From contig JANLHI010000013.1 in the NCBI GenBank assembly GCA_024654525.1, positions 82,036 through 121,123 on the forward strand: a stretch of DNA of 39,088 nt, in the 5' to 3' direction. The notes beneath the pieces are model-generated. The model saw only the letters and a program-made list of their open reading frames with translations, was not told where the DNA came from and searched no databases. Each line of letters starts with the position of its first letter. Position 1 is the stretch's first letter. The position numbers were made by a program, and so were the translations under genes. This document shows positions 1 to 39,088 of the stretch, piece after piece. Source of the DNA: Patescibacteria group bacterium. Its GTDB lineage: Bacteria > Patescibacteriota > Minisyncoccia > UBA6257 > 2-01-FULL-56-20.

Positions 1-1
1 A

Positions 2-295
2 CTCGCCGATCTCCTCGCCATTCAGAAAGGGGATATATCCTTATTCCGCAAGTTTTTCGCAGGCAAGATAGTTCCCGGATGGAAATCGGCGGTGACGAAT
101 AAGCAGGGCGATCTTCGTTTCCCATGTATCGCTGAGCACGCAGATGGAAGCACGGGAGCAGTCACGGTTGAGCTCTATTGGGAAATTCCGAACTTAGTCT
201 GGCGTGTATCCGACACAATCACGCCGCGTTTCAGGAAACTTACCCGTGTTCAGGCAAGGATAGCAGCCTTTTTCCGGAAGTTTGCTTCGTGGTAA
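2..295 (+). CDS. C-terminal part of a hypothetical protein, truncated by the window start
   Basis: Frame 2 is open from base 2 (LADLLAIQKGDISLFRKFFAGKIVPGWKSAVTNKQGDLRF...) to a TAA at 293-295; no family recognised. Confidence 0.5.
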   Translation, partial: LADLLAIQKGDISLFRKFFAGKIVPGWKSAVTNKQGDLRFPCIAEHADGSTGAVTVELYWEIPNLVWRVSDTITPRFRKLTRVQARIAAFFRKFASW

Positions 296-316
296 TCCTA
301 AGAGTAATAAATCATC

Positions 317-354
317 GGCCGTCGGTCGCGAGAACAATCTCCCGACCGACGGCC
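317..354. terminator. Strong stem-loop downstream of the first ORF
   Basis: GGCCGTCGGTCG (317-328) pairs perfectly with CGACCGACGGCC (343-354); inner GAGA/TCTC stem; no following T-run, so intrinsic terminator status is uncertain. Confidence 0.45.
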
Positions 355-402
355 AAATACATGAGCGCAGAAAGAAATTTGTGCTTTCATGTGTTTTTTA
401 AA

Positions 403-411
403 TGATACAAT
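403..411 (+). promoter_or_regulatory. Extended -10 promoter (TGATACAAT) 7 nt from the ATG at 419
   Basis: TG-A-TACAAT at 403-411; predicted +1 falls at or next to the start codon. Confidence 0.5.
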
Positions 412-418
412 TTAAAAT

Positions 419-1045
419 ATGAGGCAGAAAAAAATTAACGACATACTTTTGTTTTTGAAAAGGAGTAGAGCCCTAGAATCAGCCAAACGATACGGCTCAT
501 CTATGCGTGCCCATAACAATACGGTTGCCGAACACTCCTGGAGGTTGGGACTCATGGCGCTTATCATCGGAACTGAATCCAGAGTACGGATAGATATGAA
601 CCGTACGCTTGCTCTTGCGCTTTTGCACGACCTCGCGGAAGCCAAGACCGGTGATATTGATGCCTATGAGCAGATTTTGGCGGGCAAAAAGTTAATCGAA
701 GAGAAAGCTGTTATGGAAGAAAAGGCGATGCATCAGATGACAGATGACCTGCCTTTCGGAGACTGGATATACGCTTTGTGGCACGAGTATGAAGACCAGA
801 TAACTATTGAATCGAAATTTGTGAAGGCATTAGACAAAATAGAAGGATTTCTTCATATCGCTGAAGTGGGAGTGGAAGCATATATCCCAAAGGAATTTCA
901 TGCTGACTACGCAACTAAAGCAGTGGTAGCGTTTGACGAAGCAATGCATCACTTCCCGGAACTTAAAGACTTTTTAGAAGAAGTAAAAAAGGATTTAAAA
1001 ACGCAATTTGAAAAAGTTGGAGTGAAATGGATTGATAGTAAATAA
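419..1045 (+). CDS. HD domain protein, YfbR/HDDC2-like 5'-deoxynucleotidase family
   Basis: HNNTVAEHSWRLG...LALALLHDLAEAKTGDI HD motif layout. Confidence 0.8.
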   Translation: MRQKKINDILLFLKRSRALESAKRYGSSMRAHNNTVAEHSWRLGLMALIIGTESRVRIDMNRTLALALLHDLAEAKTGDIDAYEQILAGKKLIEEKAVMEEKAMHQMTDDLPFGDWIYALWHEYEDQITIESKFVKALDKIEGFLHIAEVGVEAYIPKEFHADYATKAVVAFDEAMHHFPELKDFLEEVKKDLKTQFEKVGVKWIDSK

Positions 1046-1074
1046 AACTTTTTATAAGTGGGGGCGGAGCCCGA

Positions 1075-1158
1075 CTTCGCTAAAGCTACGTCGTGGCGAA
1101 GGTCTCCTTCGCAACCTACAGGAGCGGACTTCGTCCGCCATAGGTCGCTTCGGCGACC
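1075..1158. repeat. Block of back-to-back GC-rich hairpins, including a UUCG tetraloop
   Basis: CTTCGC(1075-1080)/GCGAAG(1096-1101); GCGAAGG-TCT-CCTTCGC (1096-1112); GCGGAC-TTC-GTCCGC (1124-1138); GGTCGC-TTCG-GCGACC (1143-1158). Confidence 0.75.
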
Positions 1159-1320
1159 GAAGGCGGAGGGGGAGGGATTCCAAAATATGGGTTTTTTCTG
1201 TTGTCGCGATTTGATTAGTTTGACATTGTTCTTGTGTTTCTTTATACCACTTATACCCCAAGAAACTGTTGCCTTGGGTTATAACGTATTTTTAAAATTT
1301 AAAATGAAGGGAGGTGCACC

Positions 1321-1920
1321 GTGAAAGACGTGTGCGTATGGCTTGTAGGGTTGGTTGCCGTCGCGTTTGCGTGGCGATATGTACATCAAGTGAAGGAGGG
1401 GAAAGCTTCCCCTGCGCTTTCCACATGGCTCATTTTTCTTGTGGGCGTGGTAATTAGTTTTATCACGTATGCAATCGCGGAGAAACGAGACTTCCGCTCG
1501 GGGATACTCAATACGATAGACTTGGCGAGTATATCGTTTATCGTTGTGGGAATTATTATTTGCGGGAAGCGTGGTGTACTACGTTTCAAGCCATTTGAAA
1601 AATGGCACCTTGTGGGGAGCGGATTGCTTGTCGGATACGGTATTTATACCGGTAACGCGTGGAATTCGAATATTCTCGCGCAAGTTTTGCTTGGTGTGGC
1701 GTATTTCCCTACGTGGCAAAACTTATTCACGGAGAAGCGTAACACCGAATCATGGAGCGGGTGGATGCTCAACCTTCTCGCGTGTGCGTTGGCACTTTAC
1801 CCTGCGATGGTAAACGGAAATACGCTCGCGATTGTTTACGCGACGCGCGCGGTAACCCTCATCGTATGCACCATGTTTCTCATGGCGTATTACGAATTCA
1901 AACAAAAGAAATCACAATGA
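1321..1920 (+). CDS. Multi-pass membrane protein, unknown function
   Basis: GTG start behind a clear Shine-Dalgarno (GGGAGGTG), multiple hydrophobic segments. Confidence 0.7.
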   Translation: MKDVCVWLVGLVAVAFAWRYVHQVKEGKASPALSTWLIFLVGVVISFITYAIAEKRDFRSGILNTIDLASISFIVVGIIICGKRGVLRFKPFEKWHLVGSGLLVGYGIYTGNAWNSNILAQVLLGVAYFPTWQNLFTEKRNTESWSGWMLNLLACALALYPAMVNGNTLAIVYATRAVTLIVCTMFLMAYYEFKQKKSQ

Positions 1921-1960
1921 ATCCCGCCGACATGCTTTATGCATCGGCGGGATTTGTCTT
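1921..1960 (+). terminator. Intrinsic terminator
   Basis: ATCCCGCCGA (1921-1930) pairs with TCGGCGGGAT (1944-1953), followed by TTGTCTTT; directly abuts the stop codon. Confidence 0.75.
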
Positions 1961-2302
1961 TGAAACTTGCTGGATGCTATTATCGATTCCCTTGTAATGA
2001 GAGAGGAGAATTTCTTACGTTCTCTTATTGTATAAGGAATGTTTCTGCCAAGCGGGATTGATTTTAGGAAATTGTGAGACGAAAAGTTTAGATTGTTCAA
2101 AAAGACAAAAACTGTTTGGAAAAACATACCGCCCGTATTTGTATATAACTGCAGGAAATAATAAATAACATTGTTCCATCTTCATGAAGTTTGACGGTGT
2201 ATTGTATTGTGTCGAACGTTTAGGAGAACTAAAGAGGGCGCTCTTGGTATGTAGTGTATATAACTTGTGGATAACTTCGCTTGCGCACAAAATGTGAGCT
2301 TT

Positions 2303-2308
2303 TATACT
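2303..2308 (+). promoter_or_regulatory. -10 box TATACT 8 nt from the ATG at 2317
   Basis: TATACT at 2303-2308, weak TTGCGC at 2281-2286 with 16-nt spacing. Confidence 0.45.
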
Positions 2309-2316
2309 GAAAAATA

Positions 2317-4713
2317 ATGATCAAATTAAAAATTTCTCGCGCTTTTTACCTTACGTTTGCAGTTTTTTTATTTGCATCGGTGTCTGCGACACATGTTCGC
2401 GCACAAAACACCGATCTTCAGACACAGGTTAATGAATTGAAAAGCGAAATGTTATCGCTTCACTCGATTATTAATGAGCTACAAACGGAAATACGATCTC
2501 TTATTGCGGGTACTCGAGAAACGACCTGGCGTACTTCAATAGTTACTCCTCCCACCACTCTTCAGAATACGCGAGCAGCACAAGAGTTTTTGAAAAAATA
2601 CCCAGATGTATATCCTGAAGGTTTAGTGACGGGGTATTATGGGGATTTGACGAAGGGTGCAATTAAGAAGTTCCAGGAGAAATATGGAACCGACACCGGT
2701 AATCAGGACGTTAAAAAATTCTATGATCTTGTGTTTGGGGGAGCTCCCTTCTCTTTACCGATACCGACTCCCTCCTCTCCACCGCCTTCTTTAATTACGC
2801 CAATACTTGCGAGTACTACCATTGCAACAATATCTTCACCTCCCACACCGGTTGAATGTCCGGTTACTCCAAGTGTGAGTATATGTGCAGGAGGGGAGGA
2901 TCGGGTAATGTCATTTGCTTCTGCTGCGTGTGGTACATATTACTCATGCATACCTCGCGGATCAACAATTGCAACTTCATCGTCTCCGGGGGAATTGTCT
3001 ATAACTACTTCAGGATGGCGGAGGATAACATGGGGAAGAGGAGGCTCATCGCTTGTGGCACCGCAAGTGCCTCAAGAAGTGGTTGATGCAAGGCTTCAAG
3101 AAATCGCAAGGTCATGTCCCGATGCGGTCTATTACACCTATGTAAATCCCATTGATGCTTCTCGAGCGGACGCGGGTATTGCGTCGTGCCCGACAACTTC
3201 CTCTGAAGTATCCACGCCTTCAACAGCTCTGTACGGATCTTCAACAGGGTGTGCGCGATACGGCGAAGGGTGGCGTGCGATGGATGCGAGTGGAAACTGT
3301 TTCGATACAGATATGAAAAATTATTATACTGCAGATGGATCGCTGATATCCTGTACTGCGCTCTCTGCTTCCGGGTGTAACGGCGTCACTTCATATGCGG
3401 GAGATGCCAATTCGTGTCCGGGATTTGCGTCGAGCAGATGGGATAATTCGGGAAGCCGGTATTGTGAACTAAATACCGAGCGTAAGTGTGATTACGAATA
3501 TCCCAGTTATCTTACGAATGGTTCAAACTATACAGAAAGCAATTGCCCGGAAGGCACAAGTACTGGCGTCACCTCGGTTGTCACCGGGTTTGCGCCTCGG
3601 TTTAGCGAGCCTTCCGGAGGATGTGGGCAATTTAGTCTCTATCAGTCGCGGTGGATAATACATAGTAATGCCATTGGAGGGTCGTGTGTATCGGGTGAAA
3701 GGCCTGTGAATGTGGTGAGTTCATGTCCTGCGGGGCAATGGCCGAAATGGGATTCAAGTGGATGGCCAACGGGGTGTTCGGGAGATGATTTTTCATCAAC
3801 TTCTCAAACACAAACAAGTTCCACAGGGACACAAACGAGTACGGGTACACAAACGGGATCGACATCGTCAGGAACGGGAACTTCGTATGGTTCATACAAC
3901 GGAGGATATGGAACATCTCCTGCGGGACAGAAAACCCAAGTGTGGAATTCGCTTGGGCTCCAATCATGGATTCGTACTGATGCCGATGTCTCAAGGATTG
4001 AACAGCTAAAGAGTGCATGTACCAATGTGCAGAGCGGTTCAAATATATGGTCATCGGGTGCAGGGGATTCATCAAGTGTTGATTTCGGTATGCCCGATTC
4101 GGCGAAGTGTGTCGCCGCTACGGCGTGTACGAGTGGTCAATATTATAATGGTACTTCATGCGTGAGTGGTAGCTCCGGGATTTATTATGGCGGAAGTACG
4201 ACAAGTGACACAGGAAGTATGCAAAAATGTTTCTATCCGAATGCAACAAAGAATAGCGCCGCTATTGGCTATACCGTATGGTGTGAATCGGATTATGTAA
4301 ATTGTCATGAAGGAAGCGAAAGTGGAGCCTCAATTTCTTTAGAAGGTGTTTCACTTGGTTCTCCTTCTTCATGCGAGACCGGGTGGAGCGGAGGTCCGAG
4401 CGGTTATTGTAACAGCAATAACTACTGCGACTCTTGGGAAAGTGCCACGTCATGCCCGTCAGAATGTAGCGGTTCGAGTAGTAGTGGGAGCGGTTCAGGC
4501 AATTATGGTTATTGCGAAGCATATGCGACGCAAGATACATGTACCGTACAGTCGAACTGTTACTGGCAGGCAGGAGCAGGAGGCAATTATTGTTATTACT
4601 CTTCTACACCCCCCTCATCATCGATTCCCAACGATCGCGCATCACAGTTTGGGACAATATTAGAATCAATGAGGGCAGTGATCGAAAAAATTCAAAGTGT
4701 ATTCGGACAGTAA
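2317..4713 (+). CDS. Large secreted Cys/Ser/Thr-rich protein with N-terminal coiled coil and peptidoglycan-binding-like domain
   Basis: Signal peptide (YLTFAVFLFASVSATHVRAQ), coiled coil (LQTQVNELKSEMLSLHSIINELQTEI), PG_binding_1-like AAQEFLKKYPDVYPEGLVTGYYGDLTKGAIKKFQEKYG, then a long low-complexity Cys-rich region. Confidence 0.75.
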   Translation: MIKLKISRAFYLTFAVFLFASVSATHVRAQNTDLQTQVNELKSEMLSLHSIINELQTEIRSLIAGTRETTWRTSIVTPPTTLQNTRAAQEFLKKYPDVYPEGLVTGYYGDLTKGAIKKFQEKYGTDTGNQDVKKFYDLVFGGAPFSLPIPTPSSPPPSLITPILASTTIATISSPPTPVECPVTPSVSICAGGEDRVMSFASAACGTYYSCIPRGSTIATSSSPGELSITTSGWRRITWGRGGSSLVAPQVPQEVVDARLQEIARSCPDAVYYTYVNPIDASRADAGIASCPTTSSEVSTPSTALYGSSTGCARYGEGWRAMDASGNCFDTDMKNYYTADGSLISCTALSASGCNGVTSYAGDANSCPGFASSRWDNSGSRYCELNTERKCDYEYPSYLTNGSNYTESNCPEGTSTGVTSVVTGFAPRFSEPSGGCGQFSLYQSRWIIHSNAIGGSCVSGERPVNVVSSCPAGQWPKWDSSGWPTGCSGDDFSSTSQTQTSSTGTQTSTGTQTGSTSSGTGTSYGSYNGGYGTSPAGQKTQVWNSLGLQSWIRTDADVSRIEQLKSACTNVQSGSNIWSSGAGDSSSVDFGMPDSAKCVAATACTSGQYYNGTSCVSGSSGIYYGGSTTSDTGSMQKCFYPNATKNSAAIGYTVWCESDYVNCHEGSESGASISLEGVSLGSPSSCETGWSGGPSGYCNSNNYCDSWESATSCPSECSGSSSSGSGSGNYGYCEAYATQDTCTVQSNCYWQAGAGGNYCYYSSTPPSSSIPNDRASQFGTILESMRAVIEKIQSVFGQ

Positions 4714-4745
4714 TTCTATAATTTTGTAGGGCGTATGCAGTGCAA

Positions 4746-4788
4746 CTCATTTCTCCGCTATTTTTTTGATAGCGGAGTATGAGTTTTT
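4746..4788 (+). terminator. Intrinsic terminator after the large secreted protein
   Basis: CTCAT-tt-CTCCGCTAT / ATAGCGGAG-t-ATGAG stem followed by TTTTTT. Confidence 0.8.
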
Positions 4789-4946
4789 TGTATGCTCTTA
4801 GTTTTAGTGTGATAGTTATACACTTTGCACGAACTTACTTTACACGAAAATCTTGACTGCACTCCACCCCTCCTTTTTTTCTGGGGGAATGAATGAGGGT
4901 ATTCGCAGATTCGTATCGTAGACTGATTAGTATTTATAAAAAATAA

Positions 4947-4997
4947 TTGACACACTATCGTCTACTTTGATAATATATCAATATATATTGATATATT
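4947..4997 (+). promoter_or_regulatory. Promoter plus ArsR operator-like palindrome
   Basis: TTGACA (4947-4952), 16-nt spacer, GATAAT (4969-4974); perfect 26-bp palindrome AATATATCAATATATATTGATATATT (4972-4997) overlapping the -10. Confidence 0.75.
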
Positions 4998-5000
4998 TTT

Positions 5001-5303
5001 ATGAAAATCAAACAAAAAGACACCCTCTTAAACATGTTTAAGACTCTAAGCGAAATAGCCCGCCTTGATATAGTTTTGCTCCTCACCTCGGGTGAAAAAT
5101 GCGTCTGTGAGATATTTAAAAACCTAAAACTTCCGCAAAATCTTGTTTCGCACCATTTGAGAATTTTACGACAAAGTGGCTTAATCATAAATCGCAAGCA
5201 AGGAAAATGGGTTCACTATTCTCTCAACAGAAAAAATATTAAAGAATTGCAAAAATTATTAACGAAGATCGGCACGGCTAAAGAAAAACCGCCAAAATAT
5301 TAG
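5001..5303 (+). CDS. ArsR/SmtB-family transcriptional regulator
   Basis: Winged HTH; EKCVCEIFKNLKLPQNLVSHHLRILRQSGLI with the ArsR CVC motif. Confidence 0.9.
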   Translation: MKIKQKDTLLNMFKTLSEIARLDIVLLLTSGEKCVCEIFKNLKLPQNLVSHHLRILRQSGLIINRKQGKWVHYSLNRKNIKELQKLLTKIGTAKEKPPKY

Positions 5304-5336
5304 TTGTTATTTAGTAATTACTGTAGTTCAAACACT

Positions 5337-5618
5337 ATGGCAACATATACATATATATGTTCAGGATGTGGAAATGTTTTCGACATTGAAGCAACGGTTC
5401 AAGAGAAAGAGGAGGGAAAAAGCGAAAAATTTATTTGCCCGAAATGTCAGTCGAAGGATATCAAGCAGAAATTTTCTGCCGGTAATTTTATTAAAAATGT
5501 TTTTCAGACGAATAAAAAGGGCGGTGGGTGTTGTTTCGGTGGAAATACTTGCGGGGCCGGTTGTAAGCAGGAAGAGAAAGACAAAAAGACAACCAGTAAT
5601 GGGGGCTGTTGCGGATAA
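5337..5618 (+). CDS. FmdB-type zinc-ribbon protein with Cys-rich C-terminal tail
   Basis: MATYTYICSGCGNVFDIEATVQEKE...FICPKCQSKDIKQKFSAG zinc ribbon; tail GGGCCFGGNTCGAGCKQ...GGCCG. Confidence 0.8.
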   Translation: MATYTYICSGCGNVFDIEATVQEKEEGKSEKFICPKCQSKDIKQKFSAGNFIKNVFQTNKKGGGCCFGGNTCGAGCKQEEKDKKTTSNGGCCG

Positions 5619-5633
5619 AATCCGCAAAAGTAT

Positions 5634-6593
5634 ATGATTCAACAATTCGCAGACTGGCTTATTTATTCCGTATTAAATTTTGATCCTGCCTCAAAATTAG
5701 GGAGCAGTATCAATTTTTTTGTATATGACACGGTAAAAATCTATTTGTTGATTTTAGTTATTATCGGAGTTATTGCGTTTATCCGGACATTTCTGCCACC
5801 GCATAAAATCAAAGAGCTGTTTTCAAGGCAAAGGTTTGGAATGGGAAATCTTTCGGCTTCAATACTCGGCGCGGTCACTCCTTTTTGTTCTTGCTCGTCT
5901 ATCCCCGTATTTGTGGGTCTTTTGAAAGCGGAAATGCCTTTGGGGATAGCATTCTCTTTTATCATAACTTCTCCTCTGGTTAATGAGGTTATTTTTGTTT
6001 TAATGGGAGGAACCTTTGGGTGGAAGATTGCTACCATCTACGCCTTGTTTGGAATTGCTTTGGGAGTTATCGCGGGAATGATTATCGGGAGAATGAAATT
6101 GGATAAAGAAATACTTTTGAAGTTTGATGATGCTACGGGAGAAAAGTTATCTCTTGAATATCTTCCCAAAAGTATTGAGGGTAAGATTCAATACTCGCTT
6201 CAAGAAGGTGTTGCCACCTTTAAAAAACTTTGGCTGGTTATTGCTATCGGGGTGGGAATAGGCGCCGTGATACATGGATATGTTCCGGCGGAATTTTTTG
6301 AACAATATCTCAATATTAATTCTTTGTTAGCCGTCCCCATTGCCACATTAGTGGGAATACCAATTTATGCGGGATGTTCCACCCTCGTACCGGTAGTATT
6401 CGCTTTGGTCGGACAAGGAATACCTCTCGGTACAGCTCTTGCTTTTATGATGTCCATTGCCGGACTATCTTTGCCTGAGGCGATTATGCTCAAAAAAGTA
6501 ATGACCGCCAAATTGCTCGCACTATTCTTTGGAGTGGTTGCTGTAGGAATTATTTTGATTGGTTATTTATTTAATTTTTTATTAGTGACGTAG
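5634..6593 (+). CDS. Permease, ArsP/YraQ (UPF0718-like) family
   Basis: AVTPFCSCSSIPVFVGLLKAEMPLG motif, multiple TM segments, YAGCSTLVPV. Confidence 0.85.
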   Translation: MIQQFADWLIYSVLNFDPASKLGSSINFFVYDTVKIYLLILVIIGVIAFIRTFLPPHKIKELFSRQRFGMGNLSASILGAVTPFCSCSSIPVFVGLLKAEMPLGIAFSFIITSPLVNEVIFVLMGGTFGWKIATIYALFGIALGVIAGMIIGRMKLDKEILLKFDDATGEKLSLEYLPKSIEGKIQYSLQEGVATFKKLWLVIAIGVGIGAVIHGYVPAEFFEQYLNINSLLAVPIATLVGIPIYAGCSTLVPVVFALVGQGIPLGTALAFMMSIAGLSLPEAIMLKKVMTAKLLALFFGVVAVGIILIGYLFNFLLVT

Positions 6594-6695
6594 AACGAGA
6601 GAAAGAATGATGGCGGTCATCATTATCTCATTACTATTCCTCTTTACGCGGGATATTAGAGGAGCAACGGACACGGACGGGGCTGTACGAAATAT

Positions 6696-7694
6696 TTAAA
6701 ACCAATTAAAGAGCTTCGCGAGGAAGAGAACGTACAACGAAAGATAGAACATGCCTTCCCATAAGTGTATCTGCCTTGAGATTCCGGAGATGACAAAAAG
6801 AAGCGTAGCGAAGCCCATTGCGGGGAGACCTATTAAGAATGTTTGGCTGTCCACGGGAAGTGTGCCGAGTAACCCCGGAAGGCCGATCACCACCATGCCG
6901 TTGAAGACGTTGGAACCGAAGATGTTGCCGAGCGCAACTTCAGACTTCTTCAGCAAGGCGGCTTTCGCCGAGACCAAGAGTTCCGGAAGCGATGTGCCGA
7001 CGGCGACTGCGGTGATGGCGATGACGCCGGTGCCGATATCAAGCATTGTCGAGAGATTCACCAAAGCATCAATGAGATATTTCGCGCCGATGACAAGTCC
7101 TAAGATGCCGATAATGAGCAACGCAATATCTTTGACGGTGATTTTTTGCGGGACCAATGCTTCCTGTTCGTGCGCGACGATATGCCCTTTTCGCTCCACA
7201 CGGGACGACAGGACTTCGGTAATGCCGGCCGCTTCATGGTCAATATCCTTGTGCATCACCGTGTAAAGCAGGTAGATGCCGTAGGTTACGAGAAGCAGAA
7301 TAGATTCGCCCAAAGTTACCTGCATGTCCCACGCGACGCCAAGCAGAAGCACGGTGCTGATGGAGAGGAGCGGTAAGTCGAGATCAATAAGGCTCTTTGT
7401 TACGACTAGGCGTTTACCGATGACCGCCGAGATACCTACGATAAGAAGGATGTTCGCGATATTAGAACCGACGGCATTCGCCACGACGACATCGGGAACT
7501 CCCTTAAACGCGGCGACGAACGAAGAGATGAGTTCGGGGAAAGACGTACCGACACCGACGATTGTAACGCCCACGATGAACGGCGAAAGACCCATGGCAA
7601 GGCCGATTTTTTCGGCGCTCACGATGAGCCAATCCGCTCCCTTAACGAGGAGCGCGAGAGATAAGATGAAAACGACTATCCAAAAGATGAGCAT
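6696..7694 (-). CDS. Calcium/sodium antiporter, CaCA family (YrbG-like)
   Basis: Two inverted alpha repeats: VGVGTSFPELISSFVAA...NAVGSNIANILL and VAVGTSLPELLVSAKAA...NIFGSNVFNGMVV. Confidence 0.9.
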   Translation of the reverse strand: MLIFWIVVFILSLALLVKGADWLIVSAEKIGLAMGLSPFIVGVTIVGVGTSFPELISSFVAAFKGVPDVVVANAVGSNIANILLIVGISAVIGKRLVVTKSLIDLDLPLLSISTVLLLGVAWDMQVTLGESILLLVTYGIYLLYTVMHKDIDHEAAGITEVLSSRVERKGHIVAHEQEALVPQKITVKDIALLIIGILGLVIGAKYLIDALVNLSTMLDIGTGVIAITAVAVGTSLPELLVSAKAALLKKSEVALGNIFGSNVFNGMVVIGLPGLLGTLPVDSQTFLIGLPAMGFATLLFVISGISRQIHLWEGMFYLSLYVLFLAKLFNWF

Positions 7695-7797
7695 ACGTTA
7701 GTGAGATGTATACCTTGATATGAGTAAAAGCCATACCACTATAGCACCGCCTGAGATAACAGGCTAGAAATTATAGAGCAACTCTCCGTGTGTGGCA

Positions 7798-8958
7798 TTA
7801 TTCTCCTATTTTTTGTCCCCCTGCTTTTTTTAAAATATCTGAATCAAAGATATATGTTGTTTTTTGTTGTGAAACAAAACGTTTTTCTGCGAACGCAATT
7901 AATTTAGTAACAAGTTCTACTCCCGAAACACCAACCTTTTTCCAATTATGATGATAAAGACTTCCCGGAAGGGTGTTTACTTCATTTACATAAACCTGCT
8001 TGGATGATCCATCGACTAGAAAATCAATCCTCGCTATCCCAGAACATCCAAGCGTGCGATACGTTTTCTTTCCTAAATCTTCCACTTGCTTCGCAAGTTC
8101 CCCGTCAATATTTGCTGGAATCTCGCTATATTGACTATTCGCTCCACCACCCTTTTTATTTCCCGAGAGATATTTATCGCTAAAATCAAAAAACTCTGTT
8201 TTGTTTAGTGGTCGTTCTACTGCCGCTAGTTGTAATTCCTCGTTGCCCATAATAGGAAGGGTTATCTCGATAAGATTTTCTACGCTTTCTTCCACAAGTA
8301 CCTTATCATCATAATGAAAAGCAACCTCGATGGCATTTTCAAGTTCAGAATTTTGCTTGACCTTGGTAATAGCAATACTAGAACCAAGATGGACTGGCTT
8401 CACAAAAACCGGCCAATTTAGTTTAGCGATCTTTTCTATCCAAATACTTCTATTTATTTCCCAATCATTTTTTGTGAACCAAACATACGGCACGACCGAA
8501 ATACTTTCGGCGGTCAAAACTTGTTTTGTTAAAACCTTATCCATCGCAACCGCAGAAGCAAATAAGTCGCAACCCACAAAAGGAATGCCCGCCATGCGTA
8601 GAAGACCCATCAAACTCCCGTCTTCACCAAAAGTGCCATGCATGGCAGGAAAAGCAATATCAATTTGAATCGTTTTCGATCTGATCCCCGGCCAAATAAT
8701 TTTTAGTCCATTATCAAACAGAATTTGGACTTTTTTTTGTCTCGCCAAGTATGCCTGAAAATTATCTTGCGTGAAGTACGCAAGGTCGTTCATCGCTTGA
8801 TCGGAATACCATGAGCCATCTTTGGCGATGTAAATCGGCCAAACATCAAATTGTCCCGTTGCGAGAAGGGATTGAATAATGGGTGTATGTGCAGTGATGA
8901 TTGATACATCATGTTCAGCGCTACGACCTCCAAAAATAACCGCGATAGTTTTTTTCAT
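7798..8958 (-). CDS. ddl: D-alanine--D-alanine ligase
   Basis: GGRSAEHDVSIITA, AMHGTFGEDGSLMGLLRMAGIPFVG, MDKVLTK, VKPVHLGSSIAITKV, omega-loop EFFDFSDKY, VNEVNTLPG. Confidence 0.92.
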   Translation of the reverse strand: MKKTIAVIFGGRSAEHDVSIITAHTPIIQSLLATGQFDVWPIYIAKDGSWYSDQAMNDLAYFTQDNFQAYLARQKKVQILFDNGLKIIWPGIRSKTIQIDIAFPAMHGTFGEDGSLMGLLRMAGIPFVGCDLFASAVAMDKVLTKQVLTAESISVVPYVWFTKNDWEINRSIWIEKIAKLNWPVFVKPVHLGSSIAITKVKQNSELENAIEVAFHYDDKVLVEESVENLIEITLPIMGNEELQLAAVERPLNKTEFFDFSDKYLSGNKKGGGANSQYSEIPANIDGELAKQVEDLGKKTYRTLGCSGIARIDFLVDGSSKQVYVNEVNTLPGSLYHHNWKKVGVSGVELVTKLIAFAEKRFVSQQKTTYIFDSDILKKAGGQKIGE

Positions 8959-8973
8959 AGTATTTATTCTAAA

Positions 8974-10407
8974 TTATTGATATTGATCAGGCCAGTCATT
9001 TTGTAATAACATCACATCACCTTTCACAGTCAAAAGCGGTAAAGCGGCAAAGGCCGCAAGTGCGTCATCAAACCATATCACTTCGCCCTTATATCCCTTT
9101 TCTTTTAAACCTTGTTCAATGTGAGATGTTACAGAATTTTTAATCAAAATAACTTTTTCTATGTTTGCCTCCGCTAATTGTTTGCCAATTTGCTTATGTA
9201 TCTTCTCGGTTCGCAGACCCATTTCTACAAGACCGGGCGTAACATAAAATCTCCGGCAATCTTTCAAAGACGCTAAAAACGCAATTACCGCCTTAACCCC
9301 GTCGGGGTTGCCATTGTAGCTATCATCTAGAGTAATTACCCCGGTAGTATCAGTTTTTGGCTCTAAACGATGATCAAAGGGTATTGTCTTACTGATACCA
9401 TCTCTCACCTGATCGAAAGATAGTCCGAGATTCAAGGCGATTTCAGCAGAGGCCGCAAGGGGGCCGATTTGGTGCAAGCCTAAAAGCGCTGATTTCAATT
9501 CCAGTTTTGCACCATTCTTTGTCAGGGTAAATGATGTTCCAGTCAGGTCAGTTTTCGGATTCTCAATTTTCCAATCTCCTACATGCCCACAATCGTACAT
9601 GATATGACCGGAGCGAGCATTTTTCCGCGCAAGCTCATTTTCGCCATTTACATAAATTGGTTTTTCTCCAAGATAATCTGCAAGTTCGTAAATTGTCTTA
9701 ACCGTTCGTTCCAATGATTTGAATTTTTGTAAGTGTGCCTCATTCACGCCAGTGATAACTCCCATATTTGGCTGAACGAGATCACATAATTTTTGTACGT
9801 CACCCGGATAGTATTCTCCCAATTCAAAAACTAAAATCTCCTCATCTCCCTTCAGTGTTTTTACAAACTGACTAATTCCCAGTAGGGTATTGTAACTGTG
9901 TGGCGGAGCCGCCACTTTTTTTCCTTCAGATAAAACAGTTTTGAGAATTTCGCGCATGGTTGTTTTACCAAAACTTCCCGCAATGCCTATTTTCACGGCA
10001 GTATGGGTTTTTAGTTTTTGTTTCGCCTTGCTAATTATTAAGTACTCAACCGGCCACTGAATTATGATTCTAATGACGAGAAGTGGAATAATTATTCCAT
10101 AAGCTAAAAAATATGGTGAAAAAAGTACAATCAAAAACGGAAAAATATATTTTAGCGAACTTGTGTTAATCCATAGTATGGAAATTGCTGTACCAATAAG
10201 GAAAAAGAGGAAAGCCCATGCAATAACGAGTAGCAAAAGTCCTTTTGCAGTCCTTACAAATCGCTTTCGTTGTTCCACGCGAGTAAAGTTTTTTGTTTTG
10301 TGATACCACACCAAATAATCACGAATGTTGTATTCGCTCGCTTGAAGCATATACACGAGAAATCGTGGGTAGCGTAAGTTGTAGCGTGATAGCCAATTTT
10401 TTATCAT
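8974..10407 (-). CDS. MurF-like Mur ligase with N-terminal transmembrane region
   Basis: P-loop GIAGSFGKTTMREIL, LGEYYPGDVQKLCDLVQPNMGVITGVNEAHLQ, DDSYNGNPDG; about 100 aa hydrophobic N-terminal extension. Confidence 0.85.
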   Translation of the reverse strand: MIKNWLSRYNLRYPRFLVYMLQASEYNIRDYLVWYHKTKNFTRVEQRKRFVRTAKGLLLLVIAWAFLFFLIGTAISILWINTSSLKYIFPFLIVLFSPYFLAYGIIIPLLVIRIIIQWPVEYLIISKAKQKLKTHTAVKIGIAGSFGKTTMREILKTVLSEGKKVAAPPHSYNTLLGISQFVKTLKGDEEILVFELGEYYPGDVQKLCDLVQPNMGVITGVNEAHLQKFKSLERTVKTIYELADYLGEKPIYVNGENELARKNARSGHIMYDCGHVGDWKIENPKTDLTGTSFTLTKNGAKLELKSALLGLHQIGPLAASAEIALNLGLSFDQVRDGISKTIPFDHRLEPKTDTTGVITLDDSYNGNPDGVKAVIAFLASLKDCRRFYVTPGLVEMGLRTEKIHKQIGKQLAEANIEKVILIKNSVTSHIEQGLKEKGYKGEVIWFDDALAAFAALPLLTVKGDVMLLQNDWPDQYQ

Positions 10408-11153
10408 AAAAACTCTTGTACTAGTTTTGAGACCTCTTGCGATTTTTCTTTATGAACGAAATGTCCAGATCCGCGTATTACCTTCAATTGAGAATCAACA
10501 ATCAGTCCGGCTAATTTTTTCCCATCAGACAAGGGTGTTTCAGTATCGTTCTCGCCCCAAATCAAGAGCGTCGGCATTGCTATTTTCTTTGCGCTTACAC
10601 TTAGGTTTTCAGAGATAATTTTCAAAAAAGTTTCTTTCAATTTTCCGGTGTTCAGGTAATCGCTGCCAATAAAACTATACATTCTTTTTCGTAGTCCTTC
10701 CCTCCAAAAAATTAAAGGTGGAATATAGGTTATCAGTCCTCCGATTTTGGCCAAAAGTTTTAAAGTCGAATTGCGAAATGTACGGTTTTTAGCGATACCC
10801 GCGGAACCGATGAGTATAATTTTTTGTGCTTGAAGATTTTTTGTGGCTTCGCCTTTTATGACAATTCGTCCGCCAAAGGAATGACCAACAAACGCATAAA
10901 CTTGAATATCAAGCTTTTCGATAAAATCCTTAACGAATTGAATATAGTTATCTAAATTCCAAGCTTCTTGCGGTACTTCACTTTTACCAAAGCCGGGTAG
11001 ATCGAGTCTGATTATTCTTCGTGTTGGGGATAAAAGAGACGCTAGGGAATCAAAAGTATGAAAATTATCTTGCCAACCATGCAAAAAAAGCAGGACTTTG
11101 CCAGTGCCCTCGTCTTGGTATTCTGTTGCTAAATCTTGAACAATAATTTTCAT
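10404..11153 (-). CDS. Alpha/beta hydrolase
   Basis: LLFLHGWQDNFHTF, LDLPGFGKSE, VGHSFGGRI nucleophile elbow, GENDTETP, GSGHFVHKE; 4-bp overlap with the downstream ligase gene. Confidence 0.88.
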   Translation of the reverse strand: MKIIVQDLATEYQDEGTGKVLLFLHGWQDNFHTFDSLASLLSPTRRIIRLDLPGFGKSEVPQEAWNLDNYIQFVKDFIEKLDIQVYAFVGHSFGGRIVIKGEATKNLQAQKIILIGSAGIAKNRTFRNSTLKLLAKIGGLITYIPPLIFWREGLRKRMYSFIGSDYLNTGKLKETFLKIISENLSVSAKKIAMPTLLIWGENDTETPLSDGKKLAGLIVDSQLKVIRGSGHFVHKEKSQEVSKLVQEFL

Positions 11154-11162
11154 TGTTTAATT

Positions 11163-11399
11163 TTATTTTTCCGGCGGTTTGATTATCGCCGCTTTAGGAA
11201 AAACCGTGTTTCCGCCAATTTTTTCGGCTAGCTTTCTGCGCAACAATTCAAGTTGAAAGTCACTATGAGATATTTTAACTGTGCCATAAGAGGCCACCGG
11301 AAGTCCAGCAGTTTTCAATTTCATTTGCGTTTGCGGTGCGTTATAGCGCCACCACTCATCGGCATACGCTTCCAACCCGACCTCTTTTATTTTTTCAAT
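11163..11399 (-). pseudogene. C-terminal gene remnant, possibly of a VanX-like M15 peptidase
   Basis: IEKIKEVGLEAYADEWWRYNAPQTQMKLKTAGLPVASYG... preceded by an in-frame TAG (11400-11402) and no convincing start or N-terminal domain; EWWR resembles the EWWH zinc-ligand motif of M15 dipeptidases. Confidence 0.35.
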
Positions 11400-11584
11400 C
11401 TAGCCACCCGGATTTTTTCGCCGAAACCTTGGTGTAGGCGGTCAGTTTTGAACAAGTTGCATTTGGTGTTCTGCCTGTGAGGTTTTCGGGCAGTGTGGCG
11501 GGACTAATGAGGATTCCACGGACAAGTCGGCAGGGTGAAACAATTGACTGGAGGTCTTCTGAAATTCGGCGGCTCATTTCTGAA

Positions 11585-12184
11585 TTAAAACTTCAAGATA
11601 AAAATGACCAGAAACGGAACAAGTATAGTCAAAACGATTCCGCTAAAGACTGATATTATCGCATATTCCTTTCCTGCAAATTTAGTAATGATGGGAAGTG
11701 TCGTGTCCATTGAAGTTGCTCCTCCCGACGCTATTGGGGCAAGTTTTCCAAAGTATCTTAAAAGCAAAGGCGTGAGCAACAATGTGCTTATTTCTCGAGA
11801 TATATTAGATATCAAAGCCACAACTCCAAGCGCCTCGCCGCTAATTTTTGTTATGAAGATACTCGACAAGCTGTAATAACCAAAACCTGCCCCAATAGCC
11901 AATGATTCACGCAGTCCAATATCAACAAAAAGCGACATTATAGTGACACCAAAAAATGTTCCTATAATAACTGTCAGTGGCACTAAGATAATTTTCAGCT
12001 TTGCATTTTTGAGCACTTCCCAAGCTTTTTTGTCAGAGCCAATTCCTACGCCAACTAAAAACATCAAAATATAAAGAGCGTAAACACTGAAATCAGTTTC
12101 AATGAAAATTTTCGGCAATAGATTATACAAACCTATGAGGATTCCGAGGACAAAAAAGCCAACGATGATGAGTGAGTTTTTCAT
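11585..12184 (-). CDS. LysO (YbjE)-like lysine exporter, C-terminal half as a separate gene
   Basis: GFGYYSLSSIFITKISGEALGVVALISNISREISTLLLTPLLLRYFGKLAPIASGGATSMDTTLPIIT, typical of the LysO/DUF340 family. Confidence 0.85.
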   Translation of the reverse strand: MKNSLIIVGFFVLGILIGLYNLLPKIFIETDFSVYALYILMFLVGVGIGSDKKAWEVLKNAKLKIILVPLTVIIGTFFGVTIMSLFVDIGLRESLAIGAGFGYYSLSSIFITKISGEALGVVALISNISREISTLLLTPLLLRYFGKLAPIASGGATSMDTTLPIITKFAGKEYAIISVFSGIVLTILVPFLVIFILKF

Positions 12185-12456
12185 TCGTTTGTCTTAAAGA
12201 AAATTTTATGCACGAAATATGCAAATACAACACTTCCCATAACTCCTCCAAAAGTCAGTAGCAACGCTTGTACGCCAAGCGTTGCTAAATTATTTATGAC
12301 AGTTTCGTTTATTCCCACCGACACGCCCAATAAAAAGAGGAGGGCGTAAATAGCAACGTTGATTGATGGATCAACGAACTTAATAATCTTCACTTTGTTT
12401 TGAAGTAAAAATCCGAGAATAATTCCTACCGCCATTAATATTAGGACTGTAAACAT
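12181..12456 (-). CDS. LysO (YbjE)-like exporter, N-terminal half as a separate gene
   Basis: MFTVLILMAVGIILGFLLQNK...YALLFLLGVSVGINETVI; start re-set to 12456 to avoid overlap with the cyclase gene; 4-bp overlap with the other half. Confidence 0.75.
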   Translation of the reverse strand: MFTVLILMAVGIILGFLLQNKVKIIKFVDPSINVAIYALLFLLGVSVGINETVINNLATLGVQALLLTFGGVMGSVVFAYFVHKIFFKTNE

Positions 12457-12466
12457 ATTTTTTACA

Positions 12467-13081
12467 TTAAACTTTCGCAATAACTCGCACTGGTGCGGCT
12501 TCGGTATGTAATTTCGCTGGTAAGGCAAAAATCTCAAAATCTTTTATACCAAGTAGCGATTCCAAATTTGTAAGATTTTCAATAATAAGAATTTCCTTTC
12601 CAAGTAACAATTTATGAACTTTGAAAGGCGGTCTGTCAGGACTTGGTGTATCCATGCCAACAATTTTTACTCCAAGCTCAATTGCCTTACCAGCAAAATC
12701 CTCACTGATTTCGGGATATTTTTCATAATATTCTGGATGGTGATATTTTTTTGAGAAACCAGTCATTACCAAAACAATATCCCCTTTCTTTGCGGAACTC
12801 CTGTCTAAAAAATCAACGTTGATTATTGGCGCACCTCTCGCGTCAATCAAACAGCCTCTGCCAAGAAACTTTTCAACAGCAATATCAGAAAGTCGCTTGC
12901 TTCCCTCCAACATGTGGAGAGGTGCGTCCATGTGTGTTCCAACATGCATTCCAGTTTTTATTTGATAATCGGTATATCCCTCTTTGTGCAAATCGGCTAT
13001 CTGCGTAAATTCTGGAATCGGATCGCCGGGGTATACCGGCATGTCAGTATTAAATGTATGTGTTAGGTCAATATATTTCAT
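12467..13081 (-). CDS. Cyclase family protein (kynurenine-formamidase-like)
   Basis: DLTHTFNTDMPVYPGDP...GMHVGTHMDAPLHM, GMDTPSPD. Confidence 0.9.
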   Translation of the reverse strand: MKYIDLTHTFNTDMPVYPGDPIPEFTQIADLHKEGYTDYQIKTGMHVGTHMDAPLHMLEGSKRLSDIAVEKFLGRGCLIDARGAPIINVDFLDRSSAKKGDIVLVMTGFSKKYHHPEYYEKYPEISEDFAGKAIELGVKIVGMDTPSPDRPPFKVHKLLLGKEILIIENLTNLESLLGIKDFEIFALPAKLHTEAAPVRVIAKV

Positions 13082-13085
13082 ACTT

Positions 13086-13280
13086 TCATTTCACTAATTT
13101 TTCCATAGGAACGCCTAACGCTTTGGCGATTTTCGCCATAGTTTGAATGCTTGGCTTAATAGCCACACCACCCTCAATTTTCGTAAGGGTATCGAACTCT
13201 TGTGGAGTTTCGTTTTTTCCTTGAAACAAGCCGCCAATTCCGAACAAGTTAGTTTTGCTTCCGCCGTTTCGCTCCTCCAA
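13086..13280 (-). pseudogene. XRE-type HTH regulator with apparently damaged N-terminal helices
   Basis: Good HTH C-terminal half (DTLTKIEGGVAIKPSIQTMAKIAKALGVPMEKLVK) fused to a poorly matching, shortened helix 1-2 region. Confidence 0.45.
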
Positions 13281-13292
13281 GAAATAATTTAA

Positions 13293-14195
13293 CTACGGCA
13301 GGCTTTCGCACGCAAGACCGTCTTCGTCTTTGTCTAATCTGTGGACATCATTATTAATTCCTCCACAAGCTTCATATATTGATTGCGCTTCCGCATGAGT
13401 GTAAAAATCTGAACAATTATATGCGTTGTATGAACACTCATAGCCCGCAGGTGATGGAGGAGTTTGGCTTGTTTGCGTTTCCGTTGTCGTGGTAGTTTCT
13501 GCAGTATCACATACTCCGTCAGCCCATAGACCATTTTTCAGTATTCGCGCCCGATTTTCCGCATACTGAAATTCTGTTTGATATTTGTATGGAATTGTAT
13601 AAGTGTATTCAAAACCATAGCCATCCTCTATCATCATTTTGTTGAAAAGAGATCCATTTTCAAGATAAGCATAGGCGAGAATCCGTCCGTACTTATCAAG
13701 TTCTCCTTGCGTAGGGTCTTGCTCTAATTTAACTCTCTGACCGCTCAATATCTGTTTTGCCTTGTTTGAGGCCTCTTGTCCAAAACATTCCACTGGCTTG
13801 CTCGGATGTACAGTTTCGGGGGTGTCTAATCCAATCAGGCGTATTGTCTGAACAACACCGTCTCTGTCTACACTAAAAGTGTCGCCGTCCACAACTTTTA
13901 CTATTGGATAAAATACTTCAACTCGCTGTTCGTTTGCAGCTTGTTGGATATTTTCTTTTTGTTGTGGGGTTAATTGGTCTGTTGATTTTATAGGTTCTGT
14001 TTCTTGCAAAATAGGTTGAGTGAGTTTTTTATCTACAGGCACATTTTTTACTGTTTTATCTTTACTGATATCTTCTTGCCCAACCACCGACGAGTCATTT
14101 TCGTATTTCATACTTCTGTCCGAAAAAATAATCACGGTTGATAACGCTAAAACCGTGATTATTGCAACTATGATTTTATTGCTTAAAAAAGGCAT
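13293..14195 (-). CDS. Secreted or membrane-anchored SNase-like thermonuclease with C-terminal Excalibur domain
   Basis: N-terminal TM; VVDGDTFSVDRDG..RLIGLDTPETVHP...YGRILAYAYLENG; C-terminal YNCSDFYTHAEAQSIYEACGG...LDKDEDGLACESLP. Confidence 0.9.
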   Translation of the reverse strand: MPFLSNKIIVAIITVLALSTVIIFSDRSMKYENDSSVVGQEDISKDKTVKNVPVDKKLTQPILQETEPIKSTDQLTPQQKENIQQAANEQRVEVFYPIVKVVDGDTFSVDRDGVVQTIRLIGLDTPETVHPSKPVECFGQEASNKAKQILSGQRVKLEQDPTQGELDKYGRILAYAYLENGSLFNKMMIEDGYGFEYTYTIPYKYQTEFQYAENRARILKNGLWADGVCDTAETTTTTETQTSQTPPSPAGYECSYNAYNCSDFYTHAEAQSIYEACGGINNDVHRLDKDEDGLACESLP

Positions 14196-14223
14196 TTTAC
14201 ATATTTACTTATCATAATATTGT

Positions 14224-14307
14224 TGGTGCCCGGGGAGAGACTCGAACTCTCAAGGGTTGCCCCACACGATTTTGAGTCGTGCGCGTATACCATTCCGCCA
14301 CCCGGGC
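14224..14307 (-). tRNA. tRNA-Leu (anticodon CAA)
   Basis: GCCCGGG...CCCGGGC acceptor stem, encoded CCA, anticodon loop CTCAAAA in CACGA/TCGTG stem, long variable arm, TTCGAGTCTC T-arm. Confidence 0.93.
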
Positions 14308-14502
14308 GTATATTTTTCGGAAGAATTCTAACCAAAAAACCGTATCACGTGGCGACTCTGAGCGCTTTTACGCTTGCTGAACACTTTCGTGTCCATCACT
14401 CACGCTTCTTCGTTGTTTGATTATGCCAAAAAGTAGCGTAAAATCAAACGAAATGGTACAAGTGACTCTTCGGCAAATTCAGAATTGCAATATTTAAATT
14501 TT

Positions 14503-15330
14503 ATGGCTCGAGTAATTGCAGTATGCAATCAAAAAGGGGGAGTGGGAAAAACGACTACCTCGGTGAATTTGGCAAGCTATCTTGCCATCATGGGACGCAA
14601 GGTGCTTCTTGTGGACTTTGATCCGCAGGCAAACGCGAGTTCGGCGTTAGGAGTTGACCCCATGAAAACGGAGAGGAGTGTGTATCACGGAATTATAGGC
14701 GCGGTGGAGCCACAGCATATCTGCAGAACATCCGCATTAAGCAATCTTGATTTATTTCCCGCGGCACCGCATCTTGCGGGTGCACTTGTCGAACTCGTAA
14801 GTGTTCCGGAGAGAGAATCGTATCTGAGAAAGTTTCTCCATCGTGTGCGTCATCAGTACCACTATATATTTATTGATTTACCTCCCAGTCTAAGTTTACT
14901 TACCGTAAACGGACTTGTGGCATCCGATGAGGTGCTTATTCCCGTGCAGGCGGAATACTACAGTCTTGAGGGGATAGGGCAGTTACTCCAAACAGTAAAA
15001 CTTATTCGCGATAATCTGAAACACCCACTTTCCATTACGGGAGCGCTTATTACTATGTATGACAAACGGGAAAAGTTGAGCAGAGAAGTGGCATGGAATT
15101 TGAGGAAGAACTTTCCCCATAAAGTATTTGATGTAGAGATTCCCAGAAGCGTAGCACTCGCGGAAGCACCCAGTTTTTCGAAACCGGTTGCGTTATATCG
15201 TCCGGATTCCACGGGTGCGCTTGCGTATCAGCGACTTGCGCATGAAGTGCTTCTTCAGGAGCGTGCACTGACATCCTCTAATCATTTCGTAAGTCCCGAT
15301 TTTGGGAATTTTGCATTGGCAAATAACTAG
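14503..15330 (+). CDS. parA: ParA/Soj chromosome-partitioning ATPase
   Basis: MARVIAVCNQKGGVGKTTTSVNLASYLA, VDFDPQANASSALG, IDLPPSLSLLTVNGL. Confidence 0.93.
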   Translation: MARVIAVCNQKGGVGKTTTSVNLASYLAIMGRKVLLVDFDPQANASSALGVDPMKTERSVYHGIIGAVEPQHICRTSALSNLDLFPAAPHLAGALVELVSVPERESYLRKFLHRVRHQYHYIFIDLPPSLSLLTVNGLVASDEVLIPVQAEYYSLEGIGQLLQTVKLIRDNLKHPLSITGALITMYDKREKLSREVAWNLRKNFPHKVFDVEIPRSVALAEAPSFSKPVALYRPDSTGALAYQRLAHEVLLQERALTSSNHFVSPDFGNFALANN

Positions 15331-15339
15331 CGCATATCA

Positions 15340-16548
15340 ATGCTTGGAAAAGGACTTGAATCGCTCATACCCTCGCCACACTCCGAACCGGAGCCGGAGT
15401 CGTTTCGAGAAATTTCAGAAAAGAAAGAAGGGGATGGCGTGAGTAATATTCCTGTTCAGAACAGTGAAGAAGCAAAGAGTGGTGTAGTAAATTCTGTGCC
15501 ACCAACACCGGCGTCAAGTGATCCGGTAATAATTTCCACCGAAGAAATTGGTGAAAATAGCGTGTCTGATACACAAGGTAGCGTGAAAGAGGTTGCTACG
15601 CCAAATGAGGTGTCCATGGAGTCAAATCCCATACTTGAGCCCAAACCCGCTCCTGTACTCGCAACCGAAAATTTAGCTTCTTCAAACTCAATCCCCGAAA
15701 CACCTTCTCGGCATGAATACGCTCCGGAGCAACGTGGACAGGCGGTGTTTCAAATTGAAGTGGAGAAAATAGCTCCAAACCCTCACCAGCCACGAAAAGA
15801 ATTTGATGACGCGAGTTTGCGGGAACTTGCACAATCCATCCGAGAATTTGGAATTCTCCAGCCTCTCATAGTCACCAAAATAGAACATGATACACCAACG
15901 GGTGTTGCCGTATCGTATGAGTTGATTGCGGGCGAGCGGCGACTCATGGCATCAAAGCTTCTCGGGTTGCCTCGTGTTCCCGCGATTGTGCGTACGGGAG
16001 ACACGGATCGCGACCGACTTGAAATGGCGGTAATTGAAAATATTCAGCGTGAAAACTTGAATCCTGTGGAGACAGCGCGTGCATTCGCTCGGCTTCAGGA
16101 TGAGTTTCGTATGACACAAAGAGAAATTGCATCGCGTCTCGGTAAAAGCAGGGAAGTGGTAGCAAATACACTCCGTCTTTTGGATTCGCCCACCTACATC
16201 CAGGATGCGGTTTCAAAAGGCACTATAAGCGAAAGCCATGCGCGATTGCTTCTTGCGGTGACCGATCCGGATGCACAGGAAAAATTATTTCAAGATTTGG
16301 TGGATCGGCATCTTACGACGCGCGAACTCCGTATGCGTATTTCTGCGCGAAAGCCAATCGTCCCGCAATCCGCGGCACCTTCCATGTCACCAGAGCTTCT
16401 TGCGCTTGAAGAAAAAATATCCGCGGAACTTGGTACTCCTGTGAAAATTGCACAGACTGACGCCGGAGGAAGAATCACCATTATGTTTTACTCTCCTGAA
16501 GAATTGAGAGGAATCTTGAATCGTCTTGGCACTAAAGAAGATATTTAA
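15340..16548 (+). CDS. parB: ParB/Spo0J partition protein with a long low-complexity N-terminal extension
   Basis: IAPNPHQPRKEFDD, LIAGERRLMASKLLG, ENIQRENLNPVETARAF, TQREIASRLGKSREVVANTLRLL. Confidence 0.93.
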   Translation: MLGKGLESLIPSPHSEPEPESFREISEKKEGDGVSNIPVQNSEEAKSGVVNSVPPTPASSDPVIISTEEIGENSVSDTQGSVKEVATPNEVSMESNPILEPKPAPVLATENLASSNSIPETPSRHEYAPEQRGQAVFQIEVEKIAPNPHQPRKEFDDASLRELAQSIREFGILQPLIVTKIEHDTPTGVAVSYELIAGERRLMASKLLGLPRVPAIVRTGDTDRDRLEMAVIENIQRENLNPVETARAFARLQDEFRMTQREIASRLGKSREVVANTLRLLDSPTYIQDAVSKGTISESHARLLLAVTDPDAQEKLFQDLVDRHLTTRELRMRISARKPIVPQSAAPSMSPELLALEEKISAELGTPVKIAQTDAGGRITIMFYSPEELRGILNRLGTKEDI

Positions 16549-18965
16549 GACACTGACTTCTTTACGCTTTTCTTTGCCTTTGTGTGGGATTTTTTTGTTT
16601 TTTCTTTAGATCCGGAGTTTTTGTCGGTGGATAAGAATTTTGACGAGGAGAATTTACCCAACGTCCTAATAAAAGAGGGCTTTTTCGTCGAAGTTTTAAC
16701 GGGAGCGGGAGGTTTGTTTTTCCACGCGGTGAATCCTTCATCAAGTGCCACTTGTGTTTCCGGTTTGGCGTTCATAATAAATGTGCAATCGGGGTAGCGT
16801 GTGCAGGCGTAAAAAGGTTTACTCCGGCCACGTCCTTTTTTCTCTACAATATCGCCTATTCCGGATTTCGGAATTTGGATTTCAGATGTTTGATTCCCCG
16901 CATTTGTCGTCTGATGTCCGACATTTGATATCTGATATCCAGTGATACATGCCGGACATTTAAATCCCGTCTTATTCCAAATTTTTGAGATTCCTTTGCA
17001 TTTTGGATAGTCGGTGCATCCGAGAAAAAACCCGAATCTTCCGCGTTTCACGTCCATGGATTTACCGCATAAAGGACAGAGCTCCCCGTCGGTTTTTTCC
17101 CTAAGTTCTTTTATTTTTGCCGCCTCTTCCGGCATGGGGAGTGTTACCTTGCTTTCGGGGTCTGGACATGCAAGAAACTTTCCCATTCTGCCGAATTTTA
17201 TCATCATCATTTTCCCGCAGTGAGGACACGGTGTTTCGGAGGTCTCGGTATGTTTCAATACAGTCTTTTCTTTTTCCGTAAGACGAGATTTAAATGGTTC
17301 ATAAAAATCATTACACGCTTTTTCCCATGAAAGTTTTCCTTCCGCAACTTCGTCAAGCTCCTCCTCAATGCGAGAAGTAAAGTGAACATCCACAATTTCC
17401 GGGAAGTGTTCGACGAGAAGATCATTCACCACCACTCCGATTTCCGTGGGGTGGTATGCGCGCTCACGTTTTTCCACATACCCTCGATCCTGAACCGTGG
17501 AAAGAGTGGGGGCATATGTTGAAGGACGACCGATACCTTCGGCTTCGAGAGCTTTGATGAGTGTGGCATCGGTGTAGCGAGGAGGAGGTTCGGTAAAATG
17601 TTGCCTTGGATCGATTGCATCAAGTTTCAGCTTGTCTCCTTCGCGGAGTTCAGGAAGTATTCCTTCTATTTCATCTTCAGGATCGTCGCGTCCTTCGGTG
17701 TATGCGCGGATAAATCCGTCAAAGATTACCACTTGTCCGTGTGCGCGAAATGTATGGTGTCCTTTTTGTCCGATGTCGGCACTGGTTTGTTCGAATCGCG
17801 CATTATGCATCTGTGATGCAATAGTCCGTTTCCAAATAAGGTCATAAAGCCGTTGCGCTCCGCGGTCGCCTACCGATGGATTGGCACGGATACTAAGGTT
17901 AGTCGGTCGTATTGCTTCGTGCGCTTCCTGCGCTCCTTTTGATTTTGTGGTGTAGCGACGAGGATCGGGAGATGCATACTGTGCCCCGAAATTTTCTACG
18001 ATAACGGATTTTGCCTGAACAAGTGCGGATTCAGCAAGATTTACGCTATCGGTTCTCATGTAGGTAATAACCCCTTCCTCATAAAGTCGTTGTGCGACAG
18101 TCATGGTTTGCTTTGCCGAGAATCCAAGTTTTCGGGATGCTTCTTGTTGGAGTGTCGCAGTGGTGAATGGAGCCGAAGGATTTCGGGATATTTCTTTTTT
18201 TGTGACGGAAATTACATGATGAGGGTCCTCTTTCGATTCTTTGGCGATGCTTCGTGCTTGCGCTTCGTTTCGGATCGTCATTTTTGAGATAGCGGTGTCT
18301 TTGAACGACACAAGGCGTCCCGGAAACGATTGACCGCCCGATTTTGTAAATAACGCTTCAATGGTCCAATATTCTTCTTTTGTAAACTTTTCTATTTCCC
18401 GTTCGCGCTCAACAATAAGACGCACCGCAACCGATTGTACGCGTCCTGCAGAAAGACCATAGCGTATTTTTCTCCAAAGAAACGGAGAAAGTTCGTATCC
18501 GACGAGACGATCCAATATCCGGCGTGCCTGTTGTGCATCCACAAGCTTTATATCAAGCGCGCGAGGATTTTTGAGTGCTTCTTCAATCGCATGTTTGGTG
18601 ATTTCGTGAAATACAATTCTTTCCACTCCTTTCTGCCTTTTATTTTTAGTGGGTATATCCGTGAGTTCCAATGCATGCATAAGGTGCCACGCAATAGCTT
18701 CTCCTTCGCGGTCTTCATCAGTTGCAAGGATGATGCGCGATGCAGATTTTACTTGCTTTTTCAGATTTGAGACGACTTCCTTCGCTTTCACTGGAATAAC
18801 ATAAGAAGGGCGGAAGTTATTTTCCACATCAATACCGAGTTTGCTTTTTGGTAAGTCGCGGATATGTCCATATGATGAGGAGAGAGTGTAGTGAGAACCT
18901 AAAAACCGAGAAATAGTTCTCGCTTTCGTGGGGGATTCTACGATGATAAGAGGTTTTTGCGCCAT
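16545..18965 (-). CDS. topA: DNA topoisomerase I
   Basis: LIIVESPTKARTISRFLG, LATDEDREGEAIAWHL, YMRTDSVNLA, three C-terminal Zn-ribbon modules, Lys-rich tail. Confidence 0.96.
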   Translation of the reverse strand: MAQKPLIIVESPTKARTISRFLGSHYTLSSSYGHIRDLPKSKLGIDVENNFRPSYVIPVKAKEVVSNLKKQVKSASRIILATDEDREGEAIAWHLMHALELTDIPTKNKRQKGVERIVFHEITKHAIEEALKNPRALDIKLVDAQQARRILDRLVGYELSPFLWRKIRYGLSAGRVQSVAVRLIVEREREIEKFTKEEYWTIEALFTKSGGQSFPGRLVSFKDTAISKMTIRNEAQARSIAKESKEDPHHVISVTKKEISRNPSAPFTTATLQQEASRKLGFSAKQTMTVAQRLYEEGVITYMRTDSVNLAESALVQAKSVIVENFGAQYASPDPRRYTTKSKGAQEAHEAIRPTNLSIRANPSVGDRGAQRLYDLIWKRTIASQMHNARFEQTSADIGQKGHHTFRAHGQVVIFDGFIRAYTEGRDDPEDEIEGILPELREGDKLKLDAIDPRQHFTEPPPRYTDATLIKALEAEGIGRPSTYAPTLSTVQDRGYVEKRERAYHPTEIGVVVNDLLVEHFPEIVDVHFTSRIEEELDEVAEGKLSWEKACNDFYEPFKSRLTEKEKTVLKHTETSETPCPHCGKMMMIKFGRMGKFLACPDPESKVTLPMPEEAAKIKELREKTDGELCPLCGKSMDVKRGRFGFFLGCTDYPKCKGISKIWNKTGFKCPACITGYQISNVGHQTTNAGNQTSEIQIPKSGIGDIVEKKGRGRSKPFYACTRYPDCTFIMNAKPETQVALDEGFTAWKNKPPAPVKTSTKKPSFIRTLGKFSSSKFLSTDKNSGSKEKTKKSHTKAKKSVKKSVS
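16854..16937 (-). repeat. 84-bp in-frame repeat-word insertion within a topA zinc ribbon
   Basis: Encodes YQISNVGHQTTNAGNQTSEIQIPKSGIG between CPACITG and DIVEKKGRGRSKPFYACTRYPDC; contains GATATC and ATGTCGGACAT palindromes and repeated AAATCC words. Confidence 0.65.
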
Positions 18966-18983
18966 AGTGCCGATTGGTGGGTA

Positions 18984-20042
18984 TTATGGGGAGAGTATAT
19001 ACCCACTCCCGGTTTCTTGTACCATGTTTTTAATAAGGAGGAAACTCATCGTGCGATTTACGGTTGCCGCATTGAGTCCTGTTTCGGAGATTACCATGTC
19101 GACGGAAAGAGGAGTGGAAGCGTGGTGCAACGCGCGAAGTACCGCATTTTCTTCGGGGGTGTGTATATCGTGGATGAGCGAAGCGCACGATTGAGGAGGA
19201 GTGATATTGAGATCTTCAAAAATATCTTCTGCGTTGCGAATAAGGCGTGCTCCCGCGCGAAGCAGGTGGTGAGAGCCGCGAAAGTTCGGGTGTGTCACAG
19301 GACCGGGAACTACAAATATTTCACGGTTTTGATCCAGCGCGAAGCGCGCGGTTGCAAGAGCACCGGATCCTTCCGGAGCTTCCACAATCACAGTACCAAG
19401 CGTGAGTCCGCTGATAATCCTGTTTCGTTCAAGGAATCGATGGGGCGCAGGCGCGCTTCCCGGAGGATACTCGGACACAAGAGCGCCTCCTTGCGCAATG
19501 ATGCGCGCGGCAAGTCCGGCGTTGCTTCTCGGGTGTGGGTTTTCAACTCCCCCCGCGAGTACCGCGATTGTATGTCCTTTGTTTGAGAGGCATCCGGTAT
19601 GTGCGGCAACATCGATACCGAACGCAAGCCCGCTTGTGATAACGCATGTAGGAGAAAGGTCGCGCGCGAGAGACTCTGCATATGCGCGTCCTTCGCGAGT
19701 CGCCTTACGGGTTCCCACTACGGCGATTCCATAATGCTCATGTCGAGGGAGAGTACCTTTGACGTAGATTCCGAATGGTGCGTAGGGTATTTCGCGAAGG
19801 AGAGGCGGAAATGATTCATCTTCTCTCATGATGAGAGAAATATTTTGAGACGAGAGCGATGATTCCGCGGAATCGGGCGATATTTTTCCGAAAAGTTTTG
19901 AATGAGACAAAGAGTTCCACGAGGCACTCCACGATGTGTGCTGTGTATGGAGTTTTTCAATTTTTCGATAGTCGCCATCAAGAACGGTTGCGACTGCATG
20001 AAAGAAGCGCCATTCGTTATTATCTGTGGGAGATGAGCTCAT
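18984..20042 (-). CDS. dprA: DNA-processing protein DprA/Smf
   Basis: IAVVGTRKATREGRAYAESLARDLS, SGLAFGIDVAAHTGCL, FLERNRIISGLTLGTVIVEAPEGSGAL; ORF could start upstream at 20075. Confidence 0.93.
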   Translation of the reverse strand: MSSSPTDNNEWRFFHAVATVLDGDYRKIEKLHTQHTSWSASWNSLSHSKLFGKISPDSAESSLSSQNISLIMREDESFPPLLREIPYAPFGIYVKGTLPRHEHYGIAVVGTRKATREGRAYAESLARDLSPTCVITSGLAFGIDVAAHTGCLSNKGHTIAVLAGGVENPHPRSNAGLAARIIAQGGALVSEYPPGSAPAPHRFLERNRIISGLTLGTVIVEAPEGSGALATARFALDQNREIFVVPGPVTHPNFRGSHHLLRAGARLIRNAEDIFEDLNITPPQSCASLIHDIHTPEENAVLRALHHASTPLSVDMVISETGLNAATVNRTMSFLLIKNMVQETGSGYILSP

Positions 20043-20099
20043 AATAATGCGAGTATATACTTGATTGTATCGCATATTAGAGAACAGTGAATACGTATT

Positions 20100-20108
20100 T
20101 GCTAGAAT
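20100..20108 (+). promoter_or_regulatory. Extended -10 promoter TGCTAGAAT, 6 nt before the GTG start at 20115
   Basis: TG-C-TAGAAT; predicted +1 coincides with the start codon. Confidence 0.5.
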
Positions 20109-20114
20109 GAAAGA

Positions 20115-20651
20115 GTGGTATTGAATTTTAAACGTACATTGCTTATCAATATTAGTGTTGCAGTTGCCGGCATCGGTGTTCTTGCGGGTGTAATAGGATG
20201 GTTTGCATCCGATATTGAAATGCAGGCAACTATAATAAATAAGGACAGAACACTGGCGCGTGAACGTTCAGCATCAATAGCGGTACTCGCAGAGTTGAAA
20301 AGCAATGCTGCAAAAGCACTGCGGTATGAGCAAAAACTAAATGCATTTCTTCCTACACAGGAACAGCTTCTCGATTTCCCGCGTACACTTGATAACCTTG
20401 CGCGTGTGCGCAGGCTCGCACTCAGTTTTTCTTTCCGGGGAGGGCAGGGTGTGCCGGAAGGGGTAAAGCCGGGTTCGGTAGGATTTACTTTGAGCGCCAC
20501 CGGTGCGCTTAGCGATGTGCTGAATTTTATGAAGGATATTGAAATATCCCCGACACGGTTCCTTGCGACACTTAGCTCAGCAGACCTTACGCGGATCGGT
20601 GAGGGTGAGTATCGGCTTTCGGCGCAGGGAGCAGTCTTCTTTGGAAAATAA
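20115..20651 (+). CDS. PilO-like type IV pilus assembly protein
   Basis: Single N-terminal TM, coiled coil, ferredoxin-like C-terminal region (FTLSATGALSDVLNFMKDIEISPTRF...YRLSAQGAVFF). Confidence 0.6.
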   Translation: MVLNFKRTLLINISVAVAGIGVLAGVIGWFASDIEMQATIINKDRTLARERSASIAVLAELKSNAAKALRYEQKLNAFLPTQEQLLDFPRTLDNLARVRRLALSFSFRGGQGVPEGVKPGSVGFTLSATGALSDVLNFMKDIEISPTRFLATLSSADLTRIGEGEYRLSAQGAVFFGK

Positions 20652-20677
20652 TCCAGCATGCATACCACACATAAATC

Positions 20678-20893
20678 ATGACTATCCGCAATTTTATACG
20701 AGATCATCGGGAGTTGATGCTCATATTGAGCGCACTCTCTTTTTTAGTGTTATTGATACTCTATGTAATATGGGGAATTTCGTTTCTTACCACACATCTC
20801 ACTCAGGCTATTACCGTAAAGAAAGGGGAAGAAATTAGCGCATCGTTTCGCTTCGAAGAAGCTAAAAAGTTGCATATTCCCGGTGTTGAATAG
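20678..20893 (+). CDS. Small single-TM protein, unknown function
   Basis: 71 aa with one TM (LMLILSALSFLVLLILYVIWGI), directly follows the PilO-like gene. Confidence 0.5.
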   Translation: MTIRNFIRDHRELMLILSALSFLVLLILYVIWGISFLTTHLTQAITVKKGEEISASFRFEEAKKLHIPGVE

Positions 20894-20938
20894 TAGTATG
20901 CATGTGTGGTGTTTTTTTAATGGCATCCTTCGTGTATC

Positions 20939-21010
20939 GCGCCCTTAGCTCAGTGGCAGAGCGTTCCCTTGACATGGGAAAGGTCGTAAGTTCGATCCTT
21001 ACAGGGCGCA
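20939..21010 (+). tRNA. tRNA-Val (anticodon GAC)
   Basis: GCGCCCT/AGGGCGC acceptor stem, TTCCC-TTGACAT-GGGAA anticodon arm, GTTCGATCC T-loop; CCA not encoded. Confidence 0.93.
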
Positions 21011-21111
21011 CGGCGTTGTTGTTTCCGTGATGTATTATTTTTTAGAGAGATGCGGGTATTATTAGAATAAGCGTTGATTTTTCTTCGAAAAATCGTATGA
21101 TGATGTGCAAC

Positions 21112-21186
21112 GCGCGTGTAGTTCAGTGGTAGAACGCTGTCCTGATAAGACAGAGGTCGAAGGTTCGATTCCTTCCACGCGCACCA
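21112..21186 (+). tRNA. tRNA-Ile (anticodon GAT)
   Basis: GCGCGTG/CACGCGC acceptor stem, CTGTC-CTGATAA-GACAG anticodon arm, encoded CCA. Confidence 0.93.
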
Positions 21187-21190
21187 GAAC

Positions 21191-21907
21191 ATGTCTCCGG
21201 AAGTTATTTATGAAGATAAAGATGTTGTCGTGCTGAATAAACCAGCGGGTTTTTTAGTGCATCCGATAAAGAATCTAAAAATAAAGAACACGAAATTAAA
21301 AGTAGAAAATGAACCGACGCTTACCGATTGGCTTCTCGCGCGCTATCCGGAGATTTCAAAAGTTGGAGATAATCCCGAGATACGTCCGGGTATTGTACAT
21401 CGTCTTGATCGTGCGACATCCGGCGCGATGATTGTGGCGCGCACACAGGAAAGCTTCCTCTATTTAAAGTCGCTTTTTTTGGGAAGAAAAGTTTGCAAAA
21501 AATATCTTGCGTGGGTGTATGGAGTGGTGAAAGAAAAGAAGGGGATTATTGACAGTCCGATAGGTATTGTAAATGGTACGGTGAAACGCAGTACGCGATC
21601 TTCGAGGGCGGCGCGGGATGCGATTACGCGTTACGATGTGATAAAGAGCATTACTCGCGACAAAGAGACTTTTTCGCTTCTCAGGGTAATGCCTGAAACC
21701 GGACGCACACATCAAATACGCGTACATTGTGCGAGTATGGGACATCCGGTGGTGGGGGATATTCTCTATGGGAAAAAGCGAAAATATTCAGGTATGGTAA
21801 GAATGATGCTTCATGCGTTTTCTTTGGAGCTTCCTCTTCTTTCGGGGAGTGTGGTTCGTTTTGAAGCGGATACACCTCGTGAATTCGATGATTTTGGAAA
21901 AAGATGA
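21191..21907 (+). CDS. RluA/RluD-family pseudouridine synthase
   Basis: VVVLNKPAGFLVHP, GIVHRLDRATSGAMIVART, ETGRTHQIRVHCASMGHPVVGD. Confidence 0.93.
   Translation: MSPEVIYEDKDVVVLNKPAGFLVHPIKNLKIKNTKLKVENEPTLTDWLLARYPEISKVGDNPEIRPGIVHRLDRATSGAMIVARTQESFLYLKSLFLGRKVCKKYLAWVYGVVKEKKGIIDSPIGIVNGTVKRSTRSSRAARDAITRYDVIKSITRDKETFSLLRVMPETGRTHQIRVHCASMGHPVVGDILYGKKRKYSGMVRMMLHAFSLELPLLSGSVVRFEADTPREFDDFGKR
21266..21310 (+). repeat. In-frame K/N-rich repeat-word insertion in the RluA-type gene
   Basis: Encodes IKNLKIKNTKLKVEN between LVHP and EPTLTDWLL, built from AAGAATCTAAAAATAAAGAACACGAAATTAAAAGTAGAAAAT. Confidence 0.5.
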
Positions 21908-22041
21908 CTTTTCGTTGTATTATAGAAATAACCCTTGCAGAATCAGCTAAAAGTTTCCTGGTAAAGAGGGGTTATCCACAGTATGATTTATTTCGATTTG
22001 TTAGAGTAATATCTATACAGAGGTAGACTAAATTTCTTGCA

Positions 22042-22638
22042 ATGAAACAACATAAAATATCCGAAGAAAAGAAAGGGTTTACGCTTATTGAGCTTCTTGT
22101 GGTTATTGCGATTGTCGCGATTCTTGCGGTGGTGTTGGTGCTTACTTTAAACCCCGCTCAGCTTTTGAGACAGGCGCGGGACTCAACCAGAATTTCGGAT
22201 TTCGCAACGCTAAAGAGCGCGTTAAGTTTATATCTCGCAGATGTCGCGAGCCCTAGTCTTTCCGGGGGGAGTAGTACGTGCTATGCGCACGCTTCCTCGT
22301 CCGTACCTGCATCTTCCGGGTGTAGTGGCCGTTACACAACCGCAACAAACGTATCTACATCGGCGTTGCGTAATGTTACGGGAACCGGATGGATTCCGGT
22401 GAATTTCAATGCTATCAGCTCCGGCGCTCCTATCAGTGTTGAGCCGATTGATCCCATTAATAATGCAACAAATTTTTACTCTTATGCGGCTGATACCACC
22501 AATCAAACTTTTGAGCTTAATGCAAAAATGGAAAGTACTCGTTATGCCTCAGGTGGTTCGGGTGATGTGGAGTCTACTGACGGAGGATCGAGTTCTACTG
22601 TCTACGAAGTGGGAACGGCACCGGGTTTGAGTTTGTAG
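22042..22638 (+). CDS. Type IV major pilin/pseudopilin-like protein
   Basis: Prepilin motif KKG|FTLIELLVVIAIVAILAVVLVLTLNPAQLLRQARDSTR. Confidence 0.9.
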   Translation: MKQHKISEEKKGFTLIELLVVIAIVAILAVVLVLTLNPAQLLRQARDSTRISDFATLKSALSLYLADVASPSLSGGSSTCYAHASSSVPASSGCSGRYTTATNVSTSALRNVTGTGWIPVNFNAISSGAPISVEPIDPINNATNFYSYAADTTNQTFELNAKMESTRYASGGSGDVESTDGGSSSTVYEVGTAPGLSL

Positions 22639-22645
22639 ACGAGCA

Positions 22646-23218
22646 ATGCATGTATTAGAAGCGATGAGCGTGGCGCTCCTCGGATTTTTGTTTTTGGTAC
22701 AAGTATGGAATCGCAAGCGTTTTCCTTCCTCGGTTATCGCCGTGTGGGGAATTGGAATCGTGGTGATATCCGGTTTTTTGATCCGAAGCTCATACTTTAT
22801 ATATGCATCATGGAAGAGCGACGGTCTTGGACACTTTTTTCTTCCTCCGCACAATTCAATTTATTACTTTATAAGGTATGTAATCGAGAGAATGTGGGCG
22901 CCGTGGGTTATTGCGTGTGGCGTGGGAGTGATTGTAATTTGGGTTGCGGTACGTATGAATAGAGCGCATGGAGAACGTTTTTTCAGAGAAGGAGAAGCGT
23001 CTCTTGCCGGCTTTTGTTTTTTCTCGGTGGGATATCCTGCATTTTTATTCTATCTCCTCGCCATATTACTTGTGGGCGCAATTGTTACCGCGGTGAACCA
23101 TGTTCGTGGAGGGGGAAGATCATCTCTGTATTATTGGTGGGTTCCTATTGCGGTCTCTGTTATAATTTTAAAGGTATATGTTATTCCAGAGACGATGCTA
23201 AATTTTTTTGCATTATAA
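22646..23218 (+). CDS. Multi-pass membrane protein of unknown function within the pilus locus
   Basis: Several TM segments; placed between pilin and PilB. Confidence 0.65.
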   Translation: MHVLEAMSVALLGFLFLVQVWNRKRFPSSVIAVWGIGIVVISGFLIRSSYFIYASWKSDGLGHFFLPPHNSIYYFIRYVIERMWAPWVIACGVGVIVIWVAVRMNRAHGERFFREGEASLAGFCFFSVGYPAFLFYLLAILLVGAIVTAVNHVRGGGRSSLYYWWVPIAVSVIILKVYVIPETMLNFFAL

Positions 23219-23313
23219 AAAAACTTCCTTTTCATAACAGATTTTTACCGCAATCAAGTTCATACTACATTTCCAAGCAAAAATAATTCTCAATTATTTT
23301 CACACGCAATACA

Positions 23314-25026
23314 ATGAAACTTCCCATTCCTTCGCCACAATTAAAACGACGCCTTATAAGCGAGGGTTTGATTACTGGCGAGCGGTTTGATTTATTGTAT
23401 GCCGAAGCGGATAGAAAAAATCAAAGTGTGATTGATGTTTTGGTTTCGGAAGGAGTTGTGGAAGCTGAATATCTGGGAGATTTAATGGCAAAAATGTTGG
23501 GAGTGGCTCGTGTTAATTTACATCTGAATCCGATTGATAAGAATATGGTGCAACTGCTTTCCGAGGATATCGCGCGTCAACGACAAGTGATTGTGTTTGG
23601 CAAAGAAAGTAATGGTACGTATGACGTTGCGATGGCGGATCCCTCCGACCTTGAAACCATCGAATTTCTTACGCAACATCTTAAAACAAAAGTGAGGCCG
23701 TTCCTTGCAATGTCGGAAGATTTGAATCGCGGTTTTGCTATCTATGGCTTTGAAGTCGGGAAGGATTTTAAAAAACTTATCGAAGAGAATATTCATGCTT
23801 CTCTACAAAAGACGGCTAAAAATGCCGAGGAGGCGGCTGCGGAGTTGCCAATAGTCGCGATAGTGGATAATTTACTTTCGTTTGGAGAAGCATCTCGTGC
23901 ATCGGATATTCATATTGAAGTGTTGGAGGATAGGACTTTGATTCGTTACCGGATAGACGGAATTCTTCATGAGGCGATGGAAATTCCTAAACTTATACAT
24001 CCCGCGCTTCTTGCGCGTATTAAACTTCTTTCCGGACTCAAAATAGACGAACATTATAGACCTCAAGACGGACGATTCAGACATCGGATTGTAAATCAAA
24101 CCGTAGATGTGCGTGTTTCGGTGATGCCTACGTTTTATGGAGAGAAAATCGAAATGCGTTTGTTAGAAGCTGCCCAAAAACCGCTTTCACTTGAGGAACT
24201 TGGATTTTTACCGCCTGTCGCCGCAGTGATTAGAACAAATCTCAAGAAGGCGTACGGCATGGTGCTTTCATGTGGACCTACTGGATCAGGAAAAACCACG
24301 TCGCTTTACGCGCTCATCAATATGCTCAATAAACCGACTGTAAATATTGTGACGATCGAAGATCCGATCGAGTACAACATGCGTTATATTAATCAAACGC
24401 AAATTAATGCTCAGGCGGGAGTCACGTTTGCAAGCGGACTTCGCGCCATTCTAAGGCAAGATCCGAATATTATCATGGTGGGGGAAATTCGAGACGGTGA
24501 GACGGCGAATATTGCGGTACAGTCCGCACTTACTGGACATCTCTTATTATCGTCGCTTCATACGAATGATGCGCCCACGGCGATTCCGAGACTTTTCGAT
24601 CTTGGTATCCCTCCATTTCTTGTCGCATCGGTACTTAATGTGGTGATTGCGCAACGACTTGTGAGGAAAATTTGTTCTACATGTATTTTTTCCGAGGATC
24701 TTAAGTCTGATTATGCGCAAGTGATCCAAACTCAATTTGCCGAATTGGGTATTTCGAAAGAGGCGCATCTTCCAAAAACCATCTATCGCGGGAAGGGGTG
24801 TGGCGCGTGTGGGGGGAGCGGGTATAAGGGAAGACTTGGTATCTTCGAAGTGCTTGAAGTTACCGACGAAGTGAAAGCGTTGATTAACAATGCCCACTTT
24901 GACTTGGAAGGGCTTTATGCGATAACGCGCAAGGCGGGGATGAAAAGTATGTTCGAAGATGGGCTTGAAAAAACCGAACTCGCGCTTACTACCATCGAAG
25001 AAGTATTAAGAGTTATCAGAGAGTAA
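23314..25026 (+). CDS. pilB: PilB/GspE-family type IV pilus assembly ATPase
   Basis: GPTGSGKTTSLYALIN, IEDPIEYN, LRQDPNIIMVGEIRDGETA, CSTC...CGACGG zinc motif. Confidence 0.95.
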   Translation: MKLPIPSPQLKRRLISEGLITGERFDLLYAEADRKNQSVIDVLVSEGVVEAEYLGDLMAKMLGVARVNLHLNPIDKNMVQLLSEDIARQRQVIVFGKESNGTYDVAMADPSDLETIEFLTQHLKTKVRPFLAMSEDLNRGFAIYGFEVGKDFKKLIEENIHASLQKTAKNAEEAAAELPIVAIVDNLLSFGEASRASDIHIEVLEDRTLIRYRIDGILHEAMEIPKLIHPALLARIKLLSGLKIDEHYRPQDGRFRHRIVNQTVDVRVSVMPTFYGEKIEMRLLEAAQKPLSLEELGFLPPVAAVIRTNLKKAYGMVLSCGPTGSGKTTSLYALINMLNKPTVNIVTIEDPIEYNMRYINQTQINAQAGVTFASGLRAILRQDPNIIMVGEIRDGETANIAVQSALTGHLLLSSLHTNDAPTAIPRLFDLGIPPFLVASVLNVVIAQRLVRKICSTCIFSEDLKSDYAQVIQTQFAELGISKEAHLPKTIYRGKGCGACGGSGYKGRLGIFEVLEVTDEVKALINNAHFDLEGLYAITRKAGMKSMFEDGLEKTELALTTIEEVLRVIRE

Positions 25027-25076
25027 TATACAAATAATATTGAACGACAGAGAAACACGCATTTTCCATTTTTTTT

Positions 25077-26282
25077 ATGTTATATCATTACGTTGCATCA
25101 AATAAAGAAGGAAAAGTTGTCGAAGAGGATACTGATGCTGAAAATCTAGAGCAGGCGTTACAATTCCTTTCTTCCAAAGAATTGCGCCCGGTAACGGTTA
25201 CTCTTTCAAAAGGGAATAAAGGAGGGGTGTATCGTTTTTTTGGGGGTATTACCGTAACAGACAAGGTGTTTCTTACGAAATATCTTGCGTTAATGTTGCG
25301 CGTGGGGACAGATCTTCTTTCGGCAATCAATATTCTCATCGGCGATTTTGAGAATCCCGCAATGAGGAATTTCCTTTTGGAAGTGCGAGAGAATCTTACT
25401 AAAGGACTTCCGTTTCATCTTGCATTCGCAAAATACCCCTCGGTGTTTCCTGCGACATTCGTGAATTTGATCAAAGCCGCCGAAGCGTCGGGAAGTTTGC
25501 AACAAACATTTGAGGATCTTTCGATTGCAACAAGTCGGGATGCGGAAATGCGCACTCGGATTCGTTCCGCGCTTATCTATCCCATTATTCTTCTTGTTGC
25601 GGCGTTTACCGTACTTGTGTTTCTCGTTACATTTGCCCTTCCGAAAATAGCGCATGTTTTCTCGGACAGTGGTATCAATCCCCCGGTATTTTCACGTATT
25701 GTGTTCGGTGTAGGTCTTTTTATAGGCGATCATATTGTAGTCATTTCCATACTTTTTCTAGGAGGTCTTGCTGGCGGTTTTTATTTTTTCAGTCGTACCA
25801 TGGTGGGAAAGCATATTCTTGATCGCACCGCGAGTCGTGTTCCCGTAATAAGAACCGTGTATCGTGAAATTGCCGTGCAGCGTTTCGTATCAACGATGGC
25901 GCTATTGCTTAAGGCGGGGTTGCCGATTATTCAAACGTTGGAAGTTACCGCGGACGCGGTGGGAGCGGAGGAATTTCGTTATGCCATTCAGCGTGTTGCT
26001 CATGATGGGCTTGCCAAGGGACTTACTATGGGAGAGGCGTTCCATCGCGAAGTAGTGTTTCCGAAGGTTGTGGTAAACCTTATTGCGATATCGGAAAAAG
26101 CAGGGCATCTGGAAGAGGTGTTAGAGGCACTCGGAGAGTTTTATTCGTCAAGTATTGATGCGAGTATTAAATCACTTGTTGCCGTTCTAGAGCCTCTCCT
26201 TATCATGGCTATGGGGGGAATAGTGGTGTTAATCGCTCTTTCCATTGTCGTACCTATTTATCAGCTTACTACGCAATTCTAG
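25077..26282 (+). CDS. pilC: PilC/GspF-family inner-membrane platform protein
   Basis: T2SSF repeats: FLTKYLALMLRVGTDLLSAINIL and FVSTMALLLKAGLPIIQTLEV. Confidence 0.94.
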   Translation: MLYHYVASNKEGKVVEEDTDAENLEQALQFLSSKELRPVTVTLSKGNKGGVYRFFGGITVTDKVFLTKYLALMLRVGTDLLSAINILIGDFENPAMRNFLLEVRENLTKGLPFHLAFAKYPSVFPATFVNLIKAAEASGSLQQTFEDLSIATSRDAEMRTRIRSALIYPIILLVAAFTVLVFLVTFALPKIAHVFSDSGINPPVFSRIVFGVGLFIGDHIVVISILFLGGLAGGFYFFSRTMVGKHILDRTASRVPVIRTVYREIAVQRFVSTMALLLKAGLPIIQTLEVTADAVGAEEFRYAIQRVAHDGLAKGLTMGEAFHREVVFPKVVVNLIAISEKAGHLEEVLEALGEFYSSSIDASIKSLVAVLEPLLIMAMGGIVVLIALSIVVPIYQLTTQF

Positions 26283-26318
26283 ATTGTAGTGGCAAGAAGC
26301 GAGTATTACGGATTATCA

Positions 26319-26825
26319 ATGAAAAAATATTATAGATATGGTTTATTTCATCCATTCCTTTTTCGACGAGCAGGGTTTTCCATAATAGAGATAACACTTG
26401 TGATATTTATTGGTGCGATGTTTGCAGGATTGCTTTTCACAGGGTTATGGGGATACAAAAATAGGAATGATTTTGATACTACGACGCAGGAAATCGTGGC
26501 GGTGCTTCGCGAAGCACAAAGTCTTTCCGCGGCACGGGCATCGAGTACTACGTGGGGGATTCATTTTGAAAATAGCACTACTACCGCACCGTTTTTTGCA
26601 ATATTTTCTGCGACATACGGAACTTCCACGCGTACGGGGTATTATAGACTCCCTCCAAGTGTTGTGTATGTTTCGTCGAGTATAGCGCAAGGGGATTCAA
26701 AAGAAATCATCTTCTCTCAAATTACCGGGTTTTTGTCCGCAGCAGACTCTGTGGTGTTACAAAATATTTCCGGAAGCACATCATCTACAATTTCCATAAC
26801 CACGAATGGAGTTGTAACATATTAA
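26319..26825 (+). CDS. Minor prepilin-like protein (FimT/GspH type)
   Basis: RAG|FSIIEITLVIFIGAMFAGLL prepilin motif; ORF could start at GTG 26289. Confidence 0.75.
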   Translation: MKKYYRYGLFHPFLFRRAGFSIIEITLVIFIGAMFAGLLFTGLWGYKNRNDFDTTTQEIVAVLREAQSLSAARASSTTWGIHFENSTTTAPFFAIFSATYGTSTRTGYYRLPPSVVYVSSSIAQGDSKEIIFSQITGFLSAADSVVLQNISGSTSSTISITTNGVVTY

Positions 26826-26859
26826 TAAGTAGACGTATTTACCAACGCAAAATATAGCA

Positions 26860-27507
26860 ATGAAAAGAAATTCTATTATCCATTCGCGGGGGGATTGGCG
26901 AAAAGGGCAATCTCTTATTGAGGTGTTGGTAGCGCTCCTTATTGGGACTATTATGATAGGAGCAGGAGCCACTATTATTGCACCGGTATTACGAAGCAAT
27001 TCTCAAACACTTCGGGCGCAGGTGGGAGCATCGCTTGCAAAAGAGCTTTTGGATAATGTAACGGTGTGGGGGCAGGGAGACTGGCATAATATTTTGAACT
27101 TAAGTACCACTTCGGCGAATATATACCACTTCTCAACATCCACTTCTCCATTTTCGGTGGTATTGGGTGAGGAGAGTGTGCAAGTGGAGACCTCTACGTA
27201 TACTCGTTATTTTTATGTGGATAACGTAATGCGCGATGTGGATGGCGCGGTTACCGAGGCGGGAGGGGCAAATGATCCTTCGACAAAGAAAATTACCGTT
27301 GCATATGCATGGCCACAAAGCGCGACGAATACCATTACCACATATCTTACGCGATCCCATACTTCTTTTATATTTCGTCAGTCGGATTGGTCGGGAGGAG
27401 GAGGACAGGATTCTCCCGTAACCAGTACTAACTTCAGCGGGTTTGCAACTTCTTCATCTCAAATTGATTTCACCTCTTCTACGGGATCTTTATTCATCAC
27501 TTTTTAA
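26860..27507 (+). CDS. Minor prepilin-like protein (PilV/GspI type)
   Basis: RKG|QSLIEVLVALLIGTIMIGAGATI prepilin motif. Confidence 0.75.
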   Translation: MKRNSIIHSRGDWRKGQSLIEVLVALLIGTIMIGAGATIIAPVLRSNSQTLRAQVGASLAKELLDNVTVWGQGDWHNILNLSTTSANIYHFSTSTSPFSVVLGEESVQVETSTYTRYFYVDNVMRDVDGAVTEAGGANDPSTKKITVAYAWPQSATNTITTYLTRSHTSFIFRQSDWSGGGGQDSPVTSTNFSGFATSSSQIDFTSSTGSLFITF

Positions 27508-27512
27508 ATAGC

Positions 27513-28418
27513 ATGATTCGATATCTGCATTACATAAAAAAACAAATAAAATTATTGATGAATATACATTCGATACATCGCGTGGGAGTCGTCATTGCGA
27601 TTGCGATATTTTGTGTGGCAGGAATTGCCGCGGTGCGCGCCGCAACCAACATAGACAGTACCGACAAATGGGCATGGAACGACATCATAGGATGGGTAGA
27701 TTTTTATGCAACCGATTCGGTCACGGTGACATCGCAGGGTCTTAAAGGATATGCAAGCTCTACCTCGGGAGATATTTCCTTGGATTGTAAAACCACAAGA
27801 AGTGGGGATATTTGTAGTCAGTCGAATTATCAAGTTTCGAATGACGGAGTTGGCAATTTAAGCAATTACGGATGGAATGATGAATATGGATGGATAAGTT
27901 TCGATTGTAATAACACCGGCGGGTGTGGCGTCTCGAACTATGAAGTACTTATCGATGCAAATACGGGAGTTTTTTCGGGATACGCATGGAACGATATTAT
28001 GGGATGGATCAGTTTTAACTGCTCAAACGACAGCAGTTGTGGTACTTCTAATTATAAAGTGATTACGTCGTGGGTTGCGACATCCGCCATTGCGACACTT
28101 GATTCAGCAACATTTGATACAGGAGTGGATGGAGGAGCGCAAATTAATTCCGTGTTGTGGCAAGGACATCAGCCGTCGGGAACGCTGGTAAGGTTTCAAT
28201 TTGCAATTTCAAATGCATCAAGTGGCCCGTGGAGTTATGGGGGGTCGGACGGCACATCAAATACTTATTATGAAGTGGATCCGAATGTCTCGAAAAATTT
28301 GGATTACATACTTCATAGTGGAAATCGCTATTTCCGTTATCGCGTAATACTTGTTTCGGATCTTGCACAAACACTTTCTCCACGCGTAGATGATGTACTG
28401 ATAAATTGGAGTCCTTGA
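27513..28418 (+). CDS. Secreted protein with WNDxxGWIxF repeats
   Basis: Signal-like hydrophobic N-terminus; WAWNDIIGWVDF, YGWNDEYGWISFDC, YAWNDIMGWISFNC; translation may begin at ATG 27558. Confidence 0.75.
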   Translation: MIRYLHYIKKQIKLLMNIHSIHRVGVVIAIAIFCVAGIAAVRAATNIDSTDKWAWNDIIGWVDFYATDSVTVTSQGLKGYASSTSGDISLDCKTTRSGDICSQSNYQVSNDGVGNLSNYGWNDEYGWISFDCNNTGGCGVSNYEVLIDANTGVFSGYAWNDIMGWISFNCSNDSSCGTSNYKVITSWVATSAIATLDSATFDTGVDGGAQINSVLWQGHQPSGTLVRFQFAISNASSGPWSYGGSDGTSNTYYEVDPNVSKNLDYILHSGNRYFRYRVILVSDLAQTLSPRVDDVLINWSP

Positions 28419-28481
28419 GTGACGCAGTGCATAAAAAACGGAAAGGGGAGATTGAAAATACAGTATAATAATGAGGGTTAT

Positions 28482-28916
28482 ATGTCCGCACTACTTATCA
28501 CTCATTACGTAATTCATATTCAGAAGGGGCAAGCCGCTCTTGCATTTGTTTTCCTTGTGGGAAGTATCGTTATCCTTGTGGGTGTAACAATCGGTTTTCT
28601 GGCGTCGAGTTTTGTAAATTCAAGCTTCGGATTTTCTGCTTCGCAACGTGCGCTTGCTACCGCGAACGCGGGAGCAAATGACGCGTATATCCGTGTATTG
28701 CGAAATAAAGATTTTTCGGATGTGGTGGGGTATTCTTTGCCGTTAGGGGAAAATTCAGCAACAGTAACAGTGACGCAAGATTCTCCTTCAGTAGGAGTTG
28801 TCACCGTCCTTTCAATAGCAACGGTTTCATTTCATACGAGAAAAGTGCAAATGACGTTATCGGTTTCATCATCTACGGGATCGGTAGAGCTTATAGGACG
28901 AAGAGAGTTACAATAA
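28482..28916 (+). CDS. PilX/GspK-like minor prepilin lacking Glu5
   Basis: QKG|QAALAFVFLVGSIVILVGVTIG; no E at +5; ORF could start at GTG 28419. Confidence 0.6.
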   Translation: MSALLITHYVIHIQKGQAALAFVFLVGSIVILVGVTIGFLASSFVNSSFGFSASQRALATANAGANDAYIRVLRNKDFSDVVGYSLPLGENSATVTVTQDSPSVGVVTVLSIATVSFHTRKVQMTLSVSSSTGSVELIGRRELQ

Positions 28917-28929
28917 GATAAAGTATTTC

Positions 28930-30519
28930 ATGATGTCTGATACAAATCCAATTACCCCGAAGGATGTGAAGCTTGAGAAGCCGAGCTCAATGCTGAAATA
29001 TTATTTTGGGCGTACACTCGCGCTTTTGCGGGCGAAACCTGCTATTGGAGGGCTTGAGATTTCCGATACCGCGATAAGGTTTGCTTCGTATGATGGGGAT
29101 GTGTGGAAATTTATAAGTGCGAAGATTCCTCCCGGGCTCATGGAAATGAATCGGATTAAGAATAGGGACGAATTCATTAAGTTGGTAAAAAATTTCCGTG
29201 CGCAGATTCTCGGAGAAGAACAAGCGCGTCGGAAGGCGAAAATCAACGTGGTGGTTTCGCTAAGTTCTATAAGTATTTATAGTCAAGTATTTGGATTGCC
29301 AATTGTAAGGGGAGAGAATCTGGAAAAAGCGGTGCAGCTTAATATTCAAATGGTGTCTCCGGTTGAGGTAAAAGAAGCGTATTCCGGGTGGCAACTTGTA
29401 GGAGAAGATAAAGATACGTTTCGTCTTGAGGTACTCTCGGCATTCATAGATAGGAAGGTGGTGGATGATATGACCCAAGTACTTGAAGAGGGAGGGTTTA
29501 CTCCTGTCGCTATCGAGTCGCGTGCGCTTGCAATCGCCCGTCTTGCGCGCAAAAAAGGATCTCGTATCGATATTACCAAACCATACATCATTATTCATCT
29601 TGATAGTGCGGGACTTGATTTTCTCATAATACGCAATGGGCAACTCTATTTCGAATATTTCCATTCTTGGAAAGATGTGCAGAACGAGAAGCAGCAAATT
29701 ACCCAAGACGCGTTCGAAGCGCTCCTGACGAGGAGTTTGTATCAAGTTTTCAACTTCTATAGTCAGCACTGGCCTGATCCGGTAAGAGACGTGTTAATTT
29801 CTGCCGTGGCTCTTCAAGAGCAAGTCGAGAAAGTAATCTCAAAAAATTTTGGGCTTTCTGCTCAACCGCTTGTTTTTGAGGGAAGCGATAAGATAACTCC
29901 TGAATGGTTTGTGGCGTTGGGGAGTGGTATGAGGGGGCTTATTCCTCGCAGAGAGGATAAGGATATTAGTTTGTTGGGGGTTGGAGCTCAAGAGCGTTTT
30001 CGTCAGGAGCAGATTATGGATTTTATAAGTTTTTGGCGCGTTACCATCCCCATAGTAGTGAGTATATTGCTTATTACATTTGTAAGTGCGGATATGTTTC
30101 TTATAAATCTTCGTCGCTCTCTCGAATCTCAAGCGGTCTTTCAGCTGAAGCAAAGCGAAGTGAGGGAGATCGAAACGCTTCGTGGGCAGGCGGAAAGATT
30201 CAATCGTACTGTAGCTATGATTCAGACTGCGCAGAAGAGCATACGCCCCAAAGAGCCTCTTTTTGAAAAAATGGCGGATTTATTCACACAATACGAGATC
30301 ACTATAAATAGAATAAACTTTCAAGGTGGCGATGTCCCTGTTTCATTGAGTGGAGAAGCTCCGACCGAATCGAGTATTCTTGATTTGAAAAAAGCACTTG
30401 ATGCCGATTCCGAAATCAGTAGCGTGCAACTTCCGTTGACGGATATCAAGAAATCTTCAGGAAAAGGATTCTCGTTTTCTCTAAGTTTTGGCGCCAAACT
30501 GCAAGAGAGAAACGATTAG
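28930..30519 (+). CDS. PilM-PilN fusion-like type IV pilus assembly protein
   Basis: N-terminal actin-like PilM region (IGGLEISDTAIRFASYDG...), central TM (VTIPIVVSILLITFVSADMFLI), coiled coil and PilN-like C-terminal ferredoxin-like region. Confidence 0.75.
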   Translation: MMSDTNPITPKDVKLEKPSSMLKYYFGRTLALLRAKPAIGGLEISDTAIRFASYDGDVWKFISAKIPPGLMEMNRIKNRDEFIKLVKNFRAQILGEEQARRKAKINVVVSLSSISIYSQVFGLPIVRGENLEKAVQLNIQMVSPVEVKEAYSGWQLVGEDKDTFRLEVLSAFIDRKVVDDMTQVLEEGGFTPVAIESRALAIARLARKKGSRIDITKPYIIIHLDSAGLDFLIIRNGQLYFEYFHSWKDVQNEKQQITQDAFEALLTRSLYQVFNFYSQHWPDPVRDVLISAVALQEQVEKVISKNFGLSAQPLVFEGSDKITPEWFVALGSGMRGLIPRREDKDISLLGVGAQERFRQEQIMDFISFWRVTIPIVVSILLITFVSADMFLINLRRSLESQAVFQLKQSEVREIETLRGQAERFNRTVAMIQTAQKSIRPKEPLFEKMADLFTQYEITINRINFQGGDVPVSLSGEAPTESSILDLKKALDADSEISSVQLPLTDIKKSSGKGFSFSLSFGAKLQERND

Positions 30520-31032
30520 ATCGAATGCTTTCTCAAGAAGCATATAATCGCTTTGAGTGATGGGAGAAAGTACAAAATCTCCGGCTTTTTTCCTTTGAAG
30601 TTCCGTTGAGGGTCTGATTCCAATACGAATTCGCCAAAAGTTTTCCGTACCAAGTGTATTAATTATGGAAATAACTCCATTATGACCCGCGGATCCACGG
30701 GAAAATGCATCGGCGACTGTTCCCGTAGAGAGGTCGCTATCGTCGTGAAGTACGAGGAGATGTTCGGGAGGTATTTTGAAGAAAGAACATGCATCATGTG
30801 CGGCATTTCCGGATTCATTCATGAATACAAGTGATTGCGCGAGTACGTAGGGTCTTTTTTTGGAATATGAGAATGATTTTCCAGAAACATGGTGAAATGC
30901 GGGAGTGTCGTAGTGCGTGGCAATATGAGAGAGTGCAAGAAGTCCTGCGTTGTGATACGTATTGTGAAATTCTTTTCCCGGGTTGCCGATACCGAGAATG
31001 AGTTTGATGGAGCGAGGGTCGAAGCGTACCAT
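30481..31032 (-). CDS. pth: Peptidyl-tRNA hydrolase
   Basis: LILGIGNPGKEFHNTYHNAG, LVFMNESG, LVLHDDSDL, GSAGHNGV. Confidence 0.93.
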   Translation of the reverse strand: MVRFDPRSIKLILGIGNPGKEFHNTYHNAGLLALSHIATHYDTPAFHHVSGKSFSYSKKRPYVLAQSLVFMNESGNAAHDACSFFKIPPEHLLVLHDDSDLSTGTVADAFSRGSAGHNGVISIINTLGTENFWRIRIGIRPSTELQRKKAGDFVLSPITQSDYMLLEKAFDLIVSLLQFGAKT

Positions 31033-31110
31033 ATATGAGGTCTATCATAGAAGTATAAATCCCAAAAATCAACGTGGGAAATCCATTATAAAGGAAATAT
31101 GTAATTTGGC

Positions 31111-31144
31111 TTGTAGTTTGTGAGACGTTCCGTTATACTCACAA
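31111..31144 (+). promoter_or_regulatory. Promoter with flanking inverted repeat upstream of lepB
   Basis: TTGTAG (31111-31116), 17-nt spacer, TATACT (31134-31139); TTGTGAG (31118-31124) and CTCACAA (31138-31144) inverted repeat. Confidence 0.45.
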
Positions 31145-31162
31145 TCGAAGTGCTATTCAATC

Positions 31163-31717
31163 ATGCGTAAATTTTTCGTTTCATTGATAGAAATTTTTGA
31201 AATTGCTTTAATCGCGGTGGGTTCGGTGTTTCTTGTGAGAACATTTTTAGTACAGCCCTTTGTAGTGAGCGGTTCCAGTATGATTCCGAATTTCGAAAAT
31301 GGAGATTATCTTCTTGTAGACGAGTTAACCTATCATTTTAGATCACCGGAGAGAGGAGAGGTGGTCGTATTCAAATATAATGACGGTTCCGCAACTTATT
31401 TTATCAAGCGAATCATCGGTCTTCCGGGTGAACAAGTTTCGATAAAAAACAATGAAATTAACGTAATGTTGCCAAACGAAGGGGGAGTTGTTCCTATCAG
31501 CGAGCCATATCTTTCTTCAGGAGTGGTAACAGGAGGGGACGCCGAATATACACTCGGGTCGGATGAGTACTTTGTGATGGGAGATAACAGGTCGTTTAGT
31601 TTTGACTCGAGAAGCTGGGGGCCTTTGAGTGCCGATAATCTGGTGGGTATTGCCAGAATCAGGCTTTGGCCATTGTCTCAGCTCACTGCGTTTGCGGCTC
31701 CTCAATATTCTCGATAG
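31163..31717 (+). CDS. lepB: Signal peptidase I
   Basis: VSGSSMIPNFENGDYLLVDE, YFIKRIIGLPGE, GDNRSFSFDSRSWG. Confidence 0.94.
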   Translation: MRKFFVSLIEIFEIALIAVGSVFLVRTFLVQPFVVSGSSMIPNFENGDYLLVDELTYHFRSPERGEVVVFKYNDGSATYFIKRIIGLPGEQVSIKNNEINVMLPNEGGVVPISEPYLSSGVVTGGDAEYTLGSDEYFVMGDNRSFSFDSRSWGPLSADNLVGIARIRLWPLSQLTAFAAPQYSR

Positions 31718-31730
31718 AATTCATTTGCTT

Positions 31731-33035
31731 ATGTCTAAAAAAATAAAAAAAAGAAAAGAAATCGCAAAAATTCTTCAAGAGCCGAAAGGCATGCATGACG
31801 TATTGCCTGTCGACGAGATGTACTGGTCTCGTATCAGAGAAGTAGTCAGTGAAATTTCAGAAGGGTATGGATTTCACCGCATAGAAACCCCTTTATTGGA
31901 ATTTGAAGAACTCTTCCAAAAAACCGTCGGCGAATCAAGCGATATTGTAGCTAAGGAGATGTATACCCTTAAAACACGTGGAGGGGATATGCTGGCGTTG
32001 AGACCTGAGTTCACCGCTTCAACCATGAGAGCATATCTTGGACATAGTCTTGGACGTTTGGGACAGCCACAGCGGCTTTATACGTTTGGTCCCGTATTTC
32101 GCCATGATAATCCTCAGGCAGGAAGATACCGTCAATTTACGCAGGCTAACTTTGAAATTATTGGGGGGCAAAATGACCCTGTGTACGATGCGCATATCAT
32201 ACTCCTTTCGATGCGTTTTCTTGATATATTGCGAATCAAAGGGGTTTCGTTAAGAATCAATTCTATAGGATGTCGTGTATGTCAACCTGCATACAGGCGT
32301 CAATTGCAGAATTATTATAAAAGTCACGAAAAAGAATTGTGCGCCGATTGCGTACGCCGTGCGAAGACGAATCTTCTGAGACTTCTCGACTGCAAAGAAC
32401 AAGGGTGTGTAAAACTGCGTGAACATGCGCCGAATATTTTGGATAAGCTTTGTGTTACCTGTAGCGCGCATTTTAAATCGGTAATCGAGTACCTTGATGA
32501 GCTGAAAATTTCTTACGTTTTGGATAATACGCTTGTCCGCGGACTGGATTATTACAGTCGTACCGTATTCGAATGTGTGATCGAAGCGGAAGGAAGAGAA
32601 TTTGGAGCGTTGGCCGGTGGCGGACGATATGATTATCTTGCGGAGTTTTTAGGGGGACACGCGACTCCGGGAGTGGGAGTGGCGGTTGGCATTGAACGTG
32701 TTATCGGAGTGATCAAAGCCCAAGGAATAGTATTTTCTTCAAAGCAAAAAAAGATGGTTTTTGTGGTACATGCGGGAGAGATGGCTAAGAAAAAGGCATT
32801 CCGTTTTGTGGAAGAGTTTCGACGTGCGGGGATATATGTGAAAGAATCTCTTGCAAAAGACTCTCTCAAAGCCCAGTTAAAATTTGCGGATAAGGAAAAA
32901 GCCCGTATCGCGTTGATTTTTGGACAAAGAGAGATTTATGAAGGTACGGTAATCGTGCGAGATTTAGAAAACAGCTTACAAGAAACCGTTCCTCTGGATA
33001 GAATAGTCGAGGAGATTAAAAAACGATTAAAGTAG
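31731..33035 (+). CDS. hisS: Histidyl-tRNA synthetase
   Basis: LRPEFTASTMRAYL, YTFGPVFRHDNPQAGRYRQFTQANFEIIG, LVRGLDYYSRTVFE, GGGRYDYLAEFLGG. Confidence 0.95.
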   Translation: MSKKIKKRKEIAKILQEPKGMHDVLPVDEMYWSRIREVVSEISEGYGFHRIETPLLEFEELFQKTVGESSDIVAKEMYTLKTRGGDMLALRPEFTASTMRAYLGHSLGRLGQPQRLYTFGPVFRHDNPQAGRYRQFTQANFEIIGGQNDPVYDAHIILLSMRFLDILRIKGVSLRINSIGCRVCQPAYRRQLQNYYKSHEKELCADCVRRAKTNLLRLLDCKEQGCVKLREHAPNILDKLCVTCSAHFKSVIEYLDELKISYVLDNTLVRGLDYYSRTVFECVIEAEGREFGALAGGGRYDYLAEFLGGHATPGVGVAVGIERVIGVIKAQGIVFSSKQKKMVFVVHAGEMAKKKAFRFVEEFRRAGIYVKESLAKDSLKAQLKFADKEKARIALIFGQREIYEGTVIVRDLENSLQETVPLDRIVEEIKKRLK

Positions 33036-33249
33036 GTATAGGTGGAGAGGATTTGTATATTTATGCCACTATGGGGTATTATGCACCAGCAAATTCCTAG
33101 GAGCCTTATAAGGAAAAATAAGAGGGGGTTTCGCAAGGTGGTGTATTTCTCGGGTGTGTCGTTATGACGAAAGAGAGATCGGTACATAACGCACAAAAGC
33201 AGTGTTTATAAAGAGTCGTATGAGGTAATGCAAAAAAAATAAATTCACA

Positions 33250-33462
33250 ATGATTGAAGTAAGAAAAAAAGAAGGAGAAAGTGCAAGCGCGCTTTTTTTT
33301 CGGTTTTCCCGGAAAATAAAGCGTAGTGGAGTGCTTAAGGAATCAAAAGCGCGTCGGTTTTACGATCGACCGGCGAGTCGCGTGAAACGGCGTGTTTCGG
33401 CGCTTCATCGCGAGGCGAAAAAAAGTAATATGGAGCACATGAAGAGAGCGGGAGTTGTATAG
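33250..33462 (+). CDS. rpsU: 30S ribosomal protein S21 (bS21)
   Basis: MIEVRKKEGESASALFFRFSRKIKRSGVLKESKARRFYDRPASRVKRR. Confidence 0.9.
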   Translation: MIEVRKKEGESASALFFRFSRKIKRSGVLKESKARRFYDRPASRVKRRVSALHREAKKSNMEHMKRAGVV

Positions 33463-33502
33463 TGAGAATAGGCGAAAGCAGCTTATTTATTTTTTATATT
33501 TT

Positions 33503-33946
33503 ATGACTCTTAAAGAGCGCATTATGGAAGATGTGAAGGTGGCGATGAAGTCGGGAGATTCGGCGCGTTTGGGAGTGTTGAGGATGATGATGGCGGCAAT
33601 CCGGAATCGCGAAATAGAAATGAGAACCGAGAAATCCACGGAGGTTTCCGATGCGGATGTGATCGCGGTACTGGAGAAAGAAGCGAAAAAGCGGCGAGAG
33701 GCATCGGATTTGTACAAAAAAGGAGCGCGAGCTGATCTTGCAAAAAATGAACTTTATGAAGTCGAGGTGATAGCAGGTTATCTTCCTCCTCAACTGAACG
33801 ATGAAGAAATTATGATGGTTATTGAGAAATGCAAAGTCGCAGGGGCAAATGATTTTGCATCGCTTATGCGAGATGCCATGAAAGAAATGAAAGGCAAGGC
33901 GGATGGGCGTCGAGTGGGAGAGCTGGTGAAGCAGTCACTGGGCTGA
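33503..33946 (+). CDS. GatB/YqeY domain-containing protein
   Basis: MTLKERIMEDVKVAMKSGDSARLGVLRMMMAAIRNREIE...GYLPPQLNDEEI...KGKADGRRVGELVKQSL. Confidence 0.93.
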   Translation: MTLKERIMEDVKVAMKSGDSARLGVLRMMMAAIRNREIEMRTEKSTEVSDADVIAVLEKEAKKRREASDLYKKGARADLAKNELYEVEVIAGYLPPQLNDEEIMMVIEKCKVAGANDFASLMRDAMKEMKGKADGRRVGELVKQSLG

Positions 33947-33996
33947 CGCGGTGGGGTATATCGCACAAAAAGAGCGTAACTATCTATACGTGTGTA

Positions 33997-34488
33997 GTGA
34001 AAAAGAATATCAAAACAAAAGACAGAAATTTGGGAGAGAGGGGTAGCAGTAAGATAAATCACAATGCATATGTGATAAAGGCGGGAAAAAAGACTCTCGC
34101 GATTTTGGGTTTTCCCACGGATTCTGTCGATATTATTTTTGCACAAGACAGTGTAATGAGGGATATAAAATTTGCCACTACCGGAATTCGGAAACGTGTG
34201 GTGAACGTGCTTGCGTTTGAAGAACCTCGGGAGTTTCCACATCCGGAAAGAAAGGGGTTTATGGGTGAGGTATATCTCAATGGCGAGCGTTATTCAAAAG
34301 ATCGTGAGTATATGACTTTTTTACTAATACACGGAATTCTCCATCTTGCAGGCTTTCGTCATAATGGACGTCGTGATACGATTGAGATGCAACGCATGGA
34401 GCAGATGCTTGTTTTGTGTGTTACCAAAAAAGAAATATATAAAAACAAGCGTACGCGGACTTGCAATGCACGCATTATCACACGATGA
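33997..34488 (+). CDS. ybeY: Endoribonuclease YbeY (rRNA maturation factor)
   Basis: NVLAFEEPRE, HGILHLAGFRHNGRRDTIEMQRMEQ (HxxxHxxGxxH); 4-bp overlap with ftsA. Confidence 0.85.
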   Translation: MKKNIKTKDRNLGERGSSKINHNAYVIKAGKKTLAILGFPTDSVDIIFAQDSVMRDIKFATTGIRKRVVNVLAFEEPREFPHPERKGFMGEVYLNGERYSKDREYMTFLLIHGILHLAGFRHNGRRDTIEMQRMEQMLVLCVTKKEIYKNKRTRTCNARIITR

Positions 34489-35723
34489 CATCCTCATTTA
34501 TTACAGCACTTGATATCGGAACATCTTCCATTAAGGTGGTGGTGGCGGAGAATGTGCATGGGCGTCCGGTAATTCGTTTTGTGCATCGTGAACAATCGGC
34601 GGGTGTGAGAAAGGGTGCGGTGGCGGATATCACCGAGGCATCACATGCGGTGAGTCGTGTATTGAGTGAGGTTCGAAGAGTCTCAAGGCCGGCGCTAAAA
34701 AATCTCTATCTTGCAATAGGAACGACACATGCAAAAGTACAGACATCACGCGGTATCGTTGCGGTTTCGCGTGCGGATACGGAAATATATCAAGACGACG
34801 TAGATCGTGCGGTGAAGGCGGCACAAGCGGTGAATCTTTTGCCGAATCGAACGATTATCCATAACGTCACGCGGGAGTTTATTGTTGATGGAGTAGGGGA
34901 CATTGCGGATCCGTTGGGACTTTCCGGTTCCCGTCTCGAAGTAGGGAGTTTTGTAATAGATGCGTTTACGCCGCATGTTAAAAATTTAATGAGAGTGGTT
35001 GAGCTTGCCGGTGGAAGAGTACGTGGGTTGGTGTGGGCTCCGCTGGTCGCAAGTCGTGCAGCACTCTCGCGAGCACAACGAGAATTAGGAACACTTCTTA
35101 TCGATATCGGAAGTGGCACAACGGGCATGAGTGTGTATGAAGAAAATAAGCTTTCTGGTGTGGCGAAGTTTCCGGTGGGGAGCGCGAATATTTCGAACGA
35201 TCTTGCAGTGGGGCTTCGTATTCCGGTAGATGCCGCGGAAGATTTAAAGCTTAATTATGGATATGCCCTTGCTCAAGATGTATCGGGTAAAGATATGATC
35301 GAACTTCGAAAATTTGCTCCGGATGTAAAGGGAGCAACGTCTCGTCGTTTCATTTCGGAGATTATAGAATCGCGACTTGCGGAGATTCTCGAGTTTGTCC
35401 ATAATGAGCTCAAGCTGATGGGTAAGGTGGGGAAGCTTCCCGGAGGAGTAGTGCTGGTAGGGGGAGGTTCCAAGCTTCCCGGATTGACCGATTTGGTGAA
35501 GCAGGAATTAAAATTGGCATCCCAGATTGGCGCGACAGTTGAAGGTTTTGGATCGGGAAGTGGGGAGTTTTCTGGTTATTTCGAGGATCCTGAATTTGCA
35601 ACAGTGCTAGGCCTTGTATTGTGGGGATCCGAGGATGCGGAGTGGGAAGCGAATCGCACATTCAAGAATCTTAAGTTTGAGTTCAAGACGGTAAAGGAGA
35701 TGTTTCGACATTTTCTTCCTTAA
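34485..35723 (+). CDS. ftsA: Cell division protein FtsA
   Basis: ITALDIGTSSIKVVVAE, LLIDIGSGTTGMSVYEE, GGVVLVGGGSKLPGLTDLVKQEL. Confidence 0.93.
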   Translation: MTSSFITALDIGTSSIKVVVAENVHGRPVIRFVHREQSAGVRKGAVADITEASHAVSRVLSEVRRVSRPALKNLYLAIGTTHAKVQTSRGIVAVSRADTEIYQDDVDRAVKAAQAVNLLPNRTIIHNVTREFIVDGVGDIADPLGLSGSRLEVGSFVIDAFTPHVKNLMRVVELAGGRVRGLVWAPLVASRAALSRAQRELGTLLIDIGSGTTGMSVYEENKLSGVAKFPVGSANISNDLAVGLRIPVDAAEDLKLNYGYALAQDVSGKDMIELRKFAPDVKGATSRRFISEIIESRLAEILEFVHNELKLMGKVGKLPGGVVLVGGGSKLPGLTDLVKQELKLASQIGATVEGFGSGSGEFSGYFEDPEFATVLGLVLWGSEDAEWEANRTFKNLKFEFKTVKEMFRHFLP

Positions 35724-35738
35724 TTATTTTGTATTGTT

Positions 35739-36995
35739 ATGGCGAGCATCCAACAAAAAGACAAACAAACATCCCCCATTGCAAGTGTAAAAGTAGTGGG
35801 AATAGGGGGGGGTGGTGGCAATGCGGTTTCGCGTATCAGTTCTGATTTTGTGCGAGGCGTGCAATTTTTTGCAATCAACACCGATCATCAGGATTTGGAT
35901 CATGTAGATGTTCGAAATAAGATTTACATCGGCAAGAATCTTACGCGGGGATTAGGTACGGGAATGAACCCCGATTTGGGAAGACAGGCGATGGAAGAAA
36001 ATCGTTCGGAAATTACGGAAGCGCTTCGCGGCGCTGACTTGGTATTTCTTACCGCGGGTTTTGGAGGGGGTACGGGAAGCGGAGGTATGCCGGTAGCGGC
36101 GGAAATAGCGAAACAGCTTGGATCGCTTGTAGTGGCGGTGGTTACAAAACCATTTGCGTTTGAGGGTAGTCAACGGGAACGTATTGCACAGGAAGCGATT
36201 GTGAAAATGAAAGATAAAGTTGATGCGCTTATCGTAGTTCCCAATGACCGTATTTTCTCCATTATCAAAAAAGAAACGCCTATTCTTAAAGCGTTTGAAG
36301 CGATTGATGACGTACTTCGTAATTCATTGCGTGGCATAGTGGAATTGGTTACGTCACCGGGGCTTATCAATCTTGATTTTGCGGATGTAAAAAGCATTCT
36401 TGAGGATGCAGGTTCCGCGATTGTCGGTGTGGGAATTGCATCGGGCCCCGAGCGGGCGGTAAATGCGGTGCAAAGTGCATTGAATTCTCCTCTCCTCGAA
36501 ACGAGTGCGGAAGGAGCAAAGCGCGTGTTGTTGGGTATTTCCGGTTCGCGAGATCTTACGATGAACGAGATAAACGAGGCGGCAAAAATAGTCGCACAAG
36601 TTGCGGATCCTTCAGCGCGCATTATATTCGGTGCATATCACGACCGACGTCTTCGTGCGAGGCAACTGAAAATTACGCTTGTTGCGGCCGGATTCAACGG
36701 TGCAGGAGGGGCATCTACTCTTTTCGGAGGAGCGCCGACACCGACAAGACTTCCATTTTTCGAAGGACTAAAATCACAGTCACAATCACAGTCTGGACGT
36801 ACCGAAGATCGCAGTAAATATACCGTCGAAGACACATCCGCAAAGAAGCCTATGCCCATTTTTTCAGAACGTCAGGATAAAATAGAGAAGTCGGAATCAA
36901 AAGGGGATGCGCACGCCAAGAAATCAGAAAAACAGGAGCAACAGGAGGTGGATATTTGGGATATTCCTACCTTTCTCAGAAGGAAGAAAAAATAG
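35739..36995 (+). CDS. ftsZ: Cell division protein FtsZ
   Basis: GIGGGGGNAVSRI, FGGGTGSGG, GLINLDFADVKSILED, C-terminal DIPTFLRRKKK. Confidence 0.96.
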   Translation: MASIQQKDKQTSPIASVKVVGIGGGGGNAVSRISSDFVRGVQFFAINTDHQDLDHVDVRNKIYIGKNLTRGLGTGMNPDLGRQAMEENRSEITEALRGADLVFLTAGFGGGTGSGGMPVAAEIAKQLGSLVVAVVTKPFAFEGSQRERIAQEAIVKMKDKVDALIVVPNDRIFSIIKKETPILKAFEAIDDVLRNSLRGIVELVTSPGLINLDFADVKSILEDAGSAIVGVGIASGPERAVNAVQSALNSPLLETSAEGAKRVLLGISGSRDLTMNEINEAAKIVAQVADPSARIIFGAYHDRRLRARQLKITLVAAGFNGAGGASTLFGGAPTPTRLPFFEGLKSQSQSQSGRTEDRSKYTVEDTSAKKPMPIFSERQDKIEKSESKGDAHAKKSEKQEQQEVDIWDIPTFLRRKKK

Positions 36996-37009
36996 TTTTT
37001 ATACCAGGA

Positions 37010-38113
37010 TTAGAGAAGGTGGTTCCCATCCTCTGCGTCCTCAAATGAGGGCGCTTCGAGTTTCATTGGCTCAATGCCGATTGTTTCTCCACTGATTTTT
37101 ACCACATCCTTATCTATCTTCCCGAATTCCTTGTGGGCGTTATTGTAGGCACTTACGGTGGTGGTCAGATTTTTTCCGATTTTCCCGAAGTATTCTTCGT
37201 ACGCGATAAGATGCTTCCCAAGATGACTTACTTGTTTGATGATATCTTTTGTTTGCTCCGAAATTTTTTGATTACGGAGACCTTGAAGTACCGTTTGTAG
37301 ATATGCAAGAAAAGATGTCGGAGAAACAATAACTACTTTTTTCTGGAACGCATAGGATATAAGATTTTTTTCTTCCGTTGCACTCCCCACTTTATTAATA
37401 AGCAAATCATAATAAATCGCCTCTGAAGGAATGAACATAAATGCAAAATCCATCGTTTCTTCCTCGGGTTTTACATATTTTGAAGTTTCATCGATACGCA
37501 TCTTGATGTCAGAAATAAATGCAGCTTCATACTTCTTCTTATCAAGTGGATCGGCGGTTTCTGCAAAACGATTATAATTCTCAAGACTGAATTTTGAATC
37601 AATGGGGATAATCCTTTTATCGACAAATACCACTGCATCCACAATAAGACCCTTTCCTGTTTTCTCATCTTTGCCAAGCGGATACTGCATTTGATATCCC
37701 CCGGGAGGCAGGACGTTTTTCAATACATTTTCCAGATAATATTCTCCCAAAATGCCCCGTTGTTTGGGGTTGTTAAGGGTATCTTGTAATTTTTTAAGCT
37801 GATCGGTAAAGCCAACGACCTGTTTATTGGTTTCTCCGAGTTGTGTGAGTTTCTCGGTTACGTCGCCCATAATTTTTACGCTCTGACCGAATTGCTGTTG
37901 CATCGCGCGCGTGACTTCACTTACGGTGTGCTTTGACTCGTTCGCAACTTGCCCAAGCCTTGTGTCGAGTGTCCGCGTGAGTTCATTTAATTGGTTTTGG
38001 AGAAGGATGAGTGATTGATCAGGCTTCTGCTCTTTCGGTGAGAGAAGTGTGCGGAGGTAAAAGACACCGCCGACGAGTACCGCAAGGATGAGAATAAGAA
38101 ATATGAGTTCCAT
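37010..38113 (-). CDS. rmuC: RmuC-family DNA recombination protein
   Basis: N-terminal TM, coiled coil, RGILGEYYLENVLKNVLPPG, IVDAVVFVDKRIIPIDSKFSLENY; start chosen at ATG 38113 because a TATAAT lies just upstream. Confidence 0.92.
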   Translation of the reverse strand: MELIFLILILAVLVGGVFYLRTLLSPKEQKPDQSLILLQNQLNELTRTLDTRLGQVANESKHTVSEVTRAMQQQFGQSVKIMGDVTEKLTQLGETNKQVVGFTDQLKKLQDTLNNPKQRGILGEYYLENVLKNVLPPGGYQMQYPLGKDEKTGKGLIVDAVVFVDKRIIPIDSKFSLENYNRFAETADPLDKKKYEAAFISDIKMRIDETSKYVKPEEETMDFAFMFIPSEAIYYDLLINKVGSATEEKNLISYAFQKKVVIVSPTSFLAYLQTVLQGLRNQKISEQTKDIIKQVSHLGKHLIAYEEYFGKIGKNLTTTVSAYNNAHKEFGKIDKDVVKISGETIGIEPMKLEAPSFEDAEDGNHLL

Positions 38114-38119
38114 TTCTGC

Positions 38120-38125
38120 ATTATA
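38120..38125 (-). promoter_or_regulatory. Consensus -10 TATAAT 6 nt upstream of the rmuC ATG
   Basis: TATAAT-GCAGAA-ATG on the minus strand. Confidence 0.6.
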
Positions 38126-38214
38126 CCTCAAAACAAAAAACGCCTTTTTGAAGGGCGACTTTTCGCTGTTTCATTCTTTCGAGTGGGATTATCGTACAAT
38201 ATATTTGAATTGGG

Positions 38215-38256
38215 AATCGATATGCATGTCGAATTCACGACATGCAGTATCGCGAT
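38215..38256. repeat. Hairpin between rmuC and truB
   Basis: GCATGTCG (38224-38231) - AATTCA - CGACATGC (38238-38245), with outer GATA/TATC and AATCG/CGATT pairing options. Confidence 0.6.
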
Positions 38257-38303
38257 TACCATAACCGAGCATGCGAGAAAGAAGCAATCAGAGGTCAATT
38301 TTA

Positions 38304-38312
38304 TGCTAGAGT
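38304..38312 (+). promoter_or_regulatory. Extended -10 promoter TGCTAGAGT 7 nt before the truB ATG
   Basis: TG-C-TAGAGT at 38304-38312, ATG at 38320. Confidence 0.45.
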
Positions 38313-38319
38313 GTGAAAC

Positions 38320-39000
38320 ATGAAAGATATCCTCCTGATCGACAAGCCTGCAGGCATCACCTCATTCGACGTGATACGGAAGTTGCGTCAAAAAATGAAA
38401 ATTCGCAAAATGGGACACGCAGGTACGCTCGACCCCATGGCAACGGGACTTATGATTGTAGGCGTGAGAGAGGGTACAAAAAAACTGAATGAGTATTTGA
38501 AATTGCCAAAGGTGTACGAAGCGGAAGTAATGCTCGGGATTAGGACGGATACGGGGGATAGAGAGGGAAAGATTCTTGAAAGTTCCAATGTCAAATTCCA
38601 AAGTTTCAAAGAGGGAGAGATTAGGAGCGCTTTGGAATTGCTTCGCGGGAAAATAGTTCTACCGGTTCCAAAATATTCTGCGGTGAAGATGCGAGGTACG
38701 CCACTCTACGCGCGAGCGAGAAAAGGAGAAGATTTTGAAGCACCGAAGAAGGAGATGGAAGTGATGAGAATCACTTTGGAGAGAATATGGAATATGGAAT
38801 ACGGAATGAAGAATGAGGGAATGGGTATCGTATTGAAATTCGAAGTGGAGGTGGCAAGTGGAACATATATTCGCTCTCTTGCCGAGGAGATCGGAAGACG
38901 ACTTGGCGTGCCTGCGACACTTTGGAATTTAAGAAGGACACAAATAGGACAGGGAGAAAGCGCATTGAAGATAGAAGACGCGGAGAAGTCACCCTTCTGA
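38320..39000 (+). CDS. truB: tRNA pseudouridine synthase B
   Basis: LLIDKPAGITSFDVIRKLR, MGHAGTLDPMATGLMIVGV, KVYEAEVMLGIRTDTGDREGKI, VASGTYIRSLAEEIG. Confidence 0.95.
   Translation: MKDILLIDKPAGITSFDVIRKLRQKMKIRKMGHAGTLDPMATGLMIVGVREGTKKLNEYLKLPKVYEAEVMLGIRTDTGDREGKILESSNVKFQSFKEGEIRSALELLRGKIVLPVPKYSAVKMRGTPLYARARKGEDFEAPKKEMEVMRITLERIWNMEYGMKNEGMGIVLKFEVEVASGTYIRSLAEEIGRRLGVPATLWNLRRTQIGQGESALKIEDAEKSPF
38788..38826 (+). repeat. In-frame GGAATATGGAATAYGGAATG-type repeat tract inside truB
   Basis: Encodes WNMEYGMKNEGMG between TLERI and IVLKFEVEVASGTYIRSL. Confidence 0.5.
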
Positions 39001-39088
39001 ATTTTTATGAATTTGTTTTGAATGGTGAGTGTTCGCGTAGAGCGCAATTGATAAGAGCCCGGGTGAGATAGAGATATCAAATCTGTTT

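What the first reader, a model, noticed from the sequence alone, without database searches (positions are those of the whole stretch)
5001..6593. ArsR / Cys-rich zinc-ribbon / ArsP-YraQ permease cassette
Seen: three tightly spaced plus-strand genes. The middle FmdB-like protein has a canonical CxxC zinc ribbon plus an unusual tail GGGCCFGGNTCGAGC...GGCCG. Established: ArsR with CVC and ArsP/YraQ permeases are linked to arsenic, organoarsenical or metal handling. Inference: the middle protein could be a thiol chaperone delivering metal(loid) to the permease, replacing the redoxin or ArsC found in other operons. A reductase and ArsB/Acr3 are absent here.
Basis: partly seen in the sequence, partly recalled or inferred. 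Interest (0 to 1): 0.6.

Follow-up and report, generated by a model that had tools for sequence, protein, structure and literature searches.

The report
Zinc-ribbon partner of an ArsP-type exporter
A tiny-genome bacterium carries a three-gene switch, small cysteine-tailed zinc protein and membrane exporter that recurs as a unit in very different bacteria; the small protein sits where related operons encode a mini-thioredoxin, so it probably hands a toxic arsenic-like or metal compound to the exporter.

Summary
In detail: arsR (5001-5303), a Cys-tailed FmdB-type zinc ribbon (5337-5618) and an ArsP_1 permease (5634-6593) form one cassette in a patescibacterial genome, with an upstream terminator, a TTGACA promoter and a perfect operator palindrome.

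Of 14 loci in the permease clade (54-80% identity), 13 have the Cys-tailed FmdB 5' of the permease, one fused to ArsR. The clade has 99% SH-aLRT support and spans several Patescibacteria lineages plus Saganbacteria.

Widespread ArsR-Thioredoxin_3-ArsP operons have the same order and operator; FmdB occupies the thioredoxin slot, and this genome has no Thioredoxin_3. The FmdB-clade permeases carry a third membrane cysteine (C248), shared only with two sister permeases and absent from 88 others.

Corrections: Cys-rich tails are common on ordinary FmdB proteins (15 of 19), so the tail is not unusual in itself. Similar tails also occur on thioredoxins, ArsC and HgcB-type ferredoxins beside other ArsP permeases. 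The substrate is unproven: one cassette follows a copper ATPase.

Best reading: a soluble thiol carrier or reductant for an ArsP-type metal(loid) exporter; a new variant of a known operon type.

The parts
4753..4777 (+). Terminator-like stem-loop with T run between the upstream gene (2317-4713) and the cassette
   Evidence: 10-pair stem with 5 GC pairs. Consensus match only.
4947..4976 (+). Sigma-70-like promoter: TTGACA at 4947-4952, GATAAT/TAATAT at 4969-4976
   Evidence: 10-11 of 12 matches; two overlapping readings. The number of promoter hits in the region is not above shuffles, but TTGACA recurs at the same place in several related loci.
4975..4994 (.). ArsR operator: perfect palindrome ATATCAATATATATTGATAT, overlapping the -10 region
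   Evidence: Only perfect copy in the own genome. Consensus TAACATATCAAn6TTGATATGTTA about 17-22 nt 5' of arsR in 9 of 11 cassette loci. Also present in many ArsR-Trx-ArsP loci.
5001..5303 (+). arsR: ArsR/SmtB metalloregulator, 100 aa, CVC at residues 34-36 (5100-5108); its only two cysteines
   Evidence: PF01022 E 4e-15; NF033788 87 bits over cut-off 55; Cys positions
5337..5618 (+). FmdB-type zinc ribbon with Cys-rich tail, 93 aa; CxxC at residues 8-11 and 34-37; disordered tail 57-93 with 6 Cys
   Evidence: TIGR02605 over cut-off. AlphaFold2: folded head (pLDDT 77-88 over residues 1-40), helix 48-55, tail pLDDT below 50. Alignment of 13 members.
5505..5615 (+). Cys/Gly-rich tail of the FmdB protein (residues 57-93)
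   Evidence: Variable in sequence, 3-8 Cys in all 13 members after the conserved 'FS'
5634..6593 (+). ArsP_1 (COG0701-type) permease, 319 aa
   Evidence: PF03773 E 1e-64. AlphaFold2 mean pLDDT 84, pTM 0.83. The only ArsP_1 protein in the genome.
5886..5894 (+). CSC motif (C85, S86, C87) of the permease
   Evidence: C85 and C87 invariant in 47 of 47 aligned permeases. Known C(S/T)C motif of ArsP (PMC4435449).
6375..6377 (+). C248, third membrane cysteine (GIPIYAGCSTLVP)
   Evidence: Cys in all permeases of the FmdB clade and its two sisters L018/L019; A, S, T or E in 88 others

Best explanation
The cassette is an autoregulated metal(loid)-export unit. ArsR sits on the palindrome over its own promoter and is released when a thiophilic toxicant binds its CVC pair. 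The FmdB-Cys protein is a small soluble thiol carrier: a zinc-ribbon head with a flexible, Cys-paired tail. It occupies the position that a Thioredoxin_3 protein holds in sister operons, and it most likely binds the trivalent metalloid or organometal (or soft metal) through its tail and passes it to the ArsP-type permease. In this clade the permease has a third intramembrane cysteine besides the universal CSC. Shown here: gene content, conservation as a unit, slot equivalence with Thioredoxin_3, operator conservation, C248 correlation. Inferred: binding, hand-over, export and the substrate (arsenical favoured, not proven).
For: Conserved unit: 13 of 14 clade loci have FmdB-Cys directly 5' of the permease, one fused to ArsR. 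The clade has 99% SH-aLRT support with one loss. In 380 phylum genomes the profile's three strong hits (E 2.6e-30 or better) are all in the cassette; the next is 3e-8. Slot equivalence: 33 of 35 strong Thioredoxin_3 genes in the same 380 genomes lie directly 5' of an ArsP_1 permease. A same-family genome (G008, locus L194) has operator-ArsR-Trx-ArsP where the window has operator-ArsR-FmdB-ArsP. No locus in the survey has both partners and the own genome has no Thioredoxin_3. Cys-tail recurrence: 9 of 30 of those thioredoxins carry a tail with at least 3 Cys; ArsC (L054-L056) and HgcB-type ferredoxin (L024) next to the permease carry them too. Among other genes of at least 120 aa in these loci the rate is 11 of 536, and 5 of those 11 are these ArsC genes. 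C248 is confined to this clade and its two sisters. The NCBIfam nearest neighbours of the permease are metal/organometal exporters.
Against: No binding or transport data exist for any member. Cys-rich tails are common on FmdB proteins beside ribosomal and other genes (15 of 19), so the tail may predate the partnership. L006 keeps ArsR and permease without FmdB, so the partner is dispensable there. L017 has FmdB next to a canonical thioredoxin and no ArsR. The FmdB association and C248 each trace to about one event on the tree, so their correlation is not many independent observations.
Confidence: 0.55

Rival explanations
1. Same architecture, different cargo: the cassette exports a soft transition metal (Cu(I), Zn/Cd, Hg) rather than an arsenical, with the FmdB tail acting as a metal chaperone or metallothionein-like buffer.
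For: L009 carries the cassette immediately downstream of an 893-aa CopA-like ATPase with heavy-metal-associated domains and a cupredoxin. The SO_0444 family, a relative of this permease, is needed for growth under Cu and Zn stress in Shewanella (PMC3219624) and is induced by Cd and Cu in Nitratiruptor (PMC10092412). CVC alone does not separate As from Cd/Pb/Cu sensors (established knowledge of ArsR/SmtB proteins).
Against: The permease is far below the SO_0444 cut-off (75 against 300 bits). Thioredoxin-type sister operons often carry ArsC. No other cassette locus that I inspected shows an adjacent Cu gene.
Confidence: 0.25
2. The FmdB protein is a regulatory partner of ArsR (a co-sensor or ligand donor) rather than a transport chaperone.
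For: FmdB is named a putative regulatory family; L013 fuses FmdB-Cys directly to ArsR; many ArsRs beside other ArsP permeases end in CC; the window's ArsR itself has only two Cys.
Against: Only one fusion in 14 loci. FmdB lies next to the permease and not always next to an ArsR: no ArsR was found beside it in L007, L014 or L017.
Confidence: 0.12
3. The FmdB protein is a thiol reductant that keeps the permease CSC and C248 cysteines, or the substrate, reduced, doing the thioredoxin's chemistry rather than carrying cargo.
For: It takes the slot of a redox-active thioredoxin-like protein, and the genome lacks Thioredoxin_3.
Against: Zinc-ribbon CxxC pairs are normally metal-locked and not redox-active (established knowledge); the tail has CC rather than the CxxC of a thioredoxin.
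Confidence: 0.15
4. Bystander: a zinc-ribbon gene of unrelated function is carried along with a mobile cassette.
For: Cys-tailed FmdB proteins are common in this phylum, and L006 lacks it.
Against: Retention in 13 of 14 loci at 54-80% permease identity, across lineages and with changing flanks, plus a distinct subfamily found only here.
Confidence: 0.08

Closest known systems
ArsR - Thioredoxin_3 (PF13192, MTH895/TM0996-like) - ArsP_1 permease operons
   Same: Same gene order, same operator palindrome, homologous permease and regulator, and often a Cys-rich C-terminal tail on the middle protein
   Different: The middle protein is a thioredoxin-fold protein, not a zinc ribbon; the permease lacks C248
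ArsP, methylarsenite / trivalent organoarsenical efflux permease (e.g. Campylobacter jejuni)
   Same: PF03773 family with the C(S/T)C motif; 'tPF-CSC' as in ArsP cluster 2 of PMC4435449
   Different: Substrate untested here; extra C248; dedicated FmdB partner; no Acr3 in the genome
SaoE (SAO organometallic system) and SO_0444 Cu/Zn efflux transporters
   Same: Related permeases (E 2e-30 and 5e-21). The review PMC13188914 lists a SO_0444-family selenoprotein with a UxC motif, and FmdB-family (TIGR02605) and PF13192 selenoproteins
   Different: Scores far below both curated cut-offs; no sao genes seen nearby
ArsD arsenic metallochaperone (with ArsA/ArsB)
   Same: Small soluble protein with vicinal Cys pairs proposed to hand As(III) to an exporter (function of ArsD from established knowledge)
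   Different: ArsD has a thioredoxin fold and serves ArsA; the FmdB protein is a zinc ribbon with no ArsD match and no ArsA beside it
FmdB-family zinc ribbon (TIGR02605, CxxC_CxxC_SSSS)
   Same: Two CxxC knuckles and a low-complexity tail
   Different: Distinct subfamily with EKEE loop, FxKNxF helix and CC-rich tail, tied to ArsP

Membership tests
ArsP_1 permease (PF03773) | Match over the curated family cut-off | tested here: met
   218.8 bits against 32.3
ArsP_1 permease (PF03773) | Conserved C(S/T)C motif | tested here: met
   C85-S86-C87; both Cys invariant in 47 of 47
ArsP (functional: MAs(III)/organoarsenical efflux) | Confers resistance to and exports trivalent organoarsenicals | not testable with these tools
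   Needs transport or resistance assays
SaoE (NF040736) | Score over the equivalog cut-off | tested here: not met
   106.1 against 325 bits
SO_0444 Cu/Zn efflux (NF033936) | Score over the equivalog cut-off | tested here: not met
   75.3 against 300 bits
FmdB family zinc ribbon (TIGR02605) | Match over the curated cut-off, two CxxC | tested here: met
   35.4 against 31.3 bits. Pfam Zn_ribbon_8 just under its cut-off, but all 13 members match it.
ArsR/SmtB metalloregulator (NF033788) | Score over cut-off and CVC metal-binding motif | tested here: met
   87 against 55 bits; C34 and C36
ArsR (arsenite-specific) | Release from DNA by As(III)/Sb(III) | not testable with these tools
   Needs DNA-binding assay
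Classical ars operon (arsRB/arsRBC/acr3) | Acr3 (SBF, PF01758) exporter present | tested here: not met
   No SBF match in the whole genome; control genomes ring
Classical ars operon (arsRB/arsRBC/acr3) | ArsB or ArsC present | not tested
   Neither lies beside the cassette; not searched genome-wide
ArsR-Thioredoxin_3-ArsP operon | Thioredoxin_3 (PF13192) protein between ArsR and permease | tested here: not met
   None in the cassette or in the genome
ArsD | ArsD domain / thioredoxin fold | tested here: not met
   Pfam scan gives only zinc-ribbon type families

The most novel reading that the evidence does not exclude
A distinct export module in which a zinc-ribbon protein with a disordered CC-rich tail acts as metallochaperone for a three-cysteine ArsP subclass. 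It would be one example of a general rule: the soluble partners of ArsP-type permeases (thioredoxin, ArsC, HgcB-like ferredoxin, FmdB) independently acquired Cys-rich tails to deliver metal(loid)s or organometals to the transporter.
Probability: 0.35. Interest if true: 0.68.

Novelty: new variant of a known kind. Interest (0 to 1): 0.52.

Why it matters
ArsP-type permeases are widespread, but how they receive their toxic cargo is unclear. This cassette shows a clean swap of the soluble partner (zinc ribbon for thioredoxin) coupled to a change in the transporter's membrane cysteines, which gives a natural experiment and a short list of residues to mutate. If the Cys-tail rule holds, it would predict metallochaperones beside many unassigned exporters, including a permease next to hgcAB in a Nitrospiraceae genome.

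Tried and rejected
Plasmid search with the FmdB protein: no match. Permease against the PDB by sequence: nothing credible. Fold search of the permease model: no match below E 0.001, so no solved relative is usable. The idea that the tail alone is diagnostic was rejected because ordinary FmdB proteins in the phylum also have Cys tails. The idea that the operator is specific to the FmdB form was rejected because the same palindrome serves Trx-type operons. Absence of Thioredoxin_3 from the three FmdB genomes among 380 is suggestive but not significant on its own (p 0.29). The 2023 and 2025 papers on SAO and Tso are not held. The distance between the CSC motif and C248 could not be measured because model coordinates are not exposed. 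Paper searches found no description of FmdB beside ArsP; that covers open-access papers only. The 'spread by recent transfer' idea was not pursued beyond noting that two same-genus genomes lack the permease.

Full report
What is there. The window lies in a 0.99-Mb genome (97% complete) of the Patescibacteria type (for size and completeness; lineage inferred from the cassette's relatives). At 5001-6593 three genes follow each other on the plus strand: an ArsR/SmtB regulator, an FmdB-type zinc ribbon and an ArsP_1 permease. A terminator-like hairpin (4753-4777) separates them from the upstream gene. A TTGACA promoter and the perfect palindrome ATATCAATATATATTGATAT (4975-4994) precede arsR. That palindrome has only one perfect copy in the genome, the next best having two mismatches. 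The FmdB start is the ATG at 5337: homologues begin there and not at the upstream TTG.

Conservation. A profile-guided scan of 84,980 species genomes returned 79 loci. With duplicates removed, 14 permeases (the window included) form one clade at 99% SH-aLRT, sharing 54-80% identity with the window's. Thirteen of them have a Cys-tailed FmdB gene directly 5' of the permease; L006 has lost it; in L013 it is fused to ArsR. The hosts are Magasanikbacteria, Moraniibacteriota, Peregrinibacteria, Nomurabacteria, other Patescibacteria and a Saganbacteria genome, with changing flanking genes. Nine of eleven arsR genes inspected carry the operator TAACATATCAAn6TTGATATGTTA about 17-22 nt upstream of the start. 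In an even sample of 380 phylum genomes the FmdB profile has three strong hits, all in cassettes, and then a gap from 3e-30 to 3e-8, so this is a separate subfamily. The cassette is sporadic: 84 of 380 phylum genomes have ArsP_1 at all, and the two same-genus genomes held do not.

The slot. In the same 380 genomes, 33 of the 35 strong Thioredoxin_3 genes lie directly 5' of an ArsP_1 permease, usually in the order ArsR - Trx - ArsP and often with the same operator. A genome of the window's own family has exactly that version (G008, locus L194). Of the 84 loci holding a permease in the broad survey (window and duplicates included), 51 have a Trx and 16 the FmdB gene, and none has both. The window's genome has no Thioredoxin_3 at all, although 13 of 14 control genomes do. 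The zinc ribbon therefore takes the thioredoxin's place.

The tail. In every member the folded zinc ribbon is followed by a Cys/Gly-rich tail with 3-8 Cys, in most after a short FxKNxF helix; AlphaFold2 predicts a folded head and a disordered tail. That needs tempering: 15 of 19 ordinary FmdB proteins in the phylum, next to ribosomal and other genes, have at least three tail cysteines. What is more specific is the vicinal CC pair (11 of 13 against 2 of 19; p 4e-5 without correction for relatedness). Similar tails recur on unrelated proteins beside ArsP permeases: 9 of 30 thioredoxins, ArsC proteins such as L054-L056 and an HgcB-type ferredoxin, L024. Among 536 other genes of at least 120 aa in these loci 11 have such an ending, and 5 of those 11 are these ArsC genes.

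The permease. The CSC motif (C85, C87) is invariant, as described for ArsP (PMC4435449). A third cysteine, C248 in GIPIYAGCSTLVP, occurs in every permease of the FmdB clade and in its two nearest sisters (L018, L019); 88 other permeases have Ala, Ser, Thr or Glu there. In the model (mean pLDDT 84) C85/C87 and C248 sit at the starts of two comparable helices, 86-98 and 248-260. That suggests, without showing it, a three-thiol site. No solved structure is related. The nearest curated families, SaoE and SO_0444, are metal or organometal exporters, but the scores are far below their cut-offs.

Mechanism. Best supported: ArsR senses a thiophilic toxicant and releases the operator; FmdB-Cys binds the species through its tail and hands it to the permease, which exports it. 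Gene linkage, slot equivalence, operator and C248 are shown; binding, hand-over, direction and substrate are inferred. Arsenical cargo is favoured by the ArsP family and by the ArsC found in sister operons. Copper or another soft metal is a live rival, because L009 has a CopA-like ATPase and a cupredoxin immediately upstream and SO_0444 acts on Cu and Zn (PMC3219624). A redox-donor or ArsR-partner role is possible.

Novelty. The operon type (ArsR - small thiol protein - ArsP) is known in outline. I found no description of a zinc-ribbon version or of the C248 subclass in the open-access library, which does not prove there is none. I rate it a new variant of a known kind.

Noticed in passing
L024:2353-4948 (Nitrospiraceae MAG CAIJNL010000048.1): An HgcB mercury-methylation ferredoxin (119 bits against cut-off 99) lies directly 5' of an ArsP_1 permease. 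The gene before it carries NVWCAAGKGTFGT, which I recognise from memory as the HgcA motif, and Thioredoxin_3 and ArsR follow: a candidate methylmercury exporter beside hgcAB.
   Followed up: partly
L075:3612-4004 and L083:3615-4004: Bacteroidota thioredoxins 5' of ArsP with an N-terminal 'KKGFWSTLFAPKK.SSCCCGS' extension, resembling the FmdB helix-plus-CC-tail (FIKNVF..KKGGGCC) on an unrelated fold.
   Followed up: partly
L054:3521-3982, L055:3524-3979, L056:3516-3977: ArsC-type arsenate reductases directly 5' of ArsP with Cys-rich C-termini (e.g. ECDGGSCCCKR).
   Followed up: partly
L018:3784-8947 (Archaeon BMS3Abin16): Sister permease with C248 but no FmdB; the ArsR-type palindrome lies at 3784-3803, and a molybdopterin oxidoreductase with its Fe-S subunit lies downstream. 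It is related to, but far below the cut-off of, ArrA/ArrB.
   Followed up: partly
window 6696-7694: Na+/Ca2+ exchanger gene with GC3 0.65 against about 0.38 for its neighbours and no close homologue in 20 relatives (best 32% identity); probably recently acquired.
   Followed up: partly
L007:2950-3160: FmdB-permease pair without arsR; a left operator half-site (ATAACATATCAATATAATT) remains, suggesting loss of arsR and the right half-site.
   Followed up: no
window 2317-4713: 798-aa Cys/Ser/Gly-rich protein with one peptidoglycan-binding domain just upstream of the cassette; function unknown.
   Followed up: no
L037:2411-3268 region (Akkermansia glycaniphila): Thioredoxin_3 domain joined to a long CC/CG-rich stretch, a membrane helix and a second thioredoxin-like domain, upstream of an ArsP permease.
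   Followed up: no
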